From contig CAJXQE010000003.1 of assembly GCA_913058215.1 (NCBI GenBank), forward strand, positions 1 to 64,000: a stretch of DNA of 64,000 nucleotides, written 5' to 3'. A model generated the notes under the pieces. That model searched no databases, was not told the origin of the DNA, and saw nothing but the letters and a program-made list of their open reading frames with translations. How positions within the stretch are numbered: position 1 is the stretch's first letter; each line of letters begins with the position of its first letter. The stretch comes from an uncultured Verrucomicrobiales bacterium (lineage in GTDB: Bacteria > Verrucomicrobiota > Verrucomicrobiia > Verrucomicrobiales > DEV007). Shown here piece after piece: positions 1-64,000 of the stretch. A program made the translations under genes and the position numbers.

Positions 1-25
1 GCTCGGAGATGTGTATAAGAGACAG
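1..25 (+). other. Untrimmed Nextera transposase adapter
   Basis: The first 25 bases match the 3' part of the Illumina Nextera Read 2 adapter. They end in the complete 19-bp Tn5 mosaic end (positions 7-25). This is library-preparation sequence, not genomic DNA. Reading frames opening here produce the artefactual N-termini MCIRDRS and MYKRQ. Genomic sequence starts at base 26. Confidence 0.97.
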
Positions 26-1081
26 GTCCTGGGAATGGAGGTTGATTTCGAGCACCGCTCTCCGACGGCGGACGACGTCATCAAAATCGGAATGGTCGAT
101 CTCGAGAACCAGGATGAATGGATTGAACTTGGCCAGAGTTCTGCCTGGGGCTGGCAGCAGGGCTGCATGCTGCAGTGGATCGGTGAGAAGGAGATTCTCT
201 GGAACGATCGCGAGGCCGACCGCTACGTTTGCCGGATTCTGAATATCGAAACAAAGGAGCGGCGCACCGTGCCGCACCCGATTTACTCGGTGAGTCCTGA
301 TGGCAAAACGGCAGTGGCTGCAGATTTCCGGCGGATCAATGACGTCCGGCCCGGCTATGGTTATGTCGGTTTGCCCGATCCACATGCGGGCGAACTGGCA
401 CCCGACGACTCGGGAATTTTCCGGATCGATCTCGAGACCGGGAAGAGCGAGCTGACCGTGTCGCTGGAGCAGATCGCAAGTCTTGGTGAGATCCCAAAAC
501 CGGATCCGAAGGCAAAGCACTATTTCAATCACCTGCTCTTCAACCCGGACGGCTCGCGTTTCATCTTTTTGCATCGCTGGCGTTATCCCAAAGGCAATCG
601 CCTGACGCGGATGTTCACTGCGGCGCCCGACGGCAGCGACATCCGCATCGTCGATGACAACGGACTGACCTCGCATTTCATCTGGCGGGATCCGAATCAT
701 ATCCTCGCCTATTCGGAGCAGCTTTCGGACGGAAAACGCTTTTACCTTTTCGAGGATGGCGGCGACAAAAAAATCGAAGTGGTCGGCGGCGACGAACTGG
801 AACGCGACGGGCATTGCTCCTACCTGCCGGGCGGCGAATGGATTCTGAATGACACATACCCTGACAATGACCGTAATCAGATGCCGCATCTGTTTCACGC
901 AGAGAGCGGGAAAGTGGTGCCGCTGGGTCTGTTTCATTCACCGAAGGAATACACCGGCGAATGGCGCTGCGACACTCATCCGCGCTTCAGCCGCGACGGG
1001 AAAAAAGTAGTGATCGATTCGCCGCATCAGGATCAGGGCCGCCAAATGCACCTGATCGACATCAGTGAGATTGTGGATTGA
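26..1081 (+). CDS. Beta-propeller (PD40/oligogalacturonate-lyase-like) protein, 5' partial
   Basis: The gene is cut by the contig end, so its start codon and any signal peptide are missing; 351 residues remain. The chain looks like a WD40-like/TolB-type beta-propeller. It has recurrent blade motifs such as VSPDGKTAVAA, FNPDGSRFIFLHRW, TAAPDGSDIRIV and FSRDGKKVVIDSP, each an 'xPDGxx' turn between hydrophobic strands. Histidine-rich turns and the overall length resemble the oligogalacturonate-lyase-type propellers common in PVC bacteria, where they are thought to act on or bind sugars. No catalytic residue can be assigned with confidence. The apparent GTG start at base 11 lies in adapter sequence and must be ignored. 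A DUF1501 gene follows after 200 bp on the same strand. Fold assignment is fairly secure; function is inferred. Confidence 0.8.
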   Translation, partial: VLGMEVDFEHRSPTADDVIKIGMVDLENQDEWIELGQSSAWGWQQGCMLQWIGEKEILWNDREADRYVCRILNIETKERRTVPHPIYSVSPDGKTAVAADFRRINDVRPGYGYVGLPDPHAGELAPDDSGIFRIDLETGKSELTVSLEQIASLGEIPKPDPKAKHYFNHLLFNPDGSRFIFLHRWRYPKGNRLTRMFTAAPDGSDIRIVDDNGLTSHFIWRDPNHILAYSEQLSDGKRFYLFEDGGDKKIEVVGGDELERDGHCSYLPGGEWILNDTYPDNDRNQMPHLFHAESGKVVPLGLFHSPKEYTGEWRCDTHPRFSRDGKKVVIDSPHQDQGRQMHLIDISEIVD

Positions 1082-1120
1082 GCGGGCTGCAGTTTCGCGG
1101 AATTTCATCGAAGGAGTCGG

Positions 1121-1200
1121 TTGCACCCCCTCAACCCCGGCCGGACCAAGAGCCCCATTAAATCCTTAAAAAATCAATTCCCTATCAATAGAATGATGCA
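1121..1200 (+). repeat. Dispersed intergenic repeat, copy A
   Basis: This is one of three similar ~80-bp intergenic elements (see 6137-6215 and 7355-7437). The shared core reads roughly CCTCAACCCCGGCCGGACC, then an A-rich stretch with ATTAAATCC, then ATCAATTCCCTATCAAT. It lies between the propeller gene and the DUF1501 gene. Copy A is the most diverged in its middle part. Confidence 0.6.
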
Positions 1201-1281
1201 TCAAATTGGTGAAATTGGCCCCCGAAGACGCCATTGTAGAATCCCCTGACGTCGTCAGTCTAAGATCGTCGCCGGAATCCC

Positions 1282-2664
1282 ATGAAGCAACAATCCCAGA
1301 GCCTGCAAAATTTCACGAGACGTGAATGGTTACGGGTGGGTGGCTTGAGTTGCTTAGGGCTTGGAGGATCGGCTCTCTACAATCCAGCATCGGCTGCCGC
1401 TCAGGGAACATTCGGACGCGCAAAATCATGCATCATTCTCTTTCTGGCGGGAGGACCGCCTCAGCATGAAACCTTTGATCCCAAACCGTATGCCCCTTCA
1501 GGAGTCCGGGGAGAGTTTGGATCCATTGCGACCAATGTTCCCGGAGTGCATTTCTCTGAACTCCTCCCGAAGACCGCAAAGATCGCCGATCAATTGACGA
1601 TTCTTCGGTCGCTTCACACCGGAGTGAATTCGCATTCTGTGAGCGGGTATCAATTGTTCACCGGCCACACCCACGCTTCGAAAGCTGACAACCCGGCGTC
1701 GAGAAGTGACTGGCCACATCTCGGTTCCTTCGTTTCCCAATTTCGACCCAGCACTCGTTCGCCGCTGAACGCGGTGACCTTGCCGGAACCCATCGTGAAC
1801 AATCCGGGAGTCCTTTGGCCCGGACAGGACGGAGGATTTATGGGACCGTCATGGGATCCGTTTCTTTACAAAATGGGAGCACCGGAAGCCGCCGGTAGAG
1901 ATGGCTTATCGGATACGCTCGCGATTCCGGACAGTCTTTCTCTCGAGCGCCTCGCTTCCCGCCGGAAGTTAATCGACGCCCTCGACAAGGGATTGCAGTC
2001 GGCTCAAAGTGGCGACTCGCTGGAAGGGCTTGAGGAGAACCGGCGACAGGCATTTGAAATGCTGACATCAACAGACGCCCGTCGCGCTTTTAATCTGGCT
2101 GAGGAAACTTCAAAAACTCGCGATGCGTATGGGCATCATAAGTTCGGACAAAGTGTTCTTCTGGCACGGCGTCTTGTCGAATCAGGCGTTCGACTGGTGC
2201 AGGTGAATTTCCCCCGGGAAGCTGGAGATCTCAGTTCCCCAAATCCCCTTTGGGACACGCATCGCAATAACGCAGCCCGATTAAAAAACAATCTCTGCCC
2301 TCCCTTTGACCAGGCATTCAGTGCCCTGATCCTCGATTTGAAATCACGTGGCCTGCTCGATGAAACGCTCGTGGCAGTGTTTGGTGAATTTGGGCGCAGT
2401 CCAAAGATTAACACGAACGGCGGGCGAGATCATTGGGGATCCTGTTTCAGCGGTGTGGTCGCCGGTGCCGGTATCGAGGGCGGCCAGGTTATCGGGGCGA
2501 GCGATCGTCAGGGTGCCTACCCATCCGAACGTCCCATCAGCGGCCCCGAACTTCACGCAACCCTTCTTCATCGCCTCGGGATAGAGCCGAGCAGCCTCTT
2601 TCGCGATCGCCTGGGTCGGCCACTACCAATTTCGGGGGCGAAGCCAATTCGTGAATTGGTTTGA
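1282..2664 (+). CDS. DUF1501 domain protein, Tat-exported
   Basis: This 460-residue protein belongs to the DUF1501 family, a branch of the alkaline phosphatase/sulfatase fold that is abundant in PVC bacteria and has no settled function. The N-terminus carries a twin-arginine signal (RREWLRVGG from residue 13), followed by a hydrophobic glycine-rich segment and an Ala-rich cleavage region. Family landmarks are visible: FLAGGPPQHETFDPKP near residue 55, LVESGVRLVQV near 305, and FGEFGRSPKI followed by GGRDHWG near 375-390. DUF1501 genes usually sit beside DUF1549/DUF1553 cytochromes; here none is adjacent. The next gene is a sialidase-esterase. The ATG at 1282 fits the Tat signal, although no strong ribosome binding site is seen. 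Confidence 0.9.
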   Translation: MKQQSQSLQNFTRREWLRVGGLSCLGLGGSALYNPASAAAQGTFGRAKSCIILFLAGGPPQHETFDPKPYAPSGVRGEFGSIATNVPGVHFSELLPKTAKIADQLTILRSLHTGVNSHSVSGYQLFTGHTHASKADNPASRSDWPHLGSFVSQFRPSTRSPLNAVTLPEPIVNNPGVLWPGQDGGFMGPSWDPFLYKMGAPEAAGRDGLSDTLAIPDSLSLERLASRRKLIDALDKGLQSAQSGDSLEGLEENRRQAFEMLTSTDARRAFNLAEETSKTRDAYGHHKFGQSVLLARRLVESGVRLVQVNFPREAGDLSSPNPLWDTHRNNAARLKNNLCPPFDQAFSALILDLKSRGLLDETLVAVFGEFGRSPKINTNGGRDHWGSCFSGVVAGAGIEGGQVIGASDRQGAYPSERPISGPELHATLLHRLGIEPSSLFRDRLGRPLPISGAKPIRELV

Positions 2665-2785
2665 TCTCAGGCAATTATCTCGTGGATTGGTTCGAGACTC
2701 CCGACTTTTTCGAATCTCTGCGCACCGCAAACAGGGACGGCTTGGCCCTTGGCTCATCGAAGCCGGAGGTTCAGGATCACCAGCA

Positions 2786-4687
2786 ATGAACGCGCTGAGT
2801 GTTTTCCACAATTTGCATTCCAGGATTGCAGCGCTCGTCGGGCCAAACTCTGCTGGAGCATTCCGTCACTCTGAGCCCGGAAGGGCAAAACTCGTCCATC
2901 GATTCGCGGCTATCCAACTCCTCGCGGTCCTGCTCTTTTTCGGCAACCTTCGTGCCTCGGAGGATCAAGCGGTGACTATCGCTGCCGGTCCGATCTCAGG
3001 ACACATTCATCCTTCCATCTGCCGAACGATTGAGGGAACTCTGATCCTTGTCTACAGGGGTGACGGTATATTGATGTGCTCGCGCTCGACGGACGACGGA
3101 GAAACGTGGTCAACACCTGTGCCGATCGCCACCTCAGCAGTGCGCCCGGATGGAATTCGAGAGGTGAAGAAGTTCGAAATCTATCCTGGCACGATCGACA
3201 CTCTTTCCGACAATCAGACACTGGTCACATGGAATTACATCGCCGACGACAAGGCCACGGATGGGTATTACGAGAGGGCCCTTCTCTATAGTCTCAGTTC
3301 CGATCAGGGACTGACTTGGAGCGATCAAAAACTGATCGGTCCGATCGATAGCAAACACCTCGGAGCGGTTCGTCACAATGTGCTCCCCTGGAATGAAGGG
3401 CGCTGGCTACTACCCCTTCGAGTCGGACCGCCGCGGCTGTTTGATTCCAAAACGGGCAAGCTGACCGTGTTTCCGATCACCGGACAAGACGGTAAACAGC
3501 ACGAATTTCAGCAGATCACGCGAACCGCCAAGGGCGGGTTACTGGCGATGGGGCCGGTCCTGTTGCACTCGCAGGACAAAGGCAACAGTTGGACCACAAT
3601 CGAGAATTTCCCTGCTGTCCCGGACAAAAGAGACAATGCCGAAGGACGCTACCTGACGACGCTCACCGACGGACGGGTTCTGGTGACCTGGGGAATCGGT
3701 AAGGACAACAAAGGGCTTCGATACAATCTCTCGGCTGATGGTGGAAAGACCTGGGACGCGGACCGCACAGTAACCCTGCTTCCCGAAACGAGTGTCACTG
3801 CCCGCTACTACTCCGCCCGTACCGTGCAACTCGATGATCGGCACATTGGAACCGTTTTCATGAATCGAGATGGCGTTCACTTTCTGAAGGTGAATCTGGA
3901 TCGATTGCTTCCGGCCAAAGAAGGTCAGCCAGAAATTAAAGATGTCGCATTCAAAGCGACCTGCGATGGTTCCGAGCAGAGGTATGCCCGGATTCTGCCA
4001 GTGGATTTCGAACCCGGAAACCCAGTGGATCTTTTGATCGCTCTCCATGGTCACGGGAGTGATCGCTGGCAGTTTGTGCGGAGTGAACGGCCGGAATGCC
4101 GGGCCGTTCGGGATGTGGCCCGAAGTCGTCGCATGATTCTGATTTCTCCCGACTACCGGGCGAAAACCTCGTGGATGGGTCCGAACGCAGAATCCGACCT
4201 GGTGCAGATCATCGCCGATTTGAAACAGCAGTTCACAGTCAGGCGGGTTTTCCTGAGTGGCGCTTCGATGGGCGGCGCATCGAGTCTGACCTTTGCTGCT
4301 CTCCACCCGAATTTGATCGCTGGAGTCGCTGCCATGAACGGCACGGCGAACCATATCGAATACGATCGATTCCAGGATGCGATTAGGGAATCGTTCGGCG
4401 GAACCAAATCTGAGATCCCGGAAGAATACCAAAAGCGCAGCGCTGAGCTGTGGCCGGATCGCTTCACCATGCCCGTGGCAGTCACGACCGGAGGCAAAGA
4501 CAAAAGCGTGCCTCCGCAAAGCGTGCAGCGACTCGCTGAGAAGCTCAAGAAATCCGGACGCAAGGTGCTCAGCATTCATCGCGAAGCTGGCGGACACTCG
4601 ACGACCTACGAAGATGCAATTGCGGCCATGGAGTTCATGCTACGCGAAGCTGAGCTCGCAGAAGAGGAAGCTCGCCACGCTCAATAA
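2786..4687 (+). CDS. Exo-sialidase-like propeller fused to an alpha/beta-hydrolase esterase
   Basis: This is a secreted two-domain protein of about 633 residues. The first part is a sialidase/neuraminidase-type six-bladed propeller with four Asp-box-like motifs: STDDGETWS, SSDQGLTWS, SQDKGNSWT and SADGGKTWD. The second part is a serine esterase of the PHB-depolymerase/feruloyl-esterase type. It has an oxyanion-loop LHGHGSD and the nucleophile elbow GASMGG (Ser about residue 494), with a late GGHS likely supplying the His. A hydrophobic segment (AIQLLAVLLFFGNLRAS) follows about 40 residues of unusual N-terminus. The ATG at 2786 is preferred over an upstream GTG at 2651, which would overlap the DUF1501 gene by 14 bp. 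The pairing suggests removal of an acyl group and a glycosidic residue from one glycan. The substrate is not deducible. Confidence 0.82.
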   Translation: MNALSVFHNLHSRIAALVGPNSAGAFRHSEPGRAKLVHRFAAIQLLAVLLFFGNLRASEDQAVTIAAGPISGHIHPSICRTIEGTLILVYRGDGILMCSRSTDDGETWSTPVPIATSAVRPDGIREVKKFEIYPGTIDTLSDNQTLVTWNYIADDKATDGYYERALLYSLSSDQGLTWSDQKLIGPIDSKHLGAVRHNVLPWNEGRWLLPLRVGPPRLFDSKTGKLTVFPITGQDGKQHEFQQITRTAKGGLLAMGPVLLHSQDKGNSWTTIENFPAVPDKRDNAEGRYLTTLTDGRVLVTWGIGKDNKGLRYNLSADGGKTWDADRTVTLLPETSVTARYYSARTVQLDDRHIGTVFMNRDGVHFLKVNLDRLLPAKEGQPEIKDVAFKATCDGSEQRYARILPVDFEPGNPVDLLIALHGHGSDRWQFVRSERPECRAVRDVARSRRMILISPDYRAKTSWMGPNAESDLVQIIADLKQQFTVRRVFLSGASMGGASSLTFAALHPNLIAGVAAMNGTANHIEYDRFQDAIRESFGGTKSEIPEEYQKRSAELWPDRFTMPVAVTTGGKDKSVPPQSVQRLAEKLKKSGRKVLSIHREAGGHSTTYEDAIAAMEFMLREAELAEEEARHAQ

Positions 4688-4731
4688 TGTCAATTCCCGG
4701 CCAGATTACCCTGAACCTTCAATCCTGGATT

Positions 4732-6108
4732 CTACAGGCCTTTGATCTCCCAGCCTTCGCGGTATTCGCGTCTTACAAACTTGTTGGCGGCAGGCACCTC
4801 GGGGAAGCTCATTTTCCCGGCATCCCAGTTCAGCGTTTGTCCGGGGAAGCGAAGCGCAATGGTGCCCATCAAGACCATCTCGGTTGATTTGGAGGCATAG
4901 GAAAAGGGTGAATGGGTATGCCCTTCCTCCTTCCCGAGAATGGCATCGATGAATTGATGGTAGTGATGTTGCTCAGGCATTTCCGGGACTTCCACTTTTG
5001 CGGAACTATCGTTCAGGAATAACTCGGGGACTCCTCTGAAAGGCAAAAGCATCGCGCCTTTCTCACCAATCAGGAATGATCCCTGTGTAGGCCATGGCTT
5101 GTCGTCGATGTGCTTGCGCAGTTTGTCGTCCGGGTATTTATCGCCATCCAACCAGGTGAGTTTGATACTGTCACCGGCGGTGTATCTTGTTCCGGGATAT
5201 GTGTATTCCACAATCTGCCAGCGGGGAAAGGTCTCGACTCGTCGCTCGGGATGATCTGCCCATTCAGGCTCGACATCCGCTTTTACGGACTCGGGCATAC
5301 TGAGTTCGAGCGAACGAAACGGCATGTCCATAATATGACACCCCATGTCTCCCAACCAGCCGCAGCCGAAGTCCTGCCAGCCACGCCACCAGGTTGAGTG
5401 ATACACGCCGGTTTTATACGGACGCATCGGAGCGGTTCCAAGCCACGATTCCCAATTAAGCGACTCCGGCACAGGATCGCTTCCCTCAGGGCGAGGTCCG
5501 GTCGGACGGTATTTCATAGGCGGTTTGTTGGACCACATGAAGGCTTCCTTCACTTTACCGATGGCACCGGACTGAATCATAGAAACCGCCTGTCTCTCAT
5601 TAACCGTTGAGGTGACCTGAGTTCCCATCTGAGTGACCAGGCCGGTCTCGACAGCCTTGGCCCCGATCTTGCGGGCTTCGTAAATATCGTGCGTCAACGG
5701 TTTCTGGCAATAGACGTGCCGCCCTTTCTCCAGAGCGGTCATCGTGATCGAGGCGTGCATGTGATCTGGTACCGTTACGTTAATGGAATCGATATCCTCT
5801 TTAGCGAGCAATTCTCTCCAGTCCTGGTAAAATGTTGCATGCGGCACCAGCTTGCGTGCTTTCAGACTGCGGGAGACGTCGATATCACAAATCGCAACGA
5901 TTTCGACAGCCGGATGTTCCAGCATTTGCATGAAATCGGTATTCCCCATTCCGCCAAGCCCAATACAGGCATGACGAACTTTTTTATCCCCGGCTCCGAG
6001 GCTCACGCCCGAAGGCAAAACAGAGGCGCCCAAACCAAGCGCCCCGGCTTGAGTTAGAAACTGGCGGCGATCAGGTGAATTGGTGAGTGATTCATTCTTA
6101 TCAGTCAT
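4732..6108 (-). CDS. Gfo/Idh/MocA-family oxidoreductase, Tat-exported
   Basis: This 458-residue NAD(P)-dependent oxidoreductase begins with a Tat signal (DRRQFLTQAGALGLG, residues 13-27). A Rossmann fold follows: GLGGMGN at residues 50-56, an acidic strand end in AICDID, then NVTVPDHMHA and the CQKPLTHD segment, which corresponds to the EKP motif of the family. The C-terminal half is the alpha/beta substrate domain. Secreted Gfo/Idh/MocA proteins are frequent in PVC bacteria. Characterised relatives oxidise sugars to keto-sugars, and some act as glycosidases through transient oxidation with a bound cofactor. The open frame extends 46 codons upstream, but that part translates the dispersed repeat at 6137-6215, so the start at 6108 is chosen. 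The gene is convergent with the sialidase-esterase and divergent from the FGE-like gene. Confidence 0.9.
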   Translation of the reverse strand: MTDKNESLTNSPDRRQFLTQAGALGLGASVLPSGVSLGAGDKKVRHACIGLGGMGNTDFMQMLEHPAVEIVAICDIDVSRSLKARKLVPHATFYQDWRELLAKEDIDSINVTVPDHMHASITMTALEKGRHVYCQKPLTHDIYEARKIGAKAVETGLVTQMGTQVTSTVNERQAVSMIQSGAIGKVKEAFMWSNKPPMKYRPTGPRPEGSDPVPESLNWESWLGTAPMRPYKTGVYHSTWWRGWQDFGCGWLGDMGCHIMDMPFRSLELSMPESVKADVEPEWADHPERRVETFPRWQIVEYTYPGTRYTAGDSIKLTWLDGDKYPDDKLRKHIDDKPWPTQGSFLIGEKGAMLLPFRGVPELFLNDSSAKVEVPEMPEQHHYHQFIDAILGKEEGHTHSPFSYASKSTEMVLMGTIALRFPGQTLNWDAGKMSFPEVPAANKFVRREYREGWEIKGL

Positions 6109-6136
6109 ACCGAAAGTTAAGTTGGAAGACTTCAGA

Positions 6137-6215
6137 TTGCACCCCTCAATTCCAGCCGGGCCGACGCTCCGATAAAACTCCTTGGAAAAGCAAATTTCAG
6201 TCGGTAATTGATGAT
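6137..6215 (+). repeat. Dispersed intergenic repeat, copy B
   Basis: This is the second copy of the ~80-bp element. It lies in the divergent leader between the oxidoreductase and the FGE-like gene, ending 3 bp before the latter's start codon. It shares CCGACGCTCCGATAAAACTC and the TTGGAAAAGCAAATTTCAGTC segment with copy C. Copies B and C flank the FGE-like gene in the same orientation. Confidence 0.7.
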
Positions 6216-6218
6216 CCA

Positions 6219-7319
6219 ATGAAAACCCTCCGAAGCCTCGAATCACTTTTACTGGTCTTGCTCCTATCTCCCCTCTCGGCCCATTGGGCCGCCGCCGAAC
6301 AACCCGCCAAGGGAGCGACGAAGACGCTGGATCTTGGGAAGGACGTCAATCTTGAAGTGGTCTACATCCCGCCCGGCAAATTCAACATGGGCAGCACGGC
6401 TTCCGAAAAGAAATGGGCGACCGGTATCGAAGGAGGTGCCCAAGCGGGAACGGTGCGCGAAGAATACGAAGGCGAGCCGCGCCCGATGCAAGTGGGCAAG
6501 GGTTTCTGGATGGGGCGCACGGAGGTCACTTTGGGTCAGTTCCGTCGATTCGTAGAGGAGTCGGGTTACGTCACGGACGCAGAAAAACCAGGCGGCATGA
6601 CGCAAGTCTTTGATCATGAATGGGACCGGTACTATCTCAGCTCCAAAGTCAGGCACCCGTGGAAATCGATGGATGACAAGAGCTGGCGCGATCCAGGTTT
6701 CGGGATTCCGATGAAGGACAGTTACCCGGTTGTCTGCGTCAGTTACCAGGACATGAAGGCCTTTTGCCGTTGGCTGACGGAAAGGGAACGCAAGGCGGGC
6801 CAGTTGCCCGTTGACATGGAAGTTCGCCTGCCGACTGAAGCGGAATGGGCCTATTCCTGCCGCGGCGGCAGTCAGAAGAGTCATTATTTCTGGTGGGGAA
6901 ACGATCTGATGGAGGGCAAGGGCAGACTCAACATCTCAGCCGTCGACTTTCTACCCGGCCGCGACATGATCTGGCCCCTGGCGAACGCTCCCTGGAGCGA
7001 CGGTTTTGCCTATTTGTCTCCCGTGGATCACTACGGGGAAAAGGGACGAAACGGTTTCGGTCTGGCAGACATGTGCGGTGGTGTTTGGGAGTTCGTTCTT
7101 GATCATTTTGATCCGAAAGGAGGCCACGAGGAAACGCACTATGAGGACAAAGAGCTTTCAGTGTCGCGTCCTGTTTGTCGCGGCGGCAATTACTTTGATG
7201 TCCCCGGCAATGCTCGCTGTGCTGTCAGACTGGGGATCGCAAGTGTCTCGTATTCCGACTCCCGGGATGGATTTCGGATCTGCCTTGGAGTTCCGAGACA
7301 CAGCATAAGCGTGAAATAG
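6219..7319 (+). CDS. Formylglycine-generating-enzyme-like (SUMF1-fold) secreted protein
   Basis: This 366-residue protein has a signal peptide (LLLVLLLSPLSAHWAAAEQ) and one complete FGE-sulfatase (SUMF1) domain. Family signatures are IPPGKFNMGS near residue 50, GRTEVTLGQFRRFVEESGY, VCVSYQDMKAFCRWL, RLPTEAEWAYSCRGG and a late GRNGFGLADMCGGVWEFV, closing with RDGFRICLG. Despite the name it is unlikely to make formylglycine. The Cys pair that binds copper in true FGE is not conserved: the stretch after the final GG reads NYFDVPG, with Asp where the first Cys is expected. Most bacterial members of this superfamily have other or unknown roles. The frame is open 44 codons further upstream into repeat B, so the ATG at 6219, directly followed by the signal peptide, is chosen. 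Confidence 0.88.
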   Translation: MKTLRSLESLLLVLLLSPLSAHWAAAEQPAKGATKTLDLGKDVNLEVVYIPPGKFNMGSTASEKKWATGIEGGAQAGTVREEYEGEPRPMQVGKGFWMGRTEVTLGQFRRFVEESGYVTDAEKPGGMTQVFDHEWDRYYLSSKVRHPWKSMDDKSWRDPGFGIPMKDSYPVVCVSYQDMKAFCRWLTERERKAGQLPVDMEVRLPTEAEWAYSCRGGSQKSHYFWWGNDLMEGKGRLNISAVDFLPGRDMIWPLANAPWSDGFAYLSPVDHYGEKGRNGFGLADMCGGVWEFVLDHFDPKGGHEETHYEDKELSVSRPVCRGGNYFDVPGNARCAVRLGIASVSYSDSRDGFRICLGVPRHSISVK

Positions 7320-7354
7320 AATCGGCTATCAGCCGGGGGTGCTTAGCGAATTCG

Positions 7355-7437
7355 GAACCTCGCAACCCCGGCCGGACCGACGCCCCGATGAAATCCCTTG
7401 AAACAGCAAATTCCAATCAATCGATCGTGTCCGATGG
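7355..7437 (+). repeat. Dispersed intergenic repeat, copy C
   Basis: This is the third copy of the ~80-bp element, 35 bp downstream of the FGE-like gene. The core reads AACCCCGGCCGGACCGACG, then CCCCGATGAAATCCCTTGAA and AACAGCAAATTCCAATCAAT. It is in the same orientation as copies A and B. Translated on the minus strand, B and C both give a FHRGVGPAG-like peptide, which inflates open frames there. Confidence 0.7.
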
Positions 7438-7459
7438 TATTAAGGTTGCCACTTCCTAA

Positions 7460-7612
7460 GACGAAGGCTCCGTCTTTCGTTTTGACGGAAAGGACTGGCA
7501 TCGCACCGGGTCGCTCTGCACTGCGAGCCGGTTGAAGGCGTATCGGGACGGCGCAAGGTATGTTCCCACTGGCCTGAAGGCAGAAGTGACTGGCCACTTA
7601 CGGGACCGTTGA
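7460..7612 (+). pseudogene. Possible remnant of a beta-propeller or sialidase-like gene
   Basis: A 50-codon open stretch without a start codon reads VFRFDGKDWHRTGSL and then RLKAYRDGARYVPTGL before a TGA. The pattern 'VxRxDGxxWxxTGxL...RLxAYxDG' resembles one blade of secreted propeller proteins. It is flanked by non-coding sequence on both sides. I call it a decayed fragment on pattern alone; a chance open frame is possible. Confidence 0.3.
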
Positions 7613-7645
7613 ACAGCGGTGATTGCCTGAGAAAGCAATTCCTTA

Positions 7646-7966
7646 TCAGCCAGTGAACAGTCTGCTCACCAACTCGGGTCGCACATCCCGAATTGAACTG
7701 TAGCGTTCCACAAGGGCATACTCGAGCATTCCCAAAAAGACCGGGCGTTGCTTTTCCGTAAGCCTCACAAGCCGCTTCTCCATCGAAACGAACATGAAAG
7801 CGGGAAGATACCCGGGAAGGATCTCGTGAATCATTACTCTCAGGCTATAGAGTTCGGCCCGGTGATCTATCGCTGTCTCCTCGGAAAATTGCTCAGGCAC
7901 ACCATAATTTGGGCTTCTAAAAATCAATTCTTCCCGGTTCATCTGGTTTATGACAGAGCATGCCAT
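7646..7966 (-). pseudogene. Ser/Thr protein kinase C-lobe remnant
   Basis: This 106-codon open frame corresponds to the C-lobe of a Hanks-type kinase. It aligns by eye with the intact kinase at 26441-29356. NYGVPEQFSEETAIDHRAELYSL matches the SYMAPEQ...AIDARADIYAL segment, MIHEILPGYLP matches VIYEMLTGKVP, and ERYSSIRDVRPEL matches NRFSDVREISRAM. The N-lobe, catalytic HRD and DFG motifs are absent. The APE and DxxxxG positions are partly degenerate: APEQ has become VPEQ and the conserved Gly after YSL has become Arg. It is therefore a truncated, inactive relic. The frame begins with an ATG at 7966, but translation is doubtful. Confidence 0.65.
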
Positions 7967-8145
7967 CGACCAAGCCGCTGTCGGTGCCTACCCCGTCGTC
8001 ACAATTCGGAACCTGGATGGTATTCGGACTTCGCTGCATCAATTCCAAGCCCGGCTTCCGGCAGCAATCAAGCATCCGGGTTAAAGAACAATTCCCCCCC
8101 GGCAGTTAGCAGTCAGATTGACAAGCCTTCGTAACAGTGACTAAA

Positions 8146-8214
8146 ATGAAGGTATGGAAGTATTTCACCTTTGCCGCCCTCCTGCTTCCTCCAGCGAACA
8201 AAACTCAGATTTGA
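8146..8214 (+). CDS. Possible 22-residue leader ORF overlapping the LamG gene
   Basis: An ATG 8 bp before the annotated LamG start opens a 22-codon frame (MKVWKYFTFAALLLPPANKT...). It looks like a typical signal peptide and ends in a TGA at 8212-8214. A TTG at 8211-8213 in the LamG frame overlaps this stop (TTGA), just before that protein's own hydrophobic signal. It may be a translationally coupled leader, a relic of an older signal peptide shifted out of frame, or chance. Confidence 0.3.
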   Translation: MKVWKYFTFAALLLPPANKTQI

Positions 8215-9344
8215 AAAATCGATATACTAGGGGAGCCGTCATTTGTCTGGCTGCGTCCTTGCTCTTCTGTGGAGTCGCGGCTGCCCAGAAACCCGCTTCC
8301 AATCTTGAGGAACTCCAAACTCGCTACGAATCTCACCTCAGTCTGGTTAGCCAACCTCTGACTGATTTGAGTGAGAAATACCAACTGGCCCTGATCGATC
8401 TGCAAAAAGATCTGCAGGCAAAAGCGGATCTGGATGGCCTGATCGCCGTTAAGCAGGAAATTGCCCGCTTTGCAAAGGACGGATCACCGCCTACTGCGGT
8501 TTCCAAAGTCGAGTCCCTGTCCCGGCTTCAGAAGATTTACAGGGCGCAACATGAGGCTGAACTGATTAAGTTAAAGGATGATTTGACTACCTCTAACACC
8601 GCCTACCGCGCGCAACTTGCGGGCCTAATGAAGCGCCTCACTACTGCAGGTAATATCAGTGAAGCCGTAAAAGTCCGTAATGCCATTAAGCAGTTGGGAA
8701 CAGATCCTCTTGGAAAACCTACCTTGAAGACCGGCCTCGTGCTGTATTTGCGTTTCGAATCGGAAAAGGGTGAATTAGTTCGCGATGCCAGCGGTGCCGG
8801 TAACCACGGTCACTTAATCGGTGATGCGACCAACCACTCGACAGGAGAGAATCGTGGTAACTACGCGGTGCTCGATGGCAGTGGAGATTTTATCGAGTGT
8901 GCCCACTCCGACTCGCTAACATTGACTACTGATGGTACGATTTCGCTGTGGATTCGGCCCAAGCGCTTGCAAAGTATGCGCGGATTGGTGAGTAAGTACA
9001 ATCCGAATAAGGCCTATACCCTAAGGACCTGGAAGGAAGGAAGCCATAGCAAAGTAGCCTTTGGCGACACCAGAGACAACTTCGTCAGCGGAGCCGAATT
9101 GCGAGAGAACCGTTGGAGTCACGTGGTTATGACTCTCGACGATGGCAATGTAAAACTTTATTTTGATGGCAAGCTAGACCGGGAAGGCGTGCGCTCCGCG
9201 CCGCTGACTACCAACACCGATCCTGTGCGGATTGGTAATGACTACGACGGGCGCTACTTCAGGGGCGCCATTGACGATATTCGTATCTACAAGCGTGCAC
9301 TCTCGTCGGAAGAGGTTGCAGAGATTTTCAAGATTGAGTCGTAA
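8154..9344 (+). CDS. Secreted coiled-coil + LamG (concanavalin-like) domain protein
   Basis: The protein has up to 396 residues and two parts after a hydrophobic export segment (AVICLAASLLFCGVAAA). Residues ~50-185 form a helical, probably coiled-coil region with heptad-like charged repeats (QTRYESHLSLVSQPLTDL, QKIYRAQHEAELIKLKDDL). Residues ~195-390 form a LamG/concanavalin-like jelly roll: LVLYLRFESEKGELVRDASG at its start, ISLWIRPKR, WSHVVMTLDDGNVKLYFDGK, then GAIDDIRIYKRALSSEEV at its end. Such proteins are common in PVC secretomes and are thought to bind polysaccharides or anchor to the surface; no enzyme site is visible. The start is uncertain. ATG 8154 gives a long polar N-terminus, whereas TTG 8211 would place the signal peptide at the very start. 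Confidence 0.8.
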   Translation: MEVFHLCRPPASSSEQNSDLKNRYTRGAVICLAASLLFCGVAAAQKPASNLEELQTRYESHLSLVSQPLTDLSEKYQLALIDLQKDLQAKADLDGLIAVKQEIARFAKDGSPPTAVSKVESLSRLQKIYRAQHEAELIKLKDDLTTSNTAYRAQLAGLMKRLTTAGNISEAVKVRNAIKQLGTDPLGKPTLKTGLVLYLRFESEKGELVRDASGAGNHGHLIGDATNHSTGENRGNYAVLDGSGDFIECAHSDSLTLTTDGTISLWIRPKRLQSMRGLVSKYNPNKAYTLRTWKEGSHSKVAFGDTRDNFVSGAELRENRWSHVVMTLDDGNVKLYFDGKLDREGVRSAPLTTNTDPVRIGNDYDGRYFRGAIDDIRIYKRALSSEEVAEIFKIES

Positions 9345-9462
9345 ACACGGCGTATTTTTGATCAGCTTGTTGATTCGGAAGAGGTAGAGAAGTAGACCTC
9401 GCCTCTTTAATGTCCGGGACTGCCTGTTAAATGGTACACCGTCTTAGTCTTTTTGTAAGAAT

Positions 9463-10650
9463 ATGATCAAACACTCCAAAACCGCATCGGCTCTTGCCGC
9501 CCTGGCGATCACCGGATTTGTCTTCAGCGCGACTGCAGCTGATACAAAACCTCTGAAGGTCTACATCCTCGCCGGGCAGTCCAATATGCAGGGATCGGCG
9601 CATCAAAGCACGTTTGCGGCCATTGGCGACGACCCCAAAACTGCCCCGCTTCTTAGTGAGATTCTGGACGAGAACGGCGACCCGGTCGTTTCCGACAACG
9701 CGTGGATCACCTACCTGACAGGACGCGGCGACGCCGATACCGTTCTGCACAGCAAAGTGAAAGTGGGATACGGTTTCGACGACGAGCGCATTGGTCCCGA
9801 ATACGCTTTTGGAATTACAATCGACAAGGCTCTCGAAGAACCAGTCCTGATCATCAAGACTGCTTGGGGCGGAAAATCATTAGCCGTGGACTTTCGACCG
9901 CCAAGTGCAGGGCCCTATCAGCCCAGTGCGAAAGAAAAGGAGAGCAACCGTGCCCCTGAAAAGGAGAAAGTGGGCCACTACTATCGTGAGATGATCAGGT
10001 TCGTTCAGACAACGCTAAAGGACACCGCCAGCATTAGAAAAGTAGTTCCAGCTTACGACGCAGAGCAAGGCTATGAACTGGCCGGATTCGTCTGGTTCCA
10101 AGGCTGGAACGACATGTGCAATCGACACCACATCGAGCAATACACCGGGAACATGATCCATTTCATCAGGGATGTTCGCAAGGAGCTTGCTGTGCCGGAC
10201 CTGCCCTTCATCGTAGGCGTTCTGGGAGTCTACGGTACGGCCCCGGACAGCCGGCAATTCGACAAAGGACTGCCAACGACCGATTTCCGCAAAACTCAAT
10301 TCGCCGCAGTGGAGCAATATGATGGAAAGGTGGAGGAGCGCTTTCGCGGCAATGTGATCGCGGTGGACAGCGGCCCCTACTACGAACTCGAACTCAGCGA
10401 TATTTACTGGAAACGGCGAATGACCGGCAACTGGAAGCAGCGTGTCAAAAAGGGAGAGATGACACCGAAGAAGTTCGAAGAGGAATGCGCCCGCTTCGGT
10501 TTCGGTGATGGCGAACTGACTGCGACGGAGCAGAACACCTGGGATCGATGCGCCTCAAATGCCGAATACCATTACCTGGGCAGCGGCAAGACCTTTGTTC
10601 GCTTTGGGAAGGCGCTCGCCGAAGCCATGTTGGAAATTCAGAAGAAGTGA
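9463..10650 (+). CDS. Sialate O-acetylesterase-type SGNH esterase (CE6/DUF303-like)
   Basis: This 395-residue secreted esterase has a clear signal peptide (ALAALAITGFVFSATAAD). The catalytic block I is VYILAGQSNMQG at residues ~33-44, in which the Ser is the nucleophile of the carbohydrate-esterase family 6 / sialate O-acetylesterase group. The second block is GFVWFQGWNDM (residues ~206-216), supplying the oxyanion Gln/Asn. The expected late catalytic His is probably the one in NAEYHYLGSG near residue 370. Length matches the family. Characterised relatives remove acetyl groups from xylan or sialic acid; the substrate here is unknown. The gene is convergent with the AraC regulator downstream. 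The lone ATG at 9463 with its signal peptide is the natural start. Confidence 0.9.
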   Translation: MIKHSKTASALAALAITGFVFSATAADTKPLKVYILAGQSNMQGSAHQSTFAAIGDDPKTAPLLSEILDENGDPVVSDNAWITYLTGRGDADTVLHSKVKVGYGFDDERIGPEYAFGITIDKALEEPVLIIKTAWGGKSLAVDFRPPSAGPYQPSAKEKESNRAPEKEKVGHYYREMIRFVQTTLKDTASIRKVVPAYDAEQGYELAGFVWFQGWNDMCNRHHIEQYTGNMIHFIRDVRKELAVPDLPFIVGVLGVYGTAPDSRQFDKGLPTTDFRKTQFAAVEQYDGKVEERFRGNVIAVDSGPYYELELSDIYWKRRMTGNWKQRVKKGEMTPKKFEEECARFGFGDGELTATEQNTWDRCASNAEYHYLGSGKTFVRFGKALAEAMLEIQKK

Positions 10651-10735
10651 GTTGTCGACAGACTCCAGAAAATAGAACCAAGCCTTATCCCGACTCATTC
10701 TGGAATCACGACTCAGAATCCCGGCCGTCTCCGGA

Positions 10736-11599
10736 TCACGTTGAGCGGGACGCGAGTTGCTTTCGATATTGAGAAGGTGTCATTTTATGAATCCCACGAA
10801 ACTGGCGATTGAAGTTCGATTGACTGGCGAACCCCACATCGAGAGCAATCGATGAAATATCATCGTCAGTCTCGATGAGCTTTCTCGCAGCCTTTCCAAC
10901 ACGAATGACCTGATGGTAATCCTGAAAGCTCATACCGGTATGCTGTTGAAAAAACCGGCTCACCGATTGGGGGTGCAACGCGGCCACTTTCGCCATTTCC
11001 TCCAAACGAATCGAATCACCCAATTCAACCCTTTCATCAATGAAGGCGATAATCCGTCCGAGGCGGGCGACCGACTTTTCAGAAACCTGGTCGACGTAGC
11101 CGACCGAAGCCAGTGGCCTTGCATCGCTATCGTGGCTGAGAACTAGAAGAATTTCGAGAAGAAGTAGCGCGCGTTTCCCTTCATTCGGATCGGCGAACAA
11201 GTGATCCATGAGTGGCGCAACTTTTCCCTGAGTATTTCGGGAGAAAGCGAGACCCGGTGCAGCCCTGCTTTGCAGTTCACCGATTGATCGAAATTCGGGC
11301 AGGAGGATCAGATCCTTTCCAAAGAGATCGGGTGCAAACTGGATGACCTTTGCCCGTGCCCGCCCGACTCGTTCGCTCTCATATTGGTGAGGCAAGTGAG
11401 GGCCGATCAGAACGAGATCGCCTGCATCAAAATGCTCAATGGAATCCCCGATAAGACGTTTACCCTTGCTTTCGACAATCGAGGTCAATTCAAGCTCAGC
11501 GTGCTTGTGGTAGTCATTGTGAAACTCCGGCAGGTCATGATCGAGGCAGGTGAATGACTGCCTCGGGGATGGAAAAACAGACTCGACCGTGGGTTTCAT
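10736..11599 (-). CDS. AraC-family transcriptional regulator
   Basis: This 287-residue regulator has an N-terminal cupin-like sensor domain (HNDYHKHAELELTSIVESKG, FDAGDLVLIGPHLPHQY) and a C-terminal pair of helix-turn-helix motifs of the AraC/XylS type (residues ~185-285). The latter has RLEEMAKVAALHPQSVSRFFQQ, then the family signature SIALDVGFASQSNFNRQF...MTPSQYRK. The two conserved His and an acidic residue in the cupin suit a sugar-binding or metal-binding pocket. It is transcribed divergently from the ferredoxin-P450 pair with 138 bp between the start codons. Local control of that pair, probably in response to a sugar, is therefore likely but inferred from position. Confidence 0.93.
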   Translation of the reverse strand: MKPTVESVFPSPRQSFTCLDHDLPEFHNDYHKHAELELTSIVESKGKRLIGDSIEHFDAGDLVLIGPHLPHQYESERVGRARAKVIQFAPDLFGKDLILLPEFRSIGELQSRAAPGLAFSRNTQGKVAPLMDHLFADPNEGKRALLLLEILLVLSHDSDARPLASVGYVDQVSEKSVARLGRIIAFIDERVELGDSIRLEEMAKVAALHPQSVSRFFQQHTGMSFQDYHQVIRVGKAARKLIETDDDISSIALDVGFASQSNFNRQFRGIHKMTPSQYRKQLASRST

Positions 11600-11737
11600 A
11601 GCTTAATTATGACATCATTTTTAGGATATCTCTCCATATTAGTGAAGATACAGCTACTTCTGGTTTTCTGAGTTCTTGTCGCGAATGCATCTCCAGTCAA
11701 ATTGACTGCGCAAAGTCCCCCCAAAAAAACAAGAGAC

Positions 11738-12049
11738 ATGGCAAAAGTTACCTTCATTACTGAAACTGGAGAAAGTATTATCGCAGAGGACGCTGAGGAC
11801 TCCCTCATGGAAGTCGCTCTGGATAACGATGTGGAAGGCATACTCGGATCTTGCGGTGGCGTTTGCTCCTGTGCGTCCTGCCATGTAAAAGTTCATCCTG
11901 ACTGGATCGAGAAAGTGGGTCCGGCTTCCGAAGTGGAGCAGGACATTCTGGATTTAGAGGACGAAGCCGATGGACGCTCCCGCCTGAGCTGCCAGATCGA
12001 AGTGACTGCAAAATTGGACGGCCTCGTTGTCGAGGTGGCCCCGCTTTAA
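11738..12049 (+). CDS. [2Fe-2S] ferredoxin, putidaredoxin/adrenodoxin type
   Basis: This 103-residue ferredoxin passes electrons to a partner P450. The cluster ligands follow the vertebrate/P450-type spacing exactly: Cys39, Cys45, Cys48 (GSCGGVCSCASCHV) and Cys85 (RLSCQI), with an extra Cys43. This C-x5-C-x2-C...C arrangement and the adjacent P450 gene 60 bp downstream point to a class I P450 electron chain. Residues such as the acidic EDEAD before the fourth Cys resemble the partner-docking helix. A start 12 codons upstream (11702) is open but gives a polar tail; the ATG at 11738 begins directly with the first beta strand. No ferredoxin reductase lies in the window. Confidence 0.95.
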   Translation: MAKVTFITETGESIIAEDAEDSLMEVALDNDVEGILGSCGGVCSCASCHVKVHPDWIEKVGPASEVEQDILDLEDEADGRSRLSCQIEVTAKLDGLVVEVAPL

Positions 12050-12109
12050 ATGAATCAAGTCATCTCGATCGCCCCACTCACAAAATCAATTTCACATTGA
12101 TCAAACATT

Positions 12110-13273
12110 ATGAGCAAATGTCCCTTTCATGACGCCTTCGCCGAACATCGGAAGAAAGGTGACGCGATTCCCATTCAATTCGATGAAGAGGAAATCACAA
12201 TGATTCTCGGTTTTAAAGCGGTGCGGGCGGCTGCACGCGACTTCACCAGTTTCAGTTCCGACGCACCTTTCCGCGTTCCCATTCCATCCGAAGAGGATTT
12301 TCGGACGGTTCGGCAGCTTCCGATCGAGGTCGACCCTCCGCAGCACAAAGATTACCGTGCTCTCGTCGAGCCATTTTTCCGCCGACCGCTTGCCCCTGAA
12401 TTTGGAGAACGAATTGTTTCGCTCCTCGAAGAGCTCCTTGTCGACGCGAGTCAGAGGGAGGATATCGAAATCGTTCGCGATTTTGCATTACCCCTCCAGT
12501 CGCGGGCTCTAACCTATTTGTTTGATGTCGATGAGTCCGAGGCCGACGAATGGATCAGCTGGGGCATCCATGTGTTTCGCGATGGTGATGACGGTGCAGC
12601 CAAGGGTTCAGCCCTCGAAGAATACATTCACCGAAAATTCGACGAGGCGGAGCAGTCGTCGGACCGCTCCAACTTTTTTGAGGCTCTCGCCCATGCCGAA
12701 GTGGAAGGTCGGAAGCTCACTCGTGAAGAGATGGTCGGCTTCGCAAATCTCGCCTTTGCCGGGGGACGCGACACTATCATTCATACAGTGAGCTCCGTTT
12801 TCGCTATGCTGGGAATGTGTCCTGATTTACTGGAGAAATTGCGCGCCGATAGTTCCCTGATCAACACGACGGGTGAGGAATTCTTTCGCATGATCACACC
12901 GCTGACCCACATTGGACGAGTCAATACCGAGGAGCGGGATGTCCACGGTGTCACCACTCGCAAAGATCAGCGCATCTCGCTTTGCTGGGCCTCGGCCAAT
13001 TACGATGAATCGATATTCGAGGACGCCGCCACCTTTCGCCCTGACAGAAAGCCAAACCCTCACATTGCCTTCGGGAATGGCACGCACACCTGCGCGGGTG
13101 CGCATCACGCGCGACTGATCGTGAAGACTCTCTTACGACTTCTCGCAGAACAGGATTTCCAAATTGAGATTCTGGATTCGATTGAAAATATTGAGAAACA
13201 GAAAGACTACGAACGGCGCACTGGATTTGAGAAATTAGTCGTACGCGTCACGCAAGGATCTGCATCATCTTGA
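12110..13273 (+). CDS. Cytochrome P450 (class I, bacterial)
   Basis: This soluble 387-residue monooxygenase has all core P450 motifs. The I-helix oxygen-activation motif is AGGRDT (residues 217-222), the K-helix ExxR is EEFFR, and the heme loop is FGNGTHTCAGAHHAR with proximal Cys328. An N-terminal LPIEVDPPQHKDYRALV segment corresponds to the typical 'DPPxHxxxR' C-helix of bacterial P450s. Two His replace the usual LA before the final AR of the heme loop. It forms a unit with the ferredoxin upstream and the divergent AraC gene. Chemistry is O2-dependent hydroxylation or O-demethylation. In marine Bacteroidota an equivalent P450-ferredoxin pair demethylates 6-O-methyl-galactose, a plausible analogy here but not established. 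Confidence 0.95.
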   Translation: MSKCPFHDAFAEHRKKGDAIPIQFDEEEITMILGFKAVRAAARDFTSFSSDAPFRVPIPSEEDFRTVRQLPIEVDPPQHKDYRALVEPFFRRPLAPEFGERIVSLLEELLVDASQREDIEIVRDFALPLQSRALTYLFDVDESEADEWISWGIHVFRDGDDGAAKGSALEEYIHRKFDEAEQSSDRSNFFEALAHAEVEGRKLTREEMVGFANLAFAGGRDTIIHTVSSVFAMLGMCPDLLEKLRADSSLINTTGEEFFRMITPLTHIGRVNTEERDVHGVTTRKDQRISLCWASANYDESIFEDAATFRPDRKPNPHIAFGNGTHTCAGAHHARLIVKTLLRLLAEQDFQIEILDSIENIEKQKDYERRTGFEKLVVRVTQGSASS

Positions 13274-13431
13274 TGTGCAGAAGCAGCGGGAATCGATGAC
13301 CTATTGATCCCCTTCTGGAGTCGCTCTTTTCAAAGCGAGCTTCGGCTCTTTGCCAGATTCGGATGAAAGGCTCGATGAGTCTCTTTTTAAGAACCTGGCT
13401 TGTTTCGAAAGATGGATCTAAAACCCACGTC

Positions 13432-16014
13432 CTAGTTTTCCACTTTCCGATACAGAAAGGCATCTGAAGTCACCAGCGATGTGATCAGAGCCTTCATGCT
13501 CCCTCCGTTTTCGCGGTAAGCCTTGTGGGCGGCCTGTAAAACCGGAGCGTCATTGAGCGTCTCGTTTCGGCCCATCCAGAAGCGAAAGGCGTGACGGATG
13601 AAGACCTGCTCAACGCGTTCGCTTTCGGCAAGTTTTTGGATCAGATCGATCGCGTTGTTCACGGGACCGTCTAACTCAGGATCGCCGGAGTCGATGATCT
13701 CACCAAAGGTGTCGACGGGCGCTTTCAACTCGGTAGTCCGGAACAGACCAGCGTGATTGTACATTTCAAAGGGGAGTCCCAGCGGGTCCATTTTTTCGTG
13801 GCAGGTCCAACAGTATTTCTCCCGCGTGACACGCATGCGCAAGCGAAGAGTATTATCGGGCTCGTCGGGCAACATCGCATCAACGGTGATAGGGATATCG
13901 GGAATGCCTCCGCCCAAAAGCCGCTCTCGAACCCAGCGTCCACGCAGAATGGCATGATTATCCATCGCATCGGAGTGTGAGACGAGCCATGAAGGATGAG
14001 TAAGGATTCCCATGCGCTGCCCCTCAGGAGCCGTAGCCAGTTTTCGATCAGGTTTCATGGATCCTGCTCCGAAGGAACGGCGGCTGACGCGAGCGTAAAT
14101 TTTCGGACCGGTCAATTTTGCCACCGCAACATTGACATTGCGGTTGTCTCTTCTCTTTTTCTTTTCGTTTTCGACTTTCTTCCTTCTCGCCTCCAAATCT
14201 TTCTTTTCTCGCTCAAGAGTAGTCTTGGCTTTCTTTTCCAGAGTTTTATCCTTCAAGCTATTATTCACTTCGGTAATTTCAGATTTCAACTCATTCAGTT
14301 CAGCAGCGTATTTCGCGCTTAGTTCCTCTTCGGCTTTCTTTTTCGCAGCCACGGCAATGTCTCTTTCTTCCTGGGTGTGCTTCCTGCCGAAGTAGGTGTT
14401 ATCGTTGGTGGTGGAGACGACCTGCTGGGTGGTCAGCAACTCCCTAAGGACATCTTTATCCTCCTCGAGGATCAACTCAATAAGTCGGTCTGTGCTCGCC
14501 GCAGCATCGAACATGGCGCGATAGTGACTGTTACCCCCGGAGACACCGGTTTCCCCTATCGCTTTACTGTCCTTGCAAATGTAGCCGCCCAGATCGTGGT
14601 CGAAGTAGTCACGGAAAAAGCGCAGGACTCGCGGCTTGCGAATGCTGTCATCGGCAAGCATACGGTTAACTTCACGCTCGACGTCTTGCCTGGTTCGCAT
14701 GTGACCCTCAGCAATCACCTGACGGAGTTCCTCATCCGGCTTGATGTAGCGGAGAGCATGATTCACTGCCAGTCCCAACTCCCAGTCTTGAAGTATGACA
14801 CGGCCGTGCCTGTCAGCTCTGCTCGATTTTGCCTCCGCCAACTCCGGCCGGAACAGGGCGTCACGGTCGAGGAATATGGCTGAAAGCCCCATCAAAATAC
14901 CATCTTCTTTGCCAACCTTGGCAATGGAATCCCTGACCATCTTCTGGTATTCACCTGATTCCTTCGCGGTAGGAGGGCGGAAGGTGAGGGCTTCAAAGAG
15001 ATAATCAACTGCGGCGCTCAGAAGCTCGTCAGTGACCTCGGAATCGGGGTCCTGCATCAGATCGTACACGGGAGTCATCGGGCGGGTGACCTTGGTGCTG
15101 TAGACAATGGCAGTGGGAAGGCCACGAAGATCGCCCTCGGGCTTGACCTTGTCGTAGGCTTTCGGATCGTCGGTGATCTGCTCCGGATTGCCCAGGCTGA
15201 GCGGCCCGTAAGCCATGTATTCAAGAATGTCTTCCGCCTTTCCAAGGATCTGGGTCGCTTCGGCACTGTTGACGGTGTAAAAGTCCGGGTAATTCTCAAG
15301 TCCGTGTTTCCGGGCCGAGGCGAGGACCACAGGGACGCTCTTTACTGCGGTAGCGTAGGCCACAGTTCCACCTTCCCACCGGATGATTCGGTCGGTGCCA
15401 AAGTAGAGCTTCAACTCGCCTCCGTGGTTGGTGGGGACGACATCGCCGAGGGTGCGAAGTCCCCGCTTTTCCGGGTCGAAGGCCGGCTCTGTATTGATCA
15501 GTTGGTTGAGCCGCGTGATGTGCTCCTGAGGCGTCACCCGCCAGATGCGGGTCGGCGAAGATGAAGGCGCGAGTTTGATGCCTTCTGGCAGGGGGCCAAA
15601 TAGTAAATCGTGATCGACAAAGTTGCCTTTGTGAGGATCGAGGTGGGCCTTAAATCCGCCTTTGTCCTTCATGACCTGTGTCAGCTCTTCGACGATCCAG
15701 TCGGCAAATCGCAGCCGTTCGATGATCTCAGGCTGCGACTTCTTTTTGGGTGGCATTTCCTGAAGCGCGACCTGAGCCCAGACTGACTTCCAGACCGCTG
15801 CGTTGGTCTCGTCCACCGGCCCGAGATCGAGCAGTGAAAGATCGGCCTTGGTGACAAGGTCGTCATGGCATTCGTAGCAATGCTTATCGAGGAAGCCCAC
15901 TGCGAGATTCTCGAAGTCCCCACTGACAGGCTCGCCGGGCGTGTAGCTGCGGCGACATCCCTGAGTGAACACAAATAAGGCTGCCACCGCGAGGGTGAGA
16001 ATCAACCGGGTCAT
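13432..16014 (-). CDS. DUF1592/DUF1588/DUF1585 cytochrome-type lipoprotein with coiled-coil insert
   Basis: This 860-residue protein starts with a lipoprotein signal (FTQGC, Cys20). A first heme-c-like site CYECH (residues 46-50) lies in a PSCyt1-type module. It is followed by DUF1587-like and DUF1592 regions, then DUF1588 and DUF1585 with a second CWTCH near residue 735 and the closing [13 protein letters not shown]...[11 protein letters not shown]. Residues ~541-628 are an unusual highly charged insertion ([35 protein letters not shown]) predicted to form a coiled coil. These proteins are hallmark PVC surface cytochromes of unknown substrate. The start overlaps the stop of the upstream DUF1552 gene in an ATGA, so the two are translationally coupled. 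A related copy is cut by the window end (63479-64000). Confidence 0.9.
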
Positions 16015-17333
16015 GCAAAAATTTCTTTAATAGGCCCTGTGCCGGAGTCGAATTTGGCAGCCATCTTCTCGGTCATGTTGAAGCGGTCTACCTCGACACC
16101 GGAAGCTCGTAAGATCGATGTGTAGAGGGCATTGATCGGACGTTTGCCGTCCAACTGCGTGAAACAGCCACTCTTGAAAGCTCCATTGCAGTTCCCCAGA
16201 AGCATCACCGGCCAGTTGGATCCGTCGGTGTGCTGCTTGTCAGCATTATTACTGGTGTAGACGATCAAACTGTTGTCCATCATGGTACCACTACCTTCGG
16301 GAACGCTTTCCAATTCCTCCATCAGCTTCACGAGCATGCGGCTGTTGTATTGGCGGATTTTGACCCAGATCGGATTGTCGGGCTGCTTCATGTGTCCGAG
16401 GTTATGGCCCTGTTGATCAACGCCAAGGCCTTTCCAAGCGCCGAAAATCTCACCCCGACCAGAGCCGATGGTGAGCACATTGGTAGTGCCCGATTTGAGA
16501 GCCGAGATACCCAGATCCAGAATACGGTCGTGCCAGTCGGTTTCGAACTCCGGCCGAGTGTAAGCTTCGTCAACTTCGGGCGCGAAATTCCGGAGGTGAT
16601 CTGAAACTTTGCCAAGCCGTTCGCGGAGGCCGTTCATGTCATTGAATCCCTGAACGAACTCACCAAAACGCTGTTTGTCAGTGCTTGGCAGCGTCTTACC
16701 CTCGGCGGCGGCCAATTGTTCAATGCGGTCGAACAAGCTGGACTTGGCTTCGTGCTGGTTCCGGATGTCACCCTGAGAAATTCCACCATAGAGCATCTGA
16801 TAAAGATGATTCGGGTTGGAATGCATAAAGATGGGCCGACCCGCACCGCGCGCCGACAGGTTAGCCACCGTGGGCTTGGCCTTCATGTTCTCAATGGAAT
16901 CCATGCCGATACACAGATGAGGCAAAAGAGTCTCAGGAAGCACCTTGCTCAATTCGTAATCAATAGTGCTGCCGCTGGGAGCCACGCCGTCGCTGCCACG
17001 GTAACCGCCGAGAGCACCGAAGAAAGCGCTGTGCGAAGGGCTCGTGTGTTTGCCATGCAGGCCGTTGATGATATGCAGCTTCTCTTTGAAAGGTTCCAAT
17101 GCCTTGATCGGCTCGGGAAGTATTGCCTTGGCCAGCGAACCGCTATTTGTCATTCCCGCCGGAATGCAAGTCGCCGGATCGAATCCCTGATTTTGCATGA
17201 AAAAGATCACCCGCTTCGGGCCACCACTGGATACTGTGGAAGCAGCCTGGCCGATCTCGGGAAACATTGAGGCTCCAATTGCAGCACCGAAGCCTGATGC
17301 GATCGTTTGTAATGATTTTCTGCGGCTGATCAT
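16011..17333 (-). CDS. DUF1552 domain protein, exported
   Basis: This 440-residue protein belongs to DUF1552, a PVC-typical partner of DUF1592 cytochromes. It starts with a Tat-like signal ([20 protein letters not shown]). Landmarks include [20 protein letters not shown] near residue 95, [17 protein letters not shown] near 275, GHNLGHMK and [20 protein letters not shown] near 355. The fold is probably related to DUF1501 and alkaline phosphatases, but the function is unknown. The open frame extends 13 codons further upstream, but ATG 17333 places the twin arginines at the expected position. The stop codon overlaps the start of the DUF1592 gene by an ATGA. The closest relative in the window is the copy at 62157-63479. 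Confidence 0.9.
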
Positions 17334-17715
17334 GGCGGGAATAAAGGTTAAATTCCCTGAAGAGCAATCCACATATTTATGGGTGTTCAGGTGTTCAATA
17401 AATCGAAAGATCGATGGATTAATTCACCTTGAAGATAGCAGCTTCGCCGAATGTGTTCAGAGTCACGTATTCCTTGTTTCATTTAGACCCGCAGCCCCTG
17501 CATCTGTTCCGCCAGATTTCGATGTGCCCGGGTGGCGAAAGCATTCGTCTGCTCCGTAGTCGCAACCGCCCTGGCATCAAGGTCATCAAGCATCTGATGG
17601 GATTCGCGATATTCCTTATTCTCGCGTGTATTTGGAGCTGTCTTGAGACTCTGAAATTGTATTCTTACCTTGCCCTTCAAAGGCCGAACCTGGAATTGAA
17701 ATCAAACTCACCTCT
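17334..17715. other. Intergenic region upstream of the DUF1552/DUF1592 pair
   Basis: These 382 bp separate the membrane-protein gene from the DUF1552 gene, both on the minus strand. They should contain the promoter of the DUF1552 operon, but I see no convincing -35/-10 pair. A 65-codon minus-strand frame (17483-17680) contains a polar stretch ending NLAEQMQGLRV. It has no recognisable homology and no ribosome binding site, so I do not call it a gene. Confidence 0.5.
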
Positions 17716-18720
17716 TCATTCAGAGGATACAGACTTCGTATTTCGTCGCCCCGTTATCTTCATTCCCACCCATACCAGCCCGGCAAGTAGGAACATGGCG
17801 GCGTATTCTGTGATCGGAATCCAGGTTATCTGATGAAACATTGCCATCCCGGTCGATCCATAAACGTAGAGGGCCCCGGCAATGTACAGGGAAAAGAAAG
17901 CCCAGCGTTGCCATAGCTTCAATCCCAAACCGTGCATCTGGGTAATGATAAACAGACCTGCGAATCCAAAGAAAAACATTGGCCACATCCCCTTGCCCTG
18001 ATTGATCGCAACCAGTGTTCCGTGAAACAAGACCAAAATCTCAAGGCTGAAAGTCCAGTATCGATTGATGTGGGCCCGGGTGAAAAACAGGCACCCCTGG
18101 AGTAAGAGCATGAACATATAGAAAAAACCGATCAAATGACCTGAAGAATTTTCCATGGGGTGAAACCAAAACGTATAGACAATGGCCCATGAGAAGATGA
18201 ATCCATGATATTTTCGAATGAACTGACCTGTGTTGGTCAGAAACGGAATTTTCTTTCCGAAGAAAACGCCCCGTCGTTGATTCTCCATGTGTAAAATCAG
18301 AACCAGCATGATAATGACTGACCACTGAGAGGACCAAACCGAAACATCTTGAGCTAATCCATCGTACCAAATCGCTGTTTGAAACACATGCCAAATTACG
18401 AATACGGCATTGCCAACTAAGGCGATGATATTTATTCCATGGAGCCCTTTGGTATAGGAGAGATTGGATTTCCGGGCTTTCCAAATCAAGCCCCACATAA
18501 ACCCCTGATGAATCAGGTAACTGATCCATGCGGACGCCTGAGTCACAACATTGGGAGTGGGTAATTTCCAATAATAGTGTGAGGCCCCGGTGTCAGGTGC
18601 AAAGTCGATCTGTGGCAAATAAGGCCGGATGAAATGAATCAAGCCGGTAAACAAGAGGCAAAACACAATTCCGCCCCACATTGCGAGATTGCTTGAAAGA
18701 GGATCTTTCCGGTCACTCAT
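17716..18720 (-). CDS. Polytopic integral membrane protein, unknown function
   Basis: I do not recognise the family. The 334-residue chain has about ten hydrophobic helices, for example GIVFCLLFTGLIHFI, INIIALVGNAVFVIWHVF, WSVIIMLVLILHM, LIGFFYMFMLLLQGCLFF, WPMFFFGFAGLFIITQ and YAAMFLLAGLVWVGM. Several conserved-looking His and Trp residues lie near helix ends (IWHVFQTAIWYDG, FHPMENSSGH, TQMHGLGL), which could suit heme or quinone binding. This is only a pattern. It stands alone between the DUF1552 operon and a sialate O-acetylesterase on the same strand, with 68 bp to the latter's stop. The ATG at 18720 is supported by a short cytoplasmic leader before the first helix. Confidence 0.8.
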   Translation of the reverse strand: MSDRKDPLSSNLAMWGGIVFCLLFTGLIHFIRPYLPQIDFAPDTGASHYYWKLPTPNVVTQASAWISYLIHQGFMWGLIWKARKSNLSYTKGLHGINIIALVGNAVFVIWHVFQTAIWYDGLAQDVSVWSSQWSVIIMLVLILHMENQRRGVFFGKKIPFLTNTGQFIRKYHGFIFSWAIVYTFWFHPMENSSGHLIGFFYMFMLLLQGCLFFTRAHINRYWTFSLEILVLFHGTLVAINQGKGMWPMFFFGFAGLFIITQMHGLGLKLWQRWAFFSLYIAGALYVYGSTGMAMFHQITWIPITEYAAMFLLAGLVWVGMKITGRRNTKSVSSE

Positions 18721-18787
18721 AGCTCTACGTGGAATATCAGCAGCTTCTAAAGCCCAATCGAATCACGCTTATTCGCTCGTTTGATCT

Positions 18788-20368
18788 TTACTTCGCGCTC
18801 TCAGTTGTGAAAGCCAGAGCAGGCAAGCCGGCTTTGTTAAAGAGGTTTGCCCACTGCCGTTTCTGAGCGAATCCGAATCGCACTTGCCTTGGCTCCGCAA
18901 GCGCTTCGCTCATCAGCACGACAATGTCGTCCCCTTCGATTTTTGCAGAGGCCCAGTGCCAGATGCCATCCTTTCCAGCCAGGGCAAATCCTTGCAGTTC
19001 ATCGCTGTGTTTTGCCACAAGCCCTTCACCTGCGTCGGAAAATGTCACGCTGACTTTGTTTCCACTGACGGAGTGGGATTTATAAATGGGACCATATCCA
19101 ACTACGCCGGCCTTTTTGTAAACGCGCTGCTCAGCTATTTCTGCAGCACGATTTCCGTATCCCCATTTATTGATGGGATGAATTCCCGATCCGAGATCGA
19201 TCCCAGGAACCATCCAGGCATTTTCATTATCCAACATGAGTCGAGTATAAAGAAAACGAGCTTCGCCACCCCGCGCTTCATTCACCGTTTCCGGGAGTTC
19301 TGAGAATTTGTCAGCCTCGCGCGTGATAGGACTCACATCTGAAAAGGCATTGCCAAAACCGCTAGGTTTTTGGACAAAAAGAAACGGGAAGTCTCCCTGT
19401 CCCCACAGCTCGCGCCACCCGCGAATAAGCTCCGTCATGGTCGCGTGTTGCCCCAGTCCTACGATACCTGTGCCGGATTCTCCCTGATCCCAAAGGACCC
19501 CGCGAATTCCGTATCCAACACTGGAACGGATATAGCGATCAAACAATCCGCCAGCCTTACCACCACGCGAAGATTCACCGGGAGCAGCAAGCGGGCGCGG
19601 CTTTCTGCCTCGTAGCTTTTCCCCCGCTGCTTCAGCTTCAGCAGCCTGCTTTTCCCAGGCTGCGATGGAAGCATCGAGCCGCGCCTGCGCTTTCTCTCGA
19701 TCCCACGTCTTGGCAAATTCCTTAATTTCGGCCTGGCACAACTCGCTCTCCGCCAAAAACTCGGCAGGAATCCACATCCCTGACGGAGTTCCTCCAACCG
19801 CCCCAACGATTAAACCGATCGGAATATTCAGATCACGATGAAGACGTTCACCGAAAGCGAAAAGAATCGCCGATGCCTTCGGAACGGCCTCAGGTCCTGC
19901 TTCCTGCCACTTAGGCTTCGGCCCTCCGTTCATTAGCCGAATCGAAGGAAATGGTGCCTTGGTCACCAGCTCTGCAAGCGTTGGGTCATTCTTCGCATAG
20001 CTTTCAACGCGTCCCGCCATGTTGGATTGCCCCGAGCCAACCCACACATCACCGACAAGCGCGTTCTGAATTTCCAACTGTTTCCCATCCCCCGATATCG
20101 TCATGACGCGACCTTCGCTGGAGGCTTTGAGCGGTTTCAAAACAGCTCGCCACTGGCCCGCATCATCGGCTTTCGCGGAAACTTTCTGTCCAGAAAAGGA
20201 AACAGAGACCTCCGAATTTGGCGCGGCCGTCCCCCAAACAGGAACATCAATGTCGCGTTGCAAAACCATGTGATCACTGAAGTGTGAATCGGGCTCAAGA
20301 CCATTGGCCGAATGAAAAGAAAGCGAAGCTGTGAGAGCTACCGCGAAGAATAGAATTGAAAACTTCAT
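18788..20368 (-). CDS. Sialate O-acetylesterase-like carbohydrate esterase
   Basis: This 526-residue secreted esterase starts with a signal peptide (ILFFAVALTASLSFHSANG). It has the full two-part architecture of bacterial sialate O-acetylesterases. An N-terminal beta-sandwich (HFSDHMVLQRDIDVPVWG, then GQWRAVLKPL) precedes an SGNH hydrolase domain with VWVGSGQSNMAGR as block I and GVLWDQGESG as block III. A C-terminal beta-domain follows (SVSGNKVSVTFSDAGEGL, then LQGFALAGKDG). An Ala/Glu/Lys-rich helical insertion (residues ~240-270) sits between blocks. Characterised relatives remove 9-O-acetyl groups from sialic acids, while others deacetylate plant or algal glycans. The open frame extends 18 codons upstream; ATG 20368 puts the signal peptide at the N-terminus. 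Confidence 0.92.
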   Translation of the reverse strand: MKFSILFFAVALTASLSFHSANGLEPDSHFSDHMVLQRDIDVPVWGTAAPNSEVSVSFSGQKVSAKADDAGQWRAVLKPLKASSEGRVMTISGDGKQLEIQNALVGDVWVGSGQSNMAGRVESYAKNDPTLAELVTKAPFPSIRLMNGGPKPKWQEAGPEAVPKASAILFAFGERLHRDLNIPIGLIVGAVGGTPSGMWIPAEFLAESELCQAEIKEFAKTWDREKAQARLDASIAAWEKQAAEAEAAGEKLRGRKPRPLAAPGESSRGGKAGGLFDRYIRSSVGYGIRGVLWDQGESGTGIVGLGQHATMTELIRGWRELWGQGDFPFLFVQKPSGFGNAFSDVSPITREADKFSELPETVNEARGGEARFLYTRLMLDNENAWMVPGIDLGSGIHPINKWGYGNRAAEIAEQRVYKKAGVVGYGPIYKSHSVSGNKVSVTFSDAGEGLVAKHSDELQGFALAGKDGIWHWASAKIEGDDIVVLMSEALAEPRQVRFGFAQKRQWANLFNKAGLPALAFTTESAK

Positions 20369-20475
20369 CTCTCGAACTTGCCAAATCAGCGGGCAGCCAG
20401 TCAACGAACAGGAACGGCGCATTCGAGACTCACTACCATCGAACTCGCGTGAGTAGACAGAGTCTGATCGTCAGC

Positions 20476-21474
20476 CTAAGGCAGCGAATGAAGCAAAGCG
20501 AGCGTTGCCCAGGCGGTGGCCGCACAGGAAATGAATTGATCAGGTCCGTGAGGAAATCCCGACTCATAGAATTCCTGGATCGGGCGACTGCGAGATATGA
20601 CATGCCAAGAGCCATCCTTCTCCTGCGAATCAATCAGGAACCGTATCCCTCTCTCGTGGACCTTTTCATCGCCCTTCAAACGACCAGTTTCCTGAAGCGC
20701 CACCAGAGCCGTCCCCGTCGCATAAGCGTCTCCCTTCAAATCGGCAAGCTGAGCCCAACTTCCATTCTTTCCCTGAAGCCCAATCAAGGCGCGCCCAGCC
20801 TCCTCAATACTAGAGCTGTCAGCCCCGGCGAGAGCCAGGCCACGCAGGCGAAAAACATGATCTTCCGTTGTCTTCGCCCCGGTTTCTATGAGCCATTCGC
20901 GAGCAGCTATTCGCCGCTTTTCGATGACTTCCCGCTTCTCGTCGAATCCATAGGCGTCCAACCCACGCAAGGCCAGAAAAGTTGAAGTGAACCGGCTCCC
21001 TTCCGATGGCGGGCGATTCGATTGAGCCGACCAGAAAGGCGTATCGGCATTCCGCTGGAGGAGGAAATCCACCACCGCATCGGTAAGGTCATCGCGAGGA
21101 TGCCCGGCCGCATCCAGAGCCCATAAGGCCGATCCTGCCGTATCCGCCTTACCACCCTGACCGATCCCTTTGAGGTAGTTGGATTGGCCTCGCTTCAAGT
21201 GGGCCACGGTGTGTTCGGTTTGGCCTTTCAAATGCTTCGCATCAATTTCGAATCCTCGAACCCGGGCTTCGACCAATACCAGGGTCGGCAAGCCTTCGTT
21301 GTGGCAGGTAAAACATTTCCGTCTCTCTGCTGAAACTCGTGACGCAGACACCAGCAGCGGCAGAGACTCTTCAATCGAAGCTCGAATCTGCCCTTTCAAA
21401 AGGCCATCCTCACTTCTGACGGCGGGCAGCATACCAAGAGTGAGAATAAGAATTCCGCCAACTACGACACGCAT
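20476..21474 (-). CDS. Alpha/alpha-toroid (squalene-cyclase-like) repeat protein with heme-c motif
   Basis: This exported protein of about 332 residues starts with a signal peptide (VVVGGILILTLGMLPAVRS). A CFTCH heme-binding motif follows near residue 54, preceded by ERRK. The rest consists of helical repeats of the prenyltransferase/squalene-hopene-cyclase toroid: SALWALDAAG, ALIGLQGKNGSWAQL, TGTALVALQETGRL, IRFLIDSQEKDGSWHV and CAATAWATLALLHSLP. The QKNGSW and QEKDGSW sequences are close to the QW motifs of cyclases, but the cyclase DxDD catalytic motif is not seen. Similar proteins with one cytochrome site occur in PVC genomes beside DUF1552/1592 sets; they may cap or present the cytochromes. 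A GTG at 21507 is an alternative start. Confidence 0.8.
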   Translation of the reverse strand: MRVVVGGILILTLGMLPAVRSEDGLLKGQIRASIEESLPLLVSASRVSAERRKCFTCHNEGLPTLVLVEARVRGFEIDAKHLKGQTEHTVAHLKRGQSNYLKGIGQGGKADTAGSALWALDAAGHPRDDLTDAVVDFLLQRNADTPFWSAQSNRPPSEGSRFTSTFLALRGLDAYGFDEKREVIEKRRIAAREWLIETGAKTTEDHVFRLRGLALAGADSSSIEEAGRALIGLQGKNGSWAQLADLKGDAYATGTALVALQETGRLKGDEKVHERGIRFLIDSQEKDGSWHVISRSRPIQEFYESGFPHGPDQFISCAATAWATLALLHSLP

Positions 21475-21649
21475 AACGTCACTATGACTCAAAATCGAAT
21501 CACTCACGAGACTTTGTCATCAGAGTCCGCGAATCGGTCCGGGCGTCTAATTCTCATTCCTCCTGGCTAGCACACCCATCTCATTCACATAGGCAGTATC
21601 GCCTTTTGATATCGAGTCTCCTAGAAGAGAAACTCCGGGCCGTGTTTGG

Positions 21650-22801
21650 CTAATCCCTCTGAATTGAATGCTGCAGCACCGGTATCACGGCCGCTTGCGC
21701 CCGGGAACCCGGCAAAGTCCAGCAGCCAGCCACCGAAACACCCTTCTCCAGATCAACCGCCAACCATGCCCGGTGCGATCCGAGCGAACCTGAATGTGAA
21801 AGCCGGATTGTCTCACCGTTTCTCTTCATTACTTTCCAGCCGAGTCCATACTGACTCTGTTTACTTCGCGGATTTCCCGCATCCCGAATCATCTCTTTTG
21901 GCACGCCCAGGAAATGGGTGCCGTTCCCCTTCCATCCTTCACTGATTGCTATTCCAAAGAGAGTCATCTCTTCCGCAGTAGTATAGAGACTTCCTCCTAT
22001 CAGGGGAAGTCGATGGTTCTGGCCCAGCCGATGCGGTGACATTTTTTCAGGAACACCCGTCGCGATTTCATCGAGCGGAAATTTTACGGCAGGAAAGTAG
22101 GTCGTTCTCGTCATACCCAAGGGCCGACAAACCCTTTCCTGAAGGAGTAACTCAAATGACTTTTCAGTCACGAGTTCCGCAACCCTGCCAAGCAGACAAT
22201 AGCCTGCGCCGCTGTAGGCATATGCACTTCCGGGGTTCGCACTCAATGATGATAAAGCGATTCCATCAACCGATTCTTCGAGGCTCAATCGGAAGTCACG
22301 AATCCACTTCGACTCCCGGAGAGTCATCCTCGATTTCTGGCTGTAGATTCCAGCCCGATGGGAAAGCAATTCCTCCACCGTCGGGGAACGGGCCGCCAAT
22401 CCCCCACCCTTTACCATAACTGAACCATAGGCGGGAATCCACCGACTGATGGGATCATCCAACTGTATCGGAATGTCCCCGTCCGCGATCAGAGACAAGG
22501 CACAAGCAGAAGCGAATGGTTTGGAACAGGAAGCCACGAGGAAGAGAGTTTCCGCGTCGACCTTCTTCTCGCTTCCTGCTGAGACGGTTCCAAACTTACC
22601 TGAATACAGAATCCCTGATGAGTCTCGGATCGCCACCTGAAGCCCAATCACCTCACCGCGTTTTGCCAGGCCATCCAGTTCATCACCAAGAGATTTAAAC
22701 CCCTCCTGACTCAATGCTCCAATCGGTGAGATAGCGAGCAGCACCGAGGCTCCAACGGAGAGCATGGCAGCTGACGGAGCTGAGAGCGGATCTAGATTCA
22801 T
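21650..22801 (-). CDS. Serine beta-lactamase-fold hydrolase (class C-like / esterase)
   Basis: This is a secreted beta-lactamase-family protein of about 383 residues. The SxxK nucleophile motif is SCSK at residues 91-94. The second motif is YSG (AYAYSGAGYC), which replaces the YxN of true class C enzymes, and the third is HSG (RLSHSGSLGS) in place of KTG. This combination is typical of the wider class C/esterase/DD-peptidase group, so activity against beta-lactams is uncertain. A signal peptide (LSVGASVLLAISPIGALS) follows the start. The gene is divergent from a BlaI-type repressor and a BlaR-like protease, with 253 bp between start codons. That is the layout of inducible beta-lactamase loci. 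An upstream in-frame start at 22855 is less likely. Confidence 0.88.
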   Translation of the reverse strand: MNLDPLSAPSAAMLSVGASVLLAISPIGALSQEGFKSLGDELDGLAKRGEVIGLQVAIRDSSGILYSGKFGTVSAGSEKKVDAETLFLVASCSKPFASACALSLIADGDIPIQLDDPISRWIPAYGSVMVKGGGLAARSPTVEELLSHRAGIYSQKSRMTLRESKWIRDFRLSLEESVDGIALSSLSANPGSAYAYSGAGYCLLGRVAELVTEKSFELLLQERVCRPLGMTRTTYFPAVKFPLDEIATGVPEKMSPHRLGQNHRLPLIGGSLYTTAEEMTLFGIAISEGWKGNGTHFLGVPKEMIRDAGNPRSKQSQYGLGWKVMKRNGETIRLSHSGSLGSHRAWLAVDLEKGVSVAGCWTLPGSRAQAAVIPVLQHSIQRD

Positions 22802-22987
22802 GAGCTGATCATAGAATACAAGCGAGCTCACTTCCGAGAACAAACCAGTACGCACTCAAGTGGAGTTTTTGAATTTCATGAGTGCTAAGGAATTGAGGTA
22901 GGGCGACCGAGGGTTTCGTAGCGTAAAGCGACACACACCAAAAAGCGAAACCTTGTCAGCAGGACCTTCTCAATGGAGTGCAATCCC

Positions 22988-23009
22988 AAAAACCAAAAAA
23001 TCAGTTTTT
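22988..23009. promoter_or_regulatory. Upstream BlaI-like operator
   Basis: This imperfect 22-bp palindrome has arms AAAAACCAA and TCAGTTTTT around four A residues. Each arm differs by one base from the arms of the operator at 23029-23050. Its start is 41 bp from that operator, close to four helical turns, so two repressor dimers could bind the same DNA face on either side of the promoter. Confidence 0.6.
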
Positions 23010-23012
23010 AAA

Positions 23013-23040
23013 TTGACACCGACCGTTTAAAAACTAATAT
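23013..23040 (+). promoter_or_regulatory. Promoter of the blaI-like gene
   Basis: TTGACA (23013-23018) is a perfect -35 box. After a 16-bp spacer comes TAATAT (23035-23040) as a -10 box, lying inside the downstream operator. A transcript would start near 23047, only about 8 nt before the ATG at 23055. The message would be nearly leaderless, which agrees with the absence of a ribosome binding site. Repressor bound at 23029-23050 would block this promoter directly. Confidence 0.65.
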
Positions 23041-23050
23041 TTTAGTTTTT
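23029..23050. promoter_or_regulatory. Main BlaI-like operator
   Basis: This is a perfect inverted repeat with 9-bp arms, AAAAACTAA and TTAGTTTTT, around TATT. It covers the -10 box and ends 4 bp before the repressor's start codon. Position and symmetry fit a binding site for the winged-helix dimer encoded directly downstream. Confidence 0.7.
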
Positions 23051-23054
23051 AGAA

Positions 23055-23444
23055 ATGAGTGAAACACATCTGAGTCGACGCGAGCGACAAATCTTAAGGG
23101 TGATCTATCGCTTGAATCAAGCCACGGTGATCCAGGTCCAGGAAGAGATGGAAGACGCGCCTTCTCTCAATGCGGTGAGAACAATGATTCAGATCCTGGA
23201 AACAAAGGGCCATCTGAAGCGAAAGAAAAAGGGCCGGGAATTTGTTTACTCCCCTTCAAAGAATCGGGTTTCGGCAGGATTTTCTGAATTGCAGGGTGTC
23301 CTCGAAACTTTTTTCGGCGATTCCATCGAGCAGGCCCTGGCTGCGCATTTGTCGAAGGGAAAGGCAAAAATCTCAGATGGAGAATACGACCGTTTGACGG
23401 AGCTCATCGAAAAAGCGCGGGAATCCGAAGGAGAAAAATCCTAG
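23055..23444 (+). CDS. blaI: BlaI/MecI-family transcriptional repressor
   Basis: This 129-residue protein is a penicillinase-repressor-type regulator. Residues 5-70 form the winged helix (LSRRERQILRVIYRLNQATV, VQEEMEDAPSLNAVRTMIQ, LETKGHLKRKKKGREFVYSP), with the recognition helix around SLNAVRTM. The C-terminal half (residues 75-125) is the helical dimerisation region that carries the protease-sensitive site in known members. It precedes the M56 protease gene by 9 bp, and two palindromic operators lie just upstream, one over its own promoter. Autorepression is therefore likely. Known relatives are inactivated when a BlaR1/MecR1 protease senses cell-wall antibiotics. Here the sensor differs (see the next gene). 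Confidence 0.93.
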   Translation: MSETHLSRRERQILRVIYRLNQATVIQVQEEMEDAPSLNAVRTMIQILETKGHLKRKKKGREFVYSPSKNRVSAGFSELQGVLETFFGDSIEQALAAHLSKGKAKISDGEYDRLTELIEKARESEGEKS

Positions 23445-23453
23445 GCAGTCAAT

Positions 23454-25403
23454 ATGGAAGCTCACAATATATTATTGGAATGGGGAGTTCGTAGCTCGCT
23501 TGCGATTGCCCTGGTCGCAATCATCTTATTTTTCAGCGGCGGAAAATACCTCGCTCCCAAAACACGTTTCAACGTTTGGTTTGGAAGCCTCGTCGCGGTA
23601 TCCGGACTCATCTTCGCAATGAGTTGGCTGCCTGAATGGAGAATTCTGGATCCAGGCGCACAGGATTCAAGCAACTCGATTGCACCCTTTGGAATCTCAA
23701 ATGAAACGAAGCCGGTAGCCACAGATATAAAAGATGAGATCGGAAATTCGAATCTCAGAAATAGTGATGAGCGAGACTCATCCGAAATGCAATTCCCCTG
23801 GTTGCTCGCGATTTGGTTGGTGGGAATCGTGCTTCTTATCGTGCGATTGCTGACGAGCTTCTATCTCTTGAGCCGAAATCATCAGCCCGTCTCAGAAGGT
23901 CACGCCGGCTTGGGACTGTGCGAAGAACTCTGTCAGGAAATCGGACTTCAGTCGCCCGTTCAATTGGTCGAAGGTGAAGGGTCGGCAATGACGTGGGGAA
24001 TTTTCCGACCGAAGATATCCCTGCCGAAGGCGGCAGTCGACTGGCCGGAGGAACGCCTTGAAATGGTGCTTCGGCACGAGATCGCTCATTTGAAACGGCG
24101 TGATCCCCTTTTGCTTGCGCTATCCCAGATTGTCGCCGCAGCAGCGTGGTTTCATCCCGGTATCTGGATCATAACGAAACGTCTTAGCGTTGAAAGGGAA
24201 TCAGCGACGGATGAATTGGTACTCGCTCAGGGAATTCGCCCTTCCAGCTATGCGACAGCGATTCTGGAGCTTTCCGTTCTTTCGCCAGCAAAAGCTCGTA
24301 GCGGAGTTCCATCGCTTGCGCTTTGCGGCATGAGTGACAGCGCGAATTCAAAATCAGATGTCGAGAAGCGGGTTAAGCGAGTGCTCGATCCGCCCCCGGG
24401 TGATAAGGGGAAGTTTGTGAAAGGTGTATCACTCTTGATCCTTGGTCTGATTGTTGCAGCCGGGCTTTTGGCCTTTGTGATTTCCAGGAAGAAGCCGACA
24501 TCGGAAGTGTTCGATTCGCCTATAACGATCGTGATTGACGCCGGACATGGAAGCCATGACTTCGGTGGAAAAACTGACAAGGCAATCGAAAAAAACCTGG
24601 CTCTCGATATCTCCAAACGAGTCGAACTGAAACTCAGATCATCCGGAAACAAGGTGGTGATGACGCGCAATGATGACACTTTTCTCACACTGGACCAGCG
24701 GATGGAAATTGCGAACCAGAGTGATCAGCCGGCCGTGATGGTATCCATCCACTGTAACTCCTCTTCGAAGGGAACTACCCGGGGAATCGAATGTTACACC
24801 GGAGGATTGATTAGCGAGGCTAACGAGTTGTCTGAGGCCCTGGGTGGAACGATATTAAGAAATTCGGTTGCTGAAACAGGGGCTGTTGATCGGGGACTGA
24901 AGAAAAGTAGTCGTATTAAATTCTTTCGATCCCGAACGGTACCGACTGTGTTGATCGAATGCGGATTCATCACTCATCCTGACGAGGTCGTAGATCTCAC
25001 AAATCCCGAATATCGTGAGAAACTCGCAGTTGGAATTACCAATGGAGTGATTGAATTTTTGTCGGCTACTCCGGTTGAAAGCAGATCGACCACCGTGAAC
25101 GTGACAGAGGCGATTGTTCCAGCCGAAACAAAATTGGAACCAGATAACGAGGGCGGGAAAAAAGATCCGAGCGATCTTTGGTATCGAAGTTTTTTGCGAT
25201 GGAAAAAAGCGGAGAGCCACGAGAAAGGGAGCAAACCACTGGCGGCGCTGAATGAATACAGTGAAGCCAAAAACATGATGGTCGGTCTGTATCAGGATTT
25301 CCCCGACTTCCAGCCGGAGATCGTTCCGAAGCGACTAGAGCTTTTGTCTGAGAAGATTGTGGAATTGAAGGACCGCCTGCAGAATGAGGATACTGATCAG
25401 TGA
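23454..25403 (+). CDS. BlaR1-like M56 protease fused to a peptidoglycan amidase (Amidase_3)
   Basis: This 649-residue protein has BlaR1 topology. Transmembrane helices lie at ~16-31, 40-58 and 112-135, then a cytoplasmic M56 zinc-protease domain (HEIAH at 208-212, with ERESATDE as the downstream Glu ligand region), then a fourth helix (~325-345). The periplasmic part is not the usual penicillin-binding sensor but a complete Amidase_3 (N-acetylmuramoyl-L-alanine amidase) domain, residues ~355-545. It has zinc ligands His365 (DAGHG), Glu379 and His433 (SIHCN) and catalytic Glu502 (LIECGF), all intact. A helical tail (residues 560-640) carries W and P landmarks of a TPR-like tail seen in PVC proteins. 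It is co-transcribed with blaI. I infer a sensor that binds or cuts wall fragments and then cleaves the repressor. Confidence 0.92.
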   Translation: MEAHNILLEWGVRSSLAIALVAIILFFSGGKYLAPKTRFNVWFGSLVAVSGLIFAMSWLPEWRILDPGAQDSSNSIAPFGISNETKPVATDIKDEIGNSNLRNSDERDSSEMQFPWLLAIWLVGIVLLIVRLLTSFYLLSRNHQPVSEGHAGLGLCEELCQEIGLQSPVQLVEGEGSAMTWGIFRPKISLPKAAVDWPEERLEMVLRHEIAHLKRRDPLLLALSQIVAAAAWFHPGIWIITKRLSVERESATDELVLAQGIRPSSYATAILELSVLSPAKARSGVPSLALCGMSDSANSKSDVEKRVKRVLDPPPGDKGKFVKGVSLLILGLIVAAGLLAFVISRKKPTSEVFDSPITIVIDAGHGSHDFGGKTDKAIEKNLALDISKRVELKLRSSGNKVVMTRNDDTFLTLDQRMEIANQSDQPAVMVSIHCNSSSKGTTRGIECYTGGLISEANELSEALGGTILRNSVAETGAVDRGLKKSSRIKFFRSRTVPTVLIECGFITHPDEVVDLTNPEYREKLAVGITNGVIEFLSATPVESRSTTVNVTEAIVPAETKLEPDNEGGKKDPSDLWYRSFLRWKKAESHEKGSKPLAALNEYSEAKNMMVGLYQDFPDFQPEIVPKRLELLSEKIVELKDRLQNEDTDQ

Positions 25404-25560
25404 GGAGTGACGTCGCATTAAGGGGCGGCCGGACTATCCAAGTGCAGGTGGAGGCTGTCCCCTTGGACGATATTCTTACCTGGCCCGCTCTTCCCTGAAT
25501 GCAGTTATTGATAGACCGCCCAATCTCGAACCCCGGTATTGCAGAGGGTCACCCGCATCG

Positions 25561-26322
25561 CTAAAGGCTTCCAGTTGTGACGCCTAGAATGAAATTCATT
25601 TCGTCCTCAAATTCCTCAGGAGAAACCGTGTCCTGAACGAGGGCCGACAGAGACTTCTGAAACCTCGTGCGAAGGGCAATCATTTTCTGTTTCACGTTTT
25701 CCTCAGATGTCTGAAGCTTCAGTGCAATCTCCCTGTAGGTAATGCGATCCGCTTCGCTGGATCTTCCGCTAAGATTACGAATGAGAAGTTGGAACTCCTC
25801 GAGCTTCCCCTTCTCATTGTAGGCCCCTGATAGATTAGCCATCACCTTTTGGATAATTGACTCCGCCCATTCCCGATCAAAGGCGAGGTCAGGCGAATCG
25901 TGATTTTGGGCTCCTGAATCATACAGACTTTGAGCAAGATCAAAATCCATCGAAATATGAGTGATGGCCTTCGGTCCTCCCCTCTTTTGTGCCGACTCCT
26001 TCCGATATTCCTTCTTCCGAAAGCGATCAAGAATCGTTTTGAGATAGGAGCGCAGTTTGGCGCGACCGGGTTCCCATTTAACCAGTTGTCCCTGCGAAAT
26101 CAGTTGGGTAAGAGAGAATTCCTGAACGAGGTCTGATGCATCGTGATGGCTTTCTCCCTGAGCTCTCATGAAAACGTACATTGAGTTCCAATACCGATTG
26201 AGGAATTCCTCCATCGCCTTCTTGGACTCAAGGGGATTGTCCGACTGCAGTCTCTGATGAAGCGTCAGGCTGGTATTGGGGAATTGCTGTGGCTGCCCGT
26301 CGCCTGAATCGGAATCGCTCAT
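25561..26322 (-). CDS. ECF-type RNA polymerase sigma factor
   Basis: This 253-residue sigma factor has a region 2 with YVFMRAQGESHHDASDLVQEF (residues ~49-69) and KWEPGRAKLRSYLKTILDRF. A region 4 helix-turn-helix (TYREIALKLQTSEENVKQKMIALRTRF) lies at ~195-220. The linker between sigma 2 and sigma 4 is long and contains an AFDREWAESIIQKV helix. This is the style of the large ECF groups expanded in Planctomycetes and Verrucomicrobia that are encoded near Ser/Thr kinases. It lies 118 bp downstream of the giant kinase on the same strand, and no FecR-like anti-sigma gene is adjacent. Control by phosphorylation is a reasonable inference. Confidence 0.93.
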   Translation of the reverse strand: MSDSDSGDGQPQQFPNTSLTLHQRLQSDNPLESKKAMEEFLNRYWNSMYVFMRAQGESHHDASDLVQEFSLTQLISQGQLVKWEPGRAKLRSYLKTILDRFRKKEYRKESAQKRGGPKAITHISMDFDLAQSLYDSGAQNHDSPDLAFDREWAESIIQKVMANLSGAYNEKGKLEEFQLLIRNLSGRSSEADRITYREIALKLQTSEENVKQKMIALRTRFQKSLSALVQDTVSPEEFEDEMNFILGVTTGSL

Positions 26323-26440
26323 AGAATCTTTTTTCTAGCTCTTACACAAGTACAACTACCTGCTCCTTGAAGCGAAATCAATCGAATCAAAGGGTCCAGA
26401 TCGATCCGGAGAGACGGAAAAGACAGCCGCCGGGAATATC

Positions 26441-29356
26441 TCAGGGTACCTCCTGAGATATTTCGGATTTGTTGGCTGGCTTCCCAACTGAATCCAATTC
26501 GGCTTCCGAAGCAATTGGTTCGTCGGACTCCGGAGCAGGCTCGATCCAGAGTAATTTGGCCCCAACTTCCCCTACCAAAATGTATAATCCCATGTCTAGA
26601 GCGACTCCGATCGAGTTAATTTGATCCACCAATCCAGCGCCATTGTCATCTCCCCATGCTGTCCACGATCCGTCAGGGTGTTGCGCCGCACTGAAAAAAT
26701 CTGCCGATTCGACCCGAATAACCGGACCCATTTCTTTCGGTGGAATCTGAGCATCCCCAATTCGGGGATTGAGGATATCTTTCGAATGCCACCAGGTAGC
26801 GACACGACCGTCCTCATACAGTCCCGTCACGTGTCTCATCCCGGTAGCCAGTTGAACTAATTTCCGTGGATCGTCCGGCGGATCAAAGAATCCAAAGTCA
26901 GAGTGCCAGCAAATGGCCTTACCATCAGAAGTGAGCATGGCCACCATTCTCCCATAACCTACCACGCTAACTACGTCCTTGAGAGTCTTCACTCGATTGA
27001 CGACATATTGATTTTCCTTGATCCAATCGTCCTCCGCCGCCAACGCAAGTCGCCCGTCAGAAGTAACGATGAACGCAACATTTCCTCGTATCCAGACGTC
27101 GACAGCCCGCTCCACCGGCGACATCAATGGAAGATGGTCATGGTGCCTTGGATCCATTGGAACGAGTTTATCCGGCCACTCGATAGAAAACGAACTTCGG
27201 ACGAGTCGAAGATCAAACCGCTGATCCAGGCTCGGTATCGTGCTAACCATTTCGCCGCCGATCCGAGTAGCACTCCAATTACCACCCGCCCACATTGGTC
27301 GATCCACTGAAAGAATATCATTCAGCCCCTCCGCCTTACTGATATCAATTCCACCGTCGTTCTCCTCCCATAGCCTGAGGACACCGCCTCGCCGACGTAC
27401 AGCATCATACTCCGCGCTGATTCCGGGTCCGACATGAGGAAGGAGCCTGTCGAGATCCACCTCAACAGCATCACCACTAAGTTCTCCCTCTCCAATCACC
27501 ACGCGGAATCCGCTAATGGAGTCCCGCGCATTCGGCGGCTGAGAGCCCCGGCGGGAGGACAGGAGGCTTCCCGAAATGCTTCCAAACCACGACGATCCCC
27601 GCATGACCCGCCTGTTTTGATACAGTGATTGCCAATCCTGACACCATTCCCAGGCATTGCCACCCATGTCGTAGAGCCCGTATTGATTTGCTCGAAAACT
27701 ACCCACAGGGGCGGTGCGGTCAAAGCCATCTTTATAGCTACCAATCTGTCGCCTGACTCTCAACGGACTTCTCGTTGCATCTCCACCAAAATAGCTCCCG
27801 GCACCCTTGGGGGGAGGAAATCCAGTTCCCCAGGGAAAAATCTTCGTCACGACACCATCCTTCACTATCGGGAGCAATGCGGCATCTTCTTCTAAACCTA
27901 TCCCCACTGCACAACTCCATTCGTGATCGCTCGGCAATCGATAGTGTTTGTCGTCGTCCAACACTCCCTTTTCCCGCTCGACTGCCGTAAGCCATTCGCA
28001 AAATGCCGTCGCATCCGTCCAACTGACATTCAATGCCGGATGATTCTCTCCCTGAGGGAATTCCACCTCGGGCCATTCACGATCCGGATCGCTTTCGACA
28101 AATGCTGCATAGTCTTCAATCCGAGTTTCCCAAATGCTGAACAGGACTCTCTTGCCATCACTGGGACCGCCGGTAATCGGAACAGGCAAAAACTTCATTC
28201 CCAGGCTGTTCTCAAAAGGATCTTCCAGGGCTTGTTTCGTCGTCTCGTCAATGAGGAATGAATTTTCAGTCAACTCATCTTTCCTGTCGTATTCCCTCTT
28301 AAAATGGGTAGCGAGCAAGCCAACGACCAGTACGCCCGCGACTGTGGCGACGATCGACACCGTTCGGTTCAACTTCCCTTTCACGGGCGCTCCTGACTCG
28401 AATTTTCCCTTCCTTCCCATCGCTCGCGATATTTCACGCACATCCGAAAATCGATTCTTCGGATTCGGCTCCATCGCGCGTAGAACTGCCCGGTCAAGCC
28501 TCTTGTTTCGACGGGGCAATTTCGAAGTCGGGGGTGGAAAATTCCCCGCCGGCACCTTCCCCGTGAGCATTTCATAGATAACGACACCGAGAGCGTAAAT
28601 ATCGGCCCGGGCATCAATCGCTTTGGCATCCTCCAACTGTTCCGGTGCCATGTAGGAAGGCGTTCCCATTCCTGCACCCGTCATCGTCAGCGACACATTC
28701 GTATCCTGCTTCGCTATCCTTGCGAGTCCAAAATCACCGATCTTCACTGCTCCGCTCTTGTCGACGAAAATGTTCCCGGGTTTCACATCGCGATGCACGA
28801 CTCCCTGTTCGTGCGCGAAATGAAGCGCGTCGCACACCTGTGTGATCACTGAGAACGCAATTGCCTCATCCACCTCCTCCGACCGGATCAATCGTTGCAG
28901 ATCGCAGCCATCGACATACTCCATGACCAGAAAATGAAACCCTTCGCGAACTCCAAAATCGTGAATTCCAACAATGTTGGGATGACTCAGCATCGCCATC
29001 GCTTTGCCCTCGCGCTCGAATCTTTCCTGAAATTCGGGATCACCTGCCAACTTTGGATTTAGAATCTTGATCGCAACCATGCGATCAAGGCTCTTCTGCC
29101 GGGCTTTGAACACGGCGCCCATCCCACCAGCTCCCAGTCGGTCCAACATCTCGAAGTCCGGAAATAGACCCTGCAATTCGTCTCTGTCCGCATAAGCAGC
29201 TTCCGCCCCTTTCCCTCGAGGAGGCTTCTCTGAAGGAATTGTTTCGTCATGCTCAAATTCAGGACTCATCGCTCCCTGGACCAGACAACGGCTACATACC
29301 GGCAACTGCCCTTCGCTTCGAGGAATAAACTCAGTTCCACAATTCTCACACTTCAT
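26441..29356 (-). CDS. Giant Ser/Thr kinase with zinc ribbon, FGE-like and RCC1-like domains
   Basis: This 971-residue membrane kinase is built from five parts. Residues 1-24 form a zinc ribbon (Cys3, 6, 21, 24). Residues ~68-330 are a Hanks-type kinase with all key residues: GAGGMG at 75-80, Lys97, HRD Asp190, Asn195, DFG at 208-210, then GTPSYMAPEQ. One transmembrane helix (SIVATVAGVLVVGLLATHF) lies near 340. Residues ~385-620 form a periplasmic FGE/SUMF1-type domain (NSLGMKFLPV, WETRIEDYAAFVE, LNVSWTDATAFCEWL, YGLYDMGGNAWEW) without the FGE Cys pair. The C-terminal ~330 residues are an RCC1-like propeller (VVGYGRMVAMLTSDGKAICW, GLYEDGRVATWW, PDGSWTAWGDDNG). External ligand sensing by the last two domains and signalling to the downstream sigma factor are inferred from the layout. 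Confidence 0.93.
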   Translation of the reverse strand: MKCENCGTEFIPRSEGQLPVCSRCLVQGAMSPEFEHDETIPSEKPPRGKGAEAAYADRDELQGLFPDFEMLDRLGAGGMGAVFKARQKSLDRMVAIKILNPKLAGDPEFQERFEREGKAMAMLSHPNIVGIHDFGVREGFHFLVMEYVDGCDLQRLIRSEEVDEAIAFSVITQVCDALHFAHEQGVVHRDVKPGNIFVDKSGAVKIGDFGLARIAKQDTNVSLTMTGAGMGTPSYMAPEQLEDAKAIDARADIYALGVVIYEMLTGKVPAGNFPPPTSKLPRRNKRLDRAVLRAMEPNPKNRFSDVREISRAMGRKGKFESGAPVKGKLNRTVSIVATVAGVLVVGLLATHFKREYDRKDELTENSFLIDETTKQALEDPFENSLGMKFLPVPITGGPSDGKRVLFSIWETRIEDYAAFVESDPDREWPEVEFPQGENHPALNVSWTDATAFCEWLTAVEREKGVLDDDKHYRLPSDHEWSCAVGIGLEEDAALLPIVKDGVVTKIFPWGTGFPPPKGAGSYFGGDATRSPLRVRRQIGSYKDGFDRTAPVGSFRANQYGLYDMGGNAWEWCQDWQSLYQNRRVMRGSSWFGSISGSLLSSRRGSQPPNARDSISGFRVVIGEGELSGDAVEVDLDRLLPHVGPGISAEYDAVRRRGGVLRLWEENDGGIDISKAEGLNDILSVDRPMWAGGNWSATRIGGEMVSTIPSLDQRFDLRLVRSSFSIEWPDKLVPMDPRHHDHLPLMSPVERAVDVWIRGNVAFIVTSDGRLALAAEDDWIKENQYVVNRVKTLKDVVSVVGYGRMVAMLTSDGKAICWHSDFGFFDPPDDPRKLVQLATGMRHVTGLYEDGRVATWWHSKDILNPRIGDAQIPPKEMGPVIRVESADFFSAAQHPDGSWTAWGDDNGAGLVDQINSIGVALDMGLYILVGEVGAKLLWIEPAPESDEPIASEAELDSVGKPANKSEISQEVP

Positions 29357-30203
29357 AATTCGTTTCTCCGGATCCTCTCACCCGCAGGATTCGGGTAACT
29401 ATATCAAAGCAAGCCCACAATCCCAAACGTTCAGGTCTCCGTTCTTCGAAAAGGCGGAGATCCTGTAAGTATTGGTTCCTAATTGTTACTTACCCAATTC
29501 AACGCGGAAGGTGAGAAAGAATTTCAGGGTTTACGCAACTTTCCTCCCCCCTTTGACACAATTCCTGATTCTCCATTTCTCGCATCCAACTTAAAGTTCA
29601 TCAGAACAATGAACTTGTTTGCAAAAGAATTCAGCCGCCAAATATGGAATTCTCGAATGGCCGGAGCCGCCATCCCTCAGTAACAAAAACGCCGAAATTG
29701 TGTTTCCGTCAAGATCAGGAAGGAATCGTTCGGATTTTCCGCCAGCTAAGCGTTGACCTTACCAATGAGCCCATCCGCCGGGACTGGCGTCGGTCTCAAA
29801 AGTCTCGCATCCGCTCTTGTCAGGAGAATCAAAATCCAAACAACTTCGCTATGCCCCATTCGTAAACCGGTGAATTCCCAAATAGGAATCACGAAGATCC
29901 CTTACCGTTTCTCTGATTGAAAAGCTCGCTAATTTCCGGCGAGACCACGATCCGATTAAGATCCCGCCACGGAGATGGAATTTCGAAATCGCTCAAAAAG
30001 AACTCTTTGGCAATCGATTCGCGGAGGCTTGAATAATCGCCAGCCGCTGGTTTACATCACTGATATAAACCCGGAATATAAAAAGCAGGAATGAAATGAC
30101 CACCCTGCAAATGGTCTTCAAAAGAAGGAAGGGAAATCCTCTGACAGAATCGAATATCGAATCTAATTCAGAGGACCATTCCCTTTCCGTATCTTAAGTC
30201 TGA
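29357..30203. other. 847-bp intergenic region between kinase and RRM genes
   Basis: Both neighbours run leftward, so this region should hold the kinase promoter and the end of the RRM transcript. I see a long stem-loop near 30130-30186, described separately. Short open frames on the plus strand have no recognisable content. No repeat, tRNA or mobile element is visible. Confidence 0.6.
30130..30186 (-). terminator. Stem-loop terminator of the RRM gene
   Basis: The arms AAGGGAAATCCTCTGA (30130-30145) and TCAGAGGACCATTCCCTT (30169-30186) pair over about 15 bp with a small bulge. The loop itself contains TCGAATATCGA, which can fold further. On the minus strand the hairpin is followed by a T-rich stretch and lies 18 bp past the RRM stop codon. 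Confidence 0.6.
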
Positions 30204-30449
30204 TCAGTCACGAGGTTTCGCCTCGTTCACTTTCAGTGTCCGACCGCCAAATTCGACGCCGTCCAATTCTTTGATCGCAGATTCCATAGCCTGTGCCGAA
30301 TCCATGGTCACGAAGCCAAAGCCACGTGGGCGGCCCGTATCGCGGTCCGTCGGCAGATGCAAATCGGTTACTTCCCCATGCTGGGAGAAAAGGGTTTCAA
30401 GTTCTTGTTTCGTCGTATCAAACGACAGATTGCCTACATACATTTTCAT
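30204..30449 (-). CDS. RNA-recognition-motif (RRM) RNA-binding protein
   Basis: This 81-residue protein consists of one RRM domain. RNP2 is MYVGNL (residues 3-8) and RNP1 is RGFGFVTM (~42-49), with the usual beta-alpha-beta-beta-alpha-beta pattern (KQELETLFSQHGEV, AMESAIKELDGVEFGGRTLKV). Such small RRM proteins in cyanobacteria and PVC bacteria bind single-stranded RNA and are often cold-induced. It is monocistronic: a stem-loop terminator follows, and about 500 bp of non-coding sequence precede it, leaving room for a long regulated 5' leader. Two nearby ATG codons (30449 and 30443) are possible starts; the first is used. Confidence 0.95.
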   Translation of the reverse strand: MKMYVGNLSFDTTKQELETLFSQHGEVTDLHLPTDRDTGRPRGFGFVTMDSAQAMESAIKELDGVEFGGRTLKVNEAKPRD

Positions 30450-30951
30450 AACAGTGTGGTTCGCGCTCAGGCGGTGTTCGTAGGAACTATTTCCTCCGAA
30501 CGATTTTTAGATGGCCTCGCTAACCGAAAAAGCTCGCTTGGCTGCAACTTCAAACCTTGTTTTGTGCCAAGTTTTGAACCGAGGGACAATCGTGGTCCTG
30601 TCATGGACAAATAGCTACCAATATATTGATTAAAGTATCATTCCCAAAATCAGTGAAAAATGCCCTTATTTGCCTCCCGAAACCCTTGACTTGGCCCGAA
30701 ACTCAGGGCCTCAGCGCTTTTTGGGAAATTTTCTGCTCGTTTGTCCGAAATTGTGATTTTTAAAGAAAATCGTGATCACGCAGCTCCGAAGCCCTCCTCC
30801 GTAAGATAAAACTCATGAAAAAGAATCGTCCCAATCTCCGGTGAATCCCCTCAAAAACGGCAAAAAATGAGAGAAATCAGGAGATTTATAGAGAGATTGA
30901 AAAGCAATCCCGGCTTGAATAGGCTCTCTTCGCATTCTACAACCGAACCCC
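30450..30951. other. Divergent intergenic region between RRM and isomerase genes
   Basis: These 502 bp lie between two divergent genes and must carry both promoters. The stretch nearest the RRM gene is AT-rich, with no clear ribosome binding site, as in long 5' leaders. A small GGCCC...GGGCC hairpin lies near 30695-30715. I see no open frame worth calling. Confidence 0.5.
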
Positions 30952-31860
30952 ATGAAAATCCGTTCTCCTCAATCCAGGCGCAGATTCCTTTCCGCAGCTT
31001 CCGCATCACTGGCCACTGCACAATTCGTAAGCGCTGCCGAATCATCAACGAAAACGCGAACGATCAAAAAATCGCTGAAGCACGGAATGATCAAAACGGC
31101 CACGTCGATCGCTGAAAAATTTACTCTCGCAAAGAAGGCGGGTTTTGACGGCATCGAATTCGACGGTCCCATCCCGGAAGGCGACCTTTCGCAAATCAAG
31201 GAAGCGTCTGCAGCATCCGGCCTCGTCGTTCCAGGCCTTGTAGCAGGCGCTGCTGGCCGAATGATGGGACTGGATAAAGAATCCGAGCGGAAGGAAGGAA
31301 TCGATCGATTTTCCCAAGCCCTGAGAGACGCCAAAGAGCTCGGTGGAAATACCGTTCTTCTCTACCCCGGGATCGTGAACGAGCAATACCAGTATGACCT
31401 CGTCTATGACCGGCTCCAGAAATCTGTCGCGGAGCTGATTCCCGTCAGCGAAGAGACCGGAGTCAAAATCGCTTTCGAAAACGTATGGAACAACATTTTC
31501 CTCAGCCCGATGGAAGCACGTGACTTTGTGGATTCCTTCAACAGCCCGCAGGTCGGTTGGTATTTCGATGTCGGCAATGTCGTTCGATTTGGTTGGCCGG
31601 AACACTGGATTCGGATTCTTGGGAAACGTATCCTCAAGCTCGACATCAAGGAATACAGCCGCGACCTGCAAAACAATGAGGGACTGTGGAAAGGGTTTTC
31701 CGCCAAGCTGGGAGAAGGAAGCGTCGACTGGGCCGAGGTAATGAAAGCGCTCAAGGAAATCGACTACCAGGGGGAATGGGGATCCGCTGAAGTGGCGGGC
31801 GGAGACTTGGAACGCTTGAAAGATATTTCCCAACGCATGGATCGCGTCTTAGCGAATTGA
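30952..31860 (+). CDS. Sugar phosphate isomerase/epimerase-like TIM-barrel protein, Tat-exported
   Basis: This 302-residue protein has a Tat signal (SRRRFLSAASASLATAQFVSA). It is followed by an AP-endonuclease-2/xylose-isomerase-like TIM barrel. Barrel landmarks include AKKAGFDGIEFDGP, AQ-like GGNTVLLYPG, IAFENVWNNIFLSP with the metal-binding Glu, VGWYFDVGNVVRFGWPEHW with Asp and His ligands, and LKLDIKEYS. Family members isomerise or epimerise sugars and keto-sugars, often as partners of Gfo/Idh/MocA enzymes; an exported version is characteristic of PVC bacteria. The ATG at 30952 fits the signal sequence. It is flanked by non-coding sequence on both sides and so probably forms its own transcription unit. 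Confidence 0.9.
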   Translation: MKIRSPQSRRRFLSAASASLATAQFVSAAESSTKTRTIKKSLKHGMIKTATSIAEKFTLAKKAGFDGIEFDGPIPEGDLSQIKEASAASGLVVPGLVAGAAGRMMGLDKESERKEGIDRFSQALRDAKELGGNTVLLYPGIVNEQYQYDLVYDRLQKSVAELIPVSEETGVKIAFENVWNNIFLSPMEARDFVDSFNSPQVGWYFDVGNVVRFGWPEHWIRILGKRILKLDIKEYSRDLQNNEGLWKGFSAKLGEGSVDWAEVMKALKEIDYQGEWGSAEVAGGDLERLKDISQRMDRVLAN

Positions 31861-32053
31861 CCACCGACCGGAGGGAGACAGAAGGCCTTGAGAAAGTTGC
31901 GGAATTGGCAAAACAACTTCCAGGCAGCCGGGGCAGGAAGATCACCTTCCAATCAAACCAGTATCTATATTGCTTCGGGAAAAGTGAGTATACTCGAATA
32001 CACGAAGAGCTATTCAATTGCTCACGCTGGAGAGACCAGCAACACGTAAGCAA

Positions 32054-32082
32054 TTGACACACAAGTCGTAATTTTGTAAAAA
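32054..32082 (+). promoter_or_regulatory. Sigma-70-type promoter of the first SHD1 gene
   Basis: TTGACA (32054-32059) and TAAAAA (32077-32082) are separated by 17 bp. The expected transcript start is about 25 nt before the ATG at 32113. Confidence 0.55.
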
Positions 32083-32112
32083 GCCCCTTCCTTTACCTCA
32101 CCAGCCCACACC

Positions 32113-32802
32113 ATGAGCAACTACTATCCCTTTAACTGGTTTTTAAGCTCGATAGCTTTTGCGTTTGCCCTGCTATCACCCGTATCTGCACAGGAAGGAA
32201 ACCAACTCGCACCCCGCAGTTGGACATCCGCAGCCGGCACCAAAATCGAGGGCAGCTTGGTCGCTTACAAAAGAGGCACAGCTACAATCGCGATAGTTGG
32301 TAAAGGCAACGTCGACGTAAAGGCGGCACAACTATCCCCGGAAGATCAGACTTATCTGGCATCATGGGACTCGTCCCTCGGAACCCACTACTCTTCGGAA
32401 AAAAAGATCGAAATATCTTTCTCAGGGACAGTAGCCAGTAACAGTGCAAAGCCCGGAAATGAAGTGACCATAGTTCCGACCACAGACAGGGCAATGCTTG
32501 CCCTGTCCAACGGTGAGTTCACAGAGCCGCTGAAACTAAAAATTCTGATCCCGCCCCGCATGCGGGATGGCATGCGATTGATTGTCTACACGGTCGCAAG
32601 TGACAGTAACACCAAGTCGCAAAGCCTCCAGTTTATCGGACTCAAAGAAGGTTACAATGAAGTGAGCGTCAAGTCCGCCAAAGAATCAGACAATACGGGT
32701 TTCGGTCCCGGCAAAGACTACATCTGGGTATACGTGTTCGTAGCGGACAGTCGAGACGATTGCGTTAGCCCGCTTCTTCTCTTCAAGACCAGCGTGGAGT
32801 GA
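32113..32802 (+). CDS. Exported SHD1-domain protein 1
   Basis: This 229-residue protein has a signal peptide (SIAFAFALLSPVSAQ). An SHD1 (SLA1 homology domain 1) module follows at ~35-80: RSWTSAAGTKIEGSLVAYKR, then VDVKAAQLSPEDQTYLASW. This is the beta-barrel motif with a conserved W-T-G pattern and LSxxDxxYL end that is repeated hundreds of times in PVC genomes. The second half has no known domain but shows a beta-rich pattern (LKLKILIPPRMRDGMRLIVYTVASDS) shared in style with the C-terminal half of the gene at 34938-35588. That half also ends in a beta-rich block about uniform pressure or stress-like residues. Function is unknown. The gene has its own promoter and is followed by a larger SHD1 gene. 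Confidence 0.82.
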   Translation: MSNYYPFNWFLSSIAFAFALLSPVSAQEGNQLAPRSWTSAAGTKIEGSLVAYKRGTATIAIVGKGNVDVKAAQLSPEDQTYLASWDSSLGTHYSSEKKIEISFSGTVASNSAKPGNEVTIVPTTDRAMLALSNGEFTEPLKLKILIPPRMRDGMRLIVYTVASDSNTKSQSLQFIGLKEGYNEVSVKSAKESDNTGFGPGKDYIWVYVFVADSRDDCVSPLLLFKTSVE

Positions 32803-32978
32803 GGACACTTCAAAGGTTTCCGCTGGAATATCCTTTCTCAAGCCCTCCTATCCTTGCTCGATCTTACCGCCCCTGGTCCGGCCTTGGAGGGTGCGCAATC
32901 AAATCGCCTTCAAATCCTGCCGGGGAAGCTAAAATTTGGCGCTTGAACACCACCACGATACTTACTAGTTTCTTCACC

Positions 32979-34892
32979 ATGAAAGGAGCTGGTATCCCTT
33001 GGTTGTTCATCTTACTGACTGGCCTTCAGACATGGGCCGGTTCCAATCCGTTAAATGCTCAGGATTCCCCTCCGGCCGATGCACCGCGAATCTGGACTGC
33101 AGCAGATGGGCGTAATCTAGCTGCCCGACTGGTCAGCAACCTGGGATGGAAGGTAGTGGTTGAGCGCGAGGGTACGCCAATGACAATCCCCCTGACTTCG
33201 CTGAGTCTTGTGGATCGGGAATGGCTCGATGCGGAATGGTTGATCAACAAGTCCCGCTACATCGGCGCCGACCCGATGTCTTGCATCGACGTCGACGGCA
33301 ATTCCAGCAAAGCGATTCAGCTGGCTGAACAAATACGCGAGTTGGGGTTTGCAGATCCGGTTTGGCGAGCGCTTACCTCTTCCAGCGGGCCGGGGCCAGC
33401 CTTACGCGTGCAAGTAAGAAAAGCCGACTTCAGCCCTTCTAATCGCTATACGAAACCTCGCCCAAGTTCAGCTGCGGTCTACTACGTGCTTCTCAATTCA
33501 AAGCAGGCCGGTGGAACCGTCGCTTATGCCGAAGTCGTCTGGGATGAGGAGAGTGATCTATTTTCCTCAAGCCCTTCTCTTGCGCAACTTCTTGTCGAGC
33601 AGCTGGAGGCCAAGAAGTACACCGCACTGGCGCTCGCTGGAGATAATGAGTCCCTCAAGCACTATGCTCTGCAAATTCTCGATCCGGCCACGAACACTGC
33701 TTCAATACAAGACCAGCGGGCCTGTTTGCTGGCGCTCGGCGACGGGCGAAGTGTCGAATCGATGGACCTCGCCCGACTTTGTGTTGTAAAACTCGTAGTG
33801 CCGGAACTCTGTCTTGAGGCCGCCAGGGCTCTAGGCTTGTCCAGGGGGCTGGACTCGAAGCCCATTCTCGCACGCCTTGAAGTTCTGCGGGAGCAACTCA
33901 AGAGAAATAGTTTTCATTCAAAGTGCGCCGAGTCCAGGCAGGATATCTCTCACTATTGGACCCGGCTTGGAGTGGCTGATTACACCGATCTCCACCAAGT
34001 TGTCGATTTCGCCATCACCCGCCTCAATCCTTCCAAAATGATTGGACGCCTCGATCAGGATCTCGAGTATGAGGAACGCAATCACCTCCTCGCCGTACTT
34101 CGCCCCTACTTGCTGGATGAAATCGAGCGAACCGGCGCCGGCTCTGAAGACGTCGAACGCTGGATGGGGAACTTGATACGCCAATGCGATCCGCTGGCAA
34201 TGCGATTGATCCTGGATTCTTTGTCTGAGTGCGAGGACGAGAAGGAGTTTCGTCGCCTCGTCAAGTATATCGGCGGCTTCAAACGTCCCTCCGAGTATTG
34301 GCATCGAGGCAGCACCGCCCTTCGCGGATGTGACGCTAATCCTTTTCGGAAATCATGGGGAAGGAAAGAAGTTTTTTCCAGCGGGAGGTTTCAAGTCCGG
34401 GGCGGGAGTCCCTATAAGCTGGTTCCATTGCCCCAACATGAGCGTGCCGTCGAGTTGCTGATAAAATCGATGGCGGAGTTCTCTGGAGCGCTTTCGATTT
34501 TCAAAACACTTGAAGAATCGGCGCTAAACGCTCTGCCGGAACTCAACCGCTACTTGCAGAAAATACAGGAACAAAAGAGCTCGCCCTATCACCGTGAAGC
34601 GGTTCTGGAGGTCATTAGCGAGATTGCCAACGCAAGCCGAGCGAGGGCGATGAATTTGCCTCAGCTACCGGGGCTGGCTGAAGCTGTGGCGCGAGAGTTG
34701 ACCGATAGGGCAGAAGATAATGATATCAGCATTGCGATGGAAGCAATCAATGTTCTGAAACCGCTGGGCAAGCAGGCTGCCAGTGTCCTGCCGCAAATGG
34801 AGACTTTCGCGAGGACTCCAGCAGGCCAGGAAATTGCAAGCGAGCTGACCGACGCAATGACTTCCATTCAACTCGAAGCCGCAGCGAATTAA
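32979..34892 (+). CDS. Exported SHD1 + helical (HEAT-like) repeat protein
   Basis: This 637-residue secreted protein begins with a signal peptide (WLFILLTGLQTWAGSNPLNAQ). The SHD1 module has RIWTAADGRNLAARLVSNLG followed by ITSLxLVDREWLDAEW-like residues (~30-85). The remainder is mostly alpha-helical with Leu-rich repeats (ACLLALGDGRSVESMDLARL, LCLEAARALGLSRGL, AVARELTDRAEDN, MEAINVLKPLGKQAASVLPQ) that resemble HEAT/armadillo-type scaffolds. It has no catalytic motif. A frame opening at 32799 overlaps the previous stop, but ATG 32979 places the signal peptide correctly. Together with its two SHD1 neighbours it may form a surface or periplasmic complex; this is inference. Confidence 0.82.
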   Translation: MKGAGIPWLFILLTGLQTWAGSNPLNAQDSPPADAPRIWTAADGRNLAARLVSNLGWKVVVEREGTPMTIPLTSLSLVDREWLDAEWLINKSRYIGADPMSCIDVDGNSSKAIQLAEQIRELGFADPVWRALTSSSGPGPALRVQVRKADFSPSNRYTKPRPSSAAVYYVLLNSKQAGGTVAYAEVVWDEESDLFSSSPSLAQLLVEQLEAKKYTALALAGDNESLKHYALQILDPATNTASIQDQRACLLALGDGRSVESMDLARLCVVKLVVPELCLEAARALGLSRGLDSKPILARLEVLREQLKRNSFHSKCAESRQDISHYWTRLGVADYTDLHQVVDFAITRLNPSKMIGRLDQDLEYEERNHLLAVLRPYLLDEIERTGAGSEDVERWMGNLIRQCDPLAMRLILDSLSECEDEKEFRRLVKYIGGFKRPSEYWHRGSTALRGCDANPFRKSWGRKEVFSSGRFQVRGGSPYKLVPLPQHERAVELLIKSMAEFSGALSIFKTLEESALNALPELNRYLQKIQEQKSSPYHREAVLEVISEIANASRARAMNLPQLPGLAEAVARELTDRAEDNDISIAMEAINVLKPLGKQAASVLPQMETFARTPAGQEIASELTDAMTSIQLEAAAN

Positions 34893-34937
34893 AGTCTTAG
34901 CGTGGAAATAGGCGACGCCCTAAGCCCATCAGACACT

Positions 34938-35588
34938 CTACTTGTAGGGCACCGCTGCCTGCTTCAAAATACCAATGCCAATGATCCGCGCGCGATCCGG
35001 GATCTGGAACAGAACGCTTAAAGTCGTGGGTACCTTTGGTTCGCGGTCGCGATAGGACATGTCCCAGGATTCTCGAACATTGGCTCCTGATTTAGGAAAT
35101 ACGACCTTCCCGGTTCCGACTTCTATCAAACCAGCCGTATAGGCCCTGACTTGTCTTGTCTGTCCGTCTTCCTCTATCTCAAGCCAGACATTGCTGCTGC
35201 GGAAATTAGGGCTGGTATCGGGTTGATCGGGACAGAGCACTTCGAGGTTGGCCCTGATAATGCGAAAGCCCCGACCGGCGTCCACCCCCGGGGGCGGCCT
35301 TACCTTATTGGGATCAATGGCCCGCACCTGCCAAAAATCCCTTCGCCGTGTGGCGAGAAAGTCACGGTCTCCCTGACTTAGGCGCTCCAGAGGCATGGGC
35401 ATCACCTTGTCGCCGATCTTTAGGAACACCCGGGTATCATCCGAGAAAAGCATTTCCCCGGTTACCTCCTTACCTTCACTGCTGGTCCAGATCCGCTCCT
35501 CTCCCCGGCCCGGCATGACCACAAGAAAAAGTAGGAACCCGACGGCAAGCAATCCCCAGTTCAGACGCTTCGACAAAGCCCAATTCAT
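34938..35588 (-). CDS. Exported SHD1-domain protein 2
   Basis: This 216-residue protein is convergent with the HEAT-like SHD1 gene. After a signal peptide (WGLLAVGFLLFLVVMPGRG) comes an SHD1 module: RIWTSSEGKEVTGEMLFSDD, VMPMPLERLSQGDRDFLATR. The C-terminal domain (GFRIIRANLEVLCPDQPDTS, NVWLEIEEDGQTRQVRAYT, RARIIGIGILKQAAVPYK) is beta-rich and unassigned. The start is set at ATG 35588, which is directly followed by the signal peptide; the frame is open 12 codons further upstream. Function is unknown. Three SHD1 proteins within 3.5 kb make this a local cluster. Confidence 0.85.
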   Translation of the reverse strand: MNWALSKRLNWGLLAVGFLLFLVVMPGRGEERIWTSSEGKEVTGEMLFSDDTRVFLKIGDKVMPMPLERLSQGDRDFLATRRRDFWQVRAIDPNKVRPPPGVDAGRGFRIIRANLEVLCPDQPDTSPNFRSSNVWLEIEEDGQTRQVRAYTAGLIEVGTGKVVFPKSGANVRESWDMSYRDREPKVPTTLSVLFQIPDRARIIGIGILKQAAVPYK

Positions 35589-35886
35589 AGGCTCAAAAAT
35601 AGCGACGTTTCCTTTTACTATCAAGGGTAAAATCCTGTGTCCAATACATAGAAGAAAGACTAAATATAGAAAACCAAAGAGCTGATATCTTTCTAGATGG
35701 TATAGGCCAATGGGAAAAAACTATGATGCAGAGGCGTGGGCATTTCTCATTACTCCAAATGTGAAATGCTGAGAAGTTGAGCGCCAAATTTGAAAGGCGA
35801 CCCGCAAAAGCGCGAACAAGGCATTGAAGGAGCAGTAGCGCTCGGATAGAATCGTCGATGTGTTTCCGGCCGCGAGCCTTGTTGCC

Positions 35887-37461
35887 ATGAGAAAGATTCC
35901 CCAGCAAAATCGAAGAAACTTTCTCGCAGGCGCAGGCGCAGGGCTTTTTAGCGCGACCGGTTTTCGGCATCCAGTCAACGCAGCGGAAACGTCGGATAAA
36001 GATCTCCGCTCGAATCCATCTTCCAACTCTCGCTCGAATCGAGCGACACTGATTGATGCGCGTTGGATTCATCACAGTCATTTCCTTTCCCGTCAATTGG
36101 CCCGGGTTGAACGGGCATCCGTAGAACCAGTGCTGGCTCCGGCGGGAGCGGCGAGCACGATTCATCCGGCCGATGGTGGCGGATTCATCATGTGGTACAG
36201 CACCGTTCGCTGGGTAAAAGTAAACGGCGTTCGGACACATCAGTCCTGGATTCACTACGCCACATCGAAAGATGGAGTTGTCTTTGAGGAACCCGATCTC
36301 GGAATTCACGAGGGCAACGTGATCATCAAAGGCGATCAGATTGGGGCAGATGGAAAACCCATCACCGGCCCTCGCGGCTGCTCGGGATTTTGCGTGCTCG
36401 ATGCCCACCATCAAGAAGTCCCCCATGCGCGAGCAAGATACACAGCACTCTATCGGGCGTGGGTTCCCGGACGTCATGGTGGCTTTTCGCTAGCGCATTC
36501 TGACGATGGTCTGCACTGGACAGAATACCCTGAGAATCCAATTCGAGTGGGTGAGTCCGACACCTTCAACGTTTTCTTCTACGATCAGCGAATCAAAAAG
36601 TACGTGGCTTACATTCGACCCCATATTCACGCCGGTCCGAAAAGCGTCAATCGATCCGTCGCGCGAATTGTCAGCGACGACATGATCCATTGGGGCGATG
36701 AGCGAGTCGTTCTCGATACTGACGATCGAGACGCCCCCGCCGTGGGCACCATCAACGAGGCCAAGCTTTCCGATGGGACTCGCTATCCACGCGGGCGTAA
36801 TCAGCAATACTATGGACTCACCGCCTGTCCTCACGGCGAAAATTTTTATCTTGGTTTAGCTTCCCTCTACGATGTTGAGCCCGGGGTTCTGGCACTCGAA
36901 TTGGTCCACAGCTATGACGGCATCGACTGGCGTCGCGAAGTGAGCCGTAAGCCGCTCATCTCTCCGGGAGACGCGGATGCATGGGATGGCGGGTCGGTTT
37001 ACTACGCCGGTGCGGGCAGTCCGCTGGAAGTCGGCGACGATTGGCTAATCTATTATCACGGGCTCAATTTTGACCATCACATGCGCAACGTTTCCCGCGA
37101 GGATCTCGGAAAATACCGGGCCATGGGAGCGGTGCGGATGAAGCGCGATCGCTTGATCGGATACCGGGCGGACGACAATGAAGGCGAGCTTCTCTCCCGC
37201 GCGTTCGACTGGAATGGCGAGGCCTTGTTCCTGAACGTGGAGGCGAAACACGGCCGGGCCAGAGTCGTGATCTGCCATGAAAACGGGCACAGCATCAAGG
37301 GATTTCATCCCGATGACGCCCTTGCCATCGAGCAAGCGGACGGCGTGCGAATTCCAGTCAGTTTTCGAAGCAACGCTTCGCTGGCGTCACTCAAAGGTCG
37401 CAAAATCCGCCTGCGGATCCATCTGGAAAATGCCTGCCTCTACGGATGGGAGTCTTCCTAG
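35887..37461 (+). CDS. Five-bladed beta-propeller glycoside-hydrolase-like protein (GH43/GH32-like), Tat-exported
   Basis: This 524-residue protein starts with a Tat signal (NRRNFLAGAGAGLFSATGF). The main part looks like the five-bladed propeller of the GH43/GH32/GH68 group and of DUF377-type glycosidases. It has GGGFIMWYSTVRWV, WIHYATSKDGVVFEEPDLGI, ARYTALYRAWVPGRHGGFSLAHSDDGLHWTEYP-like blades, YDGIDWRREVSRKPLISPG and WLIYYHGLNFDHHM. Each blade contains the 'SxDGxxW' turn. The last ~90 residues form a small beta domain. Candidate acidic residues are present, but I cannot assign the catalytic triad. It is monocistronic, with a terminator-like hairpin ~100 bp downstream. The ATG at 35887 is chosen over an upstream non-ATG frame opening. 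Confidence 0.82.
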   Translation: MRKIPQQNRRNFLAGAGAGLFSATGFRHPVNAAETSDKDLRSNPSSNSRSNRATLIDARWIHHSHFLSRQLARVERASVEPVLAPAGAASTIHPADGGGFIMWYSTVRWVKVNGVRTHQSWIHYATSKDGVVFEEPDLGIHEGNVIIKGDQIGADGKPITGPRGCSGFCVLDAHHQEVPHARARYTALYRAWVPGRHGGFSLAHSDDGLHWTEYPENPIRVGESDTFNVFFYDQRIKKYVAYIRPHIHAGPKSVNRSVARIVSDDMIHWGDERVVLDTDDRDAPAVGTINEAKLSDGTRYPRGRNQQYYGLTACPHGENFYLGLASLYDVEPGVLALELVHSYDGIDWRREVSRKPLISPGDADAWDGGSVYYAGAGSPLEVGDDWLIYYHGLNFDHHMRNVSREDLGKYRAMGAVRMKRDRLIGYRADDNEGELLSRAFDWNGEALFLNVEAKHGRARVVICHENGHSIKGFHPDDALAIEQADGVRIPVSFRSNASLASLKGRKIRLRIHLENACLYGWESS

Positions 37462-37565
37462 AAATGGCCCCTTGGAAAGGCTAATGGAGTCAGTTGTCAC
37501 CCCTTGATTTGTCCGGCCATCACCGGAGCCGGGAACTTTGGGCATCATCAGGATCACCTTTGACG

Positions 37566-37594
37566 AACGGTGAAAAACCCTTGCCGTTTTTTTT
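37566..37594 (+). terminator. Rho-independent terminator after the propeller gene
   Basis: AACGG (37566-37570) pairs with CCGTT (37584-37588) and the stem runs into eight T residues (37587-37594). The stem is short and the loop is 13 nt, but the T run is clear. It lies ~105 bp past the propeller stop codon and before the DUF1549 gene. Confidence 0.45.
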
Positions 37595-37664
37595 GAATAG
37601 ATCCCGGTGCCCTACGCAATGAGATACCTATCTTATTAGGTGCAACTTCGTACAATTGAATCAC

Positions 37665-40600
37665 ATGAAATCTTTCCCGGGCATTCTGCTTTGCTTTTTT
37701 GTTGGATCCGCCCTAGGCCAGGACGCCGATCTTGCCTTTTTCGAGTCCAAAATCCGCCCTGTATTGGCGGACAACTGCTACAAATGTCATTCTGCGAGCG
37801 CGGCGGCTGACGGAAAGCTGAAAGGCGGATTGCAGCTCGACACCCGCGCAGGAATGCGAAAAGGCGGTGAGACCGGTCCCGCACTGGAGCCCGGAAAATC
37901 CGCCGAATCATTGATTCTTGCAGCACTGCGTCATGAGTCAGATCTCAAAATGCCGCCGAAAAGCAAGCTCAGTCCCGGCATTATCGCCGATTTTCAAAAA
38001 TGGATCGAAATGGGCGCTGCCGACCCGCGAAAAGGGGAAATTGCAGAGGTCAAAACTGTTGGTGTCGATATTGCAGCAGGCCAGAAACACTGGGCCTTCA
38101 AACCTCTTGCGCAAGTGTCGCCTCCCAAATCCACCGATCAAAAATGGATCCGAACCGACGTCGACCACTTCATCCGCGCTCGGCAGGAGGCTGCCAAAAC
38201 CGGAGTCAATCCTGTTGCAGCCCCTCGAACCTTGATTCGTCGGGCGTATTTTGATCTGATCGGACTTCCCCCGACTCCGGAACAAGTTTCGTCGTTTGTC
38301 GCCGATGCGGAAAAGGATTTTGACTCCGCCTGGGGACGCCTGATTGATGAACTCCTCGCCAGCCCGCACTACGGAGAACGGTGGGGACGTCATTGGCTCG
38401 ACCTGGTTCGCTTTGCAGAAAGTAACGGCTATGCCTTTGATAAGGACCGACCCAATGCATGGCGGTACCGCGACTGGGTGATTCGCGCGCTCAACGACGA
38501 CATGCCTTATAACGAGTTCATTCGGCAGCAAGTCGCCGGCGATATTTATGCAGGGACCGACTGGGACAATCCGGACAAGGCGGCCCGTGCCCTCGAGTTG
38601 GTTTCCGCCACCGGGTTTATTGTTTCGGGTCCATTTACGACTCAGCAAACTCAAAAGGAGCGCGAACGGAGTCGTTACGAGCAGCTCGATGATGTGATTC
38701 ATACTCTGGGCACCTCGATGCTGGGACTCACCGTGGGCTGTGCCCGTTGCCACGATCACAAATATGATCCGATTGGTTCCCACGATTACTACGAGCTTGC
38801 CGCTATGTTCGGGAATGTCGGATTTTCAGACATCGGGGTAGATCTCCAACCCCAAATTTTTCGCGCCGCGAAAGCAGAATATGAGAAGGCTCACAAGCCA
38901 CTCGTTCAGAATAGAAACACCCGGGAATCCGAACTGAAACCCGGGCTGGAAACTTTCCTCGCTGATCATACAAAGCCGGAGGCCATCAGGGCCGGGCCGT
39001 GGCAATCGATCGGGCCGTTTAAGGCAAAGGATTTCAACGTAGGATTCAGCGATCCCTTCGGACCGGAAATTGAACTCGATTTTGATCCCGCAAAAAGTTT
39101 TGAAGAGGGCAAAGAAAAAGAGAAACGGAGTTGGACTGCTCAACCCAAATGGAATGATGGCAAAGTTCACAATGCAGTTCTCAAGGGCGCCAATAGCGTT
39201 TTCTATCTGCAGCGCGAGATCGTTTCCCCGAAAGCGCAATCCCTAGGCTTGTCGGTCAGTGGCAACGATGGAATCAAAATCTGGATCAACGGTTACAAGG
39301 TGGGCGAGGAAAAACGCGGCGGCGATGCCAAGGCTGATGAACTGAAAGTTCACCTGCCCCTCTTGAAGGGTAAAAATACCCTGGTGATGAAACTAGCGAA
39401 CGGTGGAGGCGATGCCGGATTCTATTTTCAGACATCACTTGAGAAAAATCGTGAGCCAAAAGAAGTGACCCCAATCCTCAGTCTTGCACCGGAGAAAAGA
39501 AACGATGCACAGCACAAGATATTGCAATCCTGGTTTAACCCCCACGATCAGCGCTGGACCGAATTAAACGCCAACGTCACAACCCATGCTCGCGAGGAAC
39601 CCAAGCCGGATCTAACCCTGACCTATGCGGCGAAGCCGAAAGGCACCACCTACCAGTTCGGCGAAAACACCTACAAAGTATTCCACCTGTTCCGGGGCAA
39701 CTCGGATAACAAGGATGACGAAGCACGACCGGGATTTCTTCGAGTTCTCAGCCGGGCGAACGAAGCCGATTGGCTTGGAGAGGAAGATCCGCCGACCGAC
39801 TCGAGATGGCATCCTATTAAACCGGCTACCGCCACCGCGAAGGAAACAAAATTGGAGATTGGCAACAAAGGAGCGATTACCGCAAAAGGAGTAAAAGCCG
39901 CCACGGATACTTATACGATCGGGATTCCCCTTCCAGGTGAGTCAGCTGGAATCTCCGCTCTGAGAATCGAAGTTTCTGCGGCGCAGCCGGCAAATTTCGT
40001 CCTTTCGAAAATCGTTGCGAAATTGAATGGCAAACCGATCGCAATCGAGTCGGCACTTGCCAACTTTACCCAGACCGGCTTTTCCCCGACGGACATCCTC
40101 GCCGAAACTCCCTCTCCAGGGAAGGGCTGGGCGATCTCTGGCGGTGTCGGCAGAACCAACGAACTGGTACTCATTTTTAAATCCCCCCTTCCGGCGGGTG
40201 GAGGGAATCTGGAAATGACGATGATTCACGAATCCCAGTGGCCGCAGCACCTTATCACTCACTTTTCGTTTTCTACGACAGCGGAACCCGATGTCCAGTC
40301 CTGGGCAGCCAAACCGGAAGTTCCAGAAGAGCCCGATCCTGAAATACCTCAGCCACGGGAAGCCCTGGCCGAGTGGCTCACTGATGTGGACGCGGGAGCT
40401 GGCCCTCTCCTCTCCCGGGTCATGGTGAATCGACTTTGGCAGCATCATTTCGGCCGCGGGATCGTCTCCACACCAAGCGATTTTGGTACCAGAGGAGAAC
40501 GCCCCACCCATCCGGATTTGCTTGAGTGGCTCGCCAATGAGTTTTCAAAGGATTGGAAAATCAAACCGATCCATCGCCTCATCATGACCAGCTCGGTTTA

Positions 40601-41168
40601 CTTGCAAGGGGGCGGCGACGCGGCAGGCGGCAGGGAACAGGATCCGGAAAACATGCTTTACTGGCGGAAGCAATCACGCCGTCTCGAGGCCGAAGCCATT
40701 CGCGACAATTTGCTCGCGGTGAGTGGTAAGCTCGACCCCAAATCTATAGGGAAAGGCACGCTCGATCCAAAGTCACCGCACCGCAGCGTCTACCTGACCG
40801 TGAAGCGAGGCCAGCTCATCGAAATGCTCCAGCTTTTCAATGCCCCCGACGCCATGCAAAGCATCGGACAACGCGAAGCCTCGACAGTGGCGCCCCAGGC
40901 CCTGGCGATGATCAATTCGGAAGCGGTCCGAAACTGGGCCATCGACCTGTCAAAACGATCTCAACCCACTCCGGAAACGAAGCTGACAGATGCCGTCACT
41001 AGCGCCTATGAAATTGCCTACAGTCGTCCCCCATCGTCGGGCGAGCTTTCCGGAATGCTCGACTTTATCGAAAAGCAGCGTGAAGGACGAGCCGACAATG
41101 CGGAGACCGCGTTTCAAGATTTCTGCCACCTTTTGCTTTGTGCCAACGAATTTCTCTACATCGATTAA
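37665..41168 (+). CDS. PSCyt1-DUF1549-DUF1553 cytochrome-type protein
   Basis: This large 1167-residue exported protein has a signal peptide (GILLCFFVGSALGQ). A PSCyt1 module with heme-c site CYKCH (residues 38-42) is followed by DUF1549 (LIRRAYFDLIGLPPTPEQV, WGRHWLDLVRFAESNGYAFD), which ends with a second CxxCH, CARCH at 359-363. An insertion of about 450 residues follows. It includes a galactose-binding-like beta domain (SVSGNDGIKIWINGYKVG, LLKGKNTLVMKLANGGG). DUF1553 closes the protein (SRVMVNRLWQHHFGRGIVSTPSDFG, RSVYLTVKRG, FCHLLLCANEFLYID). This is the classic partner of DUF1501, and that gene starts 12 bp downstream. Function is unknown; polysaccharide or surface electron-transfer roles have been suggested. 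A TTG nine bases upstream of the chosen ATG is also in frame. Confidence 0.93.
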   Translation: MKSFPGILLCFFVGSALGQDADLAFFESKIRPVLADNCYKCHSASAAADGKLKGGLQLDTRAGMRKGGETGPALEPGKSAESLILAALRHESDLKMPPKSKLSPGIIADFQKWIEMGAADPRKGEIAEVKTVGVDIAAGQKHWAFKPLAQVSPPKSTDQKWIRTDVDHFIRARQEAAKTGVNPVAAPRTLIRRAYFDLIGLPPTPEQVSSFVADAEKDFDSAWGRLIDELLASPHYGERWGRHWLDLVRFAESNGYAFDKDRPNAWRYRDWVIRALNDDMPYNEFIRQQVAGDIYAGTDWDNPDKAARALELVSATGFIVSGPFTTQQTQKERERSRYEQLDDVIHTLGTSMLGLTVGCARCHDHKYDPIGSHDYYELAAMFGNVGFSDIGVDLQPQIFRAAKAEYEKAHKPLVQNRNTRESELKPGLETFLADHTKPEAIRAGPWQSIGPFKAKDFNVGFSDPFGPEIELDFDPAKSFEEGKEKEKRSWTAQPKWNDGKVHNAVLKGANSVFYLQREIVSPKAQSLGLSVSGNDGIKIWINGYKVGEEKRGGDAKADELKVHLPLLKGKNTLVMKLANGGGDAGFYFQTSLEKNREPKEVTPILSLAPEKRNDAQHKILQSWFNPHDQRWTELNANVTTHAREEPKPDLTLTYAAKPKGTTYQFGENTYKVFHLFRGNSDNKDDEARPGFLRVLSRANEADWLGEEDPPTDSRWHPIKPATATAKETKLEIGNKGAITAKGVKAATDTYTIGIPLPGESAGISALRIEVSAAQPANFVLSKIVAKLNGKPIAIESALANFTQTGFSPTDILAETPSPGKGWAISGGVGRTNELVLIFKSPLPAGGGNLEMTMIHESQWPQHLITHFSFSTTAEPDVQSWAAKPEVPEEPDPEIPQPREALAEWLTDVDAGAGPLLSRVMVNRLWQHHFGRGIVSTPSDFGTRGERPTHPDLLEWLANEFSKDWKIKPIHRLIMTSSVYLQGGGDAAGGREQDPENMLYWRKQSRRLEAEAIRDNLLAVSGKLDPKSIGKGTLDPKSPHRSVYLTVKRGQLIEMLQLFNAPDAMQSIGQREASTVAPQALAMINSEAVRNWAIDLSKRSQPTPETKLTDAVTSAYEIAYSRPPSSGELSGMLDFIEKQREGRADNAETAFQDFCHLLLCANEFLYID

Positions 41169-41180
41169 CCCATTCGAAAA

Positions 41181-42608
41181 ATGTCCGAACATCTTTTCCA
41201 ATCCCGTCGCAATTTCCTCGAAAAAGCCGGCCTTGGCTGCGGCTCGCTCGCGCTGACGAGCCTGCTCCATCAAGAGGGAGTGATCGCGTCCGAAAACCCG
41301 CTATCGAGTAACTCTCCCGAATTCCTTCCCAAGGCGAAGTCCGTGATCTGGCTGCACCAAACGGGAAGCCCGTCGCAAGTCGATACCTTTGACTACAAGC
41401 CGATGCTGCAAAAGCGGAACGGAGAAACGCTCGAAGGGGCCGATCCGAAAACCGGCTTTTTTACGACTTCTGGAAAATGTCTCGGCTCCCCTTTTGCCTT
41501 CAAGCAACATGGTCAGTCGGGATCCTGGGTGTCAGAGATTTTACCGAACATGGCACGCCACGTCGATGACATGGCCTTTATCTACTCGTGTTACTCGCAA
41601 TCGAATAACCACACTCCCGCGATGCTCGAAGCCAATTCGGGGATGATTCGTCAGGGCCATCCCAGCATCGGGAGTTGGCTGACCTACGGACTGGGAAGTG
41701 ACAACGGGAACCTGCCGGCTTACGTCGTGATGCACGGGACGAAACCCCGGGGCGGCGATCCGATCTGGTCGTCCGGGTTTTTACCGTCCGTCTATCAGGC
41801 GACCGCCCTCGACCCGCGAAAGCCGAAGCCGATCGACAATCTGGCGCGTCACGCCCATTTTGATGACAAGCAGCAGCGGTCCCTTCTTGATGCCCTGCGC
41901 CAGACGAACCAAAAGCATGCCGACGAACGTCCGCTGGAACGGGATCTCTCCGCGCGCCTGGAATCTTTTGAATTGGCCTACCGGATGCAAACGGCCGCGC
42001 CCGAGGTCTTCGATATTGCGACCGAACCGGACTCGGTTCAAAAAATGTATGGCCTCGATCGGAAAGAATCGAAGGACTACGGAAAACAGTGTCTCATCGC
42101 CCGGCGTCTCGTCGAAAGTGGTGTGCGTTTTATCCAGGTTTTTGCGAGTTCCACCAGCACCCCCGGAGGTGGAGTTGGTGACGTGCCCTGGGACGGGCAC
42201 AGTGACATCGACGCGAATCACACCGCCTGCGCCGCCAGCATGGACCAACCCGTCGGAGCCTTATTGGATGATTTGAAATCACGCGGCTTGCTCGACTCTA
42301 CATTGGTGATCTGGGGAGGCGAATTCGGTCGGACTTCTGATTCACAGGGGGGGAAAGGCCGCGATCACAACCCTCATGCCTACACCACCTGGATGGCCGG
42401 CGGCGGCATCAAGGGCGGAGTTCACTACGGAGCCTCCGATGAGTTCGGCTACAAGGCGGTTGAAAACCGGACCAGCGTTCACGATATCCATGCCACGGTT
42501 CTTCACCTCTTCGGACTCAATCACGAAAAATTGACCTACCGCTTCAACGGTCGTGATTTCCGTCTCACCGATGTGGCCGGCAAGGTTATCCGTGAGATTA
42601 TTTCATAG
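41181..42608 (+). CDS. DUF1501 domain protein, Tat-exported
   Basis: This 475-residue DUF1501 protein starts with a Tat signal (SRRNFLEKAGLGCGSLAL). Landmarks include SVIWLHQTGSPSQVDTFDYKP near residue 55, SWVSEILPNMARHVDDMAFIYS, LIARRLVESGVRFIQV near 310 and WGGEFGRTSDSQGGKGRDHNPHA-type residues near 380, where the metal-site-like RDH motif lies. It pairs with the DUF1549/DUF1553 gene, 12 bp upstream, in the arrangement found throughout Planctomycetes and Verrucomicrobia. The alkaline-phosphatase-like fold suggests hydrolysis of a phosphate or sulfate ester, but no member's activity is known to me. A perfect 20-bp palindrome follows 24 bp after the stop codon. Confidence 0.93.
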   Translation: MSEHLFQSRRNFLEKAGLGCGSLALTSLLHQEGVIASENPLSSNSPEFLPKAKSVIWLHQTGSPSQVDTFDYKPMLQKRNGETLEGADPKTGFFTTSGKCLGSPFAFKQHGQSGSWVSEILPNMARHVDDMAFIYSCYSQSNNHTPAMLEANSGMIRQGHPSIGSWLTYGLGSDNGNLPAYVVMHGTKPRGGDPIWSSGFLPSVYQATALDPRKPKPIDNLARHAHFDDKQQRSLLDALRQTNQKHADERPLERDLSARLESFELAYRMQTAAPEVFDIATEPDSVQKMYGLDRKESKDYGKQCLIARRLVESGVRFIQVFASSTSTPGGGVGDVPWDGHSDIDANHTACAASMDQPVGALLDDLKSRGLLDSTLVIWGGEFGRTSDSQGGKGRDHNPHAYTTWMAGGGIKGGVHYGASDEFGYKAVENRTSVHDIHATVLHLFGLNHEKLTYRFNGRDFRLTDVAGKVIREIIS

Positions 42609-42632
42609 GGGGCTTCCAGAAACATTTTGCGA

Positions 42633-42652
42633 TCGCACAGAATTCTGTGCGA
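42633..42652. promoter_or_regulatory. Perfect 20-bp palindrome
   Basis: TCGCACAGAATTCTGTGCGA reads the same on both strands. It lies 24 bp after the DUF1501 stop codon and 150 bp from the 3' end of the convergent sigma-factor gene. It has no loop and no following T run, so it is a poor intrinsic terminator. It could be an operator, a cruciform or a bidirectional mRNA-end structure. Confidence 0.5.
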
Positions 42653-42803
42653 ATTGCCTCCGAATTGCTCCAGTCTTTTCAATCCCTTGCGGAGTGGAAC
42701 AGCTTTCCTTTGCAGGATAACCTTCTCGTTTCTTTTTCCAATCCGGGCATCACCATTTTTCCAAACTCTCATGCAAGTTTACGTGGGAACAGGAAGGGAC
42801 GAG

Positions 42804-43538
42804 CTAATCGAAAGCAGAGATCAGTTCGCGAAGCTCATCATCAATCTCCTCCCCTGGAAGCAAAGTGTCACCAATGGTTTCCCGAAGCACCCTCTGATAC
42901 CTTTCGCGAAGTGAATGGACGGCGACCTTAACGGCCCCTTCGCTGCTGCCCAGGTCCGTTGCCACCTCCTTGTAGGTTCGAGGCTCTGCCACCACTGAAA
43001 TCGTAAAGCGAAGAGCATCAAACTGCTCGACCTTCCCCTTTTCCTCGTATTCCCTCCGCAGTTTCTTGATAACTTCGCTGAGAACCGTCTTTGCCCATTG
43101 GCGGCGAAAGGCCAGCTCCGGAGACACATCATCGGAAGGCTCAGGGACTACCAATTGACCATCTTCGTCTCTCAAATCGAGCGAAAGGATGGGCTGGCCG
43201 CCTCCCCGCTTTATTCGCGAGCCATCGCGATAGCTGCGTTTTGCAAAATTCGATACAGACTTAAGCAGGTACGATCTCAATTTCCCCCGTCCCTGCTCGG
43301 CCGCCGCAAAGTGACTTCGCCCAAGGAAGTCCTCAAAAAAACCCTGAGTGAGATCCTCCGCTTCCGTAGTCGAGTGTCCCTTCGAGCGAAGAAATGCGTA
43401 AATGGTAGGCCAGTAAATAGTGCAGAGTTCGTTGACCGCCCGCTCCTGCCGGTCAGAATCACTACCCTCACCCGCTCTCGCTACCAGGGTCCATCGGGTC
43501 TGAGGGAATTGTTCGCGCGCGCCGAATTCAGGAGTCAT
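42804..43538 (-). CDS. ECF-type RNA polymerase sigma factor
   Basis: This 244-residue sigma factor begins MTPEFGAREQFPQTRWTLV, the FPxTRWxLV N-terminus usual in long PVC ECF sigmas. Region 2 contains TIYAFLRSKGHSTTEAEDLTQGFF and LRSYLLKSVSNF. Region 4 has TYKEVATDLGSSEGAVKVAVHSLRERY. It resembles the sigma factor at 25561-26322 in length and style. No kinase or FecR gene is adjacent, so its partner is outside the window or absent. The upstream in-frame ATG at 43598 adds 20 residues that lack the family look, so 43538 is preferred. The gene is convergent with the DUF1549-DUF1501 pair. Confidence 0.92.
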   Translation of the reverse strand: MTPEFGAREQFPQTRWTLVARAGEGSDSDRQERAVNELCTIYWPTIYAFLRSKGHSTTEAEDLTQGFFEDFLGRSHFAAAEQGRGKLRSYLLKSVSNFAKRSYRDGSRIKRGGGQPILSLDLRDEDGQLVVPEPSDDVSPELAFRRQWAKTVLSEVIKKLRREYEEKGKVEQFDALRFTISVVAEPRTYKEVATDLGSSEGAVKVAVHSLRERYQRVLRETIGDTLLPGEEIDDELRELISAFD

Positions 43539-43939
43539 TAGTGAACCGTAGCCATTCGTTGCCGGAGTCGCAAGCGCTTCTCTTATCTTCTCGGGCACGA
43601 GTTAATCCCCTCTCGATTCTCAGGTAAAACTTTCAGCCAGTTTGGTCTGGAAAAATCGCCTTCCAAAATATGCTCTCTTCAGCAGTCACCTTGAGAGGAG
43701 ATAAAGATTAGTAAGCCTTGGCGAATGCATCCGGAAATATCGAAATGAAGCTGACTACCATTCTTGAATTGCCAATCCGGCACGCTCGTCACAATCAGTG
43801 AGAGTCGGGTTTCCCGCATTCCGCTACTTCATAGCCTGATGGAGATTATCTGCGCCGACAACGGTCCCGGTGAAAAAGGAAGGTTTCCCCACTTTCTGTT
43901 AAAAATACCTGAGCGGACTCCGGCGGAGAATTTGTCGCT
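43539..43939. other. Intergenic region between sigma factor and sulfatase genes
   Basis: These 401 bp contain the sigma-factor promoter and the 3' end of the long leftward sulfatase operon. A 60-codon plus-strand frame has no recognisable content. I see no clear terminator, repeat or RNA gene. Confidence 0.5.
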
Positions 43940-45472
43940 TTATTGAAGACCGGTGCTACGCCCGGACACGATTGATTTCCTCGCTTTAACAGTCAGGCGC
44001 TTAACGATTTCAGGATGCATCTCGTATAGGTTCTTCTGCTCGTATGGATCCGCATCGAGATCATACAGTTGCCCGGTCTGGCTTAAGTCCAGACGCCACG
44101 GAGCCAGGGTTCCCATAGGCTCAACTTCGGGTGAGTATTTGTAAAAACCTCCTGAGCCTGCGGTGTCGAAAATCAGTTTCCAATTGCCTTCACGAATCGA
44201 AAGGATACCGACGTAGGATTGAGTCATTACCGACTCACGATTTGGCGCTGCTTCGTGATCGAAAAGTTGAGCGCTTTGGTCGACTCCATCTTCAGCCGAC
44301 CACTGTGGCAATTCGGCATCTACAAGAGCTGCGGTTGTGGGAAGTATATCGGTCAGGCAAATCAGATTTTCGTTTACGGTTCCGGCTTTGATCTTGCCCG
44401 GCCAAATGGCTATGAATGGCACATGCGTTCCACCATCCCAGGCGTCTGTTTTGTATCCCCGAAAAGGGCCGGAGGAATCGTGATCGTGTTTTGGAAGTTC
44501 TTTTTTGTCGTGCTTCGGGCCGTTGTCTGAGGAAAATAGAATCAATGTGTTTTCTGCCACTTTGGCATCAGCAAGAATACGCCGCAGCTTACCAACACTC
44601 TCGTCTGCCCAGAGGACACGATCTCCTCGTGAGCCAATGCCTGATTTTCCGACATGCCGATCTGGAGGTAAGACCGCACCATGCGGAGCATTCAGAGCAA
44701 GGTAGATAAAGAAGGGCTTGCCGCTTTCAGCTGAGGAATTGATGAACGTTTCGGCTTCATCTACATACAGGTCATCCACGGTCTGCCGGTCCACAGCGGG
44801 ATCGGATATCAAGCCTCTCTCATTACGCCCCGGCTCATTGATCACCCGCTTGTCGCGAATAAAGACGGGAATCCTCGTGGCGTTGGAAGGGGTTCCGAAA
44901 AAGGTATCAAAACCGAGCTCGAGCGGGCCGCCAGTGATCGGTGCGAGGTGATCCACCCGCTGGCTTAGCGCGGCAATCTGAGAGCTTGCCTCCGGCCCGT
45001 GAAGTTGGGATCCAAAATGAAAATCACCGGGATCTCCCTCGACCGGTTTCCAACCCAGGCCGATATGCCATTTTCCAAATACTGCCGTCGTATAACCTCG
45101 CCCCTTAAGCATCGAAGCGATAGTGGTTCGGGTCGGTGGAATGAGAGGTTTAGAGTAACCGGGGAGAACGCCTTCGCGAACGAAAGTGCGCCAACAGTAG
45201 CGTCCGGTAAGCAGAGAGTATCGCGTCGGGGTGCAGACGGCATGAGGCGCGTGAGCATTGGTGAAACGCATCCCGTCTGTGGCCAGAGCGTCAATGGCCG
45301 GGGTACTGATTTTTCCGCGTTCGGGTTGATTGCAGCTCACGTCTCCCCAGCCCAGATCATCCGCGAGGATGACGACAATGTTGGGTTTAAGCGCATCCCG
45401 GGCTTGAACCTCGAGTTGTAAAGAGAGCAGAATCGCCCCGGTAATTGAAATGAATTTATTCATACGATTCAT
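43940..45472 (-). CDS. Secreted sulfatase (arylsulfatase family)
   Basis: This 510-residue sulfatase has a signal peptide (ISITGAILLSLQLEVQA). The fold starts at KPNIVVILADDLGWGD, whose DD binds calcium. The active-site signature is CTPTRYSLLTGR (CxPxR, Cys to be converted to formylglycine), and FGKWHIGLGW is the typical second signature. DNGPKHDKKELPKHD supplies late metal ligands, and LYDLDADPYEQKNL closes the fold. Length matches S1-family polysaccharide sulfatases. It is the last gene of the long leftward operon, 15 bp after the DUF1080 gene. The specific substrate is unknown; a sulfated polysaccharide is likely from the neighbourhood. Confidence 0.95.
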   Translation of the reverse strand: MNRMNKFISITGAILLSLQLEVQARDALKPNIVVILADDLGWGDVSCNQPERGKISTPAIDALATDGMRFTNAHAPHAVCTPTRYSLLTGRYCWRTFVREGVLPGYSKPLIPPTRTTIASMLKGRGYTTAVFGKWHIGLGWKPVEGDPGDFHFGSQLHGPEASSQIAALSQRVDHLAPITGGPLELGFDTFFGTPSNATRIPVFIRDKRVINEPGRNERGLISDPAVDRQTVDDLYVDEAETFINSSAESGKPFFIYLALNAPHGAVLPPDRHVGKSGIGSRGDRVLWADESVGKLRRILADAKVAENTLILFSSDNGPKHDKKELPKHDHDSSGPFRGYKTDAWDGGTHVPFIAIWPGKIKAGTVNENLICLTDILPTTAALVDAELPQWSAEDGVDQSAQLFDHEAAPNRESVMTQSYVGILSIREGNWKLIFDTAGSGGFYKYSPEVEPMGTLAPWRLDLSQTGQLYDLDADPYEQKNLYEMHPEIVKRLTVKARKSIVSGRSTGLQ

Positions 45473-45487
45473 GACTATCGCTATGAC

Positions 45488-46201
45488 TTATTCGGGTGAT
45501 TTCAGCTGCTTGATTTCAATCTTCCGAAATGCAGCGACGCAGCCTTTCCCATGATCCTGTAGCGCGACGAATCCCTTTTTTCGGCTCATCTCTTTGTCCA
45601 AATCCGTAACGGTGGAAAACACCACGCCGTTGATTTTCTGGGTCAAGGTGTCGCCCTTCGCAATGATCTCCAGAGTGTTCCAGTCATGTTCCTTGTAGTT
45701 CTTTTTGACCGTCTCCCCATCCGCTTTTTGTTCGACCGTTTTCGAACCATCGGCTGCCAGGCTGACGTGCTCACCAGCAAGGGCCATCAAGTGACGCTCG
45801 TCTCTTCGGGCGTGCTTTTTGTCCAGCAATGAATGGTGCCACAAGCCCATGACTTTCCGGCCCGCCACCTCGACCTGATATCCGTGCACTTGCCAGTCTC
45901 CGAGATCATCGCTGCGGACCTGAACCCCTGAGTTGCCACTGTCCCAGCGAAACTCCATCCGCAGAATAAAATCGGCCGGTTCCTCTTTTCTCCAGATCAA
46001 CCAGTTCCTTTTCTTGGCTTTACCCGTGCACCAAATTTCACCATCCTTCACTGCCCATGAGCCGGGTTGACCGTCCCAACCATCGAGGTTTTCGCCGTTG
46101 AAAATCGGAGTGAATCCTGAGGCTTCCTGCGCATGCCCCTGGGAGAGCGAGAGGCTAAGCCCGAAGAGGATACTGAGAAGGAAGTAGAATGAACGTTTCA
46201 T
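45488..46201 (-). CDS. DUF1080 (3-keto-disaccharide hydrolase-like) secreted protein
   Basis: This 237-residue protein has a signal peptide (FLLSILFGLSLSLSQGHAQ) and a single DUF1080/concanavalin-like jelly roll. Hallmarks are FTPIFNGENLDGWDGQPGSW, VKDGEIWCTGKAKK, FILRMEFRWDSGNSGVQVRS, VEVAGRKVMGLWHH, and WNTLEIIAKGDTLTQKINGV. The DUF1080 fold is now linked to 3-keto-glycoside hydrolases that work after a Gfo/Idh/MocA-type oxidation of the sugar; the oxidoreductase at 4732-6108 could be such a partner. Here it sits between two sulfatase genes, 53 bp and 15 bp away. The start at ATG 46201 fits the signal peptide; the frame is open 19 codons further. Confidence 0.9.
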   Translation of the reverse strand: MKRSFYFLLSILFGLSLSLSQGHAQEASGFTPIFNGENLDGWDGQPGSWAVKDGEIWCTGKAKKRNWLIWRKEEPADFILRMEFRWDSGNSGVQVRSDDLGDWQVHGYQVEVAGRKVMGLWHHSLLDKKHARRDERHLMALAGEHVSLAADGSKTVEQKADGETVKKNYKEHDWNTLEIIAKGDTLTQKINGVVFSTVTDLDKEMSRKKGFVALQDHGKGCVAAFRKIEIKQLKSPE

Positions 46202-46254
46202 ATTATATAGTTTACTGGATCGACTTATTAATCTGATATTTTTTACAGCTCGGG

Positions 46255-47652
46255 TCACTTCTTAAGTGTCATAGGAACAGAGCTTGGCAAATCAAAGGCA
46301 AGTCGCTGCCCACTCCCTGTTTTGGCATCATTCCCAAGTCTGTTGATTGCCTCAGCTGCGAATTTCTCCATCTGTTCCATCACTTCCGGATGCCTGGCTG
46401 ATACATCATTCTTTTCCTGCAGGTCAGTAGCCAAATTCACCAATTTCCCTTGGCGACCCTTTCCGCTTGGTTCTGCTGAAGTCCACTTCGGATGGGTTTC
46501 TTCCAAAGGAAGATGCCATTTCCAGTCGCCATAGCGAATGGCCTGGAGCTGTCGACGACGATAGTAGTAAAAGGCTTTGTAGGGAGTCCGGGCATCGGGT
46601 TCAGCGAAAAGTAGCTGACTGATATCAGATCCGTCGATGTCTTGTCCAGACATGGCTGCTCCCGTCAGGGCCGCGAAGGTTGGATGGAAATCCATGGTCG
46701 TTGCGAGTTCTTTTACAACGGAACCCCTCGGGATTCTTTCCGGCCAGCGGGCAATCATAGGCACACGCATGCCGCCTTCCATCGTCGATCCTTTGTTACC
46801 CGAAAGGGGTGCGTTGGAACCACCGTTCCGGCCATTCGAGCCGTTGTCCGAAGTGAAAATCACCAAGGTGTTTTCCTTTAAGCCATTTTTATCCAGAGCC
46901 TTTAGAATTTCACCAGTCGACCAGTCGATTTCTTCTACACTGTCACCATAGGTGCCATTGGCACTTTTCCCCTTGAAGTCAGGAGAAGCAAAGAGAGGTG
47001 TATGAGGAAAGGTATGCGGCAGGTAAATGAAGAATGGCGCGGATTTATTCTGTTCAATAAAGGCGACGGCTTCTTGAGTGTAGCGTTTTGTCAGGGTTGA
47101 CTGATCCGCCGGGGCCTCAATGACTGTGGCATCGCGAACCACGGGCAAGGGCGGATCTCCCCGGTCCGCTCTCTCCATGTCATTGGAATAGGGAATGCCA
47201 TAGTAATAGTCAAAGCCATGGCTCGCGGGCAGGTGTGGTTCCTGATCCCCCAGATGCCACTTCCCGATGCAGGCAGTGGCGTATCCCTGAACCTTTAACA
47301 TTTCGGCCATTGTCAGTTCATCGGGATTCATCCCACGCTTGTTTCGCGGGATTAGCACCCAGTGGCCGGTTTCCGCCTCGTGAAGTCCGACGCGTCTCGC
47401 ATAGCATCCGGTCATGAGGCTGGCCCGCGACGGAGTGCAAACCGGACTGGAAGAGTAAAAGTCAGTGAAGCGAACCCCGTCATTCGCCAATTGATCGAGG
47501 ATCGGCGTTCGATTTTTCGTCGAACCATAACAACCGACATCTCCGTATCCGAGGTCGTCGCAAAAAATCAGAATGATGTTGGGACCTTCGGCACTACTCG
47601 CGAGACTGAAGGTGGCCAGGAGATAAAGGCCCATGAAAATTCGGCTGATCAT
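46255..47652 (-). CDS. Secreted sulfatase (arylsulfatase A-like)
   Basis: This 465-residue sulfatase starts with a signal peptide (IFMGLYLLATFSLASSA). PNIILIFCDDLGYGDVGCYG supplies the calcium-binding DD, and CTPSRASLMTG is the canonical formylglycine site. Then come CIGKWHLGD, YLPHTFPHTPLFASP and FTSDNGSNGRNGGSNAPL with Asp/Asn ligands. The C-terminal WKWHLPLEETHPKW block is typical of the arylsulfatase A-like S1 group. It is gene five of the leftward sigma-FecR-DUF1552-DUF1592 operon, 52 bp from the DUF1592 gene. Its position corresponds to that of the inactive sulfatase-like gene in the mirrored operon (59659-60516). Confidence 0.95.
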   Translation of the reverse strand: MISRIFMGLYLLATFSLASSAEGPNIILIFCDDLGYGDVGCYGSTKNRTPILDQLANDGVRFTDFYSSSPVCTPSRASLMTGCYARRVGLHEAETGHWVLIPRNKRGMNPDELTMAEMLKVQGYATACIGKWHLGDQEPHLPASHGFDYYYGIPYSNDMERADRGDPPLPVVRDATVIEAPADQSTLTKRYTQEAVAFIEQNKSAPFFIYLPHTFPHTPLFASPDFKGKSANGTYGDSVEEIDWSTGEILKALDKNGLKENTLVIFTSDNGSNGRNGGSNAPLSGNKGSTMEGGMRVPMIARWPERIPRGSVVKELATTMDFHPTFAALTGAAMSGQDIDGSDISQLLFAEPDARTPYKAFYYYRRRQLQAIRYGDWKWHLPLEETHPKWTSAEPSGKGRQGKLVNLATDLQEKNDVSARHPEVMEQMEKFAAEAINRLGNDAKTGSGQRLAFDLPSSVPMTLKK

Positions 47653-47704
47653 TTTGGTAGTGTTGTAAAAGAATTAAGTATTCACCTCGAAGTATACATG
47701 GCGG

Positions 47705-50197
47705 CTATTTCGCTCTGAACACTTCGGTCTCGACTGCACGTAGAATGAGGTCCTGGAAACCGTAGCCTTCCGCGGGTTCCGCCTTGACGATCTCTTCCAC
47801 GATCCGCTTATCTCCCACCGAAATCCCGCGGCCCGCTCCGTATTCCAGCAGCTTGGTGAGCAGACATTTGGTGAAAATTTCCGGACGTTTATTGAGAAGA
47901 TCCTTGATCGATACGGGGCCGTCGAGAGCTGTCCCGTCGGGCATGGTAGTGCTGGCGTCGATCGAGCTTGTGTCGGCCTTGTAGCTTGAGCGCCAGCCAC
48001 CGATCGCGTCATAGTTCTCGAGGGCGAGACCAAGCGGATCGATATCGCGGTGACACTTGGCGCAGCTCTCCACCTCGGTGTGAGCGATGAGCGTTTCGCG
48101 CACGCTGCTTGCCTGACTGGTGTCGATATCGAGTGCGGGCACATCTTTAGGCGGCGGCGGTGGATGTTGGCCAAAGAGGTTTTCCATTACCCAGACGCCA
48201 CGAAGTATCGGTGAAGATTCTACGCCATCACCGGTGATTGTGAATACGCCGGGCAAGCCGAGAACACCACCGCGATCGAGCACGTGGCTCGGCAGTTCCT
48301 CCCCCGGATTAACAAGGTCGATCCGCTTTGGTTCCGGCCAGACCTGACTATGTCTTTGCTGACGGGCCACCTCTTCCAGGTCGCTACCTTTCACTCCCCA
48401 GACTGCCCGCATAGCGGTGTTGGCATAAGTGAAATCGGAATCGATGAATGTAGAGATTGGCAGATTTCCCCGAAGGATCTCATCGAAAAACATCTCGGTG
48501 GAACGAATAAATCCATAGCGCACGTTGTCGTCCCATTGGTAACGATTGTCACAGACGTTGATCGACGCTACCTCCCGGTTCCCCAACCATTGGCCGGTGA
48601 AATGTTTGACGAACTGATGCGATTTTGGATCGTCGAGCAATCGCTGTGTCTGAGCAGCAAGAACAGCGGGATCGCTGAGTTTCCCGGCGGCGGCAAGTGC
48701 TGTCAGTTCATCATCAGGCATTGAACTCCAGATAAAATAGGAGAGCCGGGATGCGAGGCCGTATTGACTTAACGATTCAGTGTTTTCCGTCTCGCGGTAT
48801 AGAAATGCAGGGGAGCAAAGCAGGCGGCGAATCGCATAGTGCCAGGCGAATTCCGGGGACCCGGTATGTTTACCATGCTCCAGGACGGATGTGATCAGTG
48901 TTTCCCTCTCGATGTCAGTCAAAGGGCGGCGATATGCCCTTTCAGCTATGGGAAGGAATTTAGCTTCGAGCTCGGCTTGATTCAGCTTTGGCGGCCAGCT
49001 TGCGAAGATTTTTTTTGTGCGTGGCAAAACATCCACCGGTCCCTCAACTTCCATCCCTCGCAATTCAATGGTCGGTGCAGGATCATGCATCGCCTCATTG
49101 GTTAAAGAGATAGACTCCTTTTTGGTGATCAGAGCTTTTTCATCGGGAAATTTACCCTTTGGAAAACGATTCTCGCAATAGATGTGAAAAGCGCCCCCTT
49201 GTTCCACTGGCACCAGGCATTCGAGCCATTGTGGCTCGCCCTTGGGCACCTCAATCTCAGCGACTCGGGTGGTCAATTCCCGGCGTTTACGTTTGGGGTG
49301 TCCGCTTTTACCCGGATCAAATGTGTAGAAGCCCAGGCGCAGCGGTTTGCCATCGGCACCGGCTTTGTCCTGAGCATTGGACAAAAGTCGAATCCGATAC
49401 ATCCCTGAAACAGGTGCTACAAAAAGTGGGTCCCACAGCGCTCCCATCCAACCGGAATTATTACTACCTGTAAACATCAAATACTCCTTCGGCTGCGTCC
49501 TTTTCCGGAACATAACTCCCGGCTTCAAGCGCGGGCCATACGATTTTCGCATGGAATCACCGCCGATTTCCAATACTCCGTATTTCGATTGATATCCGCT
49601 ATGTCCGGGGAGAGGGACGATCCGATCCGCGATGTCCGTCGCCGTTTCATGGTAGCCGTCCATCACTGGCGGAGATAGAAAGAGCCCTTCCGGCATGGTA
49701 TCGAACTCCGCTCCGCTGACATCTGCAGGAAAAGACAATGGCAGATTGATCTCCCGGATGCCGAAAAGATCACGCACTGAGTTTAGGTATTCGACCCGGT
49801 TGAGCCGACGTAACGGCGTACCTCCCGGCTTTACCGATTGAATAACTTTGGCAAAGGCGATATCGAGTTGGCTGAGAAACTCTTGTCTGGTAGCGGCGTC
49901 AGGGTGACGTTTGGCCTTTTTCGTAGGCATGTCGCCATCGGAGATATATTCATGCACAAGCTCCCATTGTTGCCACGTGTCAGTATCCGTGAAATCCCAG
50001 GGTAAGGTATCGATGCGGAAGTCCCCCTTCTGCTCCTCACTGCTGTGGCATTCAATGCAGTAGGTTTTTGTGAAGGCGGCAACATCCGTCGGCACCTCGC
50101 TTCGCGCAGCGGAAGCAAACACCAGGCCAGCGAGAAATACGAACCAACCCTGTTGGTTCGATAAACGTACCCTATTGGATCGAAAAACAGGAATCAT
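47705..50197 (-). CDS. DUF1587/1592/1588/1585 cytochrome-type protein (leftward operon)
   Basis: This 830-residue exported protein has a hydrophobic signal (GWFVFLAGLVFASAARS). A PSCyt1-like heme site CIECH lies at residues 47-51. DUF1587 follows (LRRLNRVEYLNSVRDLFGI). A carbohydrate-binding-like beta domain comes next (VSGMYRIRLLSNAQDKAGAD), then DUF1592 (LASRLSYFIWSSMPDDEL, FTGQWLGNREVASINV), DUF1588 (RGGVLGLPGVFTITGDGVES, RGVWVMENLFGQHPPPPP) with CAKCH at 712-716, and DUF1585 (LTKLLEYGAGRGISVGD). It overlaps the DUF1552 stop by an ATGA, so the two products are probably made in equal amounts. The architecture is the same as in the mirror gene 57290-59659, to which it is clearly related. Confidence 0.93.
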   Translation of the reverse strand: MIPVFRSNRVRLSNQQGWFVFLAGLVFASAARSEVPTDVAAFTKTYCIECHSSEEQKGDFRIDTLPWDFTDTDTWQQWELVHEYISDGDMPTKKAKRHPDAATRQEFLSQLDIAFAKVIQSVKPGGTPLRRLNRVEYLNSVRDLFGIREINLPLSFPADVSGAEFDTMPEGLFLSPPVMDGYHETATDIADRIVPLPGHSGYQSKYGVLEIGGDSMRKSYGPRLKPGVMFRKRTQPKEYLMFTGSNNSGWMGALWDPLFVAPVSGMYRIRLLSNAQDKAGADGKPLRLGFYTFDPGKSGHPKRKRRELTTRVAEIEVPKGEPQWLECLVPVEQGGAFHIYCENRFPKGKFPDEKALITKKESISLTNEAMHDPAPTIELRGMEVEGPVDVLPRTKKIFASWPPKLNQAELEAKFLPIAERAYRRPLTDIERETLITSVLEHGKHTGSPEFAWHYAIRRLLCSPAFLYRETENTESLSQYGLASRLSYFIWSSMPDDELTALAAAGKLSDPAVLAAQTQRLLDDPKSHQFVKHFTGQWLGNREVASINVCDNRYQWDDNVRYGFIRSTEMFFDEILRGNLPISTFIDSDFTYANTAMRAVWGVKGSDLEEVARQQRHSQVWPEPKRIDLVNPGEELPSHVLDRGGVLGLPGVFTITGDGVESSPILRGVWVMENLFGQHPPPPPKDVPALDIDTSQASSVRETLIAHTEVESCAKCHRDIDPLGLALENYDAIGGWRSSYKADTSSIDASTTMPDGTALDGPVSIKDLLNKRPEIFTKCLLTKLLEYGAGRGISVGDKRIVEEIVKAEPAEGYGFQDLILRAVETEVFRAK

Positions 50198-51456
50198 AGT
50201 AACTCTCCGTTAAGGTTAGACTGGCTGCTTGAGAATGAGTCCATTTCAAATCCCATCTTTTGCAGAACCGTCACGTAAAGATCACAGGCCATTTCGTTTT
50301 TGTTTTCGTTATCGGCGCCACAGGAGATATGGCGTTTATGTTGGTATCCGCCGCCTGCTACCATCAGTGGGTAGTCGACGCGGCGATGTTTAGCGGCGTC
50401 TGCCATGGCACTACCGATCAGTAGGGTCGTGTTGTCGAGCATGCTGCTGCCATCAACATCGCGCGCTTCTTTGAGAGCTTTCATAAAACGTGCAGCACCG
50501 GCCATGTGGGCGGTTTCGACTGCGACGAGGTCGTCGACTTTCGACTTCTTGTTGCCGTGATGCGAAAGGACGTGGTAGCTCGCCGACATCGCGTGGTCGC
50601 CCATTATCAATGCGGCACCTCCCAAAGGTATCGTCAGAGAAAACACCCGACACGAATCGTTCTTGATCGCGAGCGCCATCATATCCCACATCAGGTCCTC
50701 ATTGATCAGCATCATGGCCTCGGCGACATTCTCTTCCGGAGGTAGCGAGAATCCCGGTTCAAGCGGAGCAAAGGGTTTATCGAGCCAGTCGCGGCGACGG
50801 GTAAGTTTTCGCTCCACCTCGCGGACACTGGTAAAGTATTCATCAAGCTTCGCTTTGTCTTCGCGGCCAAGCTGGGTGCTCAGTCGTCGAGCGTCCCCTG
50901 TCACTTCGTCGAGCATGCTGCGCCCGGATTCCAGAAGGTAGTTCTGACGCTTTAGATCGGTAGCACTACTACCGAAAATTCTAGCGAATACCTCGCTGGG
51001 ACGAATGATCGGCGGTAAAGGGATGCCATTGGAATTTAGCGACATCGGAGCGTTGTTGCGTAATTCCCCGGCACTTAATTGCAGCGATTCGTAACGAGTG
51101 TCAGCCCCCAGCTTCGGCGCAACCATTTGATCCAATGATACACTTCCAGGAATCTGTCCGGTGAACAGGGTGTAGACCAGGGCGTGGCCATTGCCGGTCG
51201 GCCCCTTGTGATCCAGCCCCGAGATCGTTGTGAACTGGTCGCCCAGACCGGCCTTGTCGAACGGTTTGATCAGCCGGGCATCCGCGTTACTGGCAAAGAA
51301 GTCGGGTTTGTACCATCCGAGCTGCGTGCCGACGCAAACAAGGCGCTTGGGTGCTGCGATCTTCGCTTCGGCAGCGGAGATCAACGAAGGCAGGGTTGGT
51401 AAAGCGAGGGCACCTTTCAAAAATCGACGTCGATTGGTGGTGTTAGGGGAGTTCAT
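50194..51456 (-). CDS. DUF1552 domain protein, Tat-exported (leftward operon)
   Basis: This 420-residue DUF1552 protein has a Tat signal (NRRRFLKGALALPTLPSL). Landmarks include KRLVCVGTQLGWYKPDFF, DQFTTISGLDHKGPTGNGH, RSMLDEVTGDARRLSTQLG, KLDEYFTSVREVERKLTRR and the closing DLYVTVLQKMGFEMDSFSS. The upstream in-frame ATG at 51498 would bury the twin arginines, so 51456 is used. It lies 53 bp downstream of the FecR-LamG gene and is coupled to the DUF1592 gene by an ATGA. The KLDEYFTSVREVEKKL segment is nearly identical in pattern to KLDEFLTSIRGVEKKL in the mirror operon, showing that the two are paralogues. Confidence 0.93.
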   Translation of the reverse strand: MNSPNTTNRRRFLKGALALPTLPSLISAAEAKIAAPKRLVCVGTQLGWYKPDFFASNADARLIKPFDKAGLGDQFTTISGLDHKGPTGNGHALVYTLFTGQIPGSVSLDQMVAPKLGADTRYESLQLSAGELRNNAPMSLNSNGIPLPPIIRPSEVFARIFGSSATDLKRQNYLLESGRSMLDEVTGDARRLSTQLGREDKAKLDEYFTSVREVERKLTRRRDWLDKPFAPLEPGFSLPPEENVAEAMMLINEDLMWDMMALAIKNDSCRVFSLTIPLGGAALIMGDHAMSASYHVLSHHGNKKSKVDDLVAVETAHMAGAARFMKALKEARDVDGSSMLDNTTLLIGSAMADAAKHRRVDYPLMVAGGGYQHKRHISCGADNENKNEMACDLYVTVLQKMGFEMDSFSSSQSNLNGELL

Positions 51457-51509
51457 TGGTTTTGAGTGGTTCAGGCTAAAGGGCGAGCCGTGATTCAATA
51501 GGATTGAGG

Positions 51510-53138
51510 CTACGAGTCGATCTCACCCAAGGATGGCGAAATCATTTGCGGCTCGGGAGGTCGGTTTTCTTTATATAGATGCCACACCTGCACAGGCGTC
51601 AGCGCTCCCTCGAATATGTACAGCTCATCGAGATCACCACGGAAGCCAGTGAAGTAACTTTTGGGTTTTTTCCCACCTCCGGCAGCAAATTTCTTTTTTC
51701 CCTGGGCACTCGAGAGATGATTACCTACGACTAAAGAGAGACTTTCCTCACCAGTGCGGGTCTTCACTCTGCCACGCTGAAAGCCGCTCGCGTGCTCAAG
51801 TCGACCGTCAACATAATGACGGATATGGGTAGCTACATCAGCATCCTTGCCCCCAATAAATATACTGACGACATGGTGCCACGTTCCGTCGCGTAGATCA
51901 CGGGTACCATTGACCCAGCCCGGCCCGAAATCGGTTCTTATCGCCCCGGCAACTGAGCCGGGCGACAAAGGCTGTATCCACCCCTTGAGTTTCACCTGTG
52001 GATTCCACGACACTTGCCATTTCCGCGACTCCGAGTTCTGGGCTCTTCCTTTCTGCAATCCCCAGCCGGCCCAGCCATGGGCCTCTCTGTGTGTTGCATC
52101 ACGGGGAATCCGAATCCAGGCGGCTACTGTCCGCGGACGACTGCCTGAAACACCTCGATAAGAAGACTCGAGGAATTCGCCAGTACCGAGAAACCTCAAT
52201 GCATGTCCGCCGCGGGCTCCTTCGATTCGCTCCGGGACCCTACCCGGCAGTCCGGGCTTCAGGCCATATTCAGCAGCGCGATTCGAACCCGATGCGGCAA
52301 AGCGATCGCCCTCTAATTCTTCAAAATTCCAGTGATAGAAAACGACCGGAGCCGGATTCTCAAACTCATCGAGGATAGGGTTTGCGGTTTCCGACGAGTA
52401 AGCCGTCATCGCACCCGAACTCATCGCAACACTCTGCTTTTCTCCCAATTCGCGGATATCGGTTCCGGCGGTAGCGCGGACTCTTCCTTTCACGACCTGA
52501 ACGGTCGATTCCCCATTGCCAACCTCGATCCGGAATTCGGTTCCCAAATCGACGATTTCCCCTTCGGGAGTCAAAACAGTGAACCCTTGACCCGATTCTT
52601 CGAAACGTGCCTGCAGATCCCCACTTTCGAGCCGAATTCGATTGTCATCGATGATCTCAAACACCGACGGACCTTCAATCCTTGCGGTGCCGCCTACATC
52701 GAGCGCTAAAATCACTTTTCCTTTTTCGAGGTGATAGGTTCCGGGCATCAGCCATTCGCCGATTTCGGCAATCCGGTTTCGCTCTAATCCCCAACGCCCA
52801 TCTTCCTCATGAATCACCCGAGCCACTGCCAGCTCTATACGATCTCCCGCAGTCGGCGACCCAAAGTTACTGCCCGTCAACCACCAGCCTGCGGCCAATA
52901 GCGCCAGCGCAGCGGCTATTCCGGTGATGGCTGGAAGCCATTTCCGGTTTACTTTCGGAAAACTGACGACATTTCCTTTCGCCAGCTCTTCCTGCAGTCG
53001 GCCATGGATTTCTGCTGCTGCGACGAATTCCTCGCAAAGCTCAGGTTCAATCAACAAAGCTGCCTGTAGCTCCCGAAGTTCCTCATCAGAAAGTTGTTCG
53101 TCAAAGTAGCGGATCATTAATTCATGCGACGATTTCAT
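51510..53138 (-). CDS. FecR-like anti-sigma factor with LamG domain
   Basis: This 542-residue membrane regulator starts with a short cytoplasmic helical domain (ELMIRYFDEQLSDEELRELQAALL), the part expected to hold the sigma factor. One transmembrane helix follows at residues 67-87. A periplasmic FecR domain (~100-240) contains GGTARIEGPSVFEII, FTVLTPEGEIVDLGTEFRIE and TVQVVKGRVRA. A LamG/concanavalin-like domain (~265-525) ends the protein (VVFYHWNFEELEGD, TVAAWIRIPRDAT, WHHVVSIFIGG, FRGDLDELYIFEGALTPVQV). The LamG part may be the glycan-sensing portion. The start overlaps the sigma stop in an ATGA, and a strong ribosome binding site AGGAGA lies upstream, which fixes the start at 53138. Confidence 0.92.
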   Translation of the reverse strand: MKSSHELMIRYFDEQLSDEELRELQAALLIEPELCEEFVAAAEIHGRLQEELAKGNVVSFPKVNRKWLPAITGIAAALALLAAGWWLTGSNFGSPTAGDRIELAVARVIHEEDGRWGLERNRIAEIGEWLMPGTYHLEKGKVILALDVGGTARIEGPSVFEIIDDNRIRLESGDLQARFEESGQGFTVLTPEGEIVDLGTEFRIEVGNGESTVQVVKGRVRATAGTDIRELGEKQSVAMSSGAMTAYSSETANPILDEFENPAPVVFYHWNFEELEGDRFAASGSNRAAEYGLKPGLPGRVPERIEGARGGHALRFLGTGEFLESSYRGVSGSRPRTVAAWIRIPRDATHREAHGWAGWGLQKGRAQNSESRKWQVSWNPQVKLKGWIQPLSPGSVAGAIRTDFGPGWVNGTRDLRDGTWHHVVSIFIGGKDADVATHIRHYVDGRLEHASGFQRGRVKTRTGEESLSLVVGNHLSSAQGKKKFAAGGGKKPKSYFTGFRGDLDELYIFEGALTPVQVWHLYKENRPPEPQMISPSLGEIDS

Positions 53139-53671
53139 ATCAGTTCTCCTTCCCCGGCTGCTGTCTGCCGCTCGATGCATTCTTTCAACTTCACCCGGAG
53201 GCGGTGAAAAATTTGCTGCAGAGAAGCTTCACTTCGATCCTCCTCCGCCGCGAGGGCTCGAATCGTCTGCCGATCTCCATAATAAGCGCCGAGCCGGCTT
53301 TGATCCTTTCCCTTCAGCTTACCGATGCAATTTCGGAGAGAATCCTGGCGGTCATTGGCTCCGCTAAACCCCACTTGTTTGTCCCATTCCCGGGCAAGAT
53401 GTTCCAGGACCGGGCCATCGCACAGCACGAGGCGGTCGCGGCCAATTTTGCGAAGACATTGTTTCGCCTGGTTCTTTGCGACCCCATAGGCAAATGCCTC
53501 GAAATTTTGAATTTCACCTGCCTTCACCGCTTTCCAAACCCCAAGAACCACCTCCTGAAATACCGCTTCCACATCGGCTTCCGGCGGCAGGAGCATGACC
53601 AGAAACGAGAAAAGAGACGACCTCATTTCCATGATTCGCTTGAGCGCTTCTTCTTCGTTGAAATCTTCCAT
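53135..53671 (-). CDS. ECF sigma factor (leftward operon, first gene)
   Basis: This 178-residue ECF sigma factor has a region 2 with FSFLVMLLPPEADVEAVFQEVVLGVW and NFEAFAYGVAKNQAKQCLRK. Region 4 contains QTIRALAAEEDRSEASLQQIFHRLRVKLKECI. It belongs to the short class of PVC ECF sigmas partnered by FecR-like anti-sigmas. It is the first gene of the leftward operon and overlaps the FecR-LamG gene by an ATGA. The equivalent gene of the mirrored operon starts 496 bp away on the other strand. By analogy with known FecR systems, ligand sensing outside the cell should release the sigma to transcribe this operon or related loci. Confidence 0.92.
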   Translation of the reverse strand: MEDFNEEEALKRIMEMRSSLFSFLVMLLPPEADVEAVFQEVVLGVWKAVKAGEIQNFEAFAYGVAKNQAKQCLRKIGRDRLVLCDGPVLEHLAREWDKQVGFSGANDRQDSLRNCIGKLKGKDQSRLGAYYGDRQTIRALAAEEDRSEASLQQIFHRLRVKLKECIERQTAAGEGELI

Positions 53672-53803
53672 CAGCAGTTACGTTGCCGCAAAAGAAGATG
53701 TTCTGACATATTTCTGTAAAAAAAGCCGTTTTTTCGTTCTACGGACGAGTTCACAGGCTTATAAGAACTGATCGCTTGAACTTTGTTCGAAGTTCATGCC
53801 ACT

Positions 53804-54112
53804 TTAGATCTTTCGAACCGGATGAAGGAAAGGCAAACTAAGCTTGTACTTCTTCTTGTCTTTGCTCGTCGAATCATTTCCGTTTTTTCTTTTCACCAGC
53901 GATTTCTCGGTGGCGATGGGATCGGAGTCTCTCCATTCGGCGAGTTTCGCGAGTGGACGATTTTTCATGGATTCGGCTACGTTTTTGTATTCCGGGTTCT
54001 CAATTTCATTCTTCAGTTCGTATGGATTTTTTTTTAGGTTATACAATTCAAACTCAGGCCTGTGATTGAGTTTATGGACCAACGCCTTGGCCCGTGGAGA
54101 TAAAGGTGCCAT
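53804..54112 (-). pseudogene. Sulfatase C-terminal fragment
   Basis: This stretch encodes about 102 residues that look like the end of a heparan-N-sulfatase-type sulfatase: FELYNLKKNPYELKNEIENP, EYKNVAESMKNRPLAKLAEW, then DSDPIATEKSLV. The xLYNLxxDPxExxN pattern and the terminal 'W...D..PIATE' are standard sulfatase endings. The N-terminal catalytic 350-400 residues, including the CxPxR site, are absent. Upstream in the same frame the open stretch is the antisense of the rightward sigma gene and shows no sulfatase signal. The gene was therefore truncated, probably when the rightward operon arose beside it. It ends in a Lys-rich tail and a TAA. Confidence 0.75.
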
Positions 54113-54113
54113 C

Positions 54114-54145
54114 TTTGTGAAACTTTTTTGTAATGATTTCACAAA
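54114..54145. promoter_or_regulatory. 9-bp inverted repeat upstream of the rightward operon
   Basis: TTTGTGAAA (54114-54122) and TTTCACAAA (54137-54145) form perfect arms around a 14-bp T-rich spacer, 21 bp before the sigma-factor start. It could be an operator for the rightward operon or an RNA hairpin at the end of the truncated sulfatase locus. A related CTTTTTTG/CAAAACTTC run overlaps it. Confidence 0.45.
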
Positions 54146-54166
54146 ACTTCGCAATACCCTCATGAA

Positions 54167-54700
54167 GTGTCGGATGAAAACACAGATCGAATGCGTCTTT
54201 TGACGCTGGAATGGACGAAGGCTCAACCAGGTGTGACCCGGTTTATCCGGAGTCTTATTCTCAATCGGGAAGACGCTCAGGATGTCCTGCAGGAGGTCGC
54301 CCTCGCGGTGGTCGACAACTTTGAATCCTATGACCCGGAGCGCCCTTTCGAGGGTTGGGCCATAGGAATTGCCCGCAATCAGCTGCGCGCCCACCTCCGT
54401 AAAGTGTACCGGGATCGGGAAGTAGCCCTCGATGAATCGGTCGATCGTGTCGCGGACGCTTTTCAACGGATTGAACCGGAAATCGGAGATCGCAGGGAGG
54501 CTCTCAACGAATGCCTCCGAAGGATAACCGGGACTAGCCGGAAGATCTTGAACCTTCACTATGTTGATGGGCTGAAACCAGCAGCGATTGGCGGGGAGAT
54601 ATCGAAAAGCGCGAATCATGTCTCGGTTATGCTCCATCGGACGAGATCCATTCTTCGGAAATGTGTCGAGAAAAAGTTGAACCGGGAGGCTTCGGCATGA
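54167..54700 (+). CDS. ECF sigma factor (rightward operon, first gene)
   Basis: This 177-residue ECF sigma factor has region 2 as TRFIRSLILNREDAQDVLQEVALAVV and PFEGWAIGIARNQLRAHLRK. Region 4 is ILNLHYVDGLKPAAIGGEIS followed by NHVSVMLHRTRSILRKC. The start is GTG at 54167, the only start codon with full coverage; an internal ATG at 54191 would trim eight residues. No good ribosome binding site is seen for either. It is the first gene of a tightly packed rightward operon and overlaps the FecR gene by an ATGA. It is homologous to the sigma of the leftward operon, though clearly diverged. Confidence 0.92.
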   Translation: MSDENTDRMRLLTLEWTKAQPGVTRFIRSLILNREDAQDVLQEVALAVVDNFESYDPERPFEGWAIGIARNQLRAHLRKVYRDREVALDESVDRVADAFQRIEPEIGDRREALNECLRRITGTSRKILNLHYVDGLKPAAIGGEISKSANHVSVMLHRTRSILRKCVEKKLNREASA

Positions 54701-56013
54701 AACGTGATTTTGAAAAACAGATTGATCGCTACTTAAACGGCGAACTGGACGAAGACGAAACATTCGAGCTGTTACAAAAGGTCGGGCAGACCGATGAAAA
54801 TGCGGACACTTATTCAAAAGCTTGCATCCAGCATCAACATCTTGAAGAACTTTTCGAAGATAGCGAAGTTCGCGGCGGGGTGTTGCATAAAAGTATACTT
54901 ATGTGGTTGGTTCCAATTGGTGCGATTGCCATCTTACTGATTTTTTCATCCCGGTTGGTTCACAACCCCAAGCCTCCGTTTGCTACTGTAGCTCAGTCTG
55001 TGGGGGCACACTGGGCGACTGGTAATGTCGTCCGGTCGGGAGACGGTGTTGAAGCCCGTCGCTACAAGTTAACTCGCGGACTGGTTCGTTTTGATTTTCT
55101 ACACGGTGCTACCATGACGGTGCAGGGACCGGCTGATTTTGAGATTCACGACGCAATGCATGTTGCCTTCACTTCGGGGATAGCCACCTTCGATGTTCCT
55201 GAGGCTGCGATTGGATTTACCGTCGATACTGAGTCTGCTAATATTATAGATTTGGGAACTGCTTTCGGAATTGCCTGCGGCCCCAATGGTAAAACAGATC
55301 TGAGTGTGTTCGAAGGTGAAGTATCGGTCCATCAGACTAACAAGCCGGAAACTAGGGTGCGGGAAGGCGAATCGGTTCGTGCCGGTGATGAGGTTGTCCC
55401 GGTTGCCTACAATACCGCGACCTTCGAGGATGCCTGGCCCCTTAATTCCGGAGTCCTCCAAACCACAGGGCTCCTAAAATTCGTTTCGCCCGGACCGGGA
55501 TTCACCCCGGGAGCTTTTGAAGATAATCAGCATATCACGGTGTTTTTAGAACGCTCCAAAGCAAAGGTGCCGAAGGGGGTTTTAGTCGATTTAGTCGATC
55601 CCGGGGAGTATAGAAAACTGCGGCGCTCCGAGGGGAAGTCTCTACCTCCGGTAAGGTGGGTTCGCAGCTACCTACTTCAACTCGATCCTGTGGGCGAAAT
55701 GGATAAACACGATCCAGATAAAGTCCGTGTACGAGGGCAAATCACTTTTGACTCTCCTATCGTAGGAGTGATCGCCAGTCATTCCCGACTCCGCGAAAGT
55801 GATATCGCCTTTGGGCATCCCGAAGGCATCTACAAAGATGCACCCCGCGGGGTGGAGCCACCTAAAGCTAAACTCACCGGAGCCACCGGTCGCGACAACG
55901 TGATTTTGACCGGAGATCAAAGGACTCTCATCGTTGATTTTGCTGCGGGGTCCGCCGTTGATCAACTCCGCGTCCTGGTCGAAAACTCAAACAGGTATCA
56001 AAAGAATAAATAA
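54697..56013 (+). CDS. FecR-like anti-sigma factor (rightward operon)
   Basis: This 438-residue membrane regulator has a cytoplasmic N-terminal helix pair (EKQIDRYLNGELDEDETFELL) and a transmembrane segment at residues 67-85. A FecR domain follows at ~95-240 (GATMTVQGPADFEIHDAMHV, FTVDTESANIIDLGTAFGIA, LSVFEGEVSVHQ). The ~200-residue C-terminal part is beta-rich and lacks the LamG jelly roll of the leftward paralogue (FLERSKAKVPKGVLVDLVDP, QITFDSPIVGVIASHSRL, then RTLIVDFAAGSAVDQLRV). The two FecR proteins therefore share the control part and differ in the putative sensor. The start ATG overlaps the sigma stop (ATGA) behind a GGGAGG ribosome binding site; the stop overlaps the DUF1552 start (TAATG). 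Confidence 0.9.
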   Translation: MKRDFEKQIDRYLNGELDEDETFELLQKVGQTDENADTYSKACIQHQHLEELFEDSEVRGGVLHKSILMWLVPIGAIAILLIFSSRLVHNPKPPFATVAQSVGAHWATGNVVRSGDGVEARRYKLTRGLVRFDFLHGATMTVQGPADFEIHDAMHVAFTSGIATFDVPEAAIGFTVDTESANIIDLGTAFGIACGPNGKTDLSVFEGEVSVHQTNKPETRVREGESVRAGDEVVPVAYNTATFEDAWPLNSGVLQTTGLLKFVSPGPGFTPGAFEDNQHITVFLERSKAKVPKGVLVDLVDPGEYRKLRRSEGKSLPPVRWVRSYLLQLDPVGEMDKHDPDKVRVRGQITFDSPIVGVIASHSRLRESDIAFGHPEGIYKDAPRGVEPPKAKLTGATGRDNVILTGDQRTLIVDFAAGSAVDQLRVLVENSNRYQKNK

Positions 56014-57293
56014 TGAAAACACCAACAAGAAGAACTTTTTTGCGAGGAGTGGGCGTCTCAATTGCCCTGCCGGCGATGGAGAGCTTTTCAGCGCCTGCTG
56101 CGAGTACCACCCGAGAGGCTAAACGCTTCGTTTGCGTTGCACCTAACTATGGAGTCTATCCCGGCAATTTCTTTCCGGAAAAGACCGGCGCTGATTATGA
56201 ACTTCCTGTCCTGTTGAAGCCTCTGGAGAAACATCGGAAAGATTTCTCGATTTTTACCAACCTTGATCACCCGGGAGTCGGTGGCGGGCACGGATGCTCC
56301 AATACCTTTCTAAACGGAATGGAATTGAAGGATGCAAAAAAAACTCCGAAAAAGTTACAGTCGCTCGATCATTTGCTTTCAGGGGAAATTGGAAATACTA
56401 CCCGGTTCCCGTTACTAAACCTGGGCTCCGGTGGGACCTCCTGGTCGCGGGCCGGAATTCAACTGCCTGCGCAACTATCTCCGGAGCGAGTCTTTAACCA
56501 ACTTTTTGTTGATGATGTAGTAAAGGTGAAGGCAAAAAACCGGGTTCTTTTAGATGAAGACGCCAGCATTCTTGATGTCGTCAGGGAGGATGCAAAACGC
56601 CTCGCAAAACGGATCTCGAAAACGGATCAGGAGAAACTCGACGAATTCCTCACCTCGATTCGTGGTGTGGAGAAAAAGCTGGAGCGACAGGCCAAATGGA
56701 TTGATGTCGCAAAGCCTGAGATGAACGATTCCGTGATCAGCGGCGATGGCGATGGCGATGATGTGATTGTAGACCTGGAGTATCCCTATAACACGGCGGT
56801 GATGTATGATCTCATGATTCTCGCCCTGCAAACCGATTCGACGCGAGTCATCACCTATGGGCATCCGGGAGGTAACCGGCTTTTTCCTTTTGAGGGAATT
56901 ACGGCCGGATATCACCAGCTGACCCATCACGGAAAACGTCCAGAATACTTGGAATCGCTCACTATCATCGAATCCTTTTACTTGAAGCAATTCTCCCGGT
57001 TTCTCGACCGGATGAAAGAAACTAAAGACGCCAGCGGAAAATCACTATTCGATACGACAGCTATTCTCTTTGGCAGCGGAATGGGGAATGCCGGATCTCA
57101 CTCGAGTCGTAATCTACCTGTCATCGTAGGTGGTGGCGGTATGACACACGGGAAGCATCATCGATTCGAGCGAAATGGTCGGGATGGACGCCCGCTTTCT
57201 GATTTGTTCGTTACGCTTTTACAACAACTTGGCATCGAGAAAGAGAGTTTTTCTACCAGTGCCGGAAACATGAATGATCTGTTGTTAGGATGA
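56013..57293 (+). CDS. DUF1552 domain protein, Tat-exported (rightward operon)
   Basis: This 426-residue protein starts with a Tat-type signal (TRRTFLRGVGVSIALPAMES). Family landmarks are KRFVCVAPNYGVYPGNFF, FSIFTNLDHPGVGGGHGCSN, REDAKRLAKRISKTDQEKLD, EFLTSIRGVEKKL, YHQLTHHGKR, TAILFGSGMGNAGSHSSRN and DLFVTLLQQLGIEKESFS. A short (GGCGAT)3 microsatellite at 56742-56759 encodes an acidic DGDGD loop that is absent from the leftward paralogue. It overlaps both neighbours (TAATG upstream, ATGA downstream), so its expression is tied to theirs. Function unknown as for the family. Confidence 0.93.
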   Translation: MKTPTRRTFLRGVGVSIALPAMESFSAPAASTTREAKRFVCVAPNYGVYPGNFFPEKTGADYELPVLLKPLEKHRKDFSIFTNLDHPGVGGGHGCSNTFLNGMELKDAKKTPKKLQSLDHLLSGEIGNTTRFPLLNLGSGGTSWSRAGIQLPAQLSPERVFNQLFVDDVVKVKAKNRVLLDEDASILDVVREDAKRLAKRISKTDQEKLDEFLTSIRGVEKKLERQAKWIDVAKPEMNDSVISGDGDGDDVIVDLEYPYNTAVMYDLMILALQTDSTRVITYGHPGGNRLFPFEGITAGYHQLTHHGKRPEYLESLTIIESFYLKQFSRFLDRMKETKDASGKSLFDTTAILFGSGMGNAGSHSSRNLPVIVGGGGMTHGKHHRFERNGRDGRPLSDLFVTLLQQLGIEKESFSTSAGNMNDLLLG

Positions 57294-59659
57294 AGTGTCT
57301 ACTAACAATCTTGATTCTCTTTGTATCGGTTGCGTCGCGCGCCGAAGACCTGCCCGGGTTTCTTACCGAATACTGCGTTCGCTGCCACGGCCCGGAGAAA
57401 CAAAAGGCTGACAGGCGATTTGACGGCGTCGAAAACAAAATCACCACGGTTGATCAAGCTGAACATTTCCAGGAGATCCTCGATCAATTGAACCTCGCAG
57501 AAATGCCGCCAGAGGATGAAGATCAGCCATCTCCAAAAGAACTCGCCGAGGTCATCGTTTTTTTGACAGCAAGTCTCAAAGTCGCCCGTGAGCAGGCACA
57601 AACCAGTGGAGGACAGATTACCCTGAGGCGACTCAATCGCGTCGAATATCTAAACACAGTTCGAGATCTATTTTCAATGTGGATGGCTGATTTCGACCCC
57701 ACGACCACGTTTCCAAAAGACGATTCGGTCGAAGGGTTTGATAACGTTGGCAGTGGGCTGGTAACCTCCGATTATCTGCTTCAAAACTACCTCGAAGCGG
57801 CAGGGAAAGTGGCTGACAAAGCAATCCGTCCCGGACCAAAACCGGAGATGATAAATATGCGGTCCGAAGGTGACGAAATACAGGGGAAAGATCACGGTAA
57901 CCGTCGGGATTTCACTCGAATTTTTATTAAAGACCGACAACCACTCGGTATCACGCAACTTTTAAAAAGAAGAATTCGTGAAGACGGAGAGTATGTCATT
58001 CGAGTTAAAGCCCGAGCCTGGAACCGGAAGTCCCGGTATAAAGATGAAGATCTCCGCTACAACTCGGACGAAGCGATGCGGATGAGTATCAGCATCGAGT
58101 CAAAATCACTGGGAAAGACGTCACATCGAATCGTGAAGGAATTCGAAGTTCCGGATGGTGAACCTACAGAGTTTGAGCATCGGCTCTGGCTGGAATCCGG
58201 TTTTGCCTTTCAGGTTCATTGGGCAAACGGCCCCAACGGGTCGACAAAACGGATCATGCGTAAAGTACTTCCCAAGTATACGGATGATGCCATTTATCCA
58301 CTGAGAAACCCGAAACAGATGTATGCCGGATCTGGCCCGGAACTACAGGTTTATTCCATCGAAATAGAGGGTCCGTTTTATGATGAATGGCCATTGCCCG
58401 GTTTTTCGCGATATTTCCCTGATCCCCCGGAAAAACCGGATACCACTTATCTCGATGCCTCAATGAGACGATTGGCGCAACGAACTTTTCGCAGCCCCGT
58501 CGACGATGAGACGATTGCGCCCTATCTTGAGCTTACCCGCCAATACTTTGAGGGAAACGGAGATTTTTGGGCGGCTGCAAAATATGGGGTCAGAGCCCTT
58601 CTAACTTCGCCAAACTTTCTCTACCACGTGGAGGCCGATGAAGAACCCCGCAGTCTCAATGCCTGGGAACTCGCCTCGCGGCTTTCTTATTTTCTGTGGA
58701 GCTCGATGCCGGATGATGAACTGTTTGCCTGTGCTGCTGACAGCAGTCTGCTTAAGCCGGAAGTCTTGCGACAACAGGCTGAGCGTATGCTTTCGGACAA
58801 GCGCTCGGATTCATTTGTTGAAAACTTCGCAGGTCAATGGCTCCAGCTTCGCAAGCTCGGCGAAATGCCTCCGGACCCGGCAAACCACAAGGCTTACTTC
58901 GAAGACAATCTCGAGGACGCCATGAAGAAAGAAACCCTGCTGTTCTTTTCCAAACTATTGGAACAGAACGGCAGCATTCTGAGTTTTATTGATTCAGACT
59001 ACACCTTTCTCAACAAAGCCCTGGCGAGACACTATGGCATTCCTCACCCGGGAAATGATTTCCAAAAAGTATCACTACCCGCTGCTGGTCCTCGTGGAGG
59101 ATTGCTTGGACACGGAAGCATCCTGACGCTGACATCAAACGGTGTAGAGACTCAACCCGTGGTCCGCGGCGTTTGGATCCTTGAAAATCTGCTGGGGACG
59201 CCACCGAATCCGCCGCCACCCGATATCGATCCCCTCGAGCCCGATACCCGGGGTGTCACTACGATGCGCGAATTAATGGAAAAGCATCGGGAAAACGCAA
59301 CCTGCTACGAGTGTCATCGCAAGATTGATCCGCTGGGGCTCGGGATGGAGAATTTTGATCATGTGGGCTCCTGGAGAGACCGTTATCAGAAGAAGTCACT
59401 TATCGATTCAGAAGGTGAAATGGCCGACGGCACTAAGTTTTCCGGAGTGGAGGGAATTCGTGCCTATCTGCTCGATCGCCCGGAGCAGTTCACTCACTGT
59501 CTGACTGAGAAACTAATGGTCTACTCCCTCGGCCGGAGGATTGGATTCACGGACCGGGATGATATCGATGACATTGTGAAGGCAATGCCAGCAAAGAACT
59601 ATGGACTACGGGAACTGATCCAGGAGATTGTGATGTCAAAACCCTTTCAATCAAAGTAA
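57290..59659 (+). CDS. DUF1587/1592/1588/1585 cytochrome-type protein (rightward operon)
   Basis: This 789-residue exported protein has a signal peptide (LLTILILFVSVASRAE) and heme sites CVRCH (residues 29-33) and CYECH (672-676). The domains run PSCyt1, DUF1587 (LRRLNRVEYLNTVRDLFSM), a beta-rich carbohydrate-binding-like insert (DGEYVIRVKARAWNRKSR), DUF1592 (LASRLSYFLWSSMPDDEL, FAGQWLQLRKLGE), DUF1588 (RGGLLGHGSILTLTSNGVE, GVWILENLLGTPPNPPPP) and DUF1585 (LTEKLMVYSLGRRIGFTDR). Many motifs match the leftward gene at 47705-50197 almost word for word. The start overlaps the DUF1552 stop (ATGA), and the stop overlaps the next start (TAATG), so five genes form a continuous coupled unit. Confidence 0.94.
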   Translation: MKCLLTILILFVSVASRAEDLPGFLTEYCVRCHGPEKQKADRRFDGVENKITTVDQAEHFQEILDQLNLAEMPPEDEDQPSPKELAEVIVFLTASLKVAREQAQTSGGQITLRRLNRVEYLNTVRDLFSMWMADFDPTTTFPKDDSVEGFDNVGSGLVTSDYLLQNYLEAAGKVADKAIRPGPKPEMINMRSEGDEIQGKDHGNRRDFTRIFIKDRQPLGITQLLKRRIREDGEYVIRVKARAWNRKSRYKDEDLRYNSDEAMRMSISIESKSLGKTSHRIVKEFEVPDGEPTEFEHRLWLESGFAFQVHWANGPNGSTKRIMRKVLPKYTDDAIYPLRNPKQMYAGSGPELQVYSIEIEGPFYDEWPLPGFSRYFPDPPEKPDTTYLDASMRRLAQRTFRSPVDDETIAPYLELTRQYFEGNGDFWAAAKYGVRALLTSPNFLYHVEADEEPRSLNAWELASRLSYFLWSSMPDDELFACAADSSLLKPEVLRQQAERMLSDKRSDSFVENFAGQWLQLRKLGEMPPDPANHKAYFEDNLEDAMKKETLLFFSKLLEQNGSILSFIDSDYTFLNKALARHYGIPHPGNDFQKVSLPAAGPRGGLLGHGSILTLTSNGVETQPVVRGVWILENLLGTPPNPPPPDIDPLEPDTRGVTTMRELMEKHRENATCYECHRKIDPLGLGMENFDHVGSWRDRYQKKSLIDSEGEMADGTKFSGVEGIRAYLLDRPEQFTHCLTEKLMVYSLGRRIGFTDRDDIDDIVKAMPAKNYGLRELIQEIVMSKPFQSK

Positions 59660-60516
59660 TGAATAAACTACCTTTTATACTTTTGTTCTTTTTGTTTCCG
59701 TATTCCGCTTATGCCGGAAAGGTCGCACCTAACGTAGTCATTGTTTTGAATGAATCAGCCCGGGCTGACTCATTCGGGTGCTACGGATCAGAGAATAAGA
59801 CACCGGTTCTCGATGCCATCGCCGCGAAGGGAGTATACTTTCGGTTTGTCTGGTCTTCGATGGATAGCAAAACCTCCGAACAAATGTTAAGATCCGGTCA
59901 CTATCCTTTTCGTACCGAAGTAAAGACCGATTCATTCAAGTCGCTCGGCTACCATTCTTCGACGATCGAACAAGCCATCAAGGGCGAAGCAAAGCCACCA
60001 TTTCTCGCGATCCATATACTGAAAGGTTCTTCCGTGAAAGCATTGGACAACTTCGTAGAGCCCCTCGCCAAACTCAAAGACACGCTTCTTATCATATCCA
60101 GTCTAACAGGTTCAGGAGAATCAAACAGTGCAGTCAGTGTCCCTATGGTCATCTCCGGACCGCCGGTTCTCAATCCAGGCAGGGAATGTTGGGACCTCAT
60201 AAATATCACCGATTTTTCTCCGACCCTGGCCGAAATAGTCGGACGTGATATCGACAGGAAACACGATGGGAAATCCTTTCTTCCCAGTCTGCAGGACAGC
60301 GATGATCCCTTCCAAAAACGAAATTGGATCTACACACAATCCGGCGGATCCTGGATGATCAGGGATTGGGAAAACGTTCTCTATAGTGACGGGAATTTCA
60401 CCCGAATTTCAGAAGACAACCTGTCCACAGAAAAAGTCAAAAAGACAGACAAGATTGCCCCTCATCGAAAAGAGCGATTGGAAATGCTGGTAAACCGACT
60501 CCGGGACAAGAGTTAA
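59659..60516 (+). CDS. Sulfatase-fold pseudoenzyme
   Basis: This 285-residue exported protein (signal FILLFFLFPYSAYAG) has a recognisable sulfatase N-terminus: PNVVIVLNESARADSFGCYG, TPVLDAIAAKGVYF and MLRSGHYPFR. It has lost the chemistry. Where active relatives carry CxPxR, it reads SKTSE (residues 70-74), so the nucleophile, Pro and Arg are all missing. The metal-binding DD pair is Glu32-Ser33. It is also some 200 residues shorter than a normal sulfatase, because the middle of the fold (the HxPH, KWH and DNG regions) is reduced. ITDFSPTLAEIVGRD and a DWE-containing end are kept. The intact reading frame and TAATG coupling argue for a functional non-catalytic binding role, not random decay. 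It occupies the sulfatase position of the mirrored operon. Confidence 0.88.
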   Translation: MNKLPFILLFFLFPYSAYAGKVAPNVVIVLNESARADSFGCYGSENKTPVLDAIAAKGVYFRFVWSSMDSKTSEQMLRSGHYPFRTEVKTDSFKSLGYHSSTIEQAIKGEAKPPFLAIHILKGSSVKALDNFVEPLAKLKDTLLIISSLTGSGESNSAVSVPMVISGPPVLNPGRECWDLINITDFSPTLAEIVGRDIDRKHDGKSFLPSLQDSDDPFQKRNWIYTQSGGSWMIRDWENVLYSDGNFTRISEDNLSTEKVKKTDKIAPHRKERLEMLVNRLRDKS

Positions 60517-60574
60517 ATCAAGCCAAAGAGCCTGCAAGGGGGCGAAAGCATTGAAATGGCAATGAAGTAAGCTT

Positions 60575-62014
60575 TTATTTTTGGGGCACCCCAGGCTGAG
60601 TCAGTTGGTATTCCTTCCGGTGTAGTCGGCTATGATTGTCGAGACCAAGCCATATCGGTGCGCGCTCGAAGCTGTTGCACCAATTTCCGTGTGCCTCCAT
60701 CATGCGGGCTACCACAGCGGGGTTCTCGGGGGCTAAGTCCGTGCGTTCGGCGGGATCGCTAACCAGATCGTAGAGCTGTGGTGGTTGGTGTGTGGTGAAA
60801 ATCAGCTTCCAGTCCCCATCGCGCATGGCACTGCCGCTTGGCATCAAGCGCCAGAATAGCTGTTGGTGTGGGCGTGCATCGTGCATTTCGCCATTTAGAT
60901 AGGGCAGCAGGTTTACGCCATCATAAATGACGGGTACTTTTTTGCCGCGTGCAGTTATCGTCTCGGGCTCGAAGGGTTTTCCACCGAGTGCCATCATCGT
61001 TGGCATAATGTCAAGAGAACTCACTGGGTGTGGGTAGTCTCCGGCCTCCACATCTAAGCCGTGAATAAACATGGGGACGCGGATCCCGCCTTCCCAGAAG
61101 GTTCCCTTATGCCCCCAGAATGGCGCGTTGAGGGCGTGGACCGTTTCGGTGCTGCCTCCGTTGTCGTTCATGAAGACGATAACGGTATTGTCCGCTTCTC
61201 CGGTTTTCTCAAGGTGCTCCATCAATCGGCCTACGTTTTGGTCAAGGCAATCGACCATCGCGCAGTAGGTGCGTCGACCCTTTGGCTCGACGTCTGGATA
61301 GCGGGCGATGTCCTCATCCTTGGCTTGTAATGGGCCGTGCGGGCAATTGTAGGCGAGGTAGACAAACCAGGGCTGTTCGTCGTTTTCCTCGCGCCGGCTA
61401 ATATAATTCATCGCATCTTCGGTAAGCCAGTCGGTTAGGTACGGCACCTCTACCTCGTCGAGCTTTTTGCCCATGCGCTCAAGCCCGAAGTTGCGATACC
61501 AAATATTTTCCATGGGCTCCAGTGTCACATGGTAACGGTGGCCGCCTCCGCGCATGCCGAAGAAATAATCGAAGCCGCGTTCCGTGGGATAAAAGTTATC
61601 GGTGTCGCCCATGTGCCACTTGCCGATAGCGGCGGTGTGATACCCGGCTTCCTGCATCCGGTTGCCCAGAGTCAGTTCGCGACCGGGGAGGCCGATCTTC
61701 TCGGGACGGAGGTGTGGGCCGCCACGAGGATTGGTTTCGAAGCCGAAGCGCTGTTGGTAACGCCCGGTTAGCACCCCTGCACGTGACGGGCCACAGACAG
61801 ATGCCGTGACGTAAGCTTGTGGGAAGATCACGCCTTCCTTTGCCAGCTTATCCAGGTTGGGGGTTTTGATCTGAGACGAACCCGTGTAGCCCAGGTCTCC
61901 GTAGCCCATGTCGTCTGAAAAGATGAAAACAATGTTCGGCTTTTCAGAGGCCTTGCTCGCTAGAAGCGGCAGGGCGATAAGTGGTGTGAGGAGAAGTATG
62001 AGTGCTTTTTTCAT
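60575..62014 (-). CDS. Secreted sulfatase (arylsulfatase A-like)
   Basis: This 479-residue sulfatase has a signal peptide (LILLLTPLIALPLLASKAS), PNIVFIFSDDMGYGDLGYTG with the calcium-binding DD, CGPSRAGVLTGRY as the formylglycine site, AIGKWHMGD, and FMNDNGGSTETVHALNAPF with the late Asp/Asn ligands. It ends with LYDLVSDPAERTDL and a C-terminal extension (IWLGLDNHSRLHRKEYQL). All catalytic residues are present, in contrast to the pseudoenzyme directly upstream in coordinates, with which it is convergent (58 bp between stops). The frame is open 14 codons further upstream, but ATG 62014 sits directly before the signal peptide. Substrate unknown. Confidence 0.95.
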   Translation of the reverse strand: MKKALILLLTPLIALPLLASKASEKPNIVFIFSDDMGYGDLGYTGSSQIKTPNLDKLAKEGVIFPQAYVTASVCGPSRAGVLTGRYQQRFGFETNPRGGPHLRPEKIGLPGRELTLGNRMQEAGYHTAAIGKWHMGDTDNFYPTERGFDYFFGMRGGGHRYHVTLEPMENIWYRNFGLERMGKKLDEVEVPYLTDWLTEDAMNYISRREENDEQPWFVYLAYNCPHGPLQAKDEDIARYPDVEPKGRRTYCAMVDCLDQNVGRLMEHLEKTGEADNTVIVFMNDNGGSTETVHALNAPFWGHKGTFWEGGIRVPMFIHGLDVEAGDYPHPVSSLDIMPTMMALGGKPFEPETITARGKKVPVIYDGVNLLPYLNGEMHDARPHQQLFWRLMPSGSAMRDGDWKLIFTTHQPPQLYDLVSDPAERTDLAPENPAVVARMMEAHGNWCNSFERAPIWLGLDNHSRLHRKEYQLTQPGVPQK

Positions 62015-62156
62015 GATGACGATCTTTTGAGCGAGAAGCCCTCCAAGTGCACCCAACCTATTTGGTTAGTTTGTAGGTTTCAATTCGCCATACCTAAACG
62101 CTCGGGGGGGGTGGAGGGGATTACACTTGATACAGGGACTTTATGAAACCCATAAG

Positions 62157-63479
62157 CTAAGCCAATAATTCTCTTAGCGGCCCTTTTCCGGTATCGTATT
62201 TTTCATAGGCGCCTCCCAGATTGAAATGCTCAACAGGGTGACCCGCCGCTTCGAGTAAGGTGGCATAGAAGCTGTTGATCGGGCGATCATTTTCGATTTT
62301 CATATAGTGACCTTCCTGCATCGTTCCTCCAAAATTACCCAGAGTCATAAAGGGCCAACTTGCGCCTTTGGTGTGCTGTTTATCAGCATTGTTACTGGTA
62401 TAAACAATCAAGGTGTTATCCATCATGGTGCCATTGCCTTCCGGCGTTTCCTCAAGGGCCTGGACCAGTTTCGACAACATTCGCATGTTGTATTGGCGAA
62501 TTTTTGTCCAGATATTGGATGTCATCGATAAGTGGCCCAATGAATGCCCCCTTTGATCGATGCCTAAGCCCTCCCATGAACCATAGAATTCGCCGCAGCC
62601 TGAATTAATCGTGGCCACATTCGTGAGGCCCGCTTTCAGTGCCGCAATCGTCAGATCAAGCATAGCGTCATGCCAATCTGTTTCATGTTGGGGGGCTGAG
62701 TATTTTTCGTCAAATTCAGGCATGTAGGTTTTGAGACTGTCTGACATGGAGCTGACACTGTCCCGGAATGTGCTTATATCGCTATAAGGATTCAATTTTT
62801 CCCGACCACTCTCTGGTAAGGTTCCAGCGCTTTCGGCTGAGGTCTTGGCGATAAAATCCAACATCTTAGAATTTTCATCGTAAGTCTTTCGTTGCTTGCC
62901 AGTGGCGACAGATCCAAACATGAGCCGGTATAGAAAGGTTGGGTCACAGATCATGGACGCCTTATCCCCGGGTCCCCAGGCAGAGGTTGCATGGAAAATG
63001 GGAACTTGTTTCATCCGATTCAGCGATTCCATGCCCACACTCAAAAGAGGCACAGGCGCCTTGGGTAGCACCTTGCTCAATGCGCAATCAATGGTGATGT
63101 CAAAGGGGGTGGACTTATTTCTTCTGTAGCCACCCAGACATCCATAGTAAGCACTGTGAGCCGGGCTGGTGTGCTTGCCGTGCAGGCCCTGAATTATCGT
63201 GAGTTTGTCACGGTGAGGCGCTAAAGGATCAATAAAAACCGGGAGATCTTCTGATTGAAGTGATTTGCCGGATCTAATTCCTTTGACTGCGCAATTCGCA
63301 TCACTGAATCCCTGAGACTGCAGGAAAAACACAACTCTCTTGGGCTGCCTGCCACCTTGGGGCTGACTCACCTTTTTGTCCTCTGCCAATGCAGTGTAAA
63401 AGGGAGCTGCCGTGCTCGCTCCGGCTGCCGCACCGAATCTCTTAATGATGTCTCGTCTGTTTAGCGTATTTGTTTTCAT
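62157..63479 (-). CDS. DUF1552 domain protein, exported (3' pair)
   Basis: This 440-residue DUF1552 protein is related to the gene at 16011-17333 and shares the runs [44 protein letters not shown] and [20 protein letters not shown] with it. The N-terminus has a Tat-like NRRDIIKRFGAAAGAS signal. Gene order differs from the other pairs: here the DUF1592 gene is upstream and its stop overlaps this start (TAATG), whereas in the other sets DUF1552 comes first. The sulfatase 62014-60575 follows on the same strand 142 bp downstream. Function unknown as for the family. Confidence 0.93.
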   Translation of the reverse strand: MKTNTLNRRDIIKRFGAAAGASTAAPFYTALAEDKKVSQPQGGRQPKRVVFFLQSQGFSDANCAVKGIRSGKSLQSEDLPVFIDPLAPHRDKLTIIQGLHGKHTSPAHSAYYGCLGGYRRNKSTPFDITIDCALSKVLPKAPVPLLSVGMESLNRMKQVPIFHATSAWGPGDKASMICDPTFLYRLMFGSVATGKQRKTYDENSKMLDFIAKTSAESAGTLPESGREKLNPYSDISTFRDSVSSMSDSLKTYMPEFDEKYSAPQHETDWHDAMLDLTIAALKAGLTNVATINSGCGEFYGSWEGLGIDQRGHSLGHLSMTSNIWTKIRQYNMRMLSKLVQALEETPEGNGTMMDNTLIVYTSNNADKQHTKGASWPFMTLGNFGGTMQEGHYMKIENDRPINSFYATLLEAAGHPVEHFNLGGAYEKYDTGKGPLRELLA

Positions 63480-64000
63480 TAGTTTTGTGCGGGTTTACGA
63501 TAGAGAAATGAGTCTGAAGTAAGCAGTGAGATAATGAGGGCCTTCATGCTCCCCTCATTATCTTGATATGCCTTATGCGCAGCCTTGAGGGTTGGAGCAT
63601 CATTAACCGTTTCATTACGGCCCATCCAGTAACGGAAGGCGTGCCTCACAAAAACCTGTTCCACGTATTCACTATTGGCGAGGCGATGGATAAGTTCAAA
63701 AGCGTCTTCAACCTTACCATCCAGTTCCTCCACACCACTGGCGATAATCTCCCCTCTGGCATCAACAGGATTGCCAAATTCATCGACTTGTTTCCCGTTT
63801 TTGATTTTTCGAAATTTGCCGACATGGTTGAACATTTCAAACGGCAGCCCGAGAGGATCCATTTTCTGATGACAACGCCAGCATTCACTCTCTCGAGTCA
63901 CCCGCATACGATGACGTAATGATTCTTTGGGTTCATCGGGTAAAACTGCATCGACTGTGATCGGCACTTCAGGCACGCCGCCACCTAGCAACCGCTCTCT
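63479..64000 (-). CDS. DUF1588/DUF1585 part of a DUF1592-type cytochrome protein (5' end beyond window)
   Basis: Only the last 173 codons are in the window; the gene continues past base 64000. The visible part holds the end of DUF1588 (GGGVPEVPITVDAVLPDEPK, MRVTRESECWRCHQKMDPLG with heme-c site CWRCH) and DUF1585 (FVRHAFRYWMGRNETVNDAP, SLLTSDSFLYRKPAQN). It is a close relative of the DUF1592 protein at 13432-16014, whose end reads [20 protein letters not shown]. The start codon cannot be given. The stop overlaps the DUF1552 start in a TAATG. Confidence 0.93.
   Translation of the reverse strand, partial: RERLLGGGVPEVPITVDAVLPDEPKESLRHRMRVTRESECWRCHQKMDPLGLPFEMFNHVGKFRKIKNGKQVDEFGNPVDARGEIIASGVEELDGKVEDAFELIHRLANSEYVEQVFVRHAFRYWMGRNETVNDAPTLKAAHKAYQDNEGSMKALIISLLTSDSFLYRKPAQN

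Follow-up and report, generated by a model that had tools for sequence, protein, structure and literature searches.

BlaR1 and BlaI make up the textbook antibiotic-sensing protease switch, through which penicillin is detected in Staphylococcus, and the sensor of BlaR1 is a class-D-like enzyme that has been slowed into a receptor. In its solved structure, BlaR1 has four transmembrane (TM) helices and a re-entrant loop (PMC9834060). There is precedent for BlaI systems reading products of the wall, since a gamma-D-Glu-diamino-acid dipeptide binds BlaI/MecI (PMC3305447). Amidase_3 enzymes, in turn, have been described together with governing partners, i.e., LytH with the transmembrane protein ActH in S. 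aureus, CwlD with GerS in C. difficile, and AmiA, AmiB and AmiC with the M23-fold activators EnvC and NlpD. Here we describe a locus in which these two themes meet, located in a window of 64,000 nucleotides from an uncultured Verrucomicrobiales bacterium (contig CAJXQE010000003.1, positions 1 to 64,000; Table 1). Judged from its sequence, this M56-Amidase_3 receptor with its BlaI-type repressor would be a variant on the BlaR1/BlaI plan, and no description of an M56-Amidase_3(-M23) chain with a BlaI partner and operators was found in the literature searched. A review of M23 proteins lists, without function, some with additional M56 or amidase domains (PMC9662197).

Table 1. Features of the locus (positions in the window)
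Feature	Positions	Strand	Details
Secreted serine hydrolase, S12/PF00144	21650..22855	-	likely start ATG at 22801
Distal operator-like dyad AAAACCAAAAAATCAGTTTT	22989..23008	+	imperfect; 41 bp upstream of proximal dyad
Sigma-70-like promoter of blaI-receptor operon	23013..23040	+	TTGACA-16-TAATAT; promoter scan
Proximal operator-like dyad AAAACTAATATTTTAGTTTT	23030..23049	+	9/10 pairs
BlaI/CopY-type repressor gene	23055..23444	+	129 aa; ends 9 bp upstream of receptor gene
M56-Amidase_3 receptor gene	23454..25403	+	649 aa; ORF, Pfam, residues, TM segments
Peptidase_M56 (BlaR1-type gluzincin) domain	23475..24293	+	residues 8-280; H208EIAH212, E249xxxD253
Amidase_3 ectodomain	24528..25052	+	residues 359-533; His365, Glu379, His433, Glu502 intact
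C-terminal three-helix module	25167..25385	+	residues 572-644; predicted model

An M56 protease with an Amidase_3 ectodomain

An earlier note, made from the letters and their open reading frames, had described a fusion of an M56 protease with a complete Amidase_3 in place of the penicillin-binding domain. The open reading frames lie where they had been read, and the fusion is real: Pfam recovers both Peptidase_M56 (PF05569; E 6.2e-25, 88.4 bits against a cut-off of 31) and Amidase_3 (PF01520; E 1.7e-41, 142.6 bits, profile positions 1-173 of 174), with the four amidase residues (the zinc ligands His, Glu and His and the catalytic Glu) and the HEIAH motif at 208-212 numbered exactly as the note had them. 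As in BlaR1/BlaI and MecR1/MecI of Staphylococcus and Bacillus licheniformis, the N-terminal half is an M56 gluzincin protease with the HEXXH and EXXXD motifs (here H208EIAH212 and E249SATD253). Hydropathy predicts four TM segments (16-34, 41-59, 117-135 and 325-343), which may correspond to the four N-out, C-out helices of BlaR1/MecR1, and a weaker segment at 219-237. A profile of M56 homologues that includes the window protein matches the solved BlaR1 8exp (E 1.5e-23, profile positions 8-335), and the 8exp alignment places receptor R306 in register with BlaR1 Arg294 (motif as defined in PMC9834060). The match spans nearly all of the receptor's N-terminal half. Against the NCBIfam model blaR1_generic, the protein scores 69.6 bits, far under the curated cut-off of 400. 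The structural model is of low quality over the M56 half (pLDDT <50 in many parts), which was not interpreted.

The likeness to BlaR1 extends to the presence of a C-terminal, presumably external domain after TM4, but not to its identity. Whereas BlaR1 and MecR1 carry a class-D-like penicillin-binding domain, Pfam and Foldseek found no such domain with SXXK in the window receptor and only Amidase_3 after TM4. An AlphaFold model of the ectodomain, compared by Foldseek, likewise shows the Amidase_3 fold (4rn7, TM-score 0.92 by target), with CwlD and LytH among the nearest solved folds, and end-to-end alignment with 4rn7 and CwlV revealed no autoinhibitory helix in it. Similar to the amidases of LytH-ActH and CwlD-GerS, the domain is CwlD/LytH-like, lacks that helix and is tied to a governing partner, which is transmembrane as ActH is; unlike in those systems, amidase and partner share one chain, the partner being a BlaR1-type protease whose gene is accompanied by that of a repressor. 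These parallels admit a reading in which the amidase is an effector only: the polytopic M56 part would anchor and activate it, as in ActH-LytH and GerS-CwlD, BlaI and M56 would answer another signal, and the fusion would tie the enzyme dose to the switch. In line with this, CwlD and LytH were both solved with an activating partner (PMC8496864), the catalytic Glu is intact in three of the four M56 fusions known to us (see below), the operator is local to the window locus, and an amidase free of an autoinhibitory helix would need its activity controlled in some other way. We nevertheless consider this reading rather unlikely, given that one M56 fusion (L039) has Asp instead of this Glu and a kinase fusion (L259) has lost it, while both retain the zinc ligands, and that the same position in BlaR1 is held by a sensor that is itself a slowed enzyme (PMC7593790). 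As a counterpoint to a sensor role, the window amidase keeps its catalytic Glu and may be a plain enzyme.

Repressor, operators and promoter

The repressor belongs to the Penicillinase_R family (PF03965; E 7.8e-23, 81.5 bits against a cut-off of 22.6) and resembles the solved CopY 2k4b and BlaI 1p6r. As in BlaR1/BlaI, this cognate repressor gene stands in an apparent operon with the receptor, and dyads lie over the promoter, with the -35 element between the two dyads and the -10 element inside the proximal one. The promoter scan gave two overlapping matches on the blaI side, against a shuffle mean of 0.2, and none on the hydrolase side. All four blaI genes carry a dyad with a 14-bp core at -19 to -24 and a second dyad about 40 bp further upstream; the half-sites differ between repressor lineages. 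The statistics are modest at each locus (7 of 1000 shuffles are as good as the window 20-mer and 1 of 1000 as good as the L101 dyad, and the L039 and L040 dyads are not significant as single 20-mers), and the strength of the dyads lies in the repetition of their geometry.

When the genome (7.67 Mb) was searched with up to 2 mismatches, the operator pattern was exact only at the window locus and all other matches were at control level; a distal regulon was rejected, as the exact matches are confined to this locus. Since the pattern is confined in this way, the blaI-receptor system would mainly regulate its own receptor. The genome is 93% complete, and therefore targets could be missing. For a sensor, the absence of a distal regulon is unexpected, except where the receptor itself is the output. 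An operator pattern at its own locus only and the lack of a recognized beta-lactamase set the window locus apart from BlaR1/BlaI. In C. thermocellum, likewise, the BlaI_0696 and BlaI_1845 regulons are tiny and autoregulated, with paired dyads and GACTAT-like half-sites (PMC8457756). Those BlaI/BlaR1 systems are, unlike the window locus, from a Firmicute, and the passages considered do not treat their external domains as amidases (PMC8457756).

The divergent serine hydrolase

The window copy further shares with BlaR1/BlaI a divergent serine hydrolase (PF00144; E 7.5e-46), whose translation more likely starts at the downstream ATG, giving a signal peptide. The earlier note spoke of a bla-type locus, which overstates the hydrolase. 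A beta-lactam resistance locus, with the hydrolase as an inducible beta-lactamase and with wall damage as the indirect cue by which the receptor detects beta-lactams, would accord with the divergent arrangement, with operators in the intergenic region common to both genes and with the PF00144 fold, which includes class C enzymes. We hold such a locus to be highly unlikely: the hydrolase scores at best 45 bits against the NCBIfam class C cut-off of 415 and falls under every beta-lactamase cut-off, among solved chains it comes closest to carboxylesterases, a D-peptidase and other S12 peptidases, the genome holds 20 PF00144 matches, no promoter was found on its side, and the receptor has no penicillin-binding domain. 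In addition, neither BlaI nor M56 was found within ~1.5 kb on either side of relatives of the hydrolase (69%, 65%, 44% and 43% identical). On these scores and this lack of linkage, a beta-lactamase identity was rejected, and the bla-type label is a weak one. No S12-type hydrolase neighbors the other three fusion loci. Inclusion of the hydrolase in the system is not supported by these neighborhoods, and its association with blaI and the receptor is uncertain.

Recurrence and origin of the fusion

Three more M56-Amidase_3 fusions exist, one a paralogue in the window's genome and one in each of two relatives; in all four genes, from three genomes, the M56-Amidase_3 order is the same and a BlaI gene lies directly upstream. 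The combination of BlaR1-type protease, BlaI and Amidase_3 that the earlier note singled out is therefore a recurring one, to which the operator-like dyads and the helical C-terminal tail, absent from its account, can be added. The three other fusions carry M23 at their C-terminal end, which is absent from the window copy. This pairing of Amidase_3 with M23/LytM recalls AmiA/AmiB/AmiC and EnvC/NlpD, but the M23 of the fusions keeps its metal ligands and lies on the same chain, and their amidase lacks the blocking-helix insertion and is linked to gene regulation.

Fusions occur in 3 of 75 genomes of the family. Outside the window's own genome, none was found in 384 genomes of the class and 388 of the phylum (three candidates scored per genome). 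A scan of genome contigs from other phyla with the window protein returned amidase-region matches only; with the receptor as query, viral contigs gave amidase matches only, and no plasmid record covered 80% of it. In trees, a single clade was rejected for the M56 halves of the fusions (p-AU 1.2e-7) and not rejected for their amidase halves (p 0.20). Since the M56 halves are not one clade, M56 and Amidase_3 were joined at least twice.

A fusion lacking a joint function, whether accidental, decaying or an artifact of assembly, would fit the rarity of the fusion and the loss of the catalytic Glu from the paralogue's amidase. It is scarcely credible, and already largely refuted, given four independent open genes that share one domain order, have at least two origins and each adjoin BlaI, with motifs intact in three of the four. 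The window gene lies inside a 65.8-kb contig, and an assembly join as the source of the fusion was rejected because three further fusions exist, relatives included, so the earlier proposal survives on this point.

All six Amidase_3 domains compared retain the zinc triad, while three have lost the catalytic Glu, a pattern to be expected where binding matters. A relative at the level of the order has Amidase_3/M23 parts joined to a membrane Ser/Thr kinase as well. We tentatively propose, as a possibility somewhat short of probable, that in this order peptidoglycan hydrolases (Amidase_3, in many cases together with M23) act as interchangeable ectodomains of transmembrane receptors. They would have been attached more than once to BlaR1-type proteases, and to Ser/Thr kinases too, such that gene expression or phosphorylation is informed of the wall's state by a wall enzyme or a catalytically weakened copy of one, with the amidase-BlaR1 form sensing peptidoglycan directly and inducing itself.

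A candidate receptor of wall state

On balance, we lean towards reading the locus as an autoregulated wall-state receptor, i.e., a switch of the BlaR1/BlaI type that has been remade to read the cell's own peptidoglycan, which probably responds to the state of the wall rather than to an antibiotic. The M56 protein would be an inner-membrane protein that exposes its zinc-protease site to the cytoplasm and Amidase_3 to the periplasm, where the amidase would engage stem-peptide-bearing peptidoglycan. A damaged or remodeled wall would alter amidase occupancy, and the last TM helix would relay this change to the protease domain, which would cleave the BlaI-type repressor; uncleaved, the repressor would sit on the two tandem dyads covering the promoter of its own operon. 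Derepression would yield more receptor and perhaps also more of the divergent serine hydrolase. Since the receptor is itself an amidase, sensor and effector would probably be one protein, the amidase acting as the sensor and probably also as the effector. A role for the amidase as output as well as sensor was not considered in the earlier note, and it is favored here because the operator pattern occurs only at the window locus.

Alternatively, the amidase could free stem peptides that are imported, trimmed, possibly by M56, and bound by BlaI as coactivators, as are gamma-D-Glu-diamino-acid dipeptides in B. licheniformis and S. aureus. The precursor would come from the amidase, together with M23 in three relatives, and the work on dipeptide binding to BlaI/MecI also proposed BlaR as the trimming peptidase (PMC3305447). 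However, purified BlaR1 alone cleaves BlaI directly (PMC9834060), and we judge the coactivator route distinctly unlikely.

If the wall-state receptor is real, a sister switch with an amidase in the sensor slot would make the module a general means of turning the engagement of a wall enzyme into gene expression and would suggest beta-lactam sensing as one specialization of wall sensing. It would also offer a tractable receptor for how Gram-negative bacteria outside model groups monitor peptidoglycan; that fusions to signaling domains, both protease and kinase, recur makes the idea of wall enzymes as receptors testable.

The three-helix module at the C-terminus of the window receptor stands where the other fusions have M23. 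This module is also found N-terminally in coiled-coil proteins of the family, with signal-peptide-like leaders in the two that were read out.

Receptor architecture

ORF checking confirmed that the hydrolase, BlaI-type and M56 genes lie where the earlier note placed them (see table), and the receptor residues named there (HEIAH 208-212, His365, Glu379, His433 and Glu502) were all correct. Hydropathy places transmembrane (TM) segments at residues 16-34, 41-59, 117-135 and 325-343, and a weaker segment at 219-237. The solved structure of BlaR1 shows four TM helices and a re-entrant loop, the motifs H201EXXH and E242XXXD, and Arg294 close to the site (PMC9834060); a profile of M56 homologues aligns with this structure (8exp, E 1.5e-23), with H208, E249, D253 and R306 in register. 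Structure prediction for the whole receptor gave a three-helix tail and an amidase domain mostly above pLDDT 90; the M56 part is poor because the input lacked M56 homologues. In Foldseek the modelled ectodomain matches the amidase 4rn7 (TM 0.92 by target), as well as CwlV, CwlD and LytH. Although the receptor is not BlaR1 by membership, because it lacks the penicillin-binding domain and falls below the curated cut-off, it has a like build and probably acts in a BlaR1-like manner. Homology suggests its membrane orientation, its amidase chemistry and the cleavage of BlaI, an activity demonstrated for BlaR1 (PMC9834060).

Features of the window locus, further fusions and related chains
Feature	Coordinates	Strand	Location	Description
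Hydrolase	21650-22855	-	window	PF00144 domain (Pfam)
BlaI-type repressor	23055-23444	+	window	Penicillinase_R (Pfam)
Receptor	23454-25403	+	window	Peptidase_M56 residues 8-280, then complete Amidase_3 residues 359-533 (Pfam)
Three-helix module	25167-25385		window	
Sigma-factor-like gene	25561-26322		window	by eye
Kinase-like gene	26441-29356	opposite	window	971 aa; by eye
L039	4699-6876		contig C23, window's own genome	M56-Amidase_3-M23 paralogue, 725 aa
Gene divergent from L039 blaI	7628-8077			LTXXQ (CpxP/Spy-like)
L040	5790-7937		genome of same genus	M56-Amidase_3-M23, 715 aa
L101	2669-4885		another genus, same family	M56-Amidase_3-M23, 738 aa
L259	1575-5393		G748:C25, order-level relative	1273-aa reading frame: Ser/Thr kinase, several TM/hydrophobic segments, Poly_export, Amidase_3, M23
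L260	4217-6586		G077:C3, another order-level relative	790-aa reading frame: Ser/Thr kinase, five TM segments, M23
L263	1856-3082		G000:C64, window's own genome	signal-like leader, Amidase_3, M23

Recurrence and origin of the fusion

Searching for M56-Amidase_3 fusions, as the earlier note had proposed, recovered three beyond the window copy (L039, L040 and L101), all carrying Peptidase_M23 C-terminal to the amidase, where the window receptor ends in a helical tail. A BlaI-type gene lies directly 5' of all four fusions (overlapping or touching in these three, 9 bp away in the window); linkage to a serine hydrolase is not conserved. The fusions are rare (n=4, in 3 of 75 family genomes); outside the window's genome, none was found among 384 genomes of the class or 388 of the phylum, a weak negative because only three candidates were scored per genome. 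A literature search found no paper on M56-Amidase_3 receptors, and a review of M23 does no more than mention M23 proteins that also have M56 or amidase domains (PMC9662197).

A single clade of the four fusions is rejected in the M56-domain tree (p-AU 1.2e-7), where L040 nests with support among ordinary M56 proteins from the same order; for the four amidase halves a single clade is not rejected (p 0.20). Therefore, two or more M56-BlaI pairs gained an amidase ectodomain by fusion, or pairs swapped such ectodomains between them; long branches make the finer branching order unsafe. Of the M56 proteins examined in the window's genome, just two have a detectable amidase, the window protein and the paralogue on C23. 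The M56 proteins of this genome (loci L041-L047) have varied C-terminal parts and mostly adjoin BlaI genes, which makes ectodomain swapping in BlaI-M56 pairs look common here.

Operator-like dyads

Each of the four blaI genes is preceded by a dyad with a 14-bp core, at -19 to -24 relative to the start codon (window, ACTAATATTTTAGT; L039, ACTGAAAATTCAGT; L040, ACTACAACTGTAGT; L101, ACCAAATATTTGGT), and by a second dyad ~39-41 bp further upstream; L040 has a third between them. In the window promoter, TTGACA-16-TAATAT, the -35 element falls between the dyads and the -10 element within the proximal one. The window and L101 repressors (52% identical) share the dyad pattern AAAACYAAWWWWTYRGTTTT, whose match counts are not independent because the pattern was derived from the same sites; the common position and spacing over four loci are stronger evidence than such counts. 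L040 BlaI is the divergent repressor (24% identical to window BlaI), and the L040 dyads fit the TACANNTGTA type recorded for CopY (PMC7253601).

Across the 7.67-Mb assembly exact matches to the operator pattern occur at the window locus only, and two-mismatch matches are at control level, so the regulon probably consists of the blaI-receptor operon alone or of that operon plus the divergent hydrolase. This resembles the BlaI proteins of C. thermocellum, which have small autoregulated regulons with two dyads per target and GACTAT-like half-sites (PMC8457756).

Binding, cutting and the candidate signal

The fusion, its motifs, its BlaI partner, the operator-like dyads over the promoter and the recurrence are all shown by the sequence; the system is best taken as an autoregulated receptor for which wall state is a putative signal. 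Zinc ligands are kept in all six Amidase_3 domains compared, and the catalytic Glu is replaced by Asp in L039 and L263 and by Thr in L259. A metal pocket kept while catalysis is lost is the pattern expected once binding becomes the function, and likens these domains to the BlaR1 sensor, a slowed class-D-like enzyme (PMC7593790). The window, L040 and L101 amidases, in which the Glu is intact, may both bind and cut. One main rival is that the amidase is an effector only, controlled as in LytH-ActH or CwlD-GerS (PMC8496864); the other is that a peptide acts as a diffusible coactivator, in the manner of B. licheniformis (PMC3305447).

L259, L260 and L263 came to light through an M23 search with the L040 domain, which shares up to 63% identity (in most cases 55-60%) with a stand-alone M23 present in 110 of 110 good-quality genomes sampled from the order. 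L259, whose Amidase_3 profile match spans the domain's first half, is a kinase with a wall-hydrolase ectodomain and a catalytically degraded amidase. The three-helix module of the window receptor is without a Pfam family. A long coiled-coil protein carries the same module N-terminally (45-51% identity in the best cases), and matches occur in 55 of the 75 genomes of the family.

The divergent hydrolase and neighboring genes

An SxxK motif is present in the hydrolase, whose N-terminus is signal-like, but its scores fall far short of all beta-lactamase cut-offs, and among solved structures it is closest to carboxylesterases, a D-peptidase and other S12 peptidases. PF00144 has 20 matches in the window's genome, whose gene content hints at Verrucomicrobiota. 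No BlaI or M56 gene was present in the examined flanks of relatives 69, 65, 44 and 43% identical, and among the loci compared hydrolase and BlaI occur together only in the window; the hydrolase is not a conserved part of the system. The intergenic region that it has in common with blaI may put both under the same control. The LTXXQ protein encoded divergently from L039 blaI has a signal-like leader and gives a hint of envelope stress, and the divergent gene at L101 resembles a sulfatase. Just 3' of the window locus, by eye, a Ser/Thr-kinase-like protein with extra C-terminal domains is encoded next to the sigma-factor-like gene.

Follow-up and report, generated by a model that had tools for sequence, protein, structure and literature searches.

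The last gene of a DUF1552-DUF1592 operon in this uncultured verrucomicrobial bacterium resembles an S1 (formylglycine) sulfatase and lacks every residue with which such enzymes act, raising the question of whether it is a gene in decay or a protein kept for something other than catalysis. The window, meaning the whole stretch of 64,000 nucleotides analysed, carries this pseudosulfatase as an intact reading frame of 285 codons, the ATG of which overlaps the DUF1592 stop codon as TAATG (Table 1); an earlier note on the sequence had described both the open frame and the overlap correctly. The N-terminus (MNKLPFILLFFLFPYSAYA, followed by G) is predicted, by eye, to be a Sec signal peptide, as that note had also proposed. 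Residues 24 to 88 match the Pfam Sulfatase family PF00884 (E 1.9e-8, 34.4 bits against a cut-off of 25), and residues 158 to 225 match SGSH_C below the cut-off of that family (E 1.8e-5). Many PDB sulfatases also match by sequence, and the protein was placed in the sulfatase fold on its PF00884 match and sulfatase-like structure. AlphaFold models of the pseudosulfatase and the DUF1552 protein are of low confidence (mean pLDDT 49 and 43.5), and a Foldseek search with the former, which ranks S1 sulfatases first and carrageenan sulfatases best, is weakly consistent with that placement. At least 150 PF00884 matches and 35 matches to the FGE domain were counted in the genome, an abundance indicating that the dead copy is not due to a genome-wide loss of sulfatase use.

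Table 1. Features of the operon and of the former active site, in window coordinates.
Feature	Position	Strand	Remarks
ECF sigma factor, operon gene 1	54167..54700	+	TIGR02989 above cut-off; equivalent in G017 and G011
FecR-like anti-sigma factor/regulator	54661..56013	+	PF04773 just above cut-off; equivalent in L037, L039 and L065
DUF1552 (HXXSHH) protein	56013..57293	+	PF07586, E 1.7e-72; overlaps both neighbours
PSCyt1-PSD protein (DUF1587/DUF1595/DUF1592/DUF1588/DUF1585), 789 aa	57290..59659	+	Pfam; c-type haem motifs
Pseudosulfatase, 285 aa	59659..60516	+	S1-sulfatase fold, predicted signal peptide, no catalytic residues
Asp69 codon, family-invariant	59863-59865	+	directly before the SKTSE codons
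SKTSE codons, residues 70-74	59866..59880	+	in place of the formylglycine motif CxPxR

Five closely packed genes, with an overlap at every junction, make up the operon, and the pseudosulfatase gene stands at its end. The family of the sigma factor (TIGR02989) would suit a bacterium of the Verrucomicrobiales. The DUF1552 protein carries an N-terminal twin-arginine signal (TRRTFLRG), and its C-terminal part aligns with the sulfatase core in a single hhalign comparison (85% probability, E 5.9e-6, about 100 columns), which suggests that DUF1552 may be a distant fold relative of the sulfatases. Promoter and terminator scans gave results no better than those from shuffled sequence. Several neighbouring loci are of a related kind. 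Adjoining the operon upstream, an open reading frame on the minus strand (53804-54817) contains the C-terminal fragment of an ordinary sulfatase at 53807-54130 (SGSH_C, E 7.6e-5), including PEFELYNLKKNPYELKN; the remainder of the frame is antisense to the sigma factor gene, and the fragment is a truly truncated sulfatase remnant. A sigma-like and FecR/LamG-like pair, recognized by eye, lies directly upstream on the opposite strand (53135-53671 and 51510-53180). On the other side, a convergent second operon of the same kind (60575-64000, minus strand) encodes a DUF1592-type protein, a sulfatase with an intact CGPSR motif and a Tat-signal protein resembling DUF1501/DUF1552.

The best comparison for the pseudosulfatase is with its active S1 orthologues (PF00884; SulfAtlas S1) from genera g2 and g47, which occupy the same operon position, have a signal peptide, and share its N-terminal core strand and C-terminal subdomain at about 31-33% identity over the alignment. 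Against these proteins, all catalytic and metal-binding positions of the window protein are replaced or deleted. CTPTR has become SKTSE and the metal-binding DD pair Glu-Ser, both as the earlier note had read them; GDNG has become SLTG, so that the Asp and Asn metal ligands are Leu and Thr; the His after GKW is Thr; and the catalytic Lys of GKW, the His of THGPH and a second Lys fall within deleted stretches. The formylglycine Cys and the motif Arg are missing with them, and none of the marks of an S1 enzyme (CxPxR or SxPxR, the Asp-Asp and Asp-Asn ligands, the catalytic Lys and His) is found in the window protein. According to the SulfAtlas survey, conservation among 4058 S1 sulfatases is 99% for the motif Arg, 99% for Asp317, 99% for His211 and 94% for Lys113 (PMC5066984). 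The window protein is also about 145 residues shorter than its active orthologues (428-431 aa) through some nine separate deletions (21, 8, 13, 45, 24, 7, 16, 2 and 15 residues), most of which take out active-site lobes, the last being the C-terminal tail. The shortening of about 200 residues first estimated is correct only in comparison with typical paralogues, for instance the neighbouring 493-aa sulfatase.

This loss is shared by a family of orthologues. The C/S-x-P-x-R motif is absent from all seven readable members of the pseudo family, which have S, G, S, A, E, E and E where the Cys was. SKTSE, for which the earlier note had proposed to seek homologues, is private to the window copy; other members have GASTV, SVSTA, AKLSR or ENLSK instead, and since the stretch varies among members it is not a new functional motif. 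The residue before the lost Cys is Asp in 7/7 readable members (Asp69 in the window), whereas the active orthologues have Ile there and none of 46 active sulfatases compared has Asp; the SulfAtlas catalytic pattern disallows Asp directly before the Cys (PMC5066984). Of the residues invariant among the pseudo members, 38 fall within the last 135 positions, R235-D236-W237 and D264-K265 among them, compared to 21 within the first 150. The alignment thus places the strongest constraint in the C-terminal half, while most of the deletions take out active-site lobes.

The Ser at the Cys position of the window protein could be taken as the sign of an enzyme of different activity, with another nucleophile in an alkaline-phosphatase-superfamily fold; that superfamily is promiscuous and includes members with Ser and Thr nucleophiles. 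However, the variation at this position among members, together with metal ligands that are not consistently kept, makes such an enzyme improbable. A new nucleophile was considered and rejected, as the position varies and offers no residue constant across the pseudo family.

A search of the window's family with the pseudosulfatase found seven further genomes, and a search of the same family with DUF1592 found exactly the same set. DUF1592 also detected eight more genomes, which belong to another family within the order. The orthologous DUF1592 clade spans 16 genomes of the order, with close orthologues at 62-72% identity to the window copy and the next group at about 43%. Wherever the stretch is readable, a sulfatase-fold gene directly follows the DUF1592 gene of this clade (the contig ends there in G363 and G036), and its strand, order and start inside the DUF1592 stop codon are conserved, the exception being a 3-base gap in G017. 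In genera g2 (G033-G036) and g47 (G227, G410 and the contig-truncated G413) this gene encodes a sulfatase of 428-431 aa that retains CTPTR and all ligands. Motif-less sulfatase-fold genes stand in its place in G008 and G011 of the window's genus (334 aa) and in G337, G234, G230 and G356 of genus g42 (305-306 aa). Counting the window's own, seven species carry the Cys-less version, of 285-334 aa. The window gene has its closest relative in an eighth copy, from G017 of the same genus, with which it shares 57% identity across the C-terminal 121 residues; this copy was left out of the readable set, a 100-N assembly gap spanning its active-site region. The presence of syntenic orthologues with the same loss indicates that the window pseudosulfatase is not a product of chance.

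Beyond this clade, a pseudo-family profile run over 386 genomes of the order found no copy elsewhere, and the only hits of the window protein in a scan of genome contigs were sulfatase-like loci of actinobacteria that have an N-terminal stretch in common with it. In G591 and G695, from another family of the phylum with a more distant DUF1592, the next gene is not a sulfatase; in these closest outgroup loci (L077 and L078) an unrelated gene of about 515-572 aa follows. The G017 locus (L037) also carries an ordinary NCTPTR sulfatase (3132-4532, minus strand) 16 bases after its pseudosulfatase, followed by a longer reading frame with a sulfatase-like beginning (1277-3127, minus strand), an arrangement showing that dead and active sulfatases can share one operon.

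Selection on the pseudo form was estimated pairwise by maximum likelihood and over trees. For G008 and G011, dN/dS is 0.118 (likelihood-ratio test against 1, 56.5), with 0.031 and 0.047 for the neighbouring DUF1592 and DUF1552 genes; three pairs within g42 give 0.27-0.32 (LRT 12-16) with neighbours at 0.05-0.13; and the active orthologues of G227 and G410 give 0.123, near the 0.10 and 0.11 of their neighbours. For pairs of the window with a relative, dS is saturated in most cases; dN/dS was taken instead from the tree-based fit, and the pairwise values were left out. Over trees, dN/dS is 0.12-0.14 for the pseudo family (LRT 321), compared to 0.08 for the active family, 0.065 for DUF1592 and 0.07 for DUF1552, and about 0.05-0.11 for the C-terminal set of the window, G017, G337 and G008 (LRT 155); the fixed-omega tree fits also had kappa fixed at 2, so that these LRT values are approximate. 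The pseudosulfatase is under purifying selection as a protein, less strictly than its active orthologues or its operon neighbours. Its evolutionary rate, 2-4 times that of those neighbours, would be compatible as well with an accessory gene under partly relaxed constraint.

The faster evolution, the stepwise deletions and the truncated sulfatase remnant just upstream could also be read as those of a decaying gene that happens to be unbroken. This was the alternative that the earlier note had proposed to recognize by an absence of orthologues and a dN/dS near one; orthologues are instead found in three lineages, with dN/dS of 0.12-0.32 and neutrality rejected in three sets. Frames remain open in all readable copies, from seven species at near-saturated synonymous divergence, where about 10 stops would be expected under neutrality, and in neutral simulations of the window frame about 11 stops had accumulated at one substitution per site, with none of 1000 runs intact. 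The start-stop coupling has been retained as well, and decay is very improbable. About as hard to credit is an effect in cis, in which the coding region would protect or stabilize the operon mRNA at its 3' end, or help to terminate DUF1592 translation; the last position in the operon and the start-stop coupling would suit it, but the low dN/dS reflects selection on amino acids, and the invariant residues are concentrated in a protein subdomain distant from the overlap. Orthologues sharing the loss, together with purifying selection, are what distinguish a pseudoenzyme from a pseudogene, and the description of a sulfatase kept in an operon and, with all catalytic and metal-binding residues lost, apparently catalytically dead has held up.

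Unrooted, the DUF1552 plus DUF1592 tree agrees with the sulfatase tree in placing the window, G017, G008 and G011 on one side and the active g2 and g47 members with the pseudo g42 members on the other; this agreement indicates that the operon was inherited as a unit. Full support is given to a sister relation of the active operons, which come from two families, and since the subtype does not follow the family, an old paralogy or operon transfer is implied. The best DUF1552 plus DUF1592 tree, in which the outgroup branch is long, implies three independent losses of activity, and a single-loss topology (tree 8) is not rejected (p-AU 0.156). The pseudo members have Asp69 in common, all lack both the GGKWQ segment and the C-terminal tail, and S148, S214, D215 and N222 are fixed among them, features that lean towards a single loss, although polarity or convergent trimming could also explain them. 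The number of losses may accordingly lie anywhere from one to three.

We favour, at a rough probability of 0.6, a conserved pseudoenzyme that would act in the periplasm as a non-catalytic partner of the DUF1592 cytochrome, the DUF1552 protein, or both. Its ancestor would have been an active S1 sulfatase, with its gene at the end of the operon, from which the active site was probably lost through point changes and deletion of the active-site lobes while selection kept the alpha/beta core and C-terminal subdomain. Once exported, the protein may help one or both of these partners, DUF1592 being co-translated with it and DUF1552 exported by the Tat route, to assemble, stay stable or dock; the putative contact surface is its conserved C-terminal half, and the ECF sigma factor and FecR-like genes would switch on the whole unit together. 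From linkage only, we infer this partnership with DUF1552/DUF1592. A rather doubtful variant builds on the hhalign match: the pseudosulfatase would pair with DUF1552, as a distant sulfatase-fold relative, or with DUF1592 as a regulatory or structural subunit. If so, the active enzyme encoded in the sister operons would have served from the outset as a structural subunit, with a catalytic activity that came to be dispensable.

The earlier note had offered two roles for a pseudoenzyme, scaffolding of the DUF1592/DUF1552 complex and binding of a sulfated glycan, and strict linkage makes the first the likelier. In the second, the dead sulfatase would still bind its former substrate and present it to the other products of the operon. 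Descent from sulfatases would suit this, the active orthologues being plausible carbohydrate sulfatases, as would the carrageenan sulfatases matched best by the low-confidence model; moreover, PSCyt and sulfatase genes adjoin in verrucomicrobial genomes, and some PSCyt proteins carry carbohydrate-binding modules (PMC5615132). However, the sulfate subsite (formylglycine, Lys, His, Arg and metal) is gone, the lobes flanking the pocket are deleted, and the pocket residues are the least conserved, with no former ligand position constant across the pseudo family. The sole constant residue nearby is Asp69, and an Asp in that place, beside the pocket, would be unfavourable to sulfate. With the pocket itself lost, glycan binding is less likely than a partner role and is retained as a minor possibility.

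Predicted inactive S1 homologues have a precedent in related phyla: nine Planctomycetes and Lentisphaerae sequences without the motif Arg may be inactive (Barbeyron et al. 2016, PMC5066984). As far as the available text of that study goes, they are reported as lacking the Arg and no link to DUF1592 is described, whereas the window family lacks the whole active site, has a shortened chain and is under measured selection. The operon partners, for their part, are of the PSCyt/PSD kind, families that are numerous in planctomycetes and verrucomicrobia, of unknown function, and have sulfatase genes as frequent neighbours (PMC5615132). The literature searched did not yield a conserved pseudosulfatase family, a non-catalytic sulfatase fixed as a third partner of PSCyt/PSD, or a seemingly fully dead sulfatase that is conserved, under selection and fixed in one DUF1552-DUF1592 operon for which active sister operons exist.

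For sulfatase-rich genomes, the finding is a caution that PF00884 counts include non-enzymes. For the operon family, active and dead sulfatase forms within one clade make a natural experiment, in which the features that the dead form retains (the C-terminal half, Asp69 and the start-stop coupling) point to what its partners need.
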